A stretch of 64,000 nt of DNA from Hawksworthiomyces lignivorus (lineage: Eukaryota > Ascomycota > Sordariomycetes > Ophiostomatales > Ophiostomataceae), in the NCBI GenBank assembly GCA_002917075.1, contig NTMA01000010.1, positions 619,538-683,537 on the forward strand. Reading direction: 5' to 3'. How positions within the stretch are numbered: the first letter of the stretch is position 1; each line of letters opens with the position of its first letter. The translations under genes and the position numbers were made by a program. Shown piece by piece: positions 1 through 64,000 of this stretch. A model generated the notes under the pieces. The model had not been told where the DNA came from and ran no database searches. It saw nothing but the letters and a program-made list of their open reading frames with translations.

Positions 1-1742
1 GAACCATCTGCACAAACAATGTACGGCCACGCTCGATCTCGATTTGTTCTTCAGTATCGTCTTCATCCCATTCAACATCCTGGAAGTCGTTCGGAAGAAG
101 CTGTTTTACCGCCCAGTTGCTGGCAAAGATATGTGAAGGGCGGCCATGAACCAGAGCACCCCATTTGTCCTGCATGTATAGTGCCCACGCTAGGCGCTTT
201 CGCAGACCACGCTCCCAAGGAGGAATCTTCCAAGCCGAGCAATCCAGATGTAGGCCAAGTTCCTGTCCAATAGCAACCAGCTGAGCGGTAGGCGCCCATT
301 GATCGCCTTCGGGGCGTTGTGACAGCAAAAGGCCAGCTTGAACGGTAGATAGTTTGGGACGAAACATCGAATCTGCAAGCGTAGTGCGGACGAGCCGCTC
401 GAGTTCGCGAACATTTGGGCGTGGCTGGTTAGAGAGTTCCTCATCTAGATCCCACCAGTTGATGGCTAAAATGTAGATCGCGGCGAGCAATGGCGGCGAA
501 AATTCCCGCAAGTTGTTTTCATATTTTTCATAAAAGACTGTCTTCTGAACGATCGGAAAGCCTGGGTGAACCACACGGAAATATAAATCGACTAGTCGCC
601 GGCCGTTCGGCGCAACAATACGTTCGATTTCATCCAGATCTTCGACTATATGCTCGAAACCGGGAGTGTTGTAGTCCGGAAGAAGTAAAAACGTGTCATT
701 ATCGCTTACTTTTCGCAAAGTCCCTCTCGCTAGCAGGCTCTCGTCGTGGGGATCGAAGGGAGAGAGGTTGATCAAAGACGGCTCGAAGTCAGTTGTAGGC
801 CCAATATATTGCGAATATCGGTCTAGTTGGAGACCGAGTGTGCGTTTGAACATTGTGACGCCGCCAAAATTGGCCATATCCTCGACGAGAGAATTGCTAA
901 CGGCTGTGCTGGAAAGACTGCCGTGTTGACGACGACGTCTGTTATCATATCTTCCCGAATACCTGTGCACCAATCAAGAGTTAGAAATCCACTCATATCA
1001 ATCAGATTGGTAGGCAATAAGCGAAAGACGTCCTCCCTCCTTCACGCCCCCCAATAGCCGCCGACTAGACGGGTTTTGACGGAGTGAAAAAAAAACAAAG
1101 ATGAAACAGAAGAGAGGAGAAAAGGGAACAACTCGGAGAGAAACAGATAAATATTGCAGAGTCATGTGCATAGCAAGGCTGTCAGAGTGGGGGAGGGTGG
1201 AATGAATTGGGGGGGGCCCAGTAAAAGTAGAGGGACACAGCAGTGCGGTAATGCGAGGCAATATGCTGGAGACGGTCTATAATCCGCTTATAATAGCTGC
1301 TTGGGAGTGTTTCTAATCGCATGATTTGGCTCTTATGATCTCACCCTCTTTTGCTGCCGTTATCGTCCAGGTCGCCACCCAGCTTCCGCTTACGAGGCTG
1401 AGGGCTCCCAGAAAGAGAGCATTCAATGCTGTTAACTTGACAAGAGATACATGCGTCCTCGTCGTCGCTCATGACGCATCTGATCCGCCGACGCTGGCAG
1501 GCTTCGCAAGGAATGGTGGCGTAGTTGTTCAAAGGCGAATCCGAATCTGGAGAGTCGAGTCCGGCAATGCTTGCAGGGTAGGAGTCGACATTGATGCTCC
1601 CCTGGCGGCTAGGTGGATGCGAACGTCTAACTGCTGAAAACCCTGTGGCACGGCTAACAGGATCAGAAGAAGAAGAAGAAGAAGAAGGTTTTGGAGCGAT
1701 AGGAATTGGAGCCGTCCTGGCCATTGCGCTCGGAGTGGACAT
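1..1742 (-). CDS. Zn2Cys6 transcription factor, Dal81/TamA-like (3' end outside window)
   Basis: Fungal zinc-cluster regulator, cut off by the window edge. Exon 1 runs 1742..1345 from an ATG (MSTPSAMA) and carries a serine run, then the binuclear cluster CEACQRRRIRC...CISC...EC at about residues 86-117, followed by a basic SPQPRKRKL stretch. The donor GTGAGA at 1344 joins to an acceptor (GTGCACAG) before 962. Exon 2, 962..1, stays open and in phase to the edge. It encodes GLQLDRYSQYIGPTTDFEPS and later LYMQDKWGALVHGRPSHI, both hallmarks of the fungal-specific transcription factor domain in proteins annotated as Dal81/TamA-like. In yeast and Aspergillus this family co-activates nitrogen-catabolism genes with other regulators. 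The exact orthology is inferred from remembered motifs. The intron (963..1344, 382 nt) is long for this genome and could hide a small exon. A second in-frame ATG lies at 1724. Confidence 0.85.
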
Positions 1743-2321
1743 GGCGCGAGTAAAAAGAGGTATCTGTATGCGGACCAAAAGAGAAAAGCCGATTTACCCC
1801 GTAGAAGCACAATGCGTTTTTCGACGGACGGGGTGTCGGAGGGGTGGTGGAGTGGGCTGCAGGCCAACACTCGCCTGTTGCTTGCAGAGCAAAGCAGCTG
1901 CTCAATCTGAAAGCAGCGTGGAGGTAACAAAAACGGAGATCTACAATAAAAGATGACCTAGAGGGTGTGTGGATAGGAGAGCTAACTTCGTCGACACGGC
2001 GGAAGCGAACAGATAGCAGTTAGAGCTGCCAATTGCAGCAGCAAATTGCAGAGCCGTTCCGCCTGACTGGCTGAACCGTTGTCGACGACGTACTGTCCGT
2101 GGGGATGCGCTCTCTAGAACCCGCACAAAGCTACCAAACGGAAGACGGCTAGATAAGACAAGCGTCAATGCCAATGGATGCTGCTCGATGCTGCGGCTTC
2201 AGTACTTTCCTGCACTGGTCTAGTCAACAAAACTAGGATACAAGGCAGATGAGTACTTTGCGAGCAGACAGTCGCAAAGATGGACTGCCAGAAATCGACG
2301 AGGACCCCTCTCTGGGTTGCT

Positions 2322-2945
2322 GATAAGACTTAATACCTTGTCCTCAACTGTGTGCAAAGGACACCGGATACAGGCAGAGATAAGGTCCTAATTATGTCAA
2401 GTGGGTCGGCAAGTAAGGACAAGAGTACCACGCACACGGCACTGATAACGTCCTTCGTACGTGGTCGTGTGAAACGGAAAATATGTTTCGCTGGCCACCA
2501 GATAAGGTCGATCGACGGTACAGTTTGGTGGTGTGTCTTTGTCAAATGACAAGAGGTGGCCCTTATCAACAAGTGCTGAGCACGTATGATATAAGGTTGT
2601 GCGAATAATCAGACCCTCGCTCCTTCCAGAAAAGCAAGAGCCAAGAGTAACAAACGTAATTTATTGTGGTCGTGACTGAACTACGGAGTACACGGAGCAC
2701 GCGACGGGGGGAGAAATGGAGATCAGGGTCAATGACAAACCCGGAGCCTAAGAGATAAAAAAGAGCCGGCGCAATGGCGAGCGTCTCTGGTTGAATGAAT
2801 TTGACGTTGCCGTTTGTAAAACGATCGAATACTGCAAAGAAAGAAAATGACCAGAGATCTCTGAAAACGGGGGGCTAGGGGGGGTGTGTGGAGGTGAGGT
2901 GGTTAGGTGACGATTGAGATGAGGATGAGATAAGCTAGGCTTATC
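2322..2945. promoter_or_regulatory. Cluster of six GATAAG/CTTATC sites upstream of the Dal81/TamA-like gene
   Basis: Exact GATAAG occurs at 2322-2327, 2379-2384, 2501-2506 and 2929-2934, and the complement CTTATC at 2562-2567 and 2940-2945. The last two sites form a GATAAG-CTAGG-CTTATC inverted pair. HGATAR is the binding site of AreA/Nit2-type GATA factors, which control nitrogen catabolism. The sites lie 580-1,200 nt upstream of the regulator's start codon. Regulation by a GATA factor is inference. Confidence 0.5.
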
Positions 2946-5900
2946 GGTGTCATTGGAGTGAAAATGATATCGAATAATAACGGGAATTTGTCTCTAGAAT
3001 AGTTCGAGAAAGAAGTGGGATGGAGAGCTGCAAGAGCCTGCTATTCAGCGAATTAGCTAGGCTAGATGACAAAACTCAGAAGCAAGAGATAGCGATATAG
3101 AGGCAGGTCGCAGAAATGTGCGCGGTGGGGAGATTTGGGGGGAGGACGAAGGGGGATGTTTTTTTTTATGGAAAGCAGTGATACAAAATAAAAATATGGG
3201 AAAAGGGACGGAAAAATCGAAATGAGATGTTCAGAGAAAGTGAGCAGACCCAACAATCTGAAAAGAGATGCCGGTTTTGGGATTGGTCCGGCGACCTAGT
3301 GTCGTTGCGTGTTCCTGTGAATGATGAAGCCCCGGGTGGGAGAAATCGGGGTTTGGGGTAGGTTGAGTCAAGGCCGGGTAGTGAGAACTCTTTTCGCGCA
3401 CTCTTCGTCGCTTCTTGTGGCTTTGGTGGCGGCTTGGTAATGAGATAGACCGTCTAGCAATTGGCTGCGGCCTAGTGTCTTCGAGATTTTTGGCGGTGGT
3501 AGTTGGGCATAGTGTATCTTCTTGTTTTCGTCACCGTACCTTCCGTAGGGCGTGGCTTCTTGCCGTGTGGAGCACGATGTTAGTGCCACCGCACAAAGCG
3601 ATATCCCTTCCGGAGGCTATTGGAACCCTCGTACGACTACAGAAAATAAAGGCCAGACGCAGAATCAATGGTAATATTGTGGACGTGAAGACAGTTATTA
3701 GAAGGATCTGTTTTTTGGAGGGCTTTTGAGACTCTTGTGGTAGACTTTTTGATCCTTTTTTTGGCCTATGACATGGCGGTTGACTTGTGTCATCACAGCC
3801 GTAGACAAATATTTTTTCTTCTTCTACCGGACGTCGCCAACGGCGATAGAATCTGCGGCAGCTTCTTCCCTAGCAGAAATAGTAGAAAATAACTGTAGTT
3901 GTTCATTGCGAGCTGGAATTTTGTGTTGGTGCGCTATAGAATTCAGGGCCCGCATTTACTTTCCCTTCCGTCTTGGTACTGATAAGAGGAAACCAAACAT
4001 AAAAAGAAAAAATAAGAATGGGTGCTTATCGCGGATCTATTAACATCAAAAAATACCTAATAGGAAATCAGGGCATGGGAGCCGATACGGCAAAATGCCT
4101 GTTCAAATCACTCCCAGATTGGAAAGCTCTTCTGCGATTGGCCGACAAGAGTTAGAGTTGCTTTTGTACGAGTAATGTTCTGTAAGCTACTCCTTTTATT
4201 CGAGCCTCCCTGCTGCACAGTTGTGTGTTAAGTCCGTGTATCCGGTACCGCAAAAAGTCACAGGCCAGGCAAGAGGAAGGTGGGCGATTACGGCGAACAT
4301 TTCTGCGTACGGAAAAATGCGGGTAGAGGTTACTTTTGAGGAACCTGGGACCCGTCGCCGCGTTGCCGCAAAACCAACCTCTGCTAAATACTCGGCCCGT
4401 ACGCACAAATCTGCTGGATACCATGCCGTTTCGAGGTACCTAGATGACCGACTCATGCTTCCAGCAAGTAGCTTTCTGCTCTGTGCCTTTCAGCCACCGA
4501 GCCGCGGAATATAGTTTTATGTACCGCACTAGTCCATTATGGGCTTACACTCTTAACGAGGGCCACTTAAAGGTCGGGAATTTAGAGGCCAAAGGCACGA
4601 CAGATGCACTATTACCTTATAGAAAGAAAATAGCAAGAGCTGATGAAAGAAAGCACCTGCCGCCTTTGCGGGTTTCGAAGAGTAATAAGATTTAACGTAA
4701 TTGAGAAAGGGCGCAGCCAGGCATTAGGCGCAGATGGCAATTTTGCTTCGCAGCATGCGGGTAATCATACCGTATTATGGAGTACTTCGTACCCCATAAC
4801 ACAAATGCGTAGTAATCAAAGATGTTCTGATGCCTTGGTGACATCATATCCAGTGGGGCGAGGAGCACGTGCAGAGCTCACGGCACTTCTGCTTGGACAG
4901 CTACGTGTATGTACCGCGTGCTCAAATGTGCTATCCGTCCAATTACGTATGTAGCCCAGTTGGGGTCGGCCATGATCATAGCCTAAGCCTACGTATTACA
5001 GTAAACCCCAGGGCAGAAAGCATGCAGGAGAGCCGTGGAAGCCCCGTGAGCAGCCGAACTTGATCAGCTCAGAGATGTATGTACATTACAACTTAAACAC
5101 CCAGCTCCCGCGGTAGAACTACCATCAAGCAGAAATAGCAAATGCCAAATAAAGACAGAGAGCCGAAAGAAATGGTCTATCTTTATCAAAATGAGTGATC
5201 TTCTCTTCGTATGTTAATAGCTAGATGGGTCCACGGTCAAATGGTCGCAAGCAGACGCGGGCGCTTGACAAGCTTTCTGCTGGTAACAATCTCACCCAAC
5301 CAAAACGGCGCAGAGGTCAATAAGAAAATAAATATTGTGGGGTAGATGTGACTCTGTCAAAGCACAACCCTTCCCTGTTTCTCCAATCCATTATATATGT
5401 TATTTTCTTCTCCCTCGTGCACCGCCTTTGCGTGAAGTGGTGGGTGTCCTGCATATCATGTCAGAAGAATGAAGCGCGGGGGTTTCAATAAGGTCGTCGT
5501 AATGACGGCTTCAGAGTGGACAAGATAGCAACTCATTCCGGGCTGCTAACAGAGAGCGTATCCAATAGCAGCCTAGACAAGCTGCTGCGTTTTTGTCATC
5601 AGCTTTATGTTTGTTTATAACGGCCTGGAATCTACAGTAATCTCTGGCGAACCACGGCTGATGCTGCAACTCATATAAAACTTTCTACGTCTTCAATTTT
5701 ATGACAAAGATATGTCCTCCGATAAGAAATTTGTTGACGGACTTCACAGGAAAGTATTTACGAGCGATAGTTAGCTCTTAGTTCCTAGAGAATGGGAAAA
5801 AGGACTCCTACTTCCTTTAGCACCCTTCAAATGGAGCGAGGCGCTTGCTTGCCCACATATTCCCTATTCTCACGCTTCAAAAAGAGCAACGGCGCGGGCC

Positions 5901-6007
5901 GGTCGAGGCTAGCAGTTCACCGTGGGGAGCGCACCACACCGTTGACAACCGGTGGACACGAATCCTGATTCTCGCGCTCGCGCAACTTAACCCCCGCGTG
6001 CAGTCTC

Positions 6008-6045
6008 CACGTGGGCAGAAGAGAGGAGGAGACATGTCCCACGTG
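6008..6045. promoter_or_regulatory. Two CACGTG E-box motifs 26 bp apart
   Basis: CACGTG occurs at 6008-6013 and 6040-6045 (contexts CTCCACGTGGG and TCCCACGTGAGG). These are core sites for bHLH factors of the Pho4/Cbf1/SREBP type. No gene start is visible nearby, so any function is unknown. Confidence 0.3.
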
Positions 6046-9000
6046 AGGTGGAAGAAGCTCTCTCTCCCATTGACCGCGGATATCCGTCACCTTGAAGAAT
6101 AAATGGAAGATGCCTGATACATTGTTCGCTTCGTCTTATTCCCTCGTGCTTTTCCCATGCATTGTGCAGGGCGAGTCGACACACGCAAAGTGCTCTCCCA
6201 CTCCATCAAGCCGAGCGGCGCACTACAAAACCTCGCCTTATCCCCTCGTTCTACCCCAAATTCTCAGACGCCTTCTCACTCGGTTTCATGTGTGCCTAGA
6301 CTAGCTGAAGCGTTGACTTCGCTGGCCTTAGTCAAACTTTCCCGAGCTGTGCTTCATAGGCTCTTTTCTATCAAGCACGTCCTGAAACTTCCTTCACAGA
6401 AACGAGAGAAAATGGCTATTAAACTACCAGGTCTTTCATTATCTGGCTCGCGCACATCCAAGTAGAGCATTTGCTACTGTTACGCTGGATCACAAGTTTG
6501 GTTCAATTTCGGGGCACAAGTGTCCCTGCTACGGCTGTGGAAAGCAACAGTGTTAGGATCCCGGCTGTTCATCGCACTCTCACTCAACACCAACAAATTT
6601 TAGACCAGATTGGAGTAGTTAATTGGATCCTCTTCGTGATCTAAGTGCACTCAAGCCCCTTCCAAACGAGACGTTACTCATGTTTGTTGATTTCCTTGGG
6701 AGACATGAGCATTCTAGATCAACAGTTGCACCTTGAACTCGAATTATACAGAAGCCTCTCTCTTCTGTCGAAACTACAACTAATCCTTCCTAACATCTGT
6801 TCTCAGATCCATCGATTTACAGTGCCTCGTCTATCAAGGCATAAAGACATGCCTACAAACTTCGAATAACGGCAATATCGAAATGGGACATATATATCTT
6901 TTCAAAACGATCAGGCCCCATTTCCTACAATACCGCTCGACGCCGAATTAGATATATATTTATCTAACATGCGACAGTGTTCACCTAGCCGAAGCGAAGG
7001 AATATGAACGAAGTGTATCACAGACTGTGCGGGTAGATTTGCATAATGCATCTGGAAGAGTGCTTGTACGAGAACTTCCTGGCTGGGTACAAAAAGAACC
7101 TCTTGGACCTTTAAGCTTCGTTGCGCGGGTGCCTCTACCGGATTCAACACTGGTGAGGCTAGTACTCGATGCTACTGCCACAAGAGAATTATATCGCGAT
7201 TCGAGTTTGGCGATGTTCGGATACGGCACGCAGCATGCATACAGCGTTCTTTCCTCGGGAGTATTTATTGCCATTCTAGACCTTCAGCTCGGAAGTACTG
7301 CTGTCTTCTTATGCGCTATTCTATACAAAGTCATTTCAGCCTTCTTCGTCCTCGGCCAACACTTCAACGATCCGCCATTAGTGACAACCCTTGGGTATGA
7401 TATCGCAGAGCTTTTCCTCAAAAGTTGGAAGCGCCAATTCAAATATTGAGTCGTCCCTGTTGCAGCTATGGATAGCTTCGATGAGCTATTGTATGAGACT
7501 TATGTTTGGTGTACTGTGCGGATGGTTATTATGATCACAAGAGTTTTCTTGCGCGATCTCGTACTCTCTTCAGAGATCCTGCTAACTGTAACAGTGCCTT
7601 GACGCCAAAGGTCTTAAATAATGTTAACGTCACTCTGTCTAGGCGGAACGGTTCAGCAACGGCTATAGACTACTAATGCGGAGACGTGCGTCGACTAGAT
7701 TATGCCACGAACAAATAATCCTCTGCCGGCTACAGGTTAGAGATAGTTAAAGCAATTGCATAACGATACGACAACTCGTAGACTACTAGATCACGCACAC
7801 CAGCACTACCAATTCGGAACTCCAGTTTTGTTACGTTCGATACCGACAACACACTAGCTTTTCCGCAATATCACTGCTGCTCCTCCATGTTTTCTCCCAG
7901 CCTCTTAGTGCTCAACTACGAGACAAAAAACAATGGACACTAGTCTCTCACCATCACCTGCTGCCCCTTACATTTGGGTGATGTGCCTGCGAGAACATAA
8001 AGAGACGGAGACATGAGCGTTCTGCTCGAATTAATTTTATTTCTGTGGTCTTCCAAATATTGGTCGTTAGGCTAGGAGCGGGTTTGTGGTGTGAGAAGAC
8101 GGGCTGTGTCGTTTGTCATATCGCAAAGCATGGCCATGAGATAAACAATAGATGAGAAGTAGTGTGCTGTTTATGGAAAGAAACTATGACTTCTTGTCTA
8201 AGGTTCTGCATTCGGCATACGAAGAGACGAAAGCATGTCTGCTAGCTGTGGACTGAAGAATACAAAGTGGCGTTCTCACTCTCGCCGGAATGATGAGGCT
8301 GGAAAGAAGTTCTCATTCAGGAAGGGTTACTAACGATTAAGGGATCCCGACTCTGCGACTAGAACTCGGCCTTGCCTGATATCCGATCTCCACCCGCCCA
8401 ATAATCGATTCTGCGAGACGAAAAAAATAGCGACAACTGGCACAATATAAGGATCGAATATCCATTTCAGGTTCAATCGTCGATGATAACAAAGATTAAA
8501 CATGGATGCGGGATACGAACACCGAAATACACTTCTGCCGTGATAGAATGTTATGCCTGAATGACGACAAAAAATTTGAAGAAAATGGACCTTTCGCTTC
8601 TAACCCGCCATGACACTTGAGCTCTTGGAGCTGTCTTACCCTTGGACGGAAGGACCCCTTGCGAGGGATGATGAGTCGCCACGTCTCTGCCTTTTCCAGG
8701 GTAGATATATACATTACTTCATCGCCCTTGAGCGCTGGTTAGCAATTCTAAGTCTACTTGCCGTCTCCGTGCACCCCCTAGACACAGAGCGTACGGCTTC
8801 ACTTGGGTTTTGATTTGGGATATGCGCAAAGTTAGGCTAGTGCATGCTGCCCTGTTATCATTATACACTGGTTGATTCCTGCCAGTGGTGTCACAAAATC
8901 CCGGGAATTCTAAAGAAGACGCGCAGATTCAAAATTAAGGTGATGAGGCTTGGAACACACATGACCGTCTCTTATATTTCGCAAATGCATACCTTATCCA

Positions 9001-9367
9001 ATGACTAAGTCTACGTTCAGAAAATTTACGACTCACATCTAACAGCATCGGGAAATATGGTAGGACAATGTCACGAGAGCGAAGGAAACTAATCAAAAAG
9101 TATTGATTGAGAAACTATCTAGATGGAAGTTCCATCTTTTGTTTGTTAGAAAAGGCAAAATGCAGTTTCTATGAAAAATCATTCAGTCCGAAGCAAATCC
9201 AAGATCCATTTTATCGACAAAAATAGAAAAAGAAAAGGGGTTATAGAAATAGATAAAAACCCCGGGAAAACTCCTCGTGTATAGTTGTTGCAACAATGTC
9301 TATCGTTCCGATCACGCCAATTTTTTAAAAACTGTTTTCCCTTTTTATTTGCCCCGGTTTTCTTATA

Positions 9368-10510
9368 TCATAACGACTTTTCAAGCATTACTAGGTCGCG
9401 GAATCCCTCCTTCCACTGCTTCGTCTGCTCAGCAGTGGGCCGCGGCAGTGGGCTGCGCGCATACCCGCCGTAGCCGCTCCATGCCTCGAGCCCGGCTTTG
9501 ACACCGACCACGCCTCCTTGGATGGCCGTCCAGTCGCCATTAGCGACTGTTTCTTGCATGGCCTGGGCTTCCAGCAGCTTGCCCTCCTGGAACAGCTGCA
9601 TGGTCTTGAGGCACGCCTTGGGAGCGATGTTGGCCAGGCCCGCCAGGATGCCGTGGCCGCCAGCCGCGAGGGACTGGACGGTGAAGTCGGCAGAGCCCGC
9701 CAGGACGAGAAACTCGGGCTCGTTTGGCCGGTAGTTCTTGGCCACCTTGCGGGTCGCAGCCACCACGCGGCTCAGCTTGCCCGTGTTGCCGCACGTCAGC
9801 TTCACGCCGACAATGTTGGGGTGCTCAGACAGGCGCACGATCACATCAGACGAGAGGTCCATGCCGTTCACGGCGCCGGGGAAGTTGTAGATGATGATGG
9901 GAATGGGTGACGCGTCAGCCACGGCGCGGAAGTAGTCCAGGATGGTCTGTGACGACGGCGCAAACAGAGGTGCGTAGTATGCCGGTGGCAGCACCAGCGC
10001 AAAGTCACCGCCCGCCTCCCACGCCTCGTTGCAGTACTCAATGGTCTCGCGCGTGCTCTGGCTGCCGCAGCCCACGATGATGGGCATATGTGCGAAGCCA
10101 GCCTCGTTGAGAGCCACGCGAGTGGTCTGCGTCACCAGCTGCCGCTCGGCATGCGTCAGATGCACGGCTTCACCATTGGACCCTTGTGTGGCGAGACCGG
10201 TAACGCCGGCCCGGGCAAGCCGCACAGCATGGCGGGCAATGGTGGCAGTGTCGACGTTCTCCGTCTCTGGGTCGAAAAAGCACATAGTGGGCACGTATAC
10301 ACCGGCCACGAGGTGCCGTGTAATGTTGTGGAAGCCGACAGTGTCCATTGACGTACTGTCAAAGGAGCTGCTGAGGGGAGAGGCAGACTCAGCAGACGCA
10401 AACCCGCCTAGCCGGAGCGCCGATGAAGTAGCCGGGTTGCGTAGCGCAAATCGGTTGAAGCCAGCTGTGTAACTACCAGCTGGTGAAGGGGCATCATTGT
10501 GTGGAGCCAT
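9368..10510 (-). CDS. DapA/HOGA1-family class I aldolase-lyase
   Basis: Single-exon gene of 380 residues, starting at the ATG at 10510 (context AAGATGG). From residue 66 it follows the dihydrodipicolinate synthase TIM-barrel: GVYVPT at about 70-75, QGSNGEAVHLT (109-119) for the substrate carboxylate loop, IIYNFPGAVNG with the catalytic tyrosine Y208, and GVKLTCGN with the Schiff-base lysine K237. Fungi make lysine by the aminoadipate route, so true lysine-pathway DapA activity is not expected. Fungal relatives are 2-keto-3-deoxy acid, 4-hydroxy-2-oxoglutarate or trans-o-hydroxybenzylidenepyruvate-type aldolases, and the substrate here is unknown. An N-terminal extension of about 54 residues, rich in Ser/Ala with spaced Arg, precedes the core. 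It could be a mitochondrial presequence, or translation may start at M55. The gene stands alone, with a pyrimidine-rich 5' flank on its own strand. Confidence 0.93.
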   Translation of the reverse strand: MAPHNDAPSPAGSYTAGFNRFALRNPATSSALRLGGFASAESASPLSSSFDSTSMDTVGFHNITRHLVAGVYVPTMCFFDPETENVDTATIARHAVRLARAGVTGLATQGSNGEAVHLTHAERQLVTQTTRVALNEAGFAHMPIIVGCGSQSTRETIEYCNEAWEAGGDFALVLPPAYYAPLFAPSSQTILDYFRAVADASPIPIIIYNFPGAVNGMDLSSDVIVRLSEHPNIVGVKLTCGNTGKLSRVVAATRKVAKNYRPNEPEFLVLAGSADFTVQSLAAGGHGILAGLANIAPKACLKTMQLFQEGKLLEAQAMQETVANGDWTAIQGGVVGVKAGLEAWSGYGGYARSPLPRPTAEQTKQWKEGFRDLVMLEKSL

Positions 10511-12688
10511 CTTTGCTGATGGAGAATACGACAAGAGATGTCAACAGAGGTGAAGATGACGTTTTGCGTGTTGTTGCAAAAACGCAGAGTCAAAACAGTT
10601 CTGCGTAATGGGAGAAGACCAGAAGAGGTCAATGGCAAGTATCAGGGCAAGGATGACGATATGAAGCAAGTGGAATATAGCAAGAAGAAGAGGATGTGGA
10701 TAGTAGATGGCAAGGTAATGAGAAGTCTTTCAATATAGAGACAGACGACACGAGGAGAAGGAAGGGGGACTCATTGAAGATATATACGCGGGCACTTAGA
10801 CGATCTGTATCAGCAAAGGCAAAGAGGCGCCGGGCAACCAAGAGTAGGCAAGAAGGAGTAAAAAAACGAGAGAAGGAATAAGAAGATAGTGCGTCCATAG
10901 TGCAAAAAGGAACCATGTGAGAAGGGGGGGCGTGTACAGAGTATTTAGCACATAGTCTGAGGCTTGTTAGCTTCGGGGGAAATTGGAGCAACAGAATCAA
11001 GGCACGATTTCCAACTAGAATAAATGATACCAAAGAAGAGGACTGGCACTTGCTCCCAGCCCTGTGGATCGGCCTGGTCTGTTAGTCGGTATGCCACGCG
11101 GAAGTATGCTTCTTCACTTCTCGTTGGTGGGTTTGTCCTCCCATCCTCTTCCCTTATTTTCTGCCCTTGTCGTTTCCACAAAGAGCAGTGATATGTAATA
11201 ACTATGTAGCAGACGGGCTCTGCAAATATGGAATGACTGCGTACACTGTACTTGCACATATCTTCTCGTATCGGTGTACACCTCGTACACTCGCTCCCTG
11301 GTCATGTCAGTCGGAACCTAGTGGCGTGGCTTTCGCCTGTTGAAGCACTTGCTCACCCCCATGGCTTTCCTCAGCTAACTCCAATCGCCTCAGGTCTCCG
11401 ATCAACGGGATGGCTTGGCCCAAAGTGGGCAAGCTGAAGCCGTGAGTTCAGTTGGGAGGGGTGGTGATCAAGATGTGCTCAGGGGCAGGCAGAGACTCGA
11501 CTCTGCAGTCTTGTGAGAAGTCGGGACATTTGGATGGGGGGTTTACTCTGTTGGGTGAAAGTCTTTTGGGGGGAGACGGGAGACGTGGGTAAAGGCAGAG
11601 GGGGGATGTGAGAACTAGCAAGGAAAGAAAGAAAGGGGAAAATGGACAGGAAGAGAAGCACAGGAACAAGATCATGAACGATATTGAAGGAAACAATAAA
11701 GCGGTCGCACTTTCGCCGCACACGTCTTACGAATTAAGAAGCATGGGTTTTTGTTAATGATGTAACTAGTACATTGACAAGTCCTGACGAAGGCGCAGAA
11801 AGGCAGCAGAAACGAAACCAAAGGCCATGGAGCAGTCGAATGTGTGTCAGGAGGACATTCAAAATTGGGGCTTAGAAAGGGGTGCTGTAAAGATGCATGT
11901 GGGTGTGCTTGATGTACACATGGGATGTATCCTTACTTCTTTGGGCTGTCGTGAGATACTAAAATTTACTTTAGAGAACGACCAGATGTGAAGAAAAGAC
12001 AACGGCGTATTATTGTAACTGGCTCCATTGGCGTGCGGATATTGGAGGAGACCCCCCAGGCCAAAAAATGTGGTTCTGTGTGGGGGTTAGCGTCAGAAGA
12101 GACAACACCGGACAACATGGGGAGAAAGTCTGCGGCAGAGGCTAGAGCGAGGGCGCGGAAAGGGACGGGGGATAGAAATGAAGAGAGCAATGGGGCGACA
12201 TGGCGCTGGCGCCAGGAAGGCCGTGCCAAAGCCATACAGGGACAAGATGTCAGAATTGGGTTGAGTGTTTGGTTTCAGAAAACTTTAGTGAAAAAGATGC
12301 GTACTCGTATTACGGAAAAGACGAAGATGGGGGAGCTAAGAGAAGAAGAAAATACGACGTGTGTGCATGAAGGAGAGACGACAACAGCAGCACCAGCAGA
12401 CAAGCAAAGCCTAAATGGAATACCAAAACAGAAGGAAAACCAAGAGAGAACGAAAAGAGACCAAAAGAAAAAGAAAACGAGAGACAAGTCACATCAGTTG
12501 GCCTAACCTAGAAAGGAAAGAAAAGTCGGTTGGAACTCGCACGCCCCTTTTCTTTTTCAGACGCCGACCCAGGGGATTGGACAGAGAATTGCTCTAGAAG
12601 CTGCGGGATTCATAAACGTGTAGAGGGGTTACCACAACGGTGAGAGACAAACATTCAGAGACAACAAGGGCAAGATGAAGGAGTGGAA

Positions 12689-12712
12689 GAGGCAGAGGCA
12701 GAGGCAGAGGGC
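12689..12712. repeat. GAGGCA hexanucleotide microsatellite
   Basis: Three perfect GAGGCA units followed by a degenerate GAGGGCA unit, in non-coding purine-rich DNA. Confidence 0.8.
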
Positions 12713-14323
12713 ACATTGGGCATGATGAGTATTTGGATGCTCATGAGAACCAATTGTTACTGTACGCCCATAGTATTTCTCATCTTCGATCCCTCCATTC
12801 GTAAGCAGAGATCTTGAAAGACAAAAAGTTCGTGGGCTGGAAGGCTGCAGAAGCAAGAACATCCAGTATCTGCCCGATGAAGACGACCACAACGTGCCAA
12901 GCTATGACTGCATGCCATGTGATGTGAAGGAAAAGGAAGAAAAATGGAAGAATATGCTGGCGTAGAGTGTGGATATGATCTCTGAAGACTCTTGCAAGCT
13001 GACTGGAGGTGCATCCTGTCTCTGGGTCTTGTTTTCTCCTGGCTTGCTTCTTTGAGCTTCTTGCGGGTCTTTGATGATTTGGCTCGTGAAGTGCTGCATC
13101 TTACAGCAAGAACGCCCTTTTTATTCTGCGCCTCTGGCTACAAGCATATGCCTATATGGTTTGCACGACGTGGCTCCTGCGGAGGGACAAAAAAAGCATG
13201 CTTGCATACAACTTTTCTGTCTTTCTCCATAATTGACGAACCATGTGTTAAGCGGTATATGTAGGGAACCAAATAACGTCTCTGCTCAACCGGCGGACGC
13301 AATGGCGATCATTTCCCAATCTCTTTCCAGCTGTCTCTCCTAACTGTGCCTTCTGATCGTTGAAAATCATCCTATGTGGGAGTGAATCTAGAGACAATAA
13401 ATAGGAAATACAAGCAAGGGCATGCATAAGGGAAGAATGTGAGGGTCATAGAACACAACAAACGTATGACGAAAACCCGCTGTTCAGAAATAATTGTAGG
13501 TGAAAGAAATATATTCGCGACAGTTTCATTTCATTAAACTCACAGCCAGCTTTCTCGCAAGCGGCAGACGCGGTCCCAGCATTCAGAAAGAGCGAGTAAA
13601 ATATTTCCACTTTCGAGGAAGTGAAAATCTCCAGGGGTTTTCATCACATACAAACATCGAGTAAGGGATGGTATGTTTGCCGTTCTGACAAGGGCTTTTT
13701 TTTCTCTTTAACAATATGCCCTCTGACGGCTACAGGCAGCAAACGCTGCAAGGTAGCATCGCACTGCAAATAAAGGTCTCACGAACCCCAGTAAATTTGC
13801 TGTGTCTGATCGCCAAGAGCGGTGTGCTCCATTGGGATATATGGTCTCTTTCTCTGCTCCATACAGTATCTTCTAGCACTATTTCCCTTTCTTCTGGATT
13901 GCCTCCAGCATTTCACGATCTTGGTAGTTGATTTTCCTTCTGATGTAACTTACATAATTACTAGCATCTCTGTGCAAACCACTTCGTGAACCGCCTCATG
14001 CTGTAGCCTTGTGACTGACCCACTCAGTTACTCCGTAATGGACATGTTCCACAGAGCCAACAGCATCATCCGACTGCCCCGTGCTCGAACTTGTATCGGC
14101 GAGGCGAAGGAGGCGTGGAAAGAAAACTACTCCGTGGACTTGAAGAATAATGACAGCCCTCCCGAGCTACGAATTCTCACCGCTACAAGTCACCACGTAC
14201 AAGAAAGCCGGCGGGCAAATAAGTCCAAGAACCAACCCCTGTCGGTTCCCTCTACCTTTTGGGCGACGGCGCTGGTGTGGGCTATGCTGAAAACGAGTTT
14301 TAAATCGCTCTCGCCGGCACTAA

Positions 14324-14347
14324 CCCCCCCCCCCCCCCCAAAAAAAA
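14324..14347. repeat. C16-A8 homopolymer pair
   Basis: Sixteen consecutive C residues (14324-14339) are followed directly by eight A residues (14340-14347). Length may be uncertain in the assembly. Confidence 0.85.
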
Positions 14348-17300
14348 CTTGATGCAGAACGTTTGTCTGTTCTTGGGCCAATCAGTTGCCATCAGCATCT
14401 TCTTTACCGAGTATGACACGCGTATCACGTTTTTCTCTTCTTTTTTATATCATCCATTTTAAGTGATCGTTTCCCTTTATCTCCTCAGAAAGGAACCCCC
14501 GAGCTGACCGGAAGGCGTTCCTGACGAATCAGCCACGCTTCCTCCATCCCTCCTTTTCAAAACCTCTTGCTTCTTGGAATATTACATTACAGCTCTTCCT
14601 TTGGTCATTTTTCTAAGCGACACGATGACGCTTTTCGTCAGGCTTTCAGCAGAGCTTGCAGTTTACTTTTCTCATGTTCGGATCCAAGAAAAAAGGCCGG
14701 CTGACCCCTTTGGAAGCCCAACATGCGCCACTTATGTGCATGGTGATGAATTAGAAGCCGGAGTCTTCCTTTCGAAGTGTTTCTCAAATGCGCTTCAAAG
14801 AACTTCTTAATACCATGTCTAGTATTACCGTAAAAAGGACCGCGTGACTCTGCACAATATTAATAGGGATTTGACAGCGCAACGGATTATATGGTAATGG
14901 GACTGCATTTAAAGAATTTGAGAGGGGGGGCGTGTGCTTGAATATGTAAGCCTTTCTGGCTCCTGAATAACTACGAAAAAATCAATGTGTCGCCTCTTCA
15001 CTTGCAACGACGGGGTCTGACTGAATATGTGGAAGAAGGTAACACGGCTCCACGGTAGGTCGTCGTCATTGACAAATGACGCTGCAAGATTAGCTTGTTA
15101 AGCTGTTGGCCTCTTCTGTGGACGCTTCGGAAATGCAAAATCCAATTTTAGCAGAGTGAGTCGTATATTTCTTCTCAGGAGGCGGGACACACTCAGAAAC
15201 CTTCCAACTGCGCACAAAATGGTGAAATCGAAAACTAGGCGCCTAGGGAACCCACCTCGCTGTAACGACCATTGGACGATAGTGAAGAGCCGGTGCACCA
15301 ACTATCCACCAAAAAGGGGGGGCAGGTGACTTTTTTTTGCTGCTCCATCTCCGGACGTTGTCCCTTGTTTCTGCCTCTTATTTGGCCCAGCATAGCGACG
15401 TAATGTATCATGCACACTGGGAATTTTGTATAGTGCCACGATTTGGAGTGTGCAATGTCCAAAGCAGAAGTGGTGCCATCATGTAGGGAATTGGGGGCGA
15501 TGGATGACAAGAGGAGCTGAAGCTGAAAGAGCACATACAATACAAATACAAGCTCGGAAGAGATGTAGTCTCGACAGTGAAAGAGAGTATACTTTGGACG
15601 TACAAATGACGAAGGAAGTAAACGAGCGGCGTCCTAATAGAGCAGCTTGTATAGCGCACAAAGGAAGAGAGGGCGCGAGAGAGAGCTGATCCGACGAATG
15701 GTCTAACACTGAGCATTGCTTACTAGTAAGCTATGCTTTTGCGGAGCGCATCCGCGGACGGCTAGTCCTACTTTTCCCACTAAAGGGCCTTTGTACATAA
15801 GTGTCGGACTTATAACGTTGTACGGGCGAAAAAATGATGGAGTTTGGGGAGTGGAGAGTGCAGTAGGGCGACTGATCGAAAGGTGGGTTTTGTAGCAAGA
15901 GTCTCTTCGGCACCCAGAACAAGGATTATTCGGCAAGGCTGGGTGGCACCTGGCTGGACGGGGTAACTCGAGACGATGCGGTCTGCCCATGTGGTGGCCA
16001 CCTGACGTATTCAGTCAAGAGAGACATCGCCACCATTTGGCAAAAACAGAACGCACAAATAGAAAAGTTAAAGAAGCCACATAAATTTTCGAGAAAAAAA
16101 GGAAATTAAAATTCCCAGGGTCATGGTCCTGGATTCACACAGCCGCTGTTGTTCACTTCCGTGGTTGGGGGTTCTGTCAAGCTCTGGCTCCTCTGACCAG
16201 GCTCTCCTGCCTCTATCGTCGCCAAAAAGGGGGATTATCATTAGTCTCGATAAATCTGCAAACGGTGTAGTGGGAGGAACACACAGACCCTAGCGCAGTG
16301 GGGGTTGGGGAGGAAATGATGGCAAGATTAGGACGAGCAGGCTACGTAACTCAACCAAAAGACTGCTTTTGGTTCTGAGACTACGAGGAAGCACATCTTA
16401 CGACATGACCAGAAATTTTCACGCCTTCGTAGATGTAAGGAGCAACTACGCTTTAAAAGCCTGCTCTTCGACGCTTACAAGCGTACTCGTATGTCTCCCG
16501 CCGTATACCAGATCTTACACAACTGAGACACCGAATACTTAATCTGGGTACCTCCAAAGTATAGCGAGTGGGACGACAAGGATCAGAGCAAACGCCTATT
16601 GCTGCTGGGGGAGGACGCCGTGACAGTGATCGTACGAATGTAGTCACTTGGCAATCTATACGAGTAAATACCTACACATGTACATATATAAGTACTTCGT
16701 AATACACTTGGTTATCCTGCGGCCTATTACTGTGGAGAAACAGTATCGGCAAAGGTCAACGGCGCGTAGCCTTCCAGAAAAACGAATGGTTTCTATTCTT
16801 GTTCTTCTGCTCGTTAATCCAGGTTCTTATGTCTCGGGCGTCGCGAAGGACAGAGAAGAGCTTCGCCCTTCGGTTATACATGCCCTGTTTGATCAAATGA
16901 CTGATTCGTGCTTACGAAGACAAGCAACACGGTCTGACCCTTGCCTAGGATAATCTTAAGAAGAAATGTAGAAGGAGATATGAGACGGGGAAGGCGAAAG
17001 GTCTCCTAAAAAATTTTTTTAATCTTTGTTCTATGTTCGGATTATTCCGTAGCATTTTGAAGAAAATTCGGAGGCGGATGATCAATGCAGACAAATTCTG
17101 AAAGCAGCGCAGGGAATTACTCTATAAGGCACGAGTAGATACGTTACAGGGGGCTTCGGGGATCAGTTTAAATCAATGTCACCTCTCTGCGAGTCTCAAA
17201 GGACAAGATCGACAGGATGCCTCCGTTAGAAAACCAATCAACACTAACCCCCACACTATTCTGCCGCCCCGGTTTTCTTTTCCTGCTAAGACCAAAATGC

Positions 17301-19461
17301 TCGTCACTAGAAATGCAACCAGCGAAGGTTCTAAAGCGTGTTGCTCATCTCAAATGAGCCTAAAGGCAACTGAGTAAAACAAACCTCAACGCCAATCTCT
17401 TATTGATTGAAGGCTAGAACCAAAGTCTAAGCCTATTACTCCGTAGTTCTGTGGACAATATGCCTACCCAGTCCTTCTTTCTCTATCCTTAGTGTGCGGA
17501 GTAAATTCTTGAGAACTACTCCATAGATATCTCACTTTTACCCCGTGTTGTTGGTGTGCGCGCGCAGTCTGCTGCCTTTTCCGCCTTCTTTGATTGCTCA
17601 ATCCTTCTCCATTTCTTCGATGCACAGGATTTACTTAGCTTGTTCTCCTACATGCTTATTGCCCGTACAGTCCTGATCGTGCCCTACATGCCTCGTGCGC
17701 GTGATCACCGCCTGCGTTTCTGTACGTATGCCCAACTACAACAACGCAAGTAGCGGCTATCCGATATTGGGTTACAATGGCATCGATAAAGCAAAACCTG
17801 TCAAAGTATGGGGTATCAAGGTCCTTTTTGGAGATATCTTAATTATTTGGAGTTTCAAACTAGCACAGTTTCATTCATCACCCATGTTTGCTGTATTCCT
17901 GTCATCTTGACCGTCTCCCACCCTCCCTGTATGACATTTTTCAGGATTTCCCTCTGTTTGACATCCTTCGTTTAGCTAAAGCATGGCTAATGCACATCCC
18001 AGAATTGAATATGTCCAGCTAAACCAACATTGTACAAAACAAATTCTTCCTCGTGATCCTGAATCCTGAAGGACTGCAGAAGCAGCTACGAACGTGTTCT
18101 CGGCTGCGGAAATACGTCTGCAAGCCATCGAACCAGAAGCCTAGTCGTTCCAGTAGATGAGTGTGTGAGTACGTGTATCTTTGAGTGTGTGTGAAGGTAC
18201 CCACAACACAGTACAAGCCTTCACGCACGTCGTACCTTAGTCCAACTGGACTCCACGCTTTCCCCACACTCTCCTAATACAGCTGCCTTTCGGATCTGTT
18301 CATTTGAGTGCTGGCAGCTTCAAGCTAGGACGCCGTTCAGCCAGCGAAAGCACAAAAGTACCGGTGGTATAAAATACTACTCTGGCACCGTGGTTGCACC
18401 TCAAGCTTAGCAGGAGATACAACCTCAGAAATACGAGTACTTCCGATGATGCTGCGCCGCTCTCAGCTCCTGTAGCGAATGAGAGCAAATCAGAACAATC
18501 ATTCACACAATACTGCCCCGCGGCAAAGAAAAGATGGCGATATGGACATGTGTTTGTTGTGCAAGAGTCACAACTGAGTCTGGTCAGCAGCACGGATTTT
18601 GCCGAACATCTCAACTCACTCCATCTGGAGAGATACCCCCAAAGTTCCATATTCATGACCCCATGTTCCTTTTCTTCTTCATTTTTCTCTCCCACGGCGC
18701 CACGATCGGCTATCGGCCGACCCTGACTTGGCTTCTCATCGAACTCCTTTCCTGTCATATTCTGGCCCAATAGGAATATTGCAATGTCAAATGTTAGTCA
18801 TAGAGTGTGATCAATAAGGCAAACTGTTTTGTCAGACGTTGGCATTCGAGATGCCCTTCTAACGCCATCCGCGAACGAGCACTCATTTATCAGGTTGCCC
18901 GCGTTGTTTCCCTTCATTTACGCTTCCCTGATCTGGAAAGCCTGCGCCTTTTGCTTTTCTTGAAATGGGACACACAACGCACCGTGTCCTCTCCATGCGT
19001 CAGACACCCCTTGGCACCCACCATCTTCTCTTTGAGAGTGTCCTGCACCCCGCATTCTGTTAGGGCCTGACCATCGCGGTCGAGCTTTTACCGGTTTTGG
19101 AAGCGTGCTGTCGTTCCTATTTTGCTGCAAGTGTTTTCTTAGCTGCGCTAAATCGCATTGCCTTGCTACATACCTTTCGTATCCGTACAAGCGGACAGAT
19201 ACGTCAGGTCTTATGCAGCACACATGTGCATAGATGCACCTCGTCCTTTTTAGATTGTCTTCTCCTCTATGTCTTCAAAACTGCCGAAGCACCGAAACGC
19301 CGATTTGGTCGTATGAGCCATGCTGGCAAATATGGTGACACTCGAGCTAGACCAGAGGGTCATGTTCTTCCAAATATATGTCAATATGACGGCGCCAAGG
19401 GAGTCAAAGATGGGTGTGTGGAGGCCTCAAAGTGGAAAATCGACATCGCGTCTTCGGGATC

Positions 19462-19495
19462 CATCTTCCTAGAATGCTAGTTAGCTAGGAAGATG
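19462..19495. repeat. Perfect 11-bp inverted repeat (hairpin)
   Basis: The arms CATCTTCCTAG (19462-19472) and CTAGGAAGATG (19485-19495) are exact reverse complements separated by 12 nt. There is no U-tract and no adjacent gene, so a terminator role is not suggested. It may be a miniature element remnant or chance. Confidence 0.7.
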
Positions 19496-22344
19496 CAGTG
19501 GAACTGAAGGCGTCATACGTGTATAGACCGGGCGCAGAAATTGGCCAAGTCGTCCGAAATAAAGTATCACGAGAGTGAGAATGAAATTTGCTCTGTACCA
19601 ATGGTTTTTTTAGACCATTTCTATCTCTTCTTCTGAGCTGGCAATCAACGGACCAGCGGACAGGCTGTGTTTCACAACGGTTCAAAGGATCCTGCGTTTG
19701 TTTTCGTTCGGACGCGGCGAAGCTACTTCACAAAGCTCAAAACGTCTTCATAGCTGAAACATGAGCACTACATGACGGATGAATCTTCGAAGTCAACGTC
19801 GCCGTCTCCCTCTACGTTCTTATTGGCTTGATCTCAAAGTGTCGTAGACCAGGCGAATAGAATGAGAGCCTCCACATGGGGTAGAGGTAGAAGGCCTCGC
19901 CAGTAGAAAAGGTAGAAAAGAAAGTTTGAAATGCATGTGCAATGCACGGATCTACCAAGTACTGCTGCGTTACGTACATCCCCAGCATCCATCTGGCATG
20001 CTGCAACTTGGTAGCCATGTAAGCTTCTCTTCTCTTTTGTCATTTGTTTTCTTTTGTCCTTTTTGTTCATATTGGATTGGCAGTGGCAGAACCCTGCCTA
20101 GCCAAGGCCGGGTTTCTTTTCTTCTTTTGCAAACCTGCACTCCGTTCAAGGCAAGGCTTGTTTCCGCCGAGGGAGGAGACTTCCGCACCTATTCCATAGC
20201 TGAAGAAACAACGCAACCTGTGGAGGAGCGTCTATAAGGAAACGAGACGGCAATACCAGTGCATAGTGCACTCTTCGCGATGATCACGCGACAGAAATCC
20301 GTATCCGGACACTCGCACAGCGGCCTGGCTTTCAGACAGCGCCTTTGACACACAGAAATTCCACGAAAGGGGTGTGGACTTAAAAGGCTCTAGCGGAGCA
20401 GCTTGTTGCGGCTCGAACCATCGAGAAGCTAATCAGGAGGGAGAGAAGAAGCGGCAAGCTCAGAAGATTGTCTTTCTTTGCGGAGAGGGAGCGCGGCCAA
20501 TAAGAACGATCCCGAATGTGAATTTGCCTTTCCCGAAAAAGGGGAACAAGGGAAAGGCGGGAAGGAAGAGGAGGAAGAGCATGTTTCGTTGACAGCAGCT
20601 TTCTTCCTCTTCACCTCTGAGGTTCTATCACTCCAAGGCCGCGCTTAATAGCTGCCCATCCTCGCCCCCATCTAAGCAGCGAGCTTCGACCAGTCCCCCA
20701 CGGACGTTGCCACAAGTGAGGTTCGCTTCTCCGTAAGCTCGGGCAAGACAGGGGGAGGTGAGGTGTGCTTGCCCCTAGATGCTGTATTGAGATTGGCTGC
20801 TGCACAAGGGGCGTTGAGCCTTCCCATCGGAAAAGGATTAATAAAGTACGTAAATAATGACTTACATACGGAAATGCAGGTTTCATTTTTGCCTTCGCGC
20901 CTCTTCCCACGCTCTTCTCTCTGCTTCCAGAGCCCGCCGACCGCAGCCACAACAAGACAATGTACCAACCTAGCCCTGCAGGCGCGTACATTCCAGCGAT
21001 ATTTCTCCTCCTCCCCCCTGCTAGCAGGGAGGGGGGAAGAGGTTTAGGGCCAATCTCTATGACAAGGTAGCTGGGAGAGTCATGCGAGCCTGGTGGAAGA
21101 CAAGAAAATACAGCACGTCAATCACAGCGCGGATAAGAATTTTGGAAAGACTGTAATAGCACTCCCTATTTCAAGCAAAAGGTGCAAACATGTCACATCG
21201 ATCTAACACTACATCACACCCTACACTTGTACTTTGGAACAGAGGCATTGACCAAGGCAAAGTATACCCTGAATGATGATCCCCACATTTTCCCCAATCA
21301 GCTCCCTTGTAAATGCAATCCTCTTGTACAGAAAGGTCACAGATTTACTTCAGTGACTTTCCCCTCTGACTTGGAGATCCTGCAGACTGCACTGCCCAAG
21401 TACGTACTCATTACGTGGCAGAAATCAATGAAAACTATTCACCGTTGTCGGCCGACAGGCCCCGATGTTGCATGCACTTTACGGATGAAGAAATTTTCTC
21501 TTCGTTCCGTAGTCCTTTGTCTATGTTCACGTCTGTATCGGACCTTTTTTTCCTTTTTCTTTTTTTCTTGTAAGTCAATTGCCGAAGAGAGAAAGATTGA
21601 TAATTAAACACCCCTCAACAAATAGCACCTTGCCGGACAACACGCCACGCGAGAGCCTTTGATCTTTTCAATTCTTGTCTTGCCGGCGGACGGTGCCACG
21701 ACGCGAAATGAAGAGAGGCAATAAAGAGGCGTCCGTTGGTTGTTTTAGCATTGCAGTTTTCGTTTCACCGACTGTAACCCTCGCTCAAACTCTCATCCTT
21801 TGGGTGCTCTCGTGTAATAGTACAGTAGATTGGCCACAGCGGAGAAGAGACGAGAGCGATATGTACAGACAAGCATATACCGTATTCCACTGAAGTTAGG
21901 ATCTAGAAGGACTAGTGTGGCAGGCAAATTTATCGCCTCGTAGCTTTCCATTCATTTCGGCTCTCTTCGAGTGCCAACGCCCGATCTGTGCTCTGTGCGG
22001 TCTTGCTCATTTGGCCCCCACGCCTTTCTCCTGGGTCCTCTCACAGGTGGTCTCCACTCAACGAATGTTGACTTACAAGCCGCTATCGTGTTGTCTTTTA
22101 AAAATTTTCAAGGAAATCTTTATCATTCTGAAAAAACTTTGCTGCCCGGTGACAGCAAATATCTGCATCCTGCAGCGACAGTATAGTTTTGAAAGACTAG
22201 GGAAATTGTGCATGGCGAAACTGGTGTACTGAACCTGTTCGTGCCCAGTTCGGCTTCGACATATCTTGTGCAGGATTCTCTTACCGTTGGGCTTGTCATC
22301 TCTCATAGTCAGCCGCCTTTTCACCAAGACAAGGGGATGTTGCA

Positions 22345-23491
22345 TTATGCAGCAGCAGACAGCAAAGGCTCCGACTTTAGAGCATCGCCCTTCGTCTTGC
22401 CAATCCGCGCCAACATGTGCTGTTCGGTCGTGATGATGCGGCCATTGAGAGGCGCGGTGCCGTCCAGAGGAGCCAGCTTCGCATCCAAGTTGCCATCAAA
22501 GAAAAATGGCATTGAGTACCGGTCAGATTTGCTGCGGTTGATCACGCGGTGCACGTTGCTCCTGTAAGCGTTTTTGGTCCACATCGACAGCATGTCGCCT
22601 ACATTGACCACGTAGGCATCTGGGTTTGGTGCCACGCCAATCCACTCGCCTGTGTCTTGATTGAGGACCTCGAGCCCGCCCGCCGTATCCTGGTACAGCA
22701 GCGTGATGGCGCCAAAGTCTGTGTGCGCTCCAGCCCCCATCTGGAGTGCATCGTTTGAGACCTGTGGCGGGTAGTGCAGAAGCCGGAGGCTACATAGAGG
22801 GTCATTGGACATGAACTCGGCGAATACGTCGTCGCCGTATGGCAGGCCCTTGGCCAAAATCTCCATGACTGTGCAAGACAAGCCCAAAATAACTTGGTAG
22901 TATTTCTCGGCAGGCTCACGGAGCTCTGCATCGGGGAGCTCAGACGGGTACACGTTTTCTCCCATGAGAAGGGGGTGGTGCTGGACACGTTCATCTGAGA
23001 AAGGAATGTGTCTGCCGATGAAGAAGCCCTAGATGATTATTTACAATGCGTAAGCACATGTGGAACTAGTGAACAAGCCAATTGGCGAATTGAGGAAAAC
23101 GGTACGGCTTTCTTCATGTCGCCTCAACGCCTGCCGAGAAAAATGAGGCTACCAAGCAAAAGTGAATATCGCATCAAGGCAGCCCTACCTCTTTGAGATC
23201 CGGGAGTGTGCCTTCTTGAAGCACTTGCCCCCCGATCAGCTCATAGCCACGGTTTATCAGCGTGCCGCCCGGTCGGAGCCCCTTCTTAATATCGAGTGGG
23301 AGGTCAAAGAGCCGCTTGCAGGCACGGAGAAGCCGTTCCTGCAATTCACGTGGCACATTATGGCCGATCAAAGAAAAGAACCCTGTGGTCATGCAGGCCT
23401 TCCGCACATTTATCACCACCTGAGCTGCCGCGTCTGAGCTGGGATCAGTCAGATACGGAGCAATATCAATGGTCGGTATCTCAAACGCCAT
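22345..23491 (-). CDS. 2-oxoglutarate/Fe(II)-dependent dioxygenase (isopenicillin-N-synthase-like)
   Basis: Two exons, 23491..23189 and 23028..22345, separated by a 160-nt intron with donor GTAGGG and acceptor ATCTAG; both joins are phase 0. The product is 328 residues. The N-terminal DIOX_N domain starts with FEIPTIDIAPYL, and the join reads LKE-GFFIGRH. The C-terminal 2OG-Fe(II) oxygenase domain has the iron ligands H203 and D205 in GAHTDFGAITLL and H261 in NVHRVIN, and the 2-oxoglutarate anchor R271 in DRYSMPFF. All catalytic residues are present, so an active cytosolic oxygenase is expected. Substrates in this superfamily range from amino acids to secondary metabolites and cannot be predicted here. 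No biosynthetic core enzyme is nearby. The minus-strand promoter would lie above 23491. Confidence 0.93.
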
Positions 23492-26201
23492 TTTCGTATT
23501 TTTAGATGAACGTCTTAGTGGAATAACGTGTTTCTGTTTGTATCCCGTAATTGATTCTAAAATCGGCTCTCCTTCCCGGTCAATGATTGAAAAGCTATTT
23601 AGATATGCGTGGTCTTTGTATGTGTATTGCTGCTCAATGTGGGGTCGTCGCAGCTGTCAAAGCCAAGAAGAGCATGATCGTGATGCGCAACAGCCGGACA
23701 GCGCCGACAGCCTATCATCGAGCATTTTGCACTGCAATTGCAGGACAGCAGACCCGCGGAGGGCCGTGTATTTTGAGAGGCAAAGAGACGGACAAATCAA
23801 AAAGATGGCAGTGCAAATGCCTCTGAAGACCAAATATTAGTGCCATTGAGTATAGAAGTACTACGTTGTGTAGTCACAAGAACATCTGTTGTTAGCTAAT
23901 TCATGTGGTGTCGTGGTGTTATCTGTCCGACTTGGTTGTTTAACAGCGAGGCTTATCAGTGCGGAGACTGCCGAAGCCTTGTTGCGACTCGGTGCTTGAT
24001 AACGTCATTGGATCAGGTACAGACCCTGGAATACCAATCAATGACGTCTTTCTCTCCCCATTGCCATCTCAATCAGTGTAGAATGGGAAAGAGCTGTCAA
24101 AATTGGTAGGCACGTCAGAGCTGGCGTGGTTCTCATCAATTGCTATTGCTTTCGGCTGTCAGCGACTCCTTCCTGGGATGAATAGAAGGCTTTCTTTTTG
24201 GGGAAACTATGTAAGCTATTCTTTCCATCTATGGTACACAGCTCAGGAGCTATTAATCGCAACGGAGAAGAATTAATCCTCTTCCTCCATCACCAGAAAA
24301 AGAGCCAAAGGAAAAGAAACAGCAGAAGCACAACTCCAGTTCGTCTTCTGTTTCGGAAGAGGCAAAGAAAACATGGATCACCAACCTTAAATCTCATATG
24401 CTAAGACCCCTGAAAATTTCGGCTAAAGGCCGCCAAAGCGTAGAACCAAACAACGGGAAGTTTTGTTTCTCGCCTTTCATTGACATCTTGAAACGAATCA
24501 AGAAATGCGCTTTCGTCCTCCCTCGTTATTCCCTTTTTACACTCTGTTCTTCCTTTACAAGCTTCACTCTTTCTCATTTTGCCTTTTCTATGTTCGATGG
24601 CAACCATTGAGTCGCTTTGTAAAGAGCTTAACCCCACTAGGAATCCAGCTCTTTTCTGTGCCTTCAGCCTTCAGCCTCATCTCATATATGAGCATATCCA
24701 GTTCCGCCGGCTTGGCACGACCCAAGATTTCCTTCCATAAGATGTGCATGTTATGATGGCCAGCCGTAAGATTCAAAACGAACGCATCTGACCGCGATGA
24801 AACCCCTGTAATCCAATGCATAGCACGGCTTCATTGAAAGTGGAATATCTCACAGGAGTAGAGAGAATGTTTGCAATTCGACCAAAAGTACAGCTTTGAC
24901 GGAAGCGCCCATTGTAACTGCAAGGACCCGAGGGACCACAAACAAAGAAAAAGAGGAATGAAATGCATTTTTAGTCACAACCGAGTGTGGACTTTTGATT
25001 TCCTGAGCGACAGCTGCCAAATGAAATTGTCTGTCACCGCTGAACGCATCAGACAGTATTGGGGTCGTGTTTCGAGACGATGTTTGCTAGCCAATACGCA
25101 GAAACCTCTGGACAGTAATTCTAGGGTGTAGAATTACTTCTGAGGCAACTTTCTTCTCTTTCTTTTTGTGTATCGAAGCCAGCATCGCCATATAGATCTA
25201 ATCCGCGAATGATGGACTGGGAGATCTGCTTACTCCGTGTCAAACGAACATGTCAAATGGATAAGAGCCTCTGTCCATTAGGCTAATGCAATTATCAAAC
25301 TACGATGCCGCACCTGCAAAACTACGTCTATCCAAGAGGGTGTAGCACAGAGAGGTCCAGAAACGTCTGGGAAGGGCAGCATCATCCGGAAATCCAGTAG
25401 CCGTCTACATCATTTACTGAACATGATACTGAAGTCCCCTAATCCAAGGATACTGCCGCGTCATCGTAAACCGAAGTAAACCGCCAAAATAAAAATACGC
25501 AAGCTAATGGCGTTGAACTGGTATTTGATTCTTGGATAGAGGAAGGTGTGTCCATGGACCGACAGCGTCATCAGATTCGGACACGAGACATCTAGAGAGA
25601 ATATAATTAAAGCTGGAACACCTCCTGCCAACATCCCCGCGAGAAATAAGATCACATTCATATTAAAAGAGTTAGATCGACATACTCGACCCGGCCTCTG
25701 GGTTGTTGCTGCTGTGGGAGAGTCTTCTTTTGCTTCCATTTTGCCGTCTAGCCTCATCCTCTTCACCGTGTTTTCATCTCATATTTTGCGAGAGTTGATT
25801 GACACAAAATGAGATGTGTGTTTGCACCACTAAGATCTAAATAAGGGACACGCCTGCCATTGGCCTCATTTATCGGTGAGTTATTTTGAAGGATTCAATT
25901 CCTCGCGTTCCAACTGTATAATCCAAGCCGCGTAATTCTATTTATGGCGGCTTAAAGCAGCCATGAAAAGCAAAGCATAGTGAAAAAGTTGGTATAAGTG
26001 AGGGCTCTGGCCATACTTCAATATTGTTGTAATTGGTATATACTATTCTGCTTTTCGTAGCTCACTGTGTGCGTCTTTGGCTTTTACTTTTTGTTTCTCA
26101 CTTTCCTTTTTATTCTATACACCTCTCTTCCCCGTCTGTTATCTAGTTCCAAGTCGACATTCTTCGAGCACATCACAAATTCAAGGCAGACACGAATTAG
26201 C
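23492..26201. other. Intergenic region between divergent dioxygenase and APH-fold genes
   Basis: This is the shared upstream region of a minus-strand and a plus-strand gene. I see no supported coding sequence; open frames are at most about 120 codons without motifs. The last 150 nt before 26202 are pyrimidine-rich (CTTTCCTTTTTATTC, CCTCTCTTCCCC), as in fungal 5' leaders. Confidence 0.55.
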
Positions 26202-27518
26202 ATGCATTTATCTCCAGAGCCTCGGCATGTGGGTGACTTGAACGCTACTCTTCATGACGCTTTCTCTGAGTCTTCGCCGCCGCTTACACCTGAGTTGACG
26301 TCTTATGCTGCTGAGAGCACCGAGAATGTCTCTAGCTGTCTCCCTATTTCTGGACGAGACATTTCACTTTACGACAATACAGACAACGGTTCAGCACAGA
26401 CCCCACGTGCCTCTTGGTTTCCTCAATATGGCTATAGAATCCTATTGTCATTACAGGAATCGTGTTCTAGTCCACCACAGCTGCAGATAGACCGTCTTCC
26501 GCATCTGCATATTGCAGAATGCTCACACCATGTCGATACAGGTGTACGACCGCTCTCTTTACATGACCGCACGTTTCAGGATCTCACGCTAGCCGATATA
26601 GAGACACTCGAAGAGCTTGGAGGTTCATCTGGGCGGCGGCAGTCCGCGGCATATCGGTTCGGTAGAGACTATGTAATCAAAGTCTCTCCACACGACAGCA
26701 TCTTGTACGAATTTCGTGTTCTTGCGTACATTCGGCGGCACTTTCCCAACATACCCGTGCCAAAAGTCTTCGAGACTCGGCATTTACGCGATGCAGCGGG
26801 CCGTGACCGCTACTGCATGTTGATGGAATACATTGACGGCGTGCGAGCGGACGAAGCGGTGTGGGACTGGAGCCGAGAGGAAATAGAGGCGTTCATGGAA
26901 GCGGCGCAGAGACTGCGGAGCGAGATCGCCACGAAAACCGGGCCTTGCATACAAGCCATCGGAGTCAATACTGATCAAGACGGAGACAGCGAGATGAGCG
27001 GCACGGACGATGGTCCTGCAAACAACAAGGCGGAGACGGGGCGGGCATCCTCCCAGCATGTGCGAGACGAGATTTTCGACCACATCTGGCAAGAAATTGA
27101 ACGTGGTCCCTTTGTTTCGGAACCTGGCTTCACGGCTTCCATCAGCGTGGCGCTCCGGCGAAGGGGTGCCGGCGCAGCCCGCCTCGAGCTTGTCAGCAGC
27201 ATGATCGAAAAGCTGCCTTCCCTAGTCAATGCAGCTGAAACAAAGAACAATTCTACTTCCTGCTCGTTCCCTTTGCAGCATGCCAATTTGACGCTTGGCA
27301 ACATTCTCGTGCGACGCACAGCAGAGTCGAGCTCTCCAGAGATCGTTGGCGTCCTCGGGTGGGGCCAGAGTGGATTCTACCCGCCATGGTGGGAGATGGC
27401 GAAGATGGCGGCATCTGAGGACAAGCTGTTCGTAGACTTAGCAGCAGCAGACGCAGCCTTCCAGTGGTACAGCCAGCATGTGAGCGTGATGCTGCATGTA
27501 CGAGACATCATTTATTGA
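26202..27518 (+). CDS. APH/choline-kinase-fold protein, probable pseudokinase
   Basis: Single-exon gene of 438 residues from the ATG at 26202. The open frame extends upstream without an ATG through a pyrimidine-rich leader, so the apparent hydrophobic N-terminus is not used. The fold is the fungal aminoglycoside-phosphotransferase-like (APH) family. The N-lobe has AYRFGRDYVIKVSP with the ATP lysine K160 and the pairing glutamate E170 in LYEFRVLAYIR, then NIPVPKVFETR and the hinge CMLMEYIDG. In the C-lobe the catalytic loop reads HANLTLGNILV (H360-N362), where the family has HGD or HAD. The metal-binding DW motif reads LGWGQSGFYPPWWE (G386-W387). Both essential aspartates are therefore replaced, by N and G, while the scaffold is kept. 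I infer a non-catalytic or atypical member. An acidic low-complexity insert lies around residues 250-290. Confidence 0.85.
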   Translation: MHLSPEPRHVGDLNATLHDAFSESSPPLTPELTSYAAESTENVSSCLPISGRDISLYDNTDNGSAQTPRASWFPQYGYRILLSLQESCSSPPQLQIDRLPHLHIAECSHHVDTGVRPLSLHDRTFQDLTLADIETLEELGGSSGRRQSAAYRFGRDYVIKVSPHDSILYEFRVLAYIRRHFPNIPVPKVFETRHLRDAAGRDRYCMLMEYIDGVRADEAVWDWSREEIEAFMEAAQRLRSEIATKTGPCIQAIGVNTDQDGDSEMSGTDDGPANNKAETGRASSQHVRDEIFDHIWQEIERGPFVSEPGFTASISVALRRRGAGAARLELVSSMIEKLPSLVNAAETKNNSTSCSFPLQHANLTLGNILVRRTAESSSPEIVGVLGWGQSGFYPPWWEMAKMAASEDKLFVDLAAADAAFQWYSQHVSVMLHVRDIIY

Positions 27519-27831
27519 GGCGCGACGGGCGGTATTGATTCGTTGGAAATAAAGAAAGAAAACCCATAATTACCTGAATAAAGCATCTGCAGCTTGCTTT
27601 CTATTCATACTCTGTTTTAATTTTTTGTATATTGTTTTACCTCAAGTCTCAACGGCTAGCTGAAAGACAGTAATAATAATGGCATGTCTTCAGCGAAATT
27701 TTCCTCCTTGTCCACTCATAGAAAAACTATAAGCAATTGTGTGCCACGAGATATCGAGACATAGCACGTGCGCCAAAGACCATAGTCTAGGCCACTCTAG
27801 CACCCCCATATCCTGAACTGCAAGCAGTTCT
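27519..27831. other. Short convergent intergenic spacer
   Basis: A 313-nt AT-rich spacer between the stop codons of the plus-strand APH-fold gene and the minus-strand permease. It holds the poly(A) signals listed separately and no coding sequence. Confidence 0.7.
27548..27582 (+). terminator. Two AATAAA polyadenylation signals after the APH-fold gene
   Basis: AATAAA occurs at 27548-27553 and 27577-27582, 30 and 59 nt after the stop codon, in A-rich DNA followed by T-rich sequence. This is a plausible 3'-end formation signal. The facing permease gene ends 250 nt further on. Confidence 0.45.
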
Positions 27832-29755
27832 TTACAGAAAGTAGCGGTATCCAACAGTGCCCTCCAATTCTGTTGGGACCTGCAAAACACCCCCCTTTTC
27901 GGGCTCGCCGGGGGTAGCAATAGCGGCGGAATTGCTGGCCTCTGCGGCGGCCTCAGCGCGCTCGAACTGGCCGTTCTTGTACACGAAGTATTGGCGCAAG
28001 ATAAGGGCGAGCAAGGCGTTGAAAAACATAAAGGCGGCGCAGATGGACATGCCCTTGATATAGTAAGGCTGCTGGGTGACGGGGAACACGCGGGTGCCCA
28101 GGATGGGTCCGCACTGGCCGATGATGTTGAGCATGGCGATGCCAACGCCACGCTTGGTGTCAGTGCCCTGGTTGTTCAAGACCCAGGGAAGGATATTGGC
28201 GATAGCAGGGAAGACACCCGCAGCGGCGAGGAAGACGCCCAGGTAGCGCACGGCCACGGTGCGGACGGTGGCCAGCAGGATATAGCCGACGCCACCCATG
28301 AGGGACAGGGCGATGATCATGAGCCCACGCTGACGCGTGCGATCCGCGATGAAGGTGGTGGCAATGCACACCAAGAAGGAGAGGAAGTAGGGCGGCGCGG
28401 TCAAGCCCTGGGCGTCGATGCTGGAATAGCCCATAGTAGTGAGGATAGCGGGAAGGAACACAGGAAGAGAGGCGAAGGAGACGTTGCAGCTAAAGTACTG
28501 TATGCGGGGGAAAGGGACTGACGTTAATTCATTGCTCCCACACATAGCATTGGGGAGAAATTTCATCTCGGAAGGGCGAAGAGAACAGTGGGGGGGTTTC
28601 TTACCATCAACGGCAGAATGAGGGTCTGGGGATGAGAAAAGGTGGACAGAATCTCGCGGAAAGTGACGCCACCAGTGCCCAGACGGTCTTTTCCCTCCTG
28701 GCCGGTCTGCATCACCGTGCGCGCTCGAGCGACTTCGCGCTCCTCCTCTGTAAGAAACTTGGCCGTGTCCGGCGAGTCTGGCATGGCAAAGTATACGACG
28801 ACGGCCATGACGATCGTGGGCAGGCCCTCCACGAGAAACAGGAGGCGCCAGTTGGCGATAGAGGCGTGCCCAGAAGTGATACCGAAGGCCAAGGCACCCG
28901 CAAATGTGGTCGCCAGCGGCGCAGCTGACAAGAAAATACCACAACGTAGACCCAATTCGTGGCGCCGGTAGAAGAAACTGAGTAGGTACGGAACGCCAGG
29001 CGAGAAGGCAGCCTCAGCCATGGCCAAGAACCAGCGGCAGGCCATGAGGCCTGCCCAGTTGAAGGCGGCTGCCTGGAGGGTTGATGCAATGCCCCAGATC
29101 AACACTGTAACAAACGCCCAAAGATCTGTAATGTATGAGCTTGGTTGAAACTAGAGAACTATCAGACGGCCTAAAGGGATGACTTACGCGGAGGTAAGAT
29201 CTTCCACATGATGGCAAGCCACTCAAAAATAACTATGCTGTGTCAGCTTCAACAATACACCGTCAAACGAGGAAAAAAACAGAATTGGCCCTTCAAACGT
29301 ACTGTATGGGATGTAGAAGATGGTAAGCAGCCATTGATAATGCGGATCATCAAATCCCAAGTCCTTGCCCATGCCAGCGGTCTGGGCATTGCCGATGTTG
29401 GAGCGGTCGAGGAACCCAAGGAGATCTGGAGAATTAAGGCGATGAGTATGAGGATTAATATTGAATCTCGCAAAAAGCTAGAACGCTTTCGCATGGCGAT
29501 TGAGGACGAGAAGGGTCACTTACAGCAGAGGAACACCAATGTCACTAGAACACCGTCCATCTTGCGCAGCAGACGACGCTCAACTGCAGGATCGATCTCA
29601 ACGAGACGATAGCCGGGAGGCAGATTGGCAGCAACATCCGCATTATTCTCTGCTGCGGCGCCGGTCGCCGCGACATGTTTGTCGACGGCTGTAGAAATTG
29701 GGGTAGCTGGGGTTACGGCAGTATCCTCATACTGGGCATCAACGGCTTTTTCCAT
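27832..29755 (-). CDS. MFS permease, anion:cation symporter (ACS/Dal5-Tna1-like) family
   Basis: Five exons: 29755..29524, 29425..29303, 29232..29188, 29125..28605 and 28497..27832, totalling 1,587 nt and 528 residues. All donors are GTAAGT, GTACGT or GTAAGA, and the phases agree throughout. The start is the ATG at 29755 (CCAAGATGG). An approximately 60-residue cytosolic tail leads into RRLLRKMD, then the joined first helix and the family signature GFLDRSNIGNAQTAGMGKDL, IFYIPYIIFEWLA and CRWFLAMAEAAFSPG. The C-terminal half has six more hydrophobic segments and a charged tail. ACS carriers import allantoate, nicotinate, pantothenate, biotin and similar anions at the plasma membrane; the substrate cannot be read from the sequence. 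The central 45-nt exon is small but encodes the conserved IFEWLAIMWKILPP part. Confidence 0.93.
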
Positions 29756-32531
29756 CTTGGCAACGGATCTTGGCAACGGTCTGCGTATAAGTCAAGCACG
29801 ACGTTTCTTGGCACGCGCTTTGGGGTCAAGGAACACTGAGGAAGTGCGAAGAAATGTATCGCAATTTGAAAAACGCACGCCGACTACGTAAAAGACGGTG
29901 CAGATGTAGGTGTTAGAAGTGATAATCACATCCAGATCGTCACCATAGATGAAGAGTGTGAAAAAGGAAAAATATTAGAGGGAAGGGCGGGACAGTGACG
30001 GGAAAGAAGAAGAAGGGATAATATTACGACAGAATCCCAGGTTCCTAAAGCCAAAAACTGAGATTGGGATCGCTCATACTCTCCAGTCTCATTATGAACT
30101 ACCACGATTCAAAAAAAAAATTCATTTCATCTGCAGTACAACGCTTTCCCGCCATTATTCTCGGGAACTCTTCCACACAGAACCTCTACCCATCCCGCAA
30201 AACTAGAGGGGAAAAAAAAACAGGGTATCAGGTCCTCCGCCACCCGCGTGACGAAAAGGCACAGAATAAAAGAACAAAAAAGGAAAAAAGATACAGCTCG
30301 ATGCTAGGTGAGATGTGGAGGTTGCACCGAGTGGTTAGGTGCACAATGGTGAGGGGAAGGACCCAAAAGATCTTCGAAAGGCAAAGATCGCCGGATTTTC
30401 CCCGCCTCATCGAAGAGAGAGAATGAACGAGGCGGAGGATATAGCAATTGGGGATTTGTGGATTAATTGCTGATCTCTTTAGTCTTTGTTCCTTTGCCCC
30501 TGTTTAACGGATCTCGACCTCAGGCAATGTCAGGCGCACATCTGACGATGTGGAGATGGTGTAATTTTCGCGCAAACTTTTTCACTTCCTAGGAATCTCT
30601 CTCTATCGTTCTCGAGCTGTCCTGTAGAATGCTTGCAGTCACAATTGTGACCCTGCCATTCTTTCCCCGTTCTCCTTTTTTTTTTTTTTTGGCGCCTCCA
30701 TTTCTCACAGCTAATTTTTTTTGGCCTCGCTGCGACGCAACGAGACGTACTGATGGTTCAATTGCGACCTATCAGGCCCCTTCAAGGGTGACTGAATGAC
30801 CTCGTGCATAATCCTGCGTGACATTCGGCCATTCCGCTATGCTGGGTGTCGGTAGATACCCCAGTGTGCTGTATAACCTATGTTGTGGGATGGCTGTGAT
30901 CGTTGACGATCTTTTCTGAAAAGCCTTCTTCTTGGGATCAACTACATACTCAAGGGATGTGACTTACATGGAGAAGGCGGGCAGTATTACGATGAGCCGC
31001 AGAGAAGCAAGACTCAACAATGAGAATGAGGCAAATCGGAGGGACAGAAGACAATTAGGATCGGAACCATGAGGCCTTTGCACTTGACGCCAATTTAACA
31101 GCATGTTGATGTCAGAGGGACAAAATCATAGCTGGCCAGGTTTCTCAAACAAAACAACGCCATCCAATAAGACTAGGCACTGGTTTAGATCTCTAAATAC
31201 ATAAAGGCCAAGCCATGTCATGATAATTTCTATAGATCAATTAAATCTGCTGATTTTCTCACTAAAAAGAAGACTCCTGTCGAAATTAGATATAAATAAC
31301 AAATAAGAACTGTCTTCTTGACTTTTCCGCCTTCGCTTCCATGTCTCGTCTCAATCTATCCCGTCGCGATAGATCCAGAAAGCTTATAACACGAGTTTCC
31401 CTGCGTTCCGTTGGAAGCTGAGAGCTCAGCCGGATGTGCTACAGCATTCAGACAAAACTTCTACGTTCCGAAAATAGTCCAGTCTTTCGGGAGCGCAAAT
31501 CAACCGGATTTCCTTTGGGTCGGAGCACTAGGCGGTTTCTCGCAAAATAAACTGCAATACCCATGTTGTATGGATGGACTTTGGTCTACAAATGACGGTC
31601 AAAACACTCCCCGGTTTCCTCGTAGCTTGCACTCTCATTATTGTATTCGAGGAGAAAATTGTACCTCGTTTCTAGATGCGATTGGACGAGATCGCCGGTC
31701 CACAAACTGAAAGATATAGTTCCTCATTCCTCTACGCTGTAGAACACGCTTGTAAACAGCTGTGCCACCTTTGTGGGCTTTATTTCCACCTACATTGGAC
31801 AGTAAGCCGGCCGACTAAAACGTTCCTTTCCCCAACATCGCCGCACAAATGAACATGTCGACGACAGTCATTGCCGTTTGGTCGTGGTCTAATGATCAGA
31901 TAAGACTCTTGCTATAAACTTTGTGAGCTCGCTGTCTTCCATTGACTTGTTTTATCTGCTCGTGTAAATAAGCAGAATAGCGCAAGAAAGAGAGAAACAC
32001 TGAGAGTGAAGGGAGCGGACTCCTCGGCTCATCCTAACTAGCAACATAATTATAGCTCCCAAAACAAGAGGTATGAGGCTTGTGAGGGTGAATTTGGTCT
32101 CTCTGGCTTAAGGAATCTTCCATTTGTGGAAGACTGTGCCAGTCTTGTGATGGAACATCGTCTGGCTAGAGTCCGGACGCCTTATTCGTAGTTCTGCCGA
32201 AACTTATCCATCCAACTTGAGAATAGGCTTGTTCCATTTGTCTCTGCTTGGATAGAAAGGGCCTACCTTTCTTTATCTCTCTGAAGTATCATTGCCCTCT
32301 GACGAAAAGGCCGAAAAGGCCGAAAACTCCTGGCACCATGTTAGAGGACGGTGTAAGCTAGCAGAATTGACTCGTAAGGAAACTCCTCCAGTCTCAGTGC
32401 GTTGCTTGCAACCTATGGAGCCTTATGGAGTCTTTTCCTCCTACAACTCGACAAAAATATATAGGAGAGACCAGAGAAACAAACATGGAATCACTGGATG
32501 TGACAGCTCGACAAAACAAGCAAAAAGTATT
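29756..32531. other. Gene-free region upstream of the permease
   Basis: No coding sequence is supported. It begins with the permease promoter. Contents include a T15 run at 30676-30690 and A-rich stretches near 30110 and 30210. Frames such as 30064-30426 and 31411-31710 have no recognisable domain. Confidence 0.55.
32522..32526 (-). terminator. RNA polymerase III T-tract terminator of tRNA-Val
   Basis: Five consecutive T residues on the minus strand lie 6 nt downstream of the mature tRNA 3' end, the usual Pol III stop. Confidence 0.7.
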
Positions 32532-32626
32532 GGCTCCGCTGGGGTTCGAACCCAGGACCTTCTGCGATCGCAAGGCGAATCGCTTTACTGTGAAGCAGAC
32601 GTCGTAACCAACTAGACCACGGAACC
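32532..32626 (-). tRNA. tRNA-Val (anticodon CAC) with a 22-nt intron
   Basis: Read on the minus strand, the acceptor arms GGTTCCG (32626-32620) and CGGAGCC (32538-32532) pair with one G-T wobble. The T arm is CTGGG-TTCGAAC-CCCAG. The anticodon stem TCTGC/GCAGA encloses the loop TTCACA-C, with CAC as anticodon (valine, GUG codons). A 22-nt insert, from GTAAAGC to TGCGAT, interrupts the loop after the base 3' to the anticodon, the canonical position for nuclear tRNA introns removed by the SEN endonuclease. A T5 run starts 6 nt after the 3' end and suits RNA polymerase III termination. The T arm, TAGTTGGTTA D loop and stems all fit, so the call is firm. Confidence 0.95.
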
Positions 32627-35600
32627 GGATGATTTGTTGCCTCCCAGGGCAGCACTTTGCTGTGATGATGCTTTGTTTCCAAGGTGGAGATCTAGTACGC
32701 GGCCTCGCCGGCGCTGTAATGGTCCCCCTTTTTGATCAAAAACATCTCGTGAATTGATGTTTGTCGAAGGGGTTTGACTGCACCTAGTGCTATATGCGGG
32801 GGAGCCGCAGAAGAGCCATGCGCTAGGCGGCATCGGGCCAAGCGGCCGGCATGGCGGCGTGTGTGCGAGCTTTACGAGACCTTTTCCTACGAGTATTTGC
32901 TTTTGCAGAAGGCACCCGCACGTGCAGAGAGCCGTGGAATCGGCATTGAAAGTCGGCAGATGGCAAAGGCTGCGAAAGAGAAGAAGAAAAGGCCGGTGGT
33001 TTGGTGTGTTGAATTGCCGAACAACCGAATAAAAGACACGAAAAACAGAAGAAAGACAAAAAGAGAAAGAGCTGAGACAAGAGCGGCCTCGCAGAAGCGG
33101 CTGGCTTTCTGACAGTTGATTATTTTGAAGGCTACTTGATATACATCTGACATTCTTGGAACATAACGCTCTGACTTTTTTCCTTTTTGAACGTGCCAAC
33201 TTCACACTCAGCCTTGCCGAGAGGGTGTTTACGTTTTGCTGTCATTTTCTCCGCCTTTAGACAGGAATCCAGTGTGACAGTGCTTATTTACAGAGCCGCA
33301 GACAGAAGTTGGATGTGACGCTTGTGCCCTTTTCAGCTAGGCATAGTAGAAGAGATCTCTGCAATCTGGCTTGGCATGATAGCTGAATAGTATGAGGAGG
33401 ACAACATGGGTATCAAGATAGTCAGGGCCAGAAATTACGAGAAAGCCTATCTGGATCAAATATGCAGCCACGGAGCTTTCGCGCAGCAGTTATTTAGAGC
33501 CTAAGAAGCCCAGGCTAGCATAGTAGAAAAAATGGCTCCCAAAAGCCCACATCATAGCCATGGTGCAGCCTCGATGGAGATATGCGGAGTTTGAGTAGGC
33601 GGATGTGTGTCGGCATGTCTTAGCAAAAAAGATATGGTGTACGGGGCACTCTCAGTCTGTACACCTACACTGGCTGATGGAGCAGTTGTCAGGCAGAAAA
33701 AAGAAGCCGGGGAAAGCGAAAGCACGCAGTAAAAAAAAGGGTAATAATTTTCACTATTTAGTCTTAACGGGTTGTCTTCAACTGCGACGAGAGGTTCTCA
33801 ATTTTTTTTTTTTTTTTGGTTCTCATTTTTTTTTCGGGAAGGGGAATGTACGTGCATGTTTCATTCAAATACGAGGGAGGACAGAGGTGGGAAATAGAAA
33901 CAAGAGGCTTTCTGCATATCGATGCGCCACTTCGGCTTTTTTCAGTGCCTCGCTTTGACAATTTTTGGCGCTCAGCCGGCGAGCGAGGCCCGCCACATGC
34001 GAGAAAGGCTCCAAAGGGCACGATGCACACAAACGTGCGCCAACCTGACAAAAGAGAATTGAAGTACGACAGAGGATGTGCCTGCCTGCCTCTAAGCTGT
34101 ATTGGCCGGAATTATTAGTTTTCCTGTGTTTAGCACTCGTACGAGCACCAGTCCTCGTGCTCTCTTACTCTCAAAGCACAAAGAAACTCGTATCAGTCAG
34201 GATGGAACTGACTGACATGTCTTTGATGCCTGGCCGTGCCTCCGGCAAACGGCGATGTCGGATCCACTCCTTTTCTTTTCTTCCTCTTTTCTGTTTGCTC
34301 AGATCTATTTCTCTCCTGATTTGGCTGTCGCTCCCATGACGTGAAAAAGACAAGTCTAAAGAGCTGTGGAAAGCTGGCGAAAAGCTCATTCGGCAGTGCC
34401 CCAAAAGAATTCCTATATTTAGAATGGCACTGGTATTGGCGGGGGCGTAACCCCATTCGACCTAAGATGTTAGTGTGTCAACGTTCTCTGGCGTTCTACG
34501 CTGTCGGAGAAGAAACGCCACTGGGAAGGATTTTCTTGCTTCCCAGGGCTCGCCGACTCCGTGCATACTAATGCTTATTACACCTTCGGCAATGTTACGT
34601 TTCTTAGTTCATAGGAGGCAGTTATTGATGGACTCACAGAGCCTACTCTCGCATGGTCGTACATTACTCTTATACGTCAGAAGGATCTAGCCTGAGAAGG
34701 AACGACAGTCAGCGTTGCGTTAATTGGCGTTATGAGCAGAAAAACTACGACAGGATATTAAAAAATTGGCATCTACGCACGGGACTGCGCCGCCCACATT
34801 GTGAGTGAAACGATTTCGAAATCTTCCGAGAATATCAAGAAACTATCGAGCCCGTTAGTGTGCTTCTTGCGCGGCAAATGTTGGCGACTGAAAGTCTTTG
34901 GAACTACTCCGTATCAGTACACCAAATACGTGTACAGAGGACTACTCGTACTGCCCAGCAACAGCGCAATAGCTTCAATATACTCCCTAAATCATCTCAC
35001 CCCACAAACACAGCGCGAACATGCGCGATAAACTCGTACACGTATGTCGTACTACGCAATACCGTGCTTGCAAACAAAAAAACTAGCGCTAACGAGGTGA
35101 TAGACCGTTTCATAAAAGGTACTCGTAAGCAGGCAGTCCGCCACCAACGCGGCGCTGGCTTTTGGCAATCAGTATCTTTCCTCATAGAAACTTTATTTTG
35201 CCCATACATTCTTATAGAGCATACGTGTATAAGCTCGTCGTTGGTTCAACTTAGCTCTGCATTTATTCTTGTACCAAATACTTTCTCTCGTCAGCTTCTG
35301 AGGATGGTCTCCAAGGCAGCGCAGATGTGTGTGCCCAAATGAGACCGCAATGCGCTCTCTTACTGGTTGAAATTAGTGCCTCCACCGCTAATAAGCGTCG
35401 CAACGAATGAAAGCTTACATATGGCTGTTGCAGAAAGGCTGAAACAGGGGGACAGGAGAACAGGGAACAGTGCCCTAGGAGACTGAGGGAAATCAGAAAC
35501 TCCAAGAACAAATGGGAAACATACGCTACAAGGTGAAAAGAGGAAGAAATGGTTCCCTCCGGAGTGGAAAGAAAGGCCGAGGCCAGTCGGCGGCCACTCC

Positions 35601-38209
35601 GACACCTTGGCTAGCAATCTTCAAACGTAGGAAAGGGGGCAGAGCCAACAGACGGAAGATGGCGACGGCAATGGAGAAGCGCGGAGAAGGCGAGCTTAAA
35701 GAGGGCAAATTGAGGAAACTGTTGGATGAGGACCAGCAGACATTTGAATAAAACCGCGCCAGGCAAGAGAGAGCAAAGCAGAAAAGAGGACCAGATTGTG
35801 GCGGTGCTCTGACAAATCAGAGCCGGAGGAAGAGGGAAACAGTCAAAAGAAGAGACACACAAGAAAGGCTAAAGGTAACAAACCCCAGGCGTCTCTTAGG
35901 AGCCTGGCCAGGCCAAGAAATGCGAATGCCCTGCTTTTCAAGGGCGATTCTTCTAGGCAAAACCCTGCCAAGTAGGTTTAGGAACGTATTCTGAAGTGCT
36001 TTGCTAGGAACCGCATGTTGCGCAGTTTTCCTAGTTTATTTTGCCATCGTTCCCCTTGCATGCTTCTTCAGGCGGTGTTCTTTTGTTTCCATTTTCCTGT
36101 TCTAGGATTAGCGCGTTTTGGGGAAGAGCGGCCGGCTCCCTTTCTGTCTCCTTTTCTTTCCTTTTTTGGCGTCGAGCACACAGTCGAGAAATTAGCATCG
36201 CCCTGACCATGTGAGACATGGCCTCTCGCAGGAGCCTCGGCCAAGACGCAACTGAATTTTCGCAGTCGTGAAACATAACATACTGTCCTCAGTACTGCGC
36301 ATTATGGCACTGCCAAACAAGTAAGGAATACGGCGTATTGCACTCCGTACTTCCAGCAGCACTCGGACGCCGTAAATAATAACTTTACGCTATATACATA
36401 CGTATGCTGAAATTATGCTTGCTAGCGGACAGGGTCTCTGGCTTAACGCTCGGCCACAGTGGCAGCCAGTCAACCGATGGCCGTTTAAGGTAGTTTCGAT
36501 TACCTAAATGTTTCTTCCGTTGTTCAACCTACGGGATATTACTGTTTGTCTGTTGGTTTTCCCTGCCTGTTTCGCTCTTCTTTCACCCATTCAGCATAAA
36601 CTTCGCCGCAATAAGTTTCTTTATGTGTATGACTCCCAAAGGACCCGTTCTAAGCCCAACAAGCACTTAAAGAGGAGGATTGCATCTGTTGGAAGCATCC
36701 GCAGGAGGATGAATGGCATCTCTTGAGGCGAAACATATATGGAGTAATTAAGCATACGCAGTATAAACTGTCAACTGCCTACTTAAATACGATCTCGTAT
36801 GCTTGGATGAATTCCACCCAGTCACCTGGCCACGCCGCGCCCACAGATGACACGCGCCGCAGCAACAATGGCGCTTGGCGTTCTGGGTCCTTCGTATTCA
36901 CAAACCGTCTCTGTGGCTGGGTCTAGTCCTAATTGGGCCCTAGCGACCGCAAGAATCCCCTTGTCAGGGGGTGGTGTGGTTTTTCGGTACGAGAAGATCT
37001 CTACGTAATTTGAGCTGTAGGGACCCAAGAAAATTAGCAGTGCCTGAAAATCTCCCTGTAAATTGCGCAGAACCACGAAATCCAGAGTACGAGCAGTACC
37101 TGGTTTTTCGTGTCTGTTCTTGCGGATCCTACGACTGCTTAGTGTTGGCCTCACTCGGAGCCGTCTTTCCTTCCTTATGCCGAGAAGGGACGACGTGCCC
37201 ACTCGGTATTTTCTCTGTGACTCCGTATTTTGCTCTTGTTCGCTCTTTTCCTTTCTCTGCTGTATTGAGTACGCGTCCACTACAACTAGCCTCCATTCCG
37301 GTGACTTGTTTCCCTCTAGAACACCAACAGCTAATCAGCAGCTAATAGCATGACGCCAACGCCTTAGAGAAAAGTAGCCAGTCGGAGTTGTGAGAACGCC
37401 AAAGAGCACATCGCACGAATAAAGCCCTCAAGATGACAAGCTGCCTCTTCCCTCTTGCAATTCTCTTCTTTTCATAAAGTACATCTGCATGCACAATATA
37501 GTAGGGGATACATACATACTGCACGTCTGACCCTGCAGGCGGCTCCTGTGTGAGCCAGCCACCTCAGCCCCATCCACCCCTAGCAACCCCTGGTTGCACT
37601 CTGTGTGCTTGTACCTCGTACATCGACGATCAAAGATACATCTGACGTAGCGCTCGCAGTGCGTTGCATACCCCCCCCCCCCTTTCGTCGTAAACCTTTT
37701 GCGCTAAGTTCGCCGCCCCCCTTCCCTCCCAAGACTCGTATGGCGCGACCCATTTCTCCTTGCTGGGTGACCGTACCTAGACAACATCCTCCTCTGTTGG
37801 CTCGTATAGGTTACCTGTCAAGCCGCTCCCGAGTCACCAAGAATACTCGTAATGGTGGGTAGCGCCGTTTTGGGTAGCTTGCCAACCTGATGAGATGGCA
37901 AGGTGCCTGACCCCTAAATTTGGAAAGTTGTGCAAGATCTCAATAAATTCCTGCTCATTCCTCCGCATCCAAGCCCTAGTCGCTCTTTCTCTCTTTTCTT
38001 CTTTCTTACTCTGCATCATCTTTTAGCTTCAGCCTTTCTTCTCAAAGAACCCTTTTTCTTTATTCTCAGTCTTTCGTTCAGACCCCACCCTTGATCTCGA
38101 GGGAGGCATATTTACACTCGCTTATACCCCTTTTTGATTCTCACATCTTTTTTCTTTTTGTGTTCCCCGTTCTACAGTAATCTACTCAGTACAATCACCA
38201 ACCATCATC
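32627..38209. other. Gene-free region between tRNA-Val and the CRH gene
   Basis: No protein gene was supported on either strand. Contents are a T16 run at 33802-33817, a C12 run at 37671-37682, TACTCCGTA at 34905, and TACTCGTA-type motifs at 32888, 34943, 35120 and 37844. Open frames, for example 110-200 codons around 32612-33205, are low in complexity and have no domains. Confidence 0.55.
37980..38206 (+). promoter_or_regulatory. Pyrimidine-rich core promoter/leader of the CRH gene
   Basis: The plus strand is rich in C and T (CTCTTTCTCTCTTTTCTTC, TTTTTCTTTATTCTCAG, CATCTTTTTTCTTTTTG) up to an ACAATCACCAACCATCATC leader directly before the ATG. Such CT tracts upstream of transcription starts are typical of highly expressed fungal genes. 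The exact start site is not determined. Confidence 0.5.
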
Positions 38210-39387
38210 ATGCTGTCCAAGATTCTCTCGACCTCCGCGGTCATCCTCCTCTCCTCCAACCTGGCTGCTGCCCAGACCTTCTCTTCCTGCAACCCGATTA
38301 AGGGCCAGTGTAAGTTTTCTTGTTGCAGCCTGTGGTTCCGAGATTGAGAGTCCCGCGACTAACTAGCGCAGCTTGCCCTGCCGACCCGGCTTTCGGTGGC
38401 TCCTACACCATCGACTTCACCAAGGGTGCCAGCGATTTGTTCACCCTTGCCGGTGGCACGAACCTGGACTACGACAAGAGCAAGGGTGCTGCGTTCACGA
38501 TCAGCAAGGAGACCGAGGCCCCAACCATCACCAGCACCAAGTACCTCTTCTTCGGTACCGTTGAGGTTGTGCTCCAGGCCGCTCCCGGCACTGGCATCGT
38601 CACTAGCTTCGTCCTGCAGTCTGACGACCTGGACGAGATCGACTGGGAGTGGCTCGGTGGCGACACCGCCCAGGTCCAAACCAACTACTTCAGCAAGGGC
38701 GACACCACGACCTACGACCGCGGCGGTTTCTCCAAGGTGGGGAACCCCCAGACGTCGTTCCACACATACACCATCGACTGGTCCCCCCAGGCCGTCGTCT
38801 GGTCCATCGACGGCGCCACCGTCCGCACCCTAGCCTACAACGGCAACAACTTCCCCCAGACCCCGATGCAGATCAAGCTCGGCACCTGGGACGGTGGTGC
38901 TTCCACCGAGCCCGAGGGAACCGTCGAGTGGGCTGGCGGCCACACTCCTTTCGGTAACGGCAACGGCCCGTACGTCGCCTACTACAAGAGCATCACCGTC
39001 AACGACCGCAGCAACGGTGTCTCTGGCGCCACCTCTTACTCGTACCAGGGCACTAGCGGCACCTACAGCAGCATCAAGGTCAACACCGGCGGCGAGTCTG
39101 GCAACTCCACTAGCACCTCTAGCTCCAGCTCCAGCTCCAGCGCCACCAAGACGAGCTCCAAGACCACCTCTTCTGCCTCTACCAAGACTTCTTCGTCTGC
39201 CACGACTCTCGTGACGACCGCGACCGGCACTGGTAACAAGACCACCACCAAGACTGGTGCCGCTACCGTCTCTGCCCCTGCATCCACTACCTCCGCTGTC
39301 ACCGTCCCTACCAACAGTGTGAGCAAGGTTGGCGCCAGTATGTTCGGTGCTGTTGCCGCCATGGTGGCTGTCTTCGCTCTGATGTAA
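38210..39387 (+). CDS. GH16 cell-wall glucan-chitin transglycosylase, CRH family (Crh1/Utr2-like), GPI-anchored
   Basis: Two exons, 38210..38309 and 38372..39387, separated by a 62-nt intron (donor GTAAGT, branch ACTAAC, acceptor GCGCAG); 371 residues. A signal peptide (hydrophobic residues 5-21, ending LAAA-Q) is followed by a Cys-bearing start with CNPIK and CPADPAFGG. The GH16 core has the catalytic motif DEIDWEWLG, with E122 as nucleophile, D124 and E126 as acid/base, then FHTYTIDWSP and PMQIKLGTWDGG. A Ser/Thr-rich, probably O-mannosylated region (about 275-345) ends in a hydrophobic tail with no charged residues after it, as in GPI-anchored wall proteins. Crh enzymes transfer chitin chains onto beta-glucan at the plasma membrane and wall. 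All active-site residues are intact. The gene is strongly GC-ended at third codon positions, which suggests high expression. Confidence 0.96.
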
Positions 39388-40731
39388 TGTGGATGAGATA
39401 AAAAAGGAGAGATCAGAGTCCGGCTTTTAATTCATTGGAAGGTTCTTGGGTATATTCACCTATATATATTTTATACACTTTTCTGCACGAAGGAGAGACA
39501 AAGAAAAGAGTAGGAGTACATAACGGAGAACAGCGTTTTTTTTTTTTTTTTTTGGCTACTTGCTACCAACTACCAGAGCATACTGTTTCCCTTGGCATCT
39601 TGTTTTTGCATCACGTTTGAACATTATATTGTGGACTTCGTCATTGCTGCGGCTGTAGACGCCTGATATTATGTATCATAATAATACTATATAACGATTT
39701 TTGAGATTGAAGACGAGGACTCGGGAGCGCTTACTGAGCTCCTGGTGAGCAAATTAACAAGCAAATGAACGAGCAATTTGAATAGTCTGTAAACTGGTAC
39801 CAGGGAACGACCTCTCGTATATGCTAATGCCTGTAGACCACGCCAGACTAGAAAGAGAAAACTAAGAGTTTCTTGTACATAAGCATATTTGCAATGCGGA
39901 GAAAAGGCGGAAAGCAAACAGCGACGACGAGCCAGACCCCTGCCGATCAAGCCTTGGCGAGCGGGTCAAAATTTCTTGGGTGTTGGGTTGAGGCGGCCGG
40001 ACCTTGTTTCTTCTTGAGAGGCACCAGTCATAATTTCCCCGCCAATTTCATTTCGCGTGCTGCCGGTGCCTCAACAGGAAATTGATGAGTTAAATGAAGT
40101 AAAATTTAGTCTCATTCCTCTGGTGTGCGTCGGGGAGAAAAGACATGCTTAGAGCACGTCAGATGTGCTTTGTCTGCGCACATGTGTTGTGTGTCGTGCT
40201 TTTTCTTGCAGCTCACAGGTGAAGCTGTAAATTTGTTTCATCTTATGACGATGTTCTAATACGAGTTTCCTTCTGAACCGTATTATATTTCATCGTGTCT
40301 GGCTATGTTTGCTCTTAGAAGCCGAGAAAGGCATTTGTGGTTTGGAATATCAGGAGGCATAGTCGGCCTCGATTTTTCTCATTCTCTATGAGATAGTCTT
40401 GATTGAATGGCTTTGCCAGTTTTGACTTTTTTAGGGGGTTGCGTTTTCAACGGTTTGCTACATATTCGCGGGAGTGAGCCACTGTAGAAGAATTGCTGTG
40501 ATGTCACGTTTCTTGCCTGCTCAGCCTTACCGGTTAAACCCCGCTACCAACAGCAGCAAAGCAAGGTGAGGGTCCTCGAAAGCAGGACATGCTAACCTCA
40601 GGATATCCCTTCTTTGTTCCAAGTAAATAGGGAGACGAACGGAAACCAGAGTGTTGATCTCTAGCAAAACTCTCGGTGACGACGAGCGCGGGGCCATCTT
40701 CTGAGGGTTCCCGCTAGTTACATCTCGCGCC
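39388..40731. other. Intergenic region between the CRH and sirtuin genes
   Basis: About 1.3 kb holding the CRH 3' flank (TATATATATT near 39462, T18 run) and the sirtuin promoter. No coding sequence or RNA gene is recognised. Confidence 0.6.
39536..39553 (+). repeat. T18 homopolymer in the CRH gene 3' flank
   Basis: Eighteen consecutive T residues about 150 nt after the CRH stop codon, probably in or just beyond the 3' untranslated region. Confidence 0.85.
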
Positions 40732-41817
40732 ATGGCAATGGCACACAACGATGTTGCTGCGTTCCACAATCTGCTGTTGCGGATCACGGCTCCTTCCAAT
40801 CCCCGTCCGGCGCGCATCCTTGCTCTATGCGGCGCCGGCTTGTCGGCCGCGTCCGGTCTAGCTACGTTTCGGGGATCGACAGCGGCCCTGTGGAACACAC
40901 ATGACCCGATGCAGCTGGCCACGCCCGAGGCATTCGCGGCAGACCCGGCCCTTGTGTGGCGGTTCTACGCCTACCGGCGGCACACGGCACTCCAGGCGCA
41001 GCCCAACGCGGGCCACCGGGCGCTGGCAGCGCTGGCACGAGCGTGCCCAGCCGTTGCTGCACGCAGCAGCGGAGACGCCGGCCCCGGCAGCCCGCCGACG
41101 GGCTTCCTCTGCCTGACGCAGAACGTCGACGGCCTGAGCCCGCGTGCGGGCCACCCGCCGGAGCAGCTGCGCACGGTGCACGGCTCGCTGTTCGACCTGC
41201 GGTGCGTCGAGGTCGACCGCGGCCGCTGCGACTACGTCGAGCGCGATAACTTTGCCGATCCGCTGTGCCCCGCGCTGGCCGTGGCAGCCGCCACGGACGA
41301 GACGGCTGCAGCGAACGTCGGCGGCAGCGGCGGGCCGCAGCAGCAGCAGCAGCAGTCGCCGCTGGCGCCCATCCCGCGCTCTGAGCTGCCGAGCTGCCCA
41401 GCCTGCCGGGCCAAGGGCCGCCGCCACGTGCCGCTTCTGCGGCCGGGTGTCGTCTGGTTCGGCGAGCAGCTCGACGACGCCATGCTCGAAGAGATCGACC
41501 GGTGGATCGCCGGCCGCGACGGGAGCGGCCCGGCGCCGCCCAAGATCTGGTCTCGCGGCGGCGCCGAAAACGAGCAGCAGCCGGGCCCCAACGGCGTCGA
41601 CCTGATGCTCGTCATCGGCACATCCGCCGAGGTGTACCCCGCCGCGGGGTACATTGACGAGGCGCGCGCAACCGGCGCGGTGATCGCAACCATCAATCTG
41701 GACGCCGAGTCGCCCGAGAACCTGGCGGCGCTGGAGCCAGGCGACTTTGCGTTCGGTGGCAGCGCGGCGGATCTCCTGCCGCTCCTGCTGGAGCCGGTGA
41801 TTGGGAAGCTGGAATAG
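40732..41817 (+). CDS. Class III sirtuin (SIRT5/CobB-like NAD-dependent deacylase)
   Basis: Single-exon gene of 361 residues; start ATG at 40732 in a GCCATGG context, with a second ATG at 40738. The Rossmann motif is GAGLSAASGLATFR (34-47), the NAD pocket TQNVDGL (129-135), and the catalytic base H150 lies in VHGSLFDLRC. Y79 and R82 in RFYAYRR match the tyrosine-arginine pair that lets SIRT5-type enzymes bind malonyl- and succinyl-lysine, so a deacylase rather than a plain deacetylase is inferred. Zinc ligands appear to be C158 and C166 (spacing seven, wider than usual) plus C222 and C225 (CPAC). Other matches are LRPGVVWFGE and VIGTSAEVYPAAGY. Gln-rich (203-208) and Gly/Pro-rich inserts lengthen the protein. 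It is convergent with the transporter gene 235 nt away. Base composition is very GC-rich. Confidence 0.94.
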   Translation: MAMAHNDVAAFHNLLLRITAPSNPRPARILALCGAGLSAASGLATFRGSTAALWNTHDPMQLATPEAFAADPALVWRFYAYRRHTALQAQPNAGHRALAALARACPAVAARSSGDAGPGSPPTGFLCLTQNVDGLSPRAGHPPEQLRTVHGSLFDLRCVEVDRGRCDYVERDNFADPLCPALAVAAATDETAAANVGGSGGPQQQQQQSPLAPIPRSELPSCPACRAKGRRHVPLLRPGVVWFGEQLDDAMLEEIDRWIAGRDGSGPAPPKIWSRGGAENEQQPGPNGVDLMLVIGTSAEVYPAAGYIDEARATGAVIATINLDAESPENLAALEPGDFAFGGSAADLLPLLLEPVIGKLE

Positions 41818-42052
41818 GCTACCAAGGCATAGAACGGGGAGATGGGAATACAGGGCAATATCTGAGCTGAGAGCATTTAACGGCAAGCGCAAGCTAGGGG
41901 CATGTGGATATATAATTTCATCGTGATTCTTTTCTCGTAATCTATTCTTGTCCTTTTTTCTCCATGTTACCTATTTGCTCAAGACAGCCACAACTCACGG
42001 CAACTATCCCATACCCTCTTGCCGTTTTTAGCATAGGTAATACTTGATCTTC

Positions 42053-43592
42053 CTACGGAAGATTCGGCTCGTTCATAATCATTGACAACACGCCTGCAAT
42101 GGCCAGCACCAGCAGCGTTGAGCAGACGCTAAATACCGACACGTAGACGCCCTCGCCGTTGCTGTCGGGCGTGAGAAGCAGCGCCGCCACCACAAACATG
42201 TTGAGCGGCACCCGCAGTAGCGCGTAGACCTGGGCGCGCGCGCCGTCCGGCACGAGCTGGCCCTTGAGGTAGCCCATGCAGGGCCAGTAGGTGCCGACGC
42301 AGGCCTCAAACAGGCAGAAGAGCCAGAACACGGCCTGCTCGGAGAGGCTGGCCATCAGTACCGATGACGAGAGGGGGTAGAATACGATCTCGGCAGCGCA
42401 GAGCAAGCCCAGGAGCAGGCTAGCACAGCGGACGAGGCGGTACTGCGCCGTGACCAGGTTGAACGCCAGCGTGGCGGCCATAGCGGCGGCCATGAAGCAC
42501 GCAAAGATAATGCCGTAGGGGAGGGAGGCGGCGGACTCAGACGAAGTGCTAGAGGCGGCGACCGCCTTCAGCGCGGGTGTCCAGAAGAAGACAAAGAGGT
42601 ACATGGAGCCCTCGAATAGAGTGGAAGCCAGGCCCAACACGATTACGGCCGGGTCGCGTAAGACTGCCAGTACGCGGCCACCACCGTCTTCCTTGTCCTT
42701 CGTAGCGGCCTCGCCATAGTTTTCGTTCTGGAGAGTTGGTCATGCAAAGTTAGCTATGGAACAGGAAACTAGCTGCTTCTGCTTGTCAAATGAAATACGA
42801 CAATTGATGACTGCTCACCCATGTCGATGCGATTCGCCAGGCAGCCACGGCCAGAAGCACGGCGCTCGCAACGAACGGCGCCTTGCGGGTCCCGCTGGCT
42901 GCAACTACCCACTCGCTGAACACGCCGCTGGCAATGGCCGCCAGGCTGTTGAGCGTGCCCATGAGGCCAAAGGTCTGCGACAGGCGGGCGCTGGCGGCCT
43001 CGGTCGCCTCGGCGTTTCCGGCCTCAAACTTCTCGGTCTCCCAGAAGTCCGTCACCATCCAGCTCTCAAAGACGCTGAAGAGCAGGCTGGTGCTGATTCC
43101 GCCGAGCACGCGGCCCGCCAGCAGCAGCGGCACCCGCGGCGTGGCGACCGTCAGCAGACACGACGCCGCGTACGTGCCGCAGCACGCCAGACATGCCAGC
43201 TTGCGCCCGTAGCGGTCGGCAGCGCCGCCCACCACGAAGGCGCTCAAGCCGCCCGCCACGAAGCCAGTGGCGAATAGGACGGAGACCAGCCCTGCCGGCA
43301 CGCCGTGCTCGTCGGCGTAGAGCGAATAGAGGAAGGGACCCTGCAGCCAGTCGGCGGCCATGACGAGGGCATACACAATGAGGAAGTCGGCGGCATTGGC
43401 CGCTGTGGTTGCGGCGGGCTGCGCCTTGCCATCCTGCTTCGTCTTGTCTTTGCTGTTGCCGTTGGCCGGTTTGGCTTCGCTACCCTTGGTGCTTGCATCC
43501 TCCTTCTCACTGCCTATGTGCATATACTGTGCAGCATAGAGTGCACCGCAAAGGCCGAGCAGGCCTGTGAGATTGGCCTTATAGATATCCAT
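42053..43592 (-). CDS. MFSD5-like MFS transporter (molybdate-anion transporter family)
   Basis: Two exons, 43592..42819 and 42727..42053, separated by a 91-nt intron (donor GTGAGC, branch GCTAAC, acceptor CTCCAG), phase 0; 482 residues. Twelve hydrophobic segments are arranged as in MFSD5. The first helix is followed by a lysine-rich linker, then DFLIVYALVMAADWLQGPFLYSLY split by helix 2, a loop with GGAADRYGRK, GRVLGGISTSLLFSVFESWMV, and in the C-half STLFEGSMYLFVFFWTPAL and EACVGTYWPCMGYLKGQ, which are strong family signatures. Human and algal relatives are linked to molybdate uptake, so plasma-membrane molybdate or oxyanion transport is a family-based inference. It is divergent from the CCDC130-type gene with a spacer of about 1.06 kb, and GC-rich like its neighbours. 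Confidence 0.94.
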
Positions 43593-44655
43593 GGTAACTA
43601 GTCTTAGTCGCAAACTCAATTGATCCTCTTGAAATAGTTGAGCTGCCTACAAGCTGATGACAGATATCCTGGAGCTTAAAAGAGCTCTCTTGAGAATGTT
43701 TCTTTTTTTCTCGTTTAACCCAGCGTACAGCTGGCCTTTTCCAATTACCCGGAAACGAGAAACGTCCACGCGCGCCCGGCTCAAGCACCTCTTCAAAGGA
43801 GTCAGGCGGAACGGGAGCCGTGTCCCCCTTTGCGCTGCTCTGCGACATCTACTGTAAGAGATTGCTGCATTCTCGGTATGTGCTCCAGATGACATCCAAA
43901 ATAGAGTTGGAATACCAGCACTACGATGCATCGCAAACATAGCTAATTTTGTAGAAAAACTTTCTATTTGAACGTAGAGAAGCTCTCTGTCCTATATTAT
44001 AAACAGTGCACATATTTACATGGCTTCGCTTGAAACTAGCCGTTTCTCACGATTTAGCCAGGGTACTGTATTGCAATTGACTTACGAAAAATGAACAGAA
44101 TGAGAAAATACATTAAAATAGCAGAGAGTCGAAAGGGAATAGCAGCCGAGATGTTTGCAAATAGATTCAAAAGAGAGATGGAAAATGCACCATTTGGTTG
44201 TCTAAGCCTAGGTATGTACTCCGTAGTGACGTTCAAATGCCGTCGACTAATTAGCTGAGAGCTTGTGGCCATTTGGTTTCTGCTGATTAATTTTTGGTAT
44301 GGCCTGGCCTAGTCCGGCAGTCCCCGCTAAAATGACGGCAACTTTCTCTCAGTCCCACCTTGCTGCCTGTTGCAATTGTTCATCAATACCTCCACATCGA
44401 CGCTCTCGCAAGATTAGAGAACCAACTTGCGACAAGTCCGTTCATCTATGCACATGGATTCCGTTTAAGAAAGTGCCGGCCGGCTAGGGAAAGTCGAACG
44501 GAAGATAGACAGACGGCAAAATAAAGGCGGAAAAGGTTGCTGTCGCCACCGGAAAGCTAGCATAGCTTTCTCCTTTTCCTGCTCTCTTTTTCAATACCTG
44601 ACGACTGGTGGAAAGGGCCGCTTTCTAGGCCTCCATCCCCCGCCACATTTTCACG
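43593..44655. other. Divergent promoter region, MFSD5-like / CCDC130-like
   Basis: A 1,063-nt spacer between two divergent start codons, much richer in A and T than the GC-rich genes around it. It holds one TACTCCGTA motif (44217-44225). No coding sequence is supported. Confidence 0.6.
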
Positions 44656-45993
44656 ATGCAGGGCTTCAACATGGGACGTTATGTCCCGCCGGACCAGGAG
44701 GGTCTGACGTCGGGCAACCGGCTGCACGGCACGCGCGCGCAGAAGACCAACGCGGCGGGTGTGCCGATCGTGCGCTTCGAGATGCCCTTCGCCGTCTGGT
44801 GCGACGGCTGCGAGGCGCAGTCGGCGAAGAAGCAGCCGGTGCTGATCGGGCAGGGCGTGCGCTTCAACGCCGAGAAGCACCGCACGGGCGCCTACTACAG
44901 CACGCCCATCTGGACGTTCCGCATGCGCCACCCGGCCTGCGGCACGTGGCTGGAGATCCGCACCGACCCGGCGACGACCGTGTACGTGGTGGTATCGGGC
45001 GGGCGGCGCCGGCGGGAGTACGACGACGACGACGACGAAGCAGGAGGAGGACTGGACCCCGCCGCGGCCGCGGCCGCATCCGCCGCGGCTTTGGCGGGGA
45101 CGGCGGCGCCGGACAGCGAGGTGGACCGCCTGGACGCGTTCGACCGCCTGGAGCGGACCATTGCGCACCGCGCTGAGGCGACGGCGGCGGCGACGGCGTC
45201 CGCGCAGGCGCAGCAGCGCATCGACGCGCTCTCGCGGGCTAGCGCGCGCCAGTGGCAGGACCCCTACGCGCGCAACCGGGCGCTGCGGGCGGCGTTCCGC
45301 GAGGGGCGCCACGCGCGCGAGCGGACCGCAGCCGACGACGACGGCCTGCGGGCGCGGCTGGGCGGCCTGAGCGAGGACCTGGTCCTGCTGCCCGCCACGG
45401 CCGAAGACGCGCGGTATGCGGCGCTGGTGGACTTTGGGAGCCGCAGAGGCGGCAGCGGTGGCGAGACGCCCTCGGCTGTGGCGGACCGGCGGACCCTGGC
45501 TCGGCCGCTGTTCGCCCAGAGCAGCGACGAGGACGCGGAGCGGCAAAAAGCCAAGAACGAAGGCAGCGGCGGCTCGGACGCGCCCCAAGGACGGTCTTCG
45601 ACGGCCAAGACGAGACCGGCGACACCGCCAACTTCGCGCAGCAACGCGTACGCGCCGACGACGCGGGAGGCAAAGCGCAGGCAGTCGATCCGGGATCATC
45701 TGGCGTCCACGGTGCTGGCCAACACGCGGCTGTCAACCGATCCGTTTCTGGGGACGCTGGGCTGGCAGGGCGGTGGAGCCGGTAGCGGCAGCAGCGGCAA
45801 CAGCGGGGCATCTACGCCTCGGCTCCCGGGTGTGAAGCGAAAGCGCGCAGAAGAGGACACGCCTGTCACGCGATCAATTGAGAAGGACGGCGAAGGCAGC
45901 AGCTCCAACGACGGCGATAGCAGCAGAGCAAAATCGCCCAAGAAAGCTCCGCCGCCCGCAGCAGTGACACTCGTCAACTACGACTCGGACTAA
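44656..45993 (+). CDS. CCDC130/Yju2B-type splicing factor (CWC16 family)
   Basis: Single-exon gene of 445 residues. It opens with MQGFNMGRYVPPDQEG, the usual fungal CCDC130/Cwf16 start. The CWC16 zinc domain has MPFAVWCDGC (C49, C52), QGVRFNAEKH, YYSTPIWTFRMRHPAC (C95) and EIRTDPATTVYVV. These proteins bind the spliceosome around the catalytic steps, so a nuclear pre-mRNA splicing role is expected. A stretch of about 8 extra residues (AKKQPVLI area) follows C52 compared with animal proteins. The C-terminal 300 residues are low-complexity, rich in Ala, Arg, Ser and Glu, with a DDDDDE tract at about 118 and basic patches suitable for nuclear import. The gene is exceptionally GC-rich, which produces long false frames on the other strand. 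It faces UBC8 convergently, 633 nt away. Confidence 0.93.
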   Translation: MQGFNMGRYVPPDQEGLTSGNRLHGTRAQKTNAAGVPIVRFEMPFAVWCDGCEAQSAKKQPVLIGQGVRFNAEKHRTGAYYSTPIWTFRMRHPACGTWLEIRTDPATTVYVVVSGGRRRREYDDDDDEAGGGLDPAAAAAASAAALAGTAAPDSEVDRLDAFDRLERTIAHRAEATAAATASAQAQQRIDALSRASARQWQDPYARNRALRAAFREGRHARERTAADDDGLRARLGGLSEDLVLLPATAEDARYAALVDFGSRRGGSGGETPSAVADRRTLARPLFAQSSDEDAERQKAKNEGSGGSDAPQGRSSTAKTRPATPPTSRSNAYAPTTREAKRRQSIRDHLASTVLANTRLSTDPFLGTLGWQGGGAGSGSSGNSGASTPRLPGVKRKRAEEDTPVTRSIEKDGEGSSSNDGDSSRAKSPKKAPPPAAVTLVNYDSD

Positions 45994-46626
45994 AGATGAT
46001 ATGCCTTGTATAGCCATTTTAATGTGTTTCGGTCATTGGAACTAGACTTATTTTATATTTTATTCATGATACCCAATAGAATTTTGCTTTCCACATTATG
46101 CATCGCGTCAAGCTGCGCCCCTCTTCCACTTCCGTGCAGTTGTTCCTGCGATCCGTCCAACATTGTTTGATTGTATCTTAAATTGTAAATAATATCTCAG
46201 AAGCCCAGTCGAAGTAAACAAGAAACAAAAGTTACAAATGTAGCCAACAAGAAGGCTGGGGATGATTGACAAAGGTAAAACGTGCCGCCGCTTCATGGAA
46301 GCAGATACTGGGTAGTCGCCACATCCTCCCTCCCCTTCCCTCACTCATAGCTTATCCTACTTGCTCCAGTTCCAATGCCTCTCCGATTATGTTGATATCC
46401 TCCCAATCCAAGTCTGATGCGCCAGATAAAAGCTGAAAAATGAGAAAAAGAAGACGCAATTGTGGGATGTAGAAGACTTTGCTGCTTGCCCACGCCAATG
46501 AAAAATAGACGGCCATGCCATCGCCGAGAGCCAAATGGTGAAACGAAAAGGGGGTCATGGAACACCGATAAGTCAAAAGAAAAACAAACAGAAAACGGAA
46601 AATCAGAGCTCCCAAGTCGCCGGCTT
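45994..46626. other. Convergent spacer between the CCDC130-like and UBC8 genes
   Basis: A 633-nt AT-rich spacer holding both 3' untranslated regions. No coding sequence is recognised. Confidence 0.6.
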
Positions 46627-47890
46627 TCATACATCATCCATCTGGCCGGCTGGCTCATCGTCATCGTCGCCAAAGCTGCCTACAGATGACATGTCGTCAT
46701 CATCCTCTGACTCGGCACCAGCATCGTCGGCTGCGTCCTTGCTTGCGTATTTTTGCACGTATTCTGCGGCTGGTCAGAGAACTAGGACCCTGGAGAGAGG
46801 AGAGCTAGATATGGCGAAATTGAGGGCGTGCCTACCTTTGACTTTCACATCGTAGTTCTTTGGCTCCCGCATCAACAGCGCAGCCGCCTCGCCGTTAAGA
46901 GGATCAGTGGGGTTCGGGTACCGCAGAAGTTGAGGCAGGAAGACTTCAAAGATATTGATCATGTCATACATAGGCGACCACGTCTGGTTGATGACATCGA
47001 GGCAGACAGAGCCAGAAAGCTCGTCGATATTGGGGTGGAAGATGCGGTTTACGAAACCAATGCTAGGTGATTTGTACGGGTACTGGTCGGGGAGTTCGAC
47101 ATGGACCTTCCAAACACCGCCTTCAAAAGGGGCTATTCATGATATTAGCAGCGGATCTCTTATTGTACGAAGTTACAAGCCGTCTCTGGGCTCGTCACGA
47201 GGGTTGCGTTGTGTTTGACCGTACTTTCTGCAGGTCCTTTGAAACGGACATAGAATTCTTGCCTAAAATACGGGCACTGGTGTCAGGACAGCACAAATTC
47301 GACAGAGTAGAACAGACTCGTCTGCCAGTCTGATATGCCGGCGTAGATGAGTGGTTTGGAGCGCGAATCGAAGAACGAAGGAGCTTACACTACAGAAGTT
47401 GCAGGTGTTAGAATCCACGAAAATAAGTTCTGGGCTAAAGTTCACATAAAAAGGCAACGCTGGGAAAGCAAGAGCAGGAGACTGACTGTTGTCATTGACT
47501 AGTGTGACCTCATAGTCACTCATCAACCTTAAAGAAAGGTTAGCAGACTGCAAAAAGGAGGGAAGAAAGGGAAGCAGAGCAGCCGAAAGGGAGATCGTAG
47601 AGTGTCACGGGGGCTGGACTATGGAGGCAAGCAGTTCGTACATCCTAAAAAGAGAGAGAAGTTTTCGTTAGTATGACTGGGAGCCCTAACAAAAAAGAGG
47701 TAAAGCAGAAGACCTGGAGACCGCTCCAAGTTCCGCAGCGGAGAGGGTGAACAAACTTCATGACCTATGCAGACGAGAACGATTAGCGAGAAAGAACGAA
47801 GAAGCATTTCGAAAGCGGCGCCAGAAAATGCAAGACATATAAATCAATAGAGCATACATCAGTCTCAATACGGCGGCGAGGGCTACTCAT
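46627..47890 (-). CDS. ubc8: Ubiquitin-conjugating enzyme E2, UBC8/UBE2H type, with micro-exons
   Basis: Seven exons by my reconstruction: 47890..47858, 47764..47757 (8 nt), 47527..47487, 47389 (1 nt), 47262..47225, 47132..46836 and 46763..46627. Coding total is 555 nt, giving 184 residues. The protein starts [21 protein letters not shown], continues [16 protein letters not shown], and has the E2 core with [15 protein letters not shown] (active-site C84) and [20 protein letters not shown]. It ends in the acidic tail typical of this subfamily ([19 protein letters not shown]). Yeast Ubc8 supplies ubiquitin to the GID ligase that degrades gluconeogenic enzymes. One leucine of the usual KLLMSDY is absent at the exon 2/3 join. 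Introns carry good branch points (GCTAAT, GCTAAC, TCTAAC, CTGAC). The gene identity is certain; the tiny exons are inferred from frame and family conservation. Confidence 0.93.
47389..47389 (-). other. Putative single-nucleotide exon of UBC8
   Basis: The conserved methionine in NDN-M-QEF is spelled by A (end of exon 3), T (47389) and G (start of exon 5). The T sits between an acceptor CTTCTGTAG, with branch TTCTAACACC about 20 nt upstream, and a donor GTAAGC. The next acceptor is ATTTTAG, with branch CCTGACACC. Without this base the downstream frame is lost. Confidence 0.7.
47757..47764 (-). other. 8-nt micro-exon of UBC8
   Basis: GTCATGAA supplies Val, Met and two bases of Lys of the conserved ETDVMKL start. 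It is preceded by GCTAATCG...CTGCATAG (branch point and acceptor of a 93-nt intron) and followed by the donor GTTTGT of a 229-nt intron. Confidence 0.75.
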
Positions 47891-49836
47891 CGTGACGGTT
47901 AGACGGCTTGCTGCTGTCTGAAGCTTGGGGGTGTTTAATTCCGGATCTAGAGCAAACTAAGAAGCGATGAAGCAGGAGGAAAACCTGGTCGAAGGGCTCC
48001 TGAATGCCGTCAAGTTGATCAAAGACTTGTAAAATTACTCTGGCGAGATCGTGGACTAGGTAAAGTTGGGCTGCGAGATCGAGAGCTCGTCAACGAGAGA
48101 TATATGAACAGAGACAGAGAGAGCGCAAGCGCGGGGAAACGGCGACGGAGGAGTCAGTCAGGCGACAAGTGGGCTATCAGTCGCTATCGGCAACGAAGGC
48201 GTCGGCTACGAAGAGATGGGTGATTGGAGGGCTGCAGGTGGCTAGTATGCTGTTCTTGGTTGGGCTGCAAAACTTTGAGTTTCAAAATGAAGTCCAAAAG
48301 AGAGAAAAAAAAAGAGAAAAGAAAGGCAAAATGTCGGAATGGCTAAGCAGAGCGAATCTACAGTGCAAGAAGAAAGAGAAACAGTCAGATTATCCGTGAG
48401 CTCCACCCGCAGAATGATACCATTTCAATGTCAGTGTTGGCTACTGTCGGGCTGCAGGGAGGGGAGGTACAGATGTCACATGGACTGGTACCACTGCTGG
48501 GCGACGCTTTTCTCCACTAACTATACTTGGCGGTAGAGGGGCGATTAAGCAGGCTCGCAGGCGGGCAGCCTAGTGTAATAAACGCTGAGTTTAAAGATGC
48601 CTATCTTTCCTTAGCATACTCGTAGATATGTACAAGCATAGTCGCAGATGACTCATCTAGCCGTTTCCGATATGGGAACCCAAAGGAGAGAAGCGCTGGT
48701 CGCAGTGTAAGATACGGGTATATTGCACTCATTACGTCATTGCTGTTTCGGTCTGGACTATTTCCAGTGGATAGTTTCGCTCGGCATTGTCCGGAGTTCA
48801 CACATATCGTAAGCTCAGCGTCCCGAAGCCTCTGTTACTGTCGTTCGATTAACAACAAGCACATCTCTGTGGGATGTCCTACCACGCCTACCTACAAAAG
48901 TATTGAGTAGCCTCCTAACCGCTCACTAAAATAATCTCTCCACAGTTTGTACTGCCGTGAAGCGCACATGTGCTGCGGCTCGACATGGATGCAGTGCATC
49001 GTGTGTTTCTGGTCCCTCTCTTCCGCACCGCATCTTAGAACACGAAGAAAAGAAGTCTTTTATTGTCAAACAAGAATATTTTCTCAACAGTAAGACGAAA
49101 GTATCAATAAACTGGATGGTTGCGCTGTGTGCGCAACGCCCTTTGACCGATTGGCGTTATGCATCACTTACTTAATCTCAGCATTCGTTGGCAAGCACCG
49201 AAATCGCCAGCAGGTGAAAGCTTTCTACAGCTCACTGATTTTTATGGCTATGAAGAAGTCATTTGTTACATATATACTATGACCTCACCGGTTATGTTAG
49301 TATCAGGTATACATGCTTCGAGGTAGGATACTTGCATGAGTGGACATTTCTCATGAGATGAAATAATGGGCACAGGGAAACCCCAAATTGGCAGGAGCGA
49401 TGTTCGCCGTTTGCTCTTTCCGAGAAAGGCCTGAAAGAACCGAGATTCGTGGCACATCTACAGACCTGTTAAGCATGTTCATTTCATATCTTGCTTCTCT
49501 ATTTCGTATTAGAAAAGTTTCTCTCCTAAGTATCTTACGCATCTGATATACGGCATCTATGATCTTCATCGTTTCGTTTTCCAACAACTATTGCAGTCTG
49601 ATTCACCAAATGCTGAGATCTCATTGTGGAAACCGAAATAAAATCCTACTCTGAATAAATATCAGTCATCTCAGTGCAATTTATTTTCATTCTCTTTTAA
49701 AATGTTTTCATCCTTCTCGGGAGTCTCCCGATTATTCCTTGACTGATTCTTCTACAACCCGCCTCCTCCGCTTGCTCCACGTTTATCTCTGTCTCATCAC
49801 GGGCAATATCTATTAGCTTTCAGATTCTCCTTTAAA
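47891..49836. other. Divergent region upstream of UBC8 and Dicer-like 1
   Basis: Nearly 2 kb of promoter DNA for two divergent genes. A purine tract (AGAGAAAAAAAAAGAG) lies near 48300, and TACTCGTA at 48617. The 130 nt before the Dicer start are pyrimidine-rich. No coding sequence is supported. Confidence 0.6.
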
Positions 49837-52800
49837 ATGGAACACGCTTTTTTGCTGCCATCTAGTGCAGGAAAGCATGCCCAAGCACTTCTTGGCTCCG
49901 ATGCATCTTCCACACCAAAACTGGATGATACTCTTGCGCCTCTGGCTAAACTATCCGCGCAACCTGGTAATAGTAAGATTGAAGGTGCTAGGATCCTAAA
50001 TAGCATGAGGATGCAACCGAAAGGCTCTGTGCAGTTCCAATATGATGCAGAATTCGCAAGAGAGAATCAAGGCGGGGAGGAAGAAGAAGATGACGAAGGC
50101 GATGCTTTGGTGGCCTCTCAACATGGCCTAGCAAAAGCATTTAGCCACGCACAGAAGAAGCGTGTCGATTATATAGCTTTTGACACATGGTTGGGACAGA
50201 ACCGGGACAAGATCACAAAGACTGCACAAAAAGCCGTCGATGCTTTGTGCGATGAAGACAAGACGTCCGCTGCCCTGGTAAGGGACTTTGAAAGCGCCAA
50301 GATTATCGAAAGCCCACGCGACTACCAAGTCGAGCTGTTCGAAAAGGCGAAGAAGAAAAACATCATCGCGGTCCTAGACACGGGCTCCGGAAAGACGCTA
50401 ATTGCCGCTCTTCTACTCCGACATACTCTCGACAAAGAGCTAGATGACCGGTCCCAAGGCAAACCAGGCCGCGTCTCCTTCTTTTTGGTTGACAAAGTCG
50501 CACTTGTATTTCAGCAGCATGCCGTACTTGAATGCAATTTACACCATCCCGTTGCCAGATTCTGCGGCGACAAGTCAGATCTGCGGTGGTCTTCAAAGAC
50601 CTTCTGGGACGACACCTTTGAGGCGCACATGGTCGTCGTGTGCACTGCTGACATTCTTCTCAAATGTTTGCATCACTCCTACATTCGCATGGATCAGATC
50701 AATCTTCTCATCTTTGACGAGGCCCACCATACAAAAAAGAACCATTCCTATGCACGAATTATCAAGGATTTCTACTCGCAAGAGATCGATTTAGACAACA
50801 GACCAAAGATATTTGGCATGACTGCGTCGCCCGTAGATGCCCGAACTAACGTAACACAAGCTGCCCAAGAACTAGAAGCTTTGTTGCACAGTGAAATTGT
50901 GACCGCAGCGAATGAATCTCTTCTTCACGCAGTGGGTAAGCGGAAGACAGAGCGCATCCTATACTACCACATGGTTCTGCGGCCACCTCAAACTCAGCTT
51001 ATGGAATCCTTGTACCGACTTATGGGGAGCACGAAGCTTTTTGCCAAGAATTTCCAGTTTGCTGATGCAAGCCTGTCCACACTTGGGCCTTGGATCGTCG
51101 ACCGCTTTTGGCAGATCCTGTTCCGGTCCGGTGAGTTCACTAAACAAGAAGCAAGAGCGGAAATTGAGGAGTCGAGGTTGGAAGACGATAATCTTATAAT
51201 CCAGTATCCGTCCGTGGAAAACTTGGGTCATGAGTTTAATAATAGGTTCAACGATGTCTACAACGTGGGAAGCGCAGCAGATGAAACTATACAATGCAGT
51301 GCCAATGTGGCTGCTTTGCGAGCAGCCAATCGTCTGGTTCAATCGCACACATTTGTTCCGCCGGCCATCTCGCTTCTTTCTAATAAAGTCGTGCGACTGC
51401 GAGAAGCCCTCTTTGACGAATTCACTAAGCCGGGAGGGGGTAACACACGATGCATTGTGTTTGTAGACCAGCGTTATACTGCTATACTACTAGCGGATCT
51501 CTTTCAACATTCCCAAATGGAGATTCCAAATCTTCAAACTGGCGTGCTGGTATGTGCAATTTTGTATATTTAAAAGAATAGTCTCTATTCTGACACTAGA
51601 ATTTTGTTGCAGATTGGTGGAGGTTCCTCAGATATGGGAAAGAATTCATTCCGCACCCAGCTTTTGACCATCTCAAAATTCAAACACGGCCAGATCAACT
51701 GCCTGTTTGCTACATCTATTGCGGAAGAGGGCTTGGACATTCCCGACTGCAATTTCATTATTCGCTTTGATCTATATCATACAATGATACAGTATATTCA
51801 GTCTCGTGGCAGGGCTCGCCACCAAGAGTCGGTGTACATTCACATGGCCGAACTGGGAAACCTAGATCACAATCGCCAGCTGACCGAAAACAAGGCAAGC
51901 GAAGAGAAAATGAAAGATTTCTGCAACTCGCTTCCTAGCGACCGAAAACTAGAAGGGAATGATTTGAACATGGATTACTTCCTACGCCATGAAGTTGACC
52001 AGCAATCGTTCGTGGTGCCTTCGACGAACGCGAAGCTGACATACCGATCCAGTCTCGTCCTGCTTGCCCAGTATGTCTCGACTCTTCCTGAGCCAAAAGA
52101 AGGCGCGCTCAGAGCTGAGTACTCCGTATTTCATACCATGGATGGGTTTGTTTGTGAAGTTTCTCTGCCTTCGTCTTCACCTATCCGCCATGCAACTGGT
52201 CGACCACACAGACGAAAGCAAATGGCAAAATGTGCAGCTGCCTTTTCCATGTGCCTTCAGCTGTACCAGAAGAAGTACATTGACAAACACTTAAAGCCCT
52301 TTTTTGCATCAAAGTTACCTGCTATGAGGAACGCCCGGTTGGCTGTCAGCTCCAGAAAGCAGGATAAATACAAGATGCGTATCAAGCCTACAATGTGGTC
52401 TATTCTCGGAACTCCATCCCAGCTCCACGCAACTGTACTACGGCTCAGCTTGCCTGAATCTATGCGGCAGCCGTGTCGCCCGTTGGTTTTGCTAACCAGG
52501 TATCCCATGCCAAGACTTCCACGTTTCCCCTTATATTTCGGGAAGGGAAGGGATTCTCAAGCAGAATGCATACCCGTAGCACTGCCGATGGCACCAACAG
52601 CTGCCGAGCTGCATCTTATGACAGTGCATACGCTTCGCGCATTCCAAGATGTCTTCAGCAAGGAATATAATGGAACTCCTGCGGATTTACCATATTTCAT
52701 TGGTCCTGGCATTGGACAACATCATGATTGTTACTTAAAGGATGACACAGATGCCCGTTCAGTTTTAGACTGGGAGAATCTGCGGCTCGTCCTCGAAAGA

Positions 52801-54961
52801 GGAGCTGAGATTCCCTGTGGTGGAAATGAATCAGACGAATTTTTCAGAGAGAAATTTGTTACTGACCCTTTTGACGGGTCTCGCAAATTCTATATGCGCC
52901 GCGTGCGACGAGATCTCAAGCCGCTTGACCTAGTACCCAACGATGTGCCGCCTCCAAAACATCGTGCTTGGAAGCGAGCAACGACGGTGCACAATATTCT
53001 AAACTACAGCGTCAGTTTCTGGTCAAGACAGAGAGCGGAAATGAGCTTTAAAGAAGAACAACCCGTTGTAGAAGCGGAAATTGTTTCTCAGCGGCGCAAT
53101 CTCCTTGACGATCGCGTCAACTTGGATGACCCGCAAGTTCAACACTGCTATTTGGTCCTTGAGACATTGAAGATTTCTCCTGTGAGTAAATTAAATTCCT
53201 ATACTTTAGAATCGTCATAGGCAAGTTTATATGACTGACGAAATGTCCGTCTTCTAGCTACCTCTCCAAACTGTGGCTATGCTCTACAACTTTCCATCCA
53301 TGATTCATCGACTTGAATCGGCCATCATAGCCTTGGAGGCAGCAACTGTGCTTGGATTACCAAATCTTCAACCAGGACTGGCACTCGAAGCAGTTACTAA
53401 AGATTCTGATAATTCAGATGACGATTATACTCATATCAATGCGAGCCCAGTCAATTTCCAAGCCGGAATGGGCAAAAATTATGAGCGGTTGGAGCTGTTG
53501 GGGGATTCGTTTCTGAAAATGGCTTCTACTATTGCGCTTTTCACACTCGTTCCTAGCAAAGACGAGTTTGAATACCACGTTCAGCGCATGTGCATCATAT
53601 GTAACCGTAACCTGTTCAATAATGCTGTTGAGATGAAGCTAGAAGAGTACATTCGGTCAAGGGAGTTTGACCGCTCGTGGTATCCACCTACAGTGGAGGC
53701 GACCGAGAAAGCACTCTCACCGACAGTAACTGTGAATGCAAACATGAGCGTTCCGTTCCAAGACACAAAACCAAAGTATGGCTTGGTTCTCAAAAAGGGC
53801 AAGGCGACAAAGCCCTCTGACAACCACGCACTCAGTGACAAGTCTATTGCAGACGTGTGCGAGGCAATGATTGGTGCCGCTTATCTTACAACGTATAAAG
53901 AGCGCAATTTCGACATGGCTGTGCAAGCAGTATCGTCCGTTGTCAAAAGCAAATACCATCCTATGAAGTCATATGACGAATATTTTGCTGCCTATGCCCA
54001 GCCGGACTGGCAGACGGCACCCGCGACGGCGGCCCAGATGCATATGGCACATTCCATTGCGCAAGATGTGGGCTACACATTTCAATATCCTCGGCTTCTG
54101 CGATGTGCTGTGATGCATCCGTCGTACCCGCGCATCTATGAAAACTTGCCCAGCTACCAGCGTCTTGAGTTCTTGGGCGATGCCCTCTTGGATATGGCGG
54201 TGGTAGATTACCTTTTCCACAAGTTTCCGGATAAGGATCCGCAATGGCTAACCGAACACAAGATGGCAATAGTGTCCAATCAATTTTTGAGCGTTCTGAG
54301 CGTGTCGCTGGGCCTTCATAAGCACTTGTTGTCATTTTCGACTGATTTGCAGAAGCAGATAACCGAATATGCTCTCAAGGTAGAGGAAGCTCGCACCCGC
54401 GCTGAAGCAGAGGCCATACAAGATGGAAAACTAAGTAGCGCCTTTGCAAGAGATTACTGGGTGTATATAACGCGACCTGTGAAGGCTCTGGCAGATATCG
54501 TAGAAGCGTATATTGGGGCGGTCTTTGTCGATTCAGGCTACGACTACTACGGTGCCGTGATGCCCTTCTTTCGCAAACATGTGCAACCGTATTTTGAGGA
54601 CATGACACTCTATGACACATTTGCTAACAAACACCCCGTCACATTTGCCGTAAAGCTGTTGGGCCAACAATTTGGTTGCCGGGATTGGCGCGTTGTCGTG
54701 CGGGAGATGCCTAACATAGAGGGTGACGGCTGTATAACATTTGCAACACAGGTAGCCGCTGGTTTTATGGTTCACGGCCAAGTTGTCGGGTATGGAATCA
54801 GCGAGAGTGGAAGATATGCCAAGATTGCAGCAGCCAAACAAGCGCTCGCAAAGCTGGAGAATCTTAATGTGCTGGACTTTCAGGCTATGACGGGGTGTAG
54901 GTGCTGTAATGAGACGGATGCGAACTCAGCAGGCGGACTTGATTGTATGGTGCCTTCATGA
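49837..54961 (+). CDS. dcl1: Dicer-like protein 1 (DCL1)
   Basis: Three exons, 49837..51549, 51613..53181 and 53258..54961 (introns 63 and 76 nt, both phase 0); 1,661 residues. After an acidic N-terminus of about 165 residues come a DExH helicase with Walker A LDTGSGKT (180-187) and IFDEAHH (DEAH 294-297), helicase C with FATSIAEEGLDIPDCN and motif VI QSRGRAR (634-640), the Dicer dimerisation domain from about 712, and a degenerate PAZ/platform region. RNase IIIa has YERLELLGDS (from 1169) and RNase IIIb has YQRLEFLGDA (from 1394), each with its later acidic pair (IADVCEAMIG and LADIVEAYIG). A C-terminal dsRBD (about 1551-1630) and a Cys cluster follow. Length, C-terminal dsRBD and Cys end point to DCL1 rather than DCL2. 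Catalytic residues are intact. Family role: cutting long dsRNA into small RNAs for silencing, antiviral or meiotic functions. Confidence 0.95.
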
Positions 54962-55377
54962 CCTAAGACACCAGTAGCCTTTCATAATTAAAGATCTCAC
55001 AAAATACCAAGTAGCACAGAATTCTTCCAAAAAAAAAAAAAATCTTGCGTTGAACATGTCGAACCTCTAAGCCCTAGGAAAATCAACAGCCTAAATGCGT
55101 CCAAAAGAAAATGCCATCCACCCCCCTCTTTCTAGTATGGGTATAAACAAAAACAAAGCAAAACGTAAAAGACATGTGACAAAGGAAATGAGAAAAGAAT
55201 GGAGGTGCAATTGCAAGATAGTACATATATAATAAGGAAAACGTTCATGCATACACTCGAGCCAACTGATGTTTGGTGTCTCGGTTTCCGTCGTAACCCC
55301 CAGCCTATAAGCCCTCAAAACGCCGTATTATTGTGTCCAGCTAAATGCCTCCTATACGCTCCTGCTCATGCTTGCAT
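54962..55377. other. Convergent spacer between Dicer-like 1 and the serine-rich gene
   Basis: A 416-nt AT-rich spacer with an A13 run near 55029. It holds the two 3' untranslated regions, which may overlap. Confidence 0.65.
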
Positions 55378-58293
55378 TTATGCAAGCTCTGGAACATCGG
55401 CGATGCTTGGAATGGTGTGGACGGCAGTAGTACGTGTCCGGTCACGAATGCTGCCTTTTGTTGGACTCCAGATAGCAGGGTAGTCGATTTCATCGGTACT
55501 GCTCCTGCTGCCTTCGGCACTAGTGTTCTTGGCCATGTCGCGACTTAGCACCTGGGATGCGATGCTTGCTTGTGAAGCTCGCTTCCGTGCCTTGGCTTCT
55601 TTTCGCAGGCGAATGGCGGTTGCGATGTCAACCTTTTCAAATTTCTCCTCCTCTATGACCTCGTCACCCACATTGCTCCCGTGGTGTCGGTGGAGGAGCT
55701 GATGGTGGCTGAGGTGCGGGTGGTACCTGTGGCTGTTGCTGCTGAGTGCGCTACTGCCATAATGAGAGTACCCCGTAGCAGATCCCAAGAGAGCAGACAA
55801 ACGCCTCGTCTCTATTCTCTTTTCTGGGCTCTGCGGCGGGTCGTATTCGTCTTCAGATAGTACTTTGCGTGGCACTATGTCATGGATGCTGGCGGAGCGG
55901 CGTCTGACAGGGCTGCGATTGGATGATGACGTGCCGTCGCTAGTGTCTCTATGACGGCTGATACTTCTCACGGGGGAAGAATCACCGTATGCCTGGCGAA
56001 GATTATCGCTCGACGCTGACATACTCACACGTGGGCTGCGCAGAAGGACAACCGGCGCCGGAGCAGCAAAAGCATCTTCTAGGCCAGGAAGCTGCATGCC
56101 CTGAGCACCGTAGCCGTTGTTGAAAAGCAAATCCTCTTCGCTCGCGCCCTTGTCTTCGCACGGCCCTGTGAAGGAATCCTCATCTGAAGAGACGTAGTCG
56201 TCAATGTTGAAGGTTGGCGACCTGTGGATCTTCGGACTCCGCTGCTTGCTAGCCCTCTTGCTGGAACTTTTATCGTACGATTTTTCTAGAGGCAGTTGGC
56301 CGTCGTTGTCGCTGTTTATGGATGCAGCGCTTGAATCTGGAATAGAAGAAAGCGTCGTGGTGCTTAGGTCAATTGACGTATTGGTAGTATGACCAGAGAT
56401 AGGTCTTGGGTACGTTGCAGAACTTGAACTGGAAGTGGTAGGTGCCGTTGATGTCATAGACCAATGGCGAGCTGAACTGGGGCGCCCGTGTGTCAGTTCC
56501 TCGGACTCGCCAGCCCGAGACCAGGGCCGAGACGTGACAGTCATGTTTGCATGAGAATATTCATGAGAATTTTCGCGACTTTGACTTCGCGAACGGGTTA
56601 TTTTAATGACTAAGCAAATGTTAGAAGAGCCAAGATTATGTATATGGCAGAGAAATAGAATCATAATAAGGAAACTGACAAGGTGAGGGAGCAGAGTCTC
56701 TATCCGCGAGATCATCATGCCAGTCTTCTTTGAAAGTGCGAGCCCGCTCCTTTAAGTGGTGTGGCAAGCTCGACAAATCGGGCATGGCACTGTTGGACGC
56801 CGTAGGGAGTTGCCCTGACTGCTTCTGCTTGGAAGATTGAGTAATAGGCGTTAGAGACAGCGACCTGCTCGACTCTGTGAAAGCCGAGTTTGCCACTGCA
56901 GCTGACAGGCGGAAAGAGGTGGGTTGAGGGGATAGAATCGGCTGGTTGTTGACTCCGAATTGGGGTCCCTTGTGGCCGCCTTCACTTTCAAATGTAGACC
57001 TAGAGTTCTTCTCCGTAACCGACAAACTCCGAGAGAGTTTGCCCAAGGAAGCTGCAGAGTGTGAGACTCTAGGCACCACAGGATCAGGAGAGCTATTCAT
57101 TGACTCTGGTGACGTCGTATCCCAAGCAGACACAAGTTGGGTTGTTTCGCTAGCGGACAATTGTAGGCTATGCCTGTCGTTTCGATACAACATCCTCCGC
57201 TGTGGGCGGATGCTATCAACTTCATCTAAGCCTGGAGCTCCGAAGTTCCCGTTCGAGAGAGACGGCGCAAGGCTGTTGAGAGATTGGCGCTGTGCGGTTC
57301 TCATTTTCTTGATCGAACTAGCAGGCAGAGAAAGAGGAGCTCCTTTGTTGAACATGCTCTGATGCGATGTGTTCAAGGTCTTAGACCGAAGCGCTGAATC
57401 GATGGACGCCTGCTTCATAATCCGGCGACGCAGATCGTCATCTCCGTCTCTGTGAAAAGGAGAACGGTCCCAAGAGGAGACGGGGCGGCGCTGGTCTTGA
57501 CCATGCTTGGACGTCTCCGAATTGGAAGCATAAAATGCTTGGACCGAGGGAGAGTCAAGGTTGCAGCCGTTTGCACCAATGTTGCGGTCAGCCACGTCCT
57601 CGCCATAGTCTCGAGCTCCGGCAGCCTTTACGCGGCCGTGGAAATCAGAAGGCTTGAATTCTGACTGAGCATCAAGAATATCCACATAGCCTTTGCCGCT
57701 GCCGTCATTCCTTCGGAGACTGGCCTTACTGCTCGAGACTGAGTTTTGAGAACGATGCTTTGGAGGCAGTGTTTTTGAGGTAGCCTCTACACCCTGCGGT
57801 TTGGCATTGGAAGTCTGAGAGCGTGGAGGCACTTCGCCCTGCCCTGAAGAGGCTTTTGGAGCGGCTGACTGGACCACAGAGGAAAGGTCTCCTTGCGGAG
57901 CTGTTATTTGGCGTTTGCTGCCTGAAGGCGTGGAGGGCTTACTCGGCACGCCATCACCACGAAAGCCTAACACGACCGGGGCTGGTGCTGCGCTGTTCGT
58001 TGAGGAAACCCGGGATACCGGAGAAATAGGATGACCATGTCCTTTTGGTTCTTTCGACGACGAATTGGGTGTTCTGGATGTGCCTGAGACGGCACGGCTA
58101 GGAGACACAGTTTGTACAACTTTATGCGGCGCATTAGCTTAAGAGGGCAGGTGAGAGAACATATGTCTACAACAAACTCACGTCTCACTGGCGAACGCGA
58201 TGACACTCTGCGCTCATATGGAGGAGCTCTCAATTGGGACTGTTCGGTTTTCTCTGGGGCGAATTTTCTTGTTATCAAGGTCAGGAGGCCCAT
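55378..58293 (-). CDS. Large serine-rich, mostly disordered protein of unknown function
   Basis: Three exons: 58293..58182, 58119..56680 and 56609..55378; 2,784 nt, 927 residues. The start is the ATG at 58293 in a near-ideal GCCGCCATGG context. The first intron (62 nt, donor GTGAGT, branch AGCTAATG, acceptor AAAG) is the least certain join; a 44-nt alternative ending CTTAAG is less likely. The second intron (70 nt, GTCAGT, branch TCTAAC, acceptor TTAG) is well supported. The protein is dominated by Ser, Pro, Arg and Lys, with many SP/RSxS sites suited to phosphorylation. More structured blocks are MGLLTLITRKF at the N-terminus, FNIDDYVSSDEDSF followed by an EEDLLFNNGYGAQGMQLPGL block, and a charged helix with ATAIRLRKEAKARKRA near the C-terminus. 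I do not recognise a domain; it resembles conserved hypothetical proteins of filamentous ascomycetes. Confidence 0.85.
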
Positions 58294-59225
58294 GGCGGCA
58301 ACAGGATGCCTGCCATAGGCGGCAAGCTGAACAGCAGTTGGCAAATGTTGCAGGAGACGACGTCGACAATAAGATGGAAGAAATTTGGGAAGTCAAATTC
58401 GCCGAGTTAGACGACACAAATGGAAGTATCACACAAGGTAACAGTGCAAAACAACAAGACAGCAAAATAAAGTAAACTAAAAGTTTAGCAGGAAAAGAAA
58501 AGACATGAAAATCGAAGACCCTGGAGAGGGGAGGGTTGCGATAATAAATGGGAATCATAAAACCTGATCGGCCTGGGAAAACAGGAGCTATAATTTAGGC
58601 CGTGTCTAGCCCAAACAGCCGGGAAACAGAGAATAAGAAACGCTGGGTCTGTAGCGGAAGTGCAACAACTGAATATCGGCTGCCCAAATTCTTCAACTAT
58701 TTCGTATACGCTGGGCGGTGGTTGTGGGATAAGAGGCTAATGAAGACCACGCATGGAGAGTACTTAAAAGGGTGTGGGAGGAAGAAGGGCGTGTAAGGGG
58801 GGGGAGGGGGTGTGGCCTCATCCCAACTCCGTAGCCCGTGATTTGCAACAGCAAATACTTAAATGGGTGCGAAGATCAGAAGGACGGATTGAATCTTTCG
58901 TTTTGTGGTACGAATGGAACTCCTGAGACCTGCCGTACGGTTATTTCTTTTCCAACCTACACCGAGGTGAAGTGTATCTATCCAGAAACGTTTTATCAAG
59001 TGAGACAAATCTCTAGGCGACCGTTCGAGGGCTGTTGGAACAAATCTGTATTCACATACGGCACACTTTCCGAGTGAAACTGGCATTCCTGAGAAGACAA
59101 GACCCAGGTTATTGACAAGAGGGCTGCCATATCTTTCTTCGCCCTGTTTGTGACCATTCCACATTTTTACACCCTGCTCCTCAAATAGATTAGCCTTCCT
59201 TGCACCAATTTACGATGGAATGACT

Positions 59226-59250
59226 GGGGGGGGGGGGGGGGGGGGGGGGG
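59226..59250. repeat. G25 homopolymer
   Basis: Twenty-five consecutive G residues followed by AGGGTGTGTGGGG. Such runs can form G-quadruplex structures and are often mis-sized in assemblies. Confidence 0.85.
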
Positions 59251-61629
59251 AGGGTGTGTGGGGTGAGAAACATCGTAGTGTCGCTGGAGGAAAATGACGG
59301 CATATATTTTGTTGTCGCTAGCCAAAGCACTTACAGGCTCCCTCTGGAAGAGAAGTATGTTCCATGCCTCTTGTTATACCTGCTTCGAAAACAGAAGCAT
59401 GGAGGTCATTTGCTACACGTCGTCGAGCTTCGATTCTTCTATTAATCTTTGTATTTCACCCGAACACACATGGCCGTTTTCATGACTAGCCAATAGGTCT
59501 ACAATTTTACGGGAACACAAAGTGCTGTGCTCCTCTTCCCGCTGGTGTACGCACCAGACCAAGTAACACAGACGGGTAGCCGCCAAAAACCAGGTAGAGT
59601 GTTCATCATCCCTCGGAGACAGACGAGAGCAGTCCGATGTCAGAACCAAACAAAAAAAAGCACCTCTATCTTCTCCGGCATAATTTTCCGGTGAGAGACA
59701 GACAGAACCCATGGACGAATGCATGCAGAGTCCTTTCCCACACAAGCAAACATGTGTTCGCCGAGATTGCGCATTTACGCAAAGAAACATGGCCGTGTCA
59801 ACAGAATTGTTTCTGTCAACTCGTTATTGTCTCGTTTGCCCCAAGCCCTGCAGATCGGCAACCAGGCGAAGGGAAACGGGGACGACACAAACATGTTTAC
59901 GCAATAAGTCTCAAGCTGCTGACGCAGGTACCCCTAATGTTTGGCTCTGCTTCCTCGTTGGCTGTCGTTTTCGGTCAAGCGTGCAGCAAGTATGTTGTAT
60001 GCTTCGAATAAATCATGAAAAGAGCAAGTGTCCGCAAGGTGCCGGCAGTGTAGCTGGCAAGGGTATCCCAGATTCGATAGCAGATAAGACGCTCAGGCAT
60101 GGTTCCCAATGTTGAGCATGTCCCGCTTTTTCGATGAACATCCAGCTTTCCCCATTATTTTCCCCTTTCTGGACTCTTTTCCATCCACTCACCTGTGGAC
60201 ATTCAGGCTAGCTTCGTACTTTTCCTTTCTGCTGGAATACAGACATAGGCCCATTGTACGAGAGGATGGGCACTAGAAGAGTTCCAAAATAAGATGCAGC
60301 CTTAGTTTTTAGCTAAAGAAGCCCATATATCTTCTACATATTTAATAGTCAGAAAATCTGGAGGGGACAGCCACACCTGAAGGAAAAAGGGGCACGAGCG
60401 TCTCTCGGCCATCCACTTATTATCCATATTCCTTTTTTGGGGAAATTTGCGAAAAAGGAGCAAGCAAAAACAGGTGGCCGACCGCACGGGCGTTTTGGTG
60501 AGAAGAGGCCGAGTTCTGGAGCCTATTTTGGCGAAGTGAGACAATATGAAATAGCTAGGCCTCATAGTCTGCGAGGATAAGACCACTCAGTGTATGAGAG
60601 GAAGCAAATCGAGAAGGCACAGGCGAGAAGCAATAAGTGAGAAGCGAGAAACTAGAAATTAGAACAAAAAAAGGCCGCCATTGAAAACGTGCCTGTTGCT
60701 CTGGCGCCAAGGAAGAGCCTCTACGGAGTACTATGTAAATGAACGAGTGGAACGACACTTTCGCAGAGCCTGAGGGACTGATGCTCACTTCTCGCATTAT
60801 CCTTCTTCCTCTTTTCCCTTTTGTTTATGTGTGCGGTACTCCTAGGATCTACAGCAGGGGCATTCTAACCGCACTTCCCATCTCCATAGTGCTGTGTCCG
60901 AAGAAATATCACATCCGCATTTCCTTTGCCGGACCTTGGTACATGATGCGGTCAGCAAGTCTCTGGTGCCTTCCTCTTGACCTTGTCTCTTCTCTTCAGC
61001 TCCCTCTCGCTGGCGATTTCCCTTCCCTTCGTGGCCTCTCTTTGCACTACTCTAGATGGCCTGTCCCAGGAAAGGAGCTAGCGGCCCAGCTGAAAGGTCC
61101 ATGGCCTTCTCGCCTGGGAGAGAGAAGCTGAACTAAAGCAAGCCCGATCTCTCTGGCTCTTAAGTTAGCGTATTGGCATCGCCTTCTAATAAGACCCACT
61201 CTTCTGGAAAAGCGCTGGAGAAAAATGAACGATGGGTCTCTCCCCCCTGTTCCTGTACGAAATGCTCGTAAGCATATGCGCCACGGAACAAGATTTGTTC
61301 TAGCTTATACAGATTCATAACAGGCCTGATATATGATTTTCGTGTCCCCGGTACGGCGTACAACACGTACACATAATTACAGAAGAGTGAATAGAACCAT
61401 TGGGAGCGAGCAATGATGGGCAGCAGGGAAGCATCGTCTCCACTACTTCCGCTGTCCCGGAGGAATTGCCTACATAGAGTACGGAGTACGTGTATTCGCA
61501 CATCTTGCTCTCTCAACTCGGATGATGGCCATGGCCGTCCTTTTTTTGCATGACATAACCAGCGTTTACAGATTGGCCTCATTTGGTCTTTCTTGATCCA
61601 AATATCTCCTCCCTTAGGTCGTGTATGTC

Positions 61630-61699
61630 ATCTTTTTTTTTTGTCTCTTCTCCTCTCTTCTTTTCTTTTCTTTTTCTTTTCGTTCTTTTCTTCTTTTAT
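61630..61699 (+). repeat. Polypyrimidine tract
   Basis: About 70 nt of almost pure T and C (TTTTCTTTTCTTTTTCTTTTC and similar), interrupted by two G residues. No gene starts directly downstream. Confidence 0.75.
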
Positions 61700-63340
61700 T
61701 ATTTATTCATCCTGGTCCTTGTCAGCTCATCTTGCATCTTTGCTATTTACCGCTTTCGTTGTCCACTTTTCCTGCGTTCTCAGCCGCGACCCTCTAATCG
61801 CTAATGTCTTACCCTGCGACGGCCAGTATGTGACAGGACTACAGCTTCCGCGTCGCCGACCTCCAGGGTGGACCATGTTCCTGGGGACGCCGTCAATTTT
61901 TTAGATGGGGTCTTTCTTCCGGCAAGCAACGTAGTGGCTTCCGTGCAGACAGGGGTTCTATCATCATCACGATTGGTTGGAGCAAGACAAGAGATGCAGA
62001 AGAGAGGCCATTGAGAAGAAGTTCTCCAAAAAAAGAATGGATTGGAAAGAACGTGTCAAAAACTAAGATGCAGAAAAAGAAGAGACAAAAAAAGCAAAAG
62101 AAGGGTTAGAGCAAAAAGGAAGCAGGGGAAAAAATTAGACTGCAGATCGGTCAGGGGCGCTTTCAACTGAAGCCTCTCTCTGCCCGCGGACTTTATCACA
62201 TCACCCAGTTGGCGACATGATCCGGCAGGAGAAAATACGCTCTCCGGAAAAGTGACTAATTCTGAATTAGCACAGAGCGTGCTCCGTACAAGCACACAGT
62301 TTGCATGGACAAGCAGCAGAGAACAGAAGCGGTGCGAGCCATTCTCTCGTACTCCGCTGACTGCCCGCTCAACTCTCAAGCCACTTGGGAGGTTCTCTTT
62401 TGTCCCTAGTACGGTCCCAGAGCGAGGGGCCAAAGCTTCCCGCAAGCTGCCCTGGCACAAGAGAGTGGGAATAGGACGCTGGAATTAGGTGCATAGCTTG
62501 CGGCAGTGGGAACAGAGCGCAAAGAAGCTTACAAGGGTCGTGCAGCTGCATCTGCAAGGACGGGAGGCTTCTTGGGAGCGGGCATATTCTATTTTGTCTC
62601 CTCTACGCACATATACGCAGTAGGCGTACGGCAGTCCTCGTATTTGGGTTCTCTTTTGCTTCCGGGTCTTTTTACTCCTCCACTCCTAGTTTCTTGCTAA
62701 TGTTCTCAGACACCCCCTGTCCCTGGTTTTGCTCTTCGCGTCCCGAACTTGTAGGAGGAGGTTGGCCTGGAATCAAGTAAATATTACACTACTGGAAATA
62801 TGCTCTTTCGCATTATTGCTCAATATCAAGCCGTGTCAAGGCGGGAAATTTAATGCAAGGTACAAATTGATTTTTCGGCTTTGCTCTTTGCTTGCCAGAG
62901 ATTAATGAGCGGGAAAAATAAACGAAACAAACTTTGCTCGTACCGAAGCTTCGCATCTTATCTACATGTTGCTGTTGAAATGACATAGCTCTCATAAAAA
63001 GCAGGAGTTGCAACTTGTCACACTTTGTGAGAGCTGTTGGACACTCGCTTGTCACATGTGCACACTCCCGTAGGAGCATACTTTCCCATTCTCGATTCCC
63101 CGGGCCTGGCCTCCCGAACCTGGCAGCAGTCTGATCATCTCGCAAACGAGAAGATCTCCCGAACTATGGTAATAATAGAAGAGGTACTATTAGCAACTAA
63201 ATTGCGAATTAGACACATGAGAAAAAGTGGACAGAGAGCGAGAGTGAAGGTTGAAGGATGAAGGCTGCAGCGCGACGAGGGGTCGCAAGACGAGATGAAC
63301 TCCCCTCCGGACATTTAGAATATGTGGTTCACTTCATTAA

Positions 63341-63370
63341 CACATGTTTTCCTTCACACATGTTTTCCTT
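63341..63370. repeat. 14-bp direct repeat (two copies)
   Basis: CACATGTTTTCCTT occurs at 63341-63354 and again at 63357-63370, separated by CA, which makes a 16-bp period. Confidence 0.8.
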
Positions 63371-63972
63371 GTTGCGAATGCATTCTTTGCAACAATATTG
63401 CACTGTCTGTCTACCTAGTCGTAGAACTGGTGTTGCTGTCTGACCACACCAAGTTCCTGCGATTAGCCTGGCCAAGGAGCCCAGGCCCGCTTCACTTGCG
63501 CCGAAAATGGTTCTCGTCTGACGGTTCGCTCTGCCTCGCCCGCCCAGCGCACAAACAAATTCTCCGTGCTACACACCATTGCCTTTCTAGGGCGCACCCC
63601 TGAGCGTTGCATCGCTCGGGCGGGAACAGACCCTCCCCCGCAAGAGGCGCCTTAGCAGACGAACAGTGATGTTGCAGTCGCCCGCCACACCATCCTCCTC
63701 TGATGGTTCACACCGCATGCAAGCATGTCGCTCACTTTCCTACTTTGTACATGCGCTCGCTCATTGTAATTGATATCATTTAAAGGAGCGCTTTGAACAA
63801 AAATTCCAACAGTGCAGCGGTGATCCTCGTGATTTGCTCTGTTCTGCTTTTTTGTTTGACGAGCACTGGACGTCTGCAGCGCTGGACATTTGCGGATGCT
63901 CTGCTTTCCGATTGTGTTTGGGTGTGTTTCCTCTTCCGCAAGCTGGGGTATGACACGGGTTCTTGCAGAACC

Positions 63973-63998
63973 TTTTTTTTTTTTTTTTTTTTTTTTTT
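63973..63998. repeat. T26 homopolymer at window end
   Basis: Twenty-six consecutive T residues ending 2 nt before the window edge. It is not a telomeric repeat. Confidence 0.85.
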
Positions 63999-64000
63999 AC

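What the first reader, a model, noticed from the sequence alone, without database searches (positions are those of the whole stretch)
47225..47527. Single-nucleotide exon in the UBC8 gene
Reading the minus strand, exon 3 ends AAC-A at a GTCAGT donor and exon 5 begins G-CAA-GAA-TTC after TTTTAG. Direct joining shifts the frame. A lone T at 47389, flanked by CTTCTGTAG and GTAAGC, each intron with its own CTAAC or CTGAC branch point, restores ATG. That is the Met conserved in NDN-M-QEF of Ubc8 orthologues, and the total then divides by three. A 1-nt exon is known in plant APC11; I am not aware of one being described for a fungal E2. Exons this small are invisible to gene predictors, so the gene is probably mis-annotated in related genomes.
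Basis: partly seen in the sequence, partly recalled or inferred. Interest (0 to 1): 0.88.

Follow-up and report, generated by a model that had tools for sequence, protein, structure and literature searches.

The report
One-base exon in fungal ubiquitin gene

Summary
The minus-strand gene at 47890-46627 encodes Ubc8/UBE2H. Its exons fit only if a lone T (47389) is spliced between AACA|GTCAGT and TTTTAG|G, giving NDN-M-QEF. Of 34 in-frame splice models enumerated, only this one gives that sequence. Such a site with good signals turns up in 25 of 20,000 shuffles. The CDS is eight exons: 33, 8, 3, 41, 1, 38, 297, 137 nt. Relatives agree: 52 of 52 proteins from short contigs (probably transcripts) have the Met at the 1-nt site and the extra residue at the 3-nt site, while 71 of 82 genome annotations in Pezizomycotina are wrong at the 1-nt site, against 0 of 41 outside. 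Five of five long Fusarium mis-annotations read back to exactly one AG|T|GT site with introns of 47-56 nt. The structure probably dates to the Pezizomycotina ancestor. One-nt exons are already published in plant APC11 and VPS55 and in Fusarium CYP621A; none in an E2 was found. No RNA of this organism and no genomic DNA of a relative was seen.

The parts
47858..47890 (-). exon 1, 33 nt, [11 protein letters not shown]
   Evidence: GTATGC donor follows
47757..47764 (-). exon 2, 8 nt, GTCATGAA
   Evidence: GCATAG acceptor, GTTTGT donor
   Evidence: CTAACGAAAACTTCTCTCTCTTTTTAG|GAT|GTACGA; (A/G)AT with these signals in 0 of 20000 shuffles; a residue (42 Met, 10 Leu) is present here in 52 of 52 transcript-like relatives
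47487..47527 (-). exon 4, 41 nt, (G)TTGATGAGTGACTATG...AATGACAACA; ends with the A of the ATG codon
47390..47486 (-). intron 4, 97 nt, GTCAGT...CTAAC...CTTCTGTAG (branch point-like CTAAC at 47411-47407)
47389..47389 (-). exon 5, 1 nt, T: middle base of the Met codon in NDN-M-QEF
47263..47388 (-). intron 5, 126 nt, GTAAGC...CTGAC...TATTTTAG (branch point-like CTGAC at 47286-47282)
47225..47262 (-). exon 6, 38 nt; starts with the G of the ATG codon, then [12 protein letters not shown]
46836..47132 (-). exon 7, 297 nt, UBC core with HPN and SGSVCLDV
46627..46763 (-). exon 8, 137 nt with stop, acidic C-terminal tail

Best explanation
The gene is UBC8 (UBE2H-type ubiquitin-conjugating enzyme; in yeast the E2 of the GID/CTLH ligase, recalled) of a sordariomycete in or near Ophiostomatales. 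Its first 124 coding bases are cut into six exons of 33, 8, 3, 41, 1 and 38 nt. The methionine codon of NDN-M-QEF is split over three exons, A | T | G, and the 3-nt exon GAT supplies two bases of the methionine codon in MK-M-LM. Shown: the signals, the frame, the uniqueness of the model among those enumerated, and the matching protein sequence in relatives. Inferred: introns 4 and 5 each have a complete donor, branch point and acceptor and are removed one after the other by intron definition. A 1-nt exon can hardly hold acceptor-bound and donor-bound factors at the same time, so splicing should be sequential; neither order destroys the other intron's signals. Inferred from relatives' proteins: the 1-nt exon is ancestral to Pezizomycotina and is usually lost by gene predictors.
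For: Sequence and frame. Enumeration of 4 one-intron and 30 two-intron in-frame models: one gives VNDNMQEFYV, and it is the only two-intron model whose donors are both of standard type. Shuffles: 25 of 20,000 for the 1-nt exon, 0 of 20,000 for the 3-nt exon. The best solved relative (8pmq_E, yeast Ubc8 by recall) aligns DVMKLLMSD...NDSMQEF without a gap at either site. 52 of 52 transcript-like relatives have M-Q-E or M-S-E at the 1-nt site and a residue at the 3-nt site (closest P0002, 96%, longest contig 1663 nt). P0022 (longest contig 2660 nt) is identical over the core to the Ilyonectria destructans annotation P0029, yet reads [20 protein letters not shown] where the annotation reads MKLMSDYEV...NDN-TPFLPTDTSSTSNRSSR-QEF. 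Annotations in Pezizomycotina: 71 of 82 wrong at the 1-nt site; outside: 0 of 41. 13 annotations show NDNS-X-QEF, which is what a donor moved 4 nt downstream (A|GTNNGT to AGTNN|GT) gives; they fall in Sordario-, Dothideo-, Leotio-, Eurotio- and Pezizomycetes. 5 of 5 Fusarium annotations that keep the whole interval read back to exactly one YAG|T|GTRNG site with introns of 49/56 or 47/52 nt and branch points (residue shuffles 2 to 26 of 2,000).
Against: No RNA read of this organism and no genomic DNA of a relative could be read (searches found none). Transcript-like status is inferred from source label and contig length, and the taxonomy of those 52 is unknown. 11 of 82 Pezizomycotina annotations read right at the 1-nt site; whether they carry the 1-nt exon or lost introns is unknown, and the 3 Lecanoro-/Lichinomycete rows are right at both sites. 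Five annotations read NDNRQEF, which my slip types do not explain. Human UBE2H has Leu, not Met, here and a one-residue gap just before it. The donor statistic from 264 kb of the same genome is weak: GTCAGT 6/77 and GTAAGC 6/97 against GTCTCC 5/143 and a base rate of 0.0375, while three other donors of the model are at or below base rate (GTACGA 4/117, GTTTGT 4/165, GTACGG 2/88); position-by-position enrichment is near 1.
Confidence: 0.94

Rival explanations
1. One intron with the donor 4 nt downstream, CA|GTCTCC at 47482, giving NDNSQQEF: no tiny exon.
For: In frame. Rostrohypoxylon annotation P0051 reads exactly NDNSQQEF, and 13 of 82 Pezizomycotina annotations have the NDNSXQEF form.
Against: GTCTCC lacks the A4 and G5 usual in fungal donors (recalled) and is at base rate in this genome (weak). 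X differs between species as the donor's bases 3-4 would, so it looks like read-through intron. It adds a residue that 52 of 52 transcript-like relatives lack and loses the conserved Met. It leaves CTAAC...TAG|T|GTAAGC unexplained.
Confidence: 0.03
2. One intron from GTCAGT to the acceptor 5 nt inside the exon (GCAAG|AATTC), giving NDNKFYV.
For: In frame with a good donor; 9 of 82 Pezizomycotina annotations read NDNK-F.
Against: Deletes the conserved M-Q-E. Seen in 0 of 52 transcript-like relatives.
Confidence: 0.02
3. A base lost by sequencing error or a recent mutation makes a normal single intron look out of frame; the T is a coincidence.
For: One-base indels are common errors; no second read set was seen.
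Against: Annotations of many independently sequenced relatives show the same difficulty at this codon, and five Fusarium annotations read back to an AG|T|GT site.
Confidence: 0.01

Closest known systems
APC11 1-nt exon, land plants (Guo and Liu 2015, PMC4674806; Yu et al. 2022, PMC8831610)
   Same: 1-nt exon between two GT-AG introns, needed for frame, missing from annotations, conserved over a large clade.
   Different: Different kingdom and gene; proved by cDNA and mutated constructs, which is lacking here.
VPS55 1-nt exon, land plants (PMC8831610)
   Same: Conserved 1-nt exon with a conserved GTRAGT donor, unannotated in the plants examined there.
   Different: Transcripts with and without it in some early-branching land plants; other gene.
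CYP621A 1-nt exon, Fusarium (Nelson and Syed 2026, PMC12940212)
   Same: Filamentous ascomycete; 1-nt exon supplies the middle base of a conserved codon (phase one to phase two); mis-annotated; shown by SRA reads.
   Different: One P450 subfamily in Fusarium; base G; no 3-nt exon is mentioned in the parts read. UBC8 is a core gene and the signature spans Pezizomycotina.
Recursive (zero-nt exon) splice sites (recalled)
   Same: Acceptor and donor abut, and removal of the interval must be stepwise.
   Different: Here one base, T, stays in the mRNA and is needed for the frame.

Membership tests
spliceosomal 1-nt exon | single base directly flanked by AG and GT splice signals | tested here: met
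   CTTCTGTAG|T|GTAAGC at 47389
spliceosomal 1-nt exon | flanking exons out of frame by exactly one base, restored by it | tested here: met
spliceosomal 1-nt exon | each side a complete intron (length, donor, branch point, acceptor) | tested here: met
   97 and 126 nt; CTAAC and CTGAC with their A 18 and 20 nt before the end of the intron
spliceosomal 1-nt exon | conserved in orthologous genes | tested here: inconclusive
   strong indirect evidence from relatives' proteins; no relative's genomic DNA read
spliceosomal 1-nt exon | cDNA of the same organism contains the base | not testable with these tools
   no RNA data for this organism
UBC8/UBE2H E2 enzymes | UBC core with HPN and catalytic Cys, UBE2H-type N-terminus and acidic tail | tested here: met
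   best PDB sequence matches 8pmq_E (1.5e-71, E2-24 kDa) and UBE2H 8pjn, 2z5d; listed homologues carry PF00179; HPN and Cys read
recursive splice site (zero-nt exon) | AG|GT with no base retained | tested here: not met
   AG-T-GT; the T is needed for frame

The most novel reading that the evidence does not exclude
UBC8 of the ancestor of all Pezizomycotina already carried a 1-nt exon and a 3-nt exon 41 coding bases apart, and both were kept across Pezizo-, Eurotio-, Dothideo-, Leotio- and Sordariomycetes. This would be the first ancient 1-nt exon known in fungi, comparable in depth to plant APC11 and VPS55, with the correct protein absent from most annotated genomes.
Probability: 0.75. Interest if true: 0.82.

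Novelty: new member of a known kind. Interest (0 to 1): 0.74.

Why it matters
It adds a core-gene case to a handful of 1-nt exons, probably one several hundred million years old (age recalled, not dated here). It suggests that fungal spliceosomes handle 3-nt and 1-nt exons close together in one transcript, which makes the lower size limit and the order of splicing testable in genetically tractable fungi. It also predicts that the Ubc8 protein is wrong in most annotated filamentous ascomycetes (71 of 82 examined), which affects ortholog sets, structural work on the GID/CTLH ligase and training of gene predictors.

Tried and rejected
Fungal genomic DNA of relatives was sought in genome contigs and viral contigs by protein alignment and by DNA pattern: 47 and 35 stretches matched a peptide pattern, but none encoded a relative, and the DNA pattern matched nothing. 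A donor score from 264 kb of the same genome points the right way for GTCAGT over GTCTCC but is too weak to weigh. Reading back three annotations that keep only intron 4 (P0066, P0072, P0083) is consistent with YAG|T|G, but residue shuffles match in 387 to 648 of 2,000, so it counts for little. The binomial values ignore shared ancestry and are not used. The Rfam search of 46400-48200 gave two weak matches (19.3 and 18.8 bits, gathering scores 45 and 40) over the stop codon, none in introns 1-7. An intronless second copy as the source of the right proteins was looked for in this genome only: the coding DNA matches once, and other protein hits are E2 paralogues of at most 47% identity. A recount mended a parse failure: outside Pezizomycotina 1, not 2, of 41 annotations is wrong at the 3-nt site. 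No structure prediction was run, because it could not tell the splice models apart.

Full report
What is there. On the minus strand, 47890-46627, lies a complete UBC8/UBE2H gene. Spliced as 33, 8, 3, 41, 1, 38, 297 and 137 nt it gives 558 nt, 185 residues and a stop (the 3-nt exon adds one residue to the 184-residue model). The best solved relatives by sequence are 8pmq_E (E2-24 kDa; yeast Ubc8 by recall) and UBE2H. One copy was found in the held 43.7-Mb genome.

The 1-nt exon. Exon 4 ends AAC A|GTCAGT (47486) and exon 6 begins TTTTAG|G CAA GAA TTC (47262). Joined directly, the frame is lost. The 224-nt interval holds two AG-N-GT sites, one of them CTTCTGTAG|T|GTAAGC with the T at 47389. I enumerated models with the first donor from 12 nt before the exon edge to 60 nt after it, acceptors up to 12 nt into exon 6, introns of at least 40 nt and a middle exon of at most 30 nt. 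Four one-intron and 30 two-intron models stay in frame. One gives VNDNMQEFYV, and it is the only two-intron model with donors GT[ACG][AT]G and GTRNG (a pattern chosen wide enough to admit GTCAGT). In dinucleotide shuffles of the interval, YAG-T-GTRNG with a CTRAY before its acceptor and both introns at least 45 nt appears in 25 of 20,000; for any base in place of T, 56 of 20,000.

The 3-nt exon. Other UBC8 proteins have one more residue here (VMKLLMSD in 8pmq_E; VMKMLMSD in many relatives). The 229-nt intron contains CTAACGAAAACTTCTCTCTCTTTTTAG|GAT|GTACGA, and the rest ends CTAACCTTTCTTTAAG. GAT at 47644-47642 restores MK-M-LM. (A/G)AT with YAG, GTRNG and a branch point appears in 0 of 20,000 shuffles (2 of 20,000 without the branch point; for any three bases 20 of 20,000). 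A Beauveria annotation (P0031) reads VMKMYDAPNEYPL, which fits GAT|GTRNG with the donor read through.

Evidence from relatives. Two searches listed 182 distinct proteins (the best 120 of 6,068 and of 6,021 shown). I dropped 7 before counting: plants P0001 and P0117, P0048 (source merc), P0057 and P0113 (mixed sources), P0153 (uniref only), P0173 (annotated on a 1,062-nt contig). Of the other 175, 52 come only from jgi, lgn or ena, with a longest contig of 0.9-3.3 kb in 51 and 7.3 kb in one (P0016). I take these as transcript assemblies: an uninterrupted 185-codon frame cannot come from a gene cut like this one, though it could come from an intronless gene. Their taxonomy is unknown and some are probably not Pezizomycotina. 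All 52 have Met followed by QE or SE at the 1-nt site, and a residue at the 3-nt site, Met in 42 and Leu in 10. Of 82 annotated Pezizomycotina proteins, 71 are wrong at the 1-nt site and 49 at the 3-nt site (one of them, P0112, simply starts later); 7 are right at both. Of 41 annotated fungi outside Pezizomycotina, 0 are wrong at the 1-nt site and 1 at the 3-nt site. Class labels for most rows are recalled; seven lineages were looked up.

The mis-annotations carry information. Thirteen read NDNS-X-QEF with X = K, E, M, Q, T or L. That is what a donor A|GTNNGT moved 4 nt downstream gives, X being read from donor bases 3 and 4; the window's own slip would be S-Q. They include Talaromyces, Drepanopeziza, Pseudocercospora and Tuber, so the border A|GT seems shared by five classes. 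Nine read NDNK-F, the acceptor slip to GCAAG|AATTC, which one search also finds in the window. Of 70 parsed wrong inserts, 36 start with S (AGT) and 29 end R before QE or SE (AGG), as retained A|GT and AG|G borders would give; relatedness makes these counts non-independent. Five Fusarium annotations keep the whole interval in frame (inserts of at least 30 residues from S to R; all that met this were tested). Each is compatible with exactly one YAG|T|GTRNG site, with introns of 49/56 nt (two rows of one species) or 47/52 nt (three rows) and branch points for both; residue shuffles reach this in 2 to 26 of 2,000. P0022, longest contig 2,660 nt, is identical over the core to the Ilyonectria destructans annotation P0029, yet has both extra methionines where the annotation has neither.

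Not explained: five annotations reading NDNRQEF (Dothistroma, Monilinia, Ascochyta, Baudoinia, Terfezia), and why 11 of 82 Pezizomycotina annotations, among them the 3 Lecanoro-/Lichinomycete rows (P0096, P0126, P0131), are right at this site. They may have the exon modelled from RNA, or may have lost introns.

Donor statistic. In 264 kb of the same genome, GTCAGT is followed by a CTRAC...YAG end in 6 of 77 cases and GTAAGC in 6 of 97, GTCTCC in 5 of 143, base rate 0.0375; but GTACGA (4 of 117), GTTTGT (4 of 165) and GTACGG (2 of 88), which the model also uses, are at or below base rate, and single positions show hardly any enrichment. This test has little power and decides nothing.

Mechanism. 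Both introns have their own donor, branch point and acceptor, so removal in two steps by intron definition is expected; this is inference. The T belongs to neither intron, so either order leaves the second intron intact.

What is known. One-nt exons are in print for plant APC11 (PMC4674806, first of three parts read), plant APC11 and VPS55 (PMC8831610, passages), and Fusarium CYP621A with SRA reads, which calls itself the second example and the first in a fungal gene (PMC12940212, parts 1 and 2 of 3 read). Mitochondrial cases are a group II intron pair in rnl in a relative of Ophiostoma ips (PMC12308204, passages) and placozoan cox1 (PMC5436844, search listing). Ten full-text searches of openly licensed papers, judged by their listings, showed none in an E2 gene. 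This is therefore a new member of a known kind, unusual for its likely depth, for sitting in a core gene, and for its 3-nt companion.

Noticed in passing
window 44656-45993 (+): Intronless 445-aa Saf4/CWC16-type (PF04502 in its homologues) splicing-associated protein next to UBC8, tail to tail. Consecutive locus tags suggest the pair is kept in Anthostomella, Monosporascus and Annulohypoxylon. Most of the closest named relatives are Sporothrix (54-59% identity), which places the organism in or near Ophiostomatales.
   Followed up: partly
window 47642-47644 (-): 3-nt exon GAT in the same gene, with its own flanking signals; skipped as VMKL-MSD in 28 of 82 Pezizomycotina annotations.
   Followed up: yes
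window 47757-47764 (-): 8-nt exon GTCATGAA; five introns interrupt the first 124 coding bases of UBC8 and a sixth follows them (with the 3-nt exon).
   Followed up: partly
window 49747-51573 (+): Open frame with a Dicer-like helicase N-terminus, beyond the 5' end of UBC8 on the other strand (named by eye).
   Followed up: no
P0071: Short-contig UBC8 whose frame begins with a stretch of UBC8 C-terminal sequence before the normal start, as if a tandem or circular assembly (one search shows the start).
   Followed up: no
P0153: A UBC8 listed under Anthurium amnicola (a plant) reads like early-branching fungi, probably contamination.
   Followed up: no
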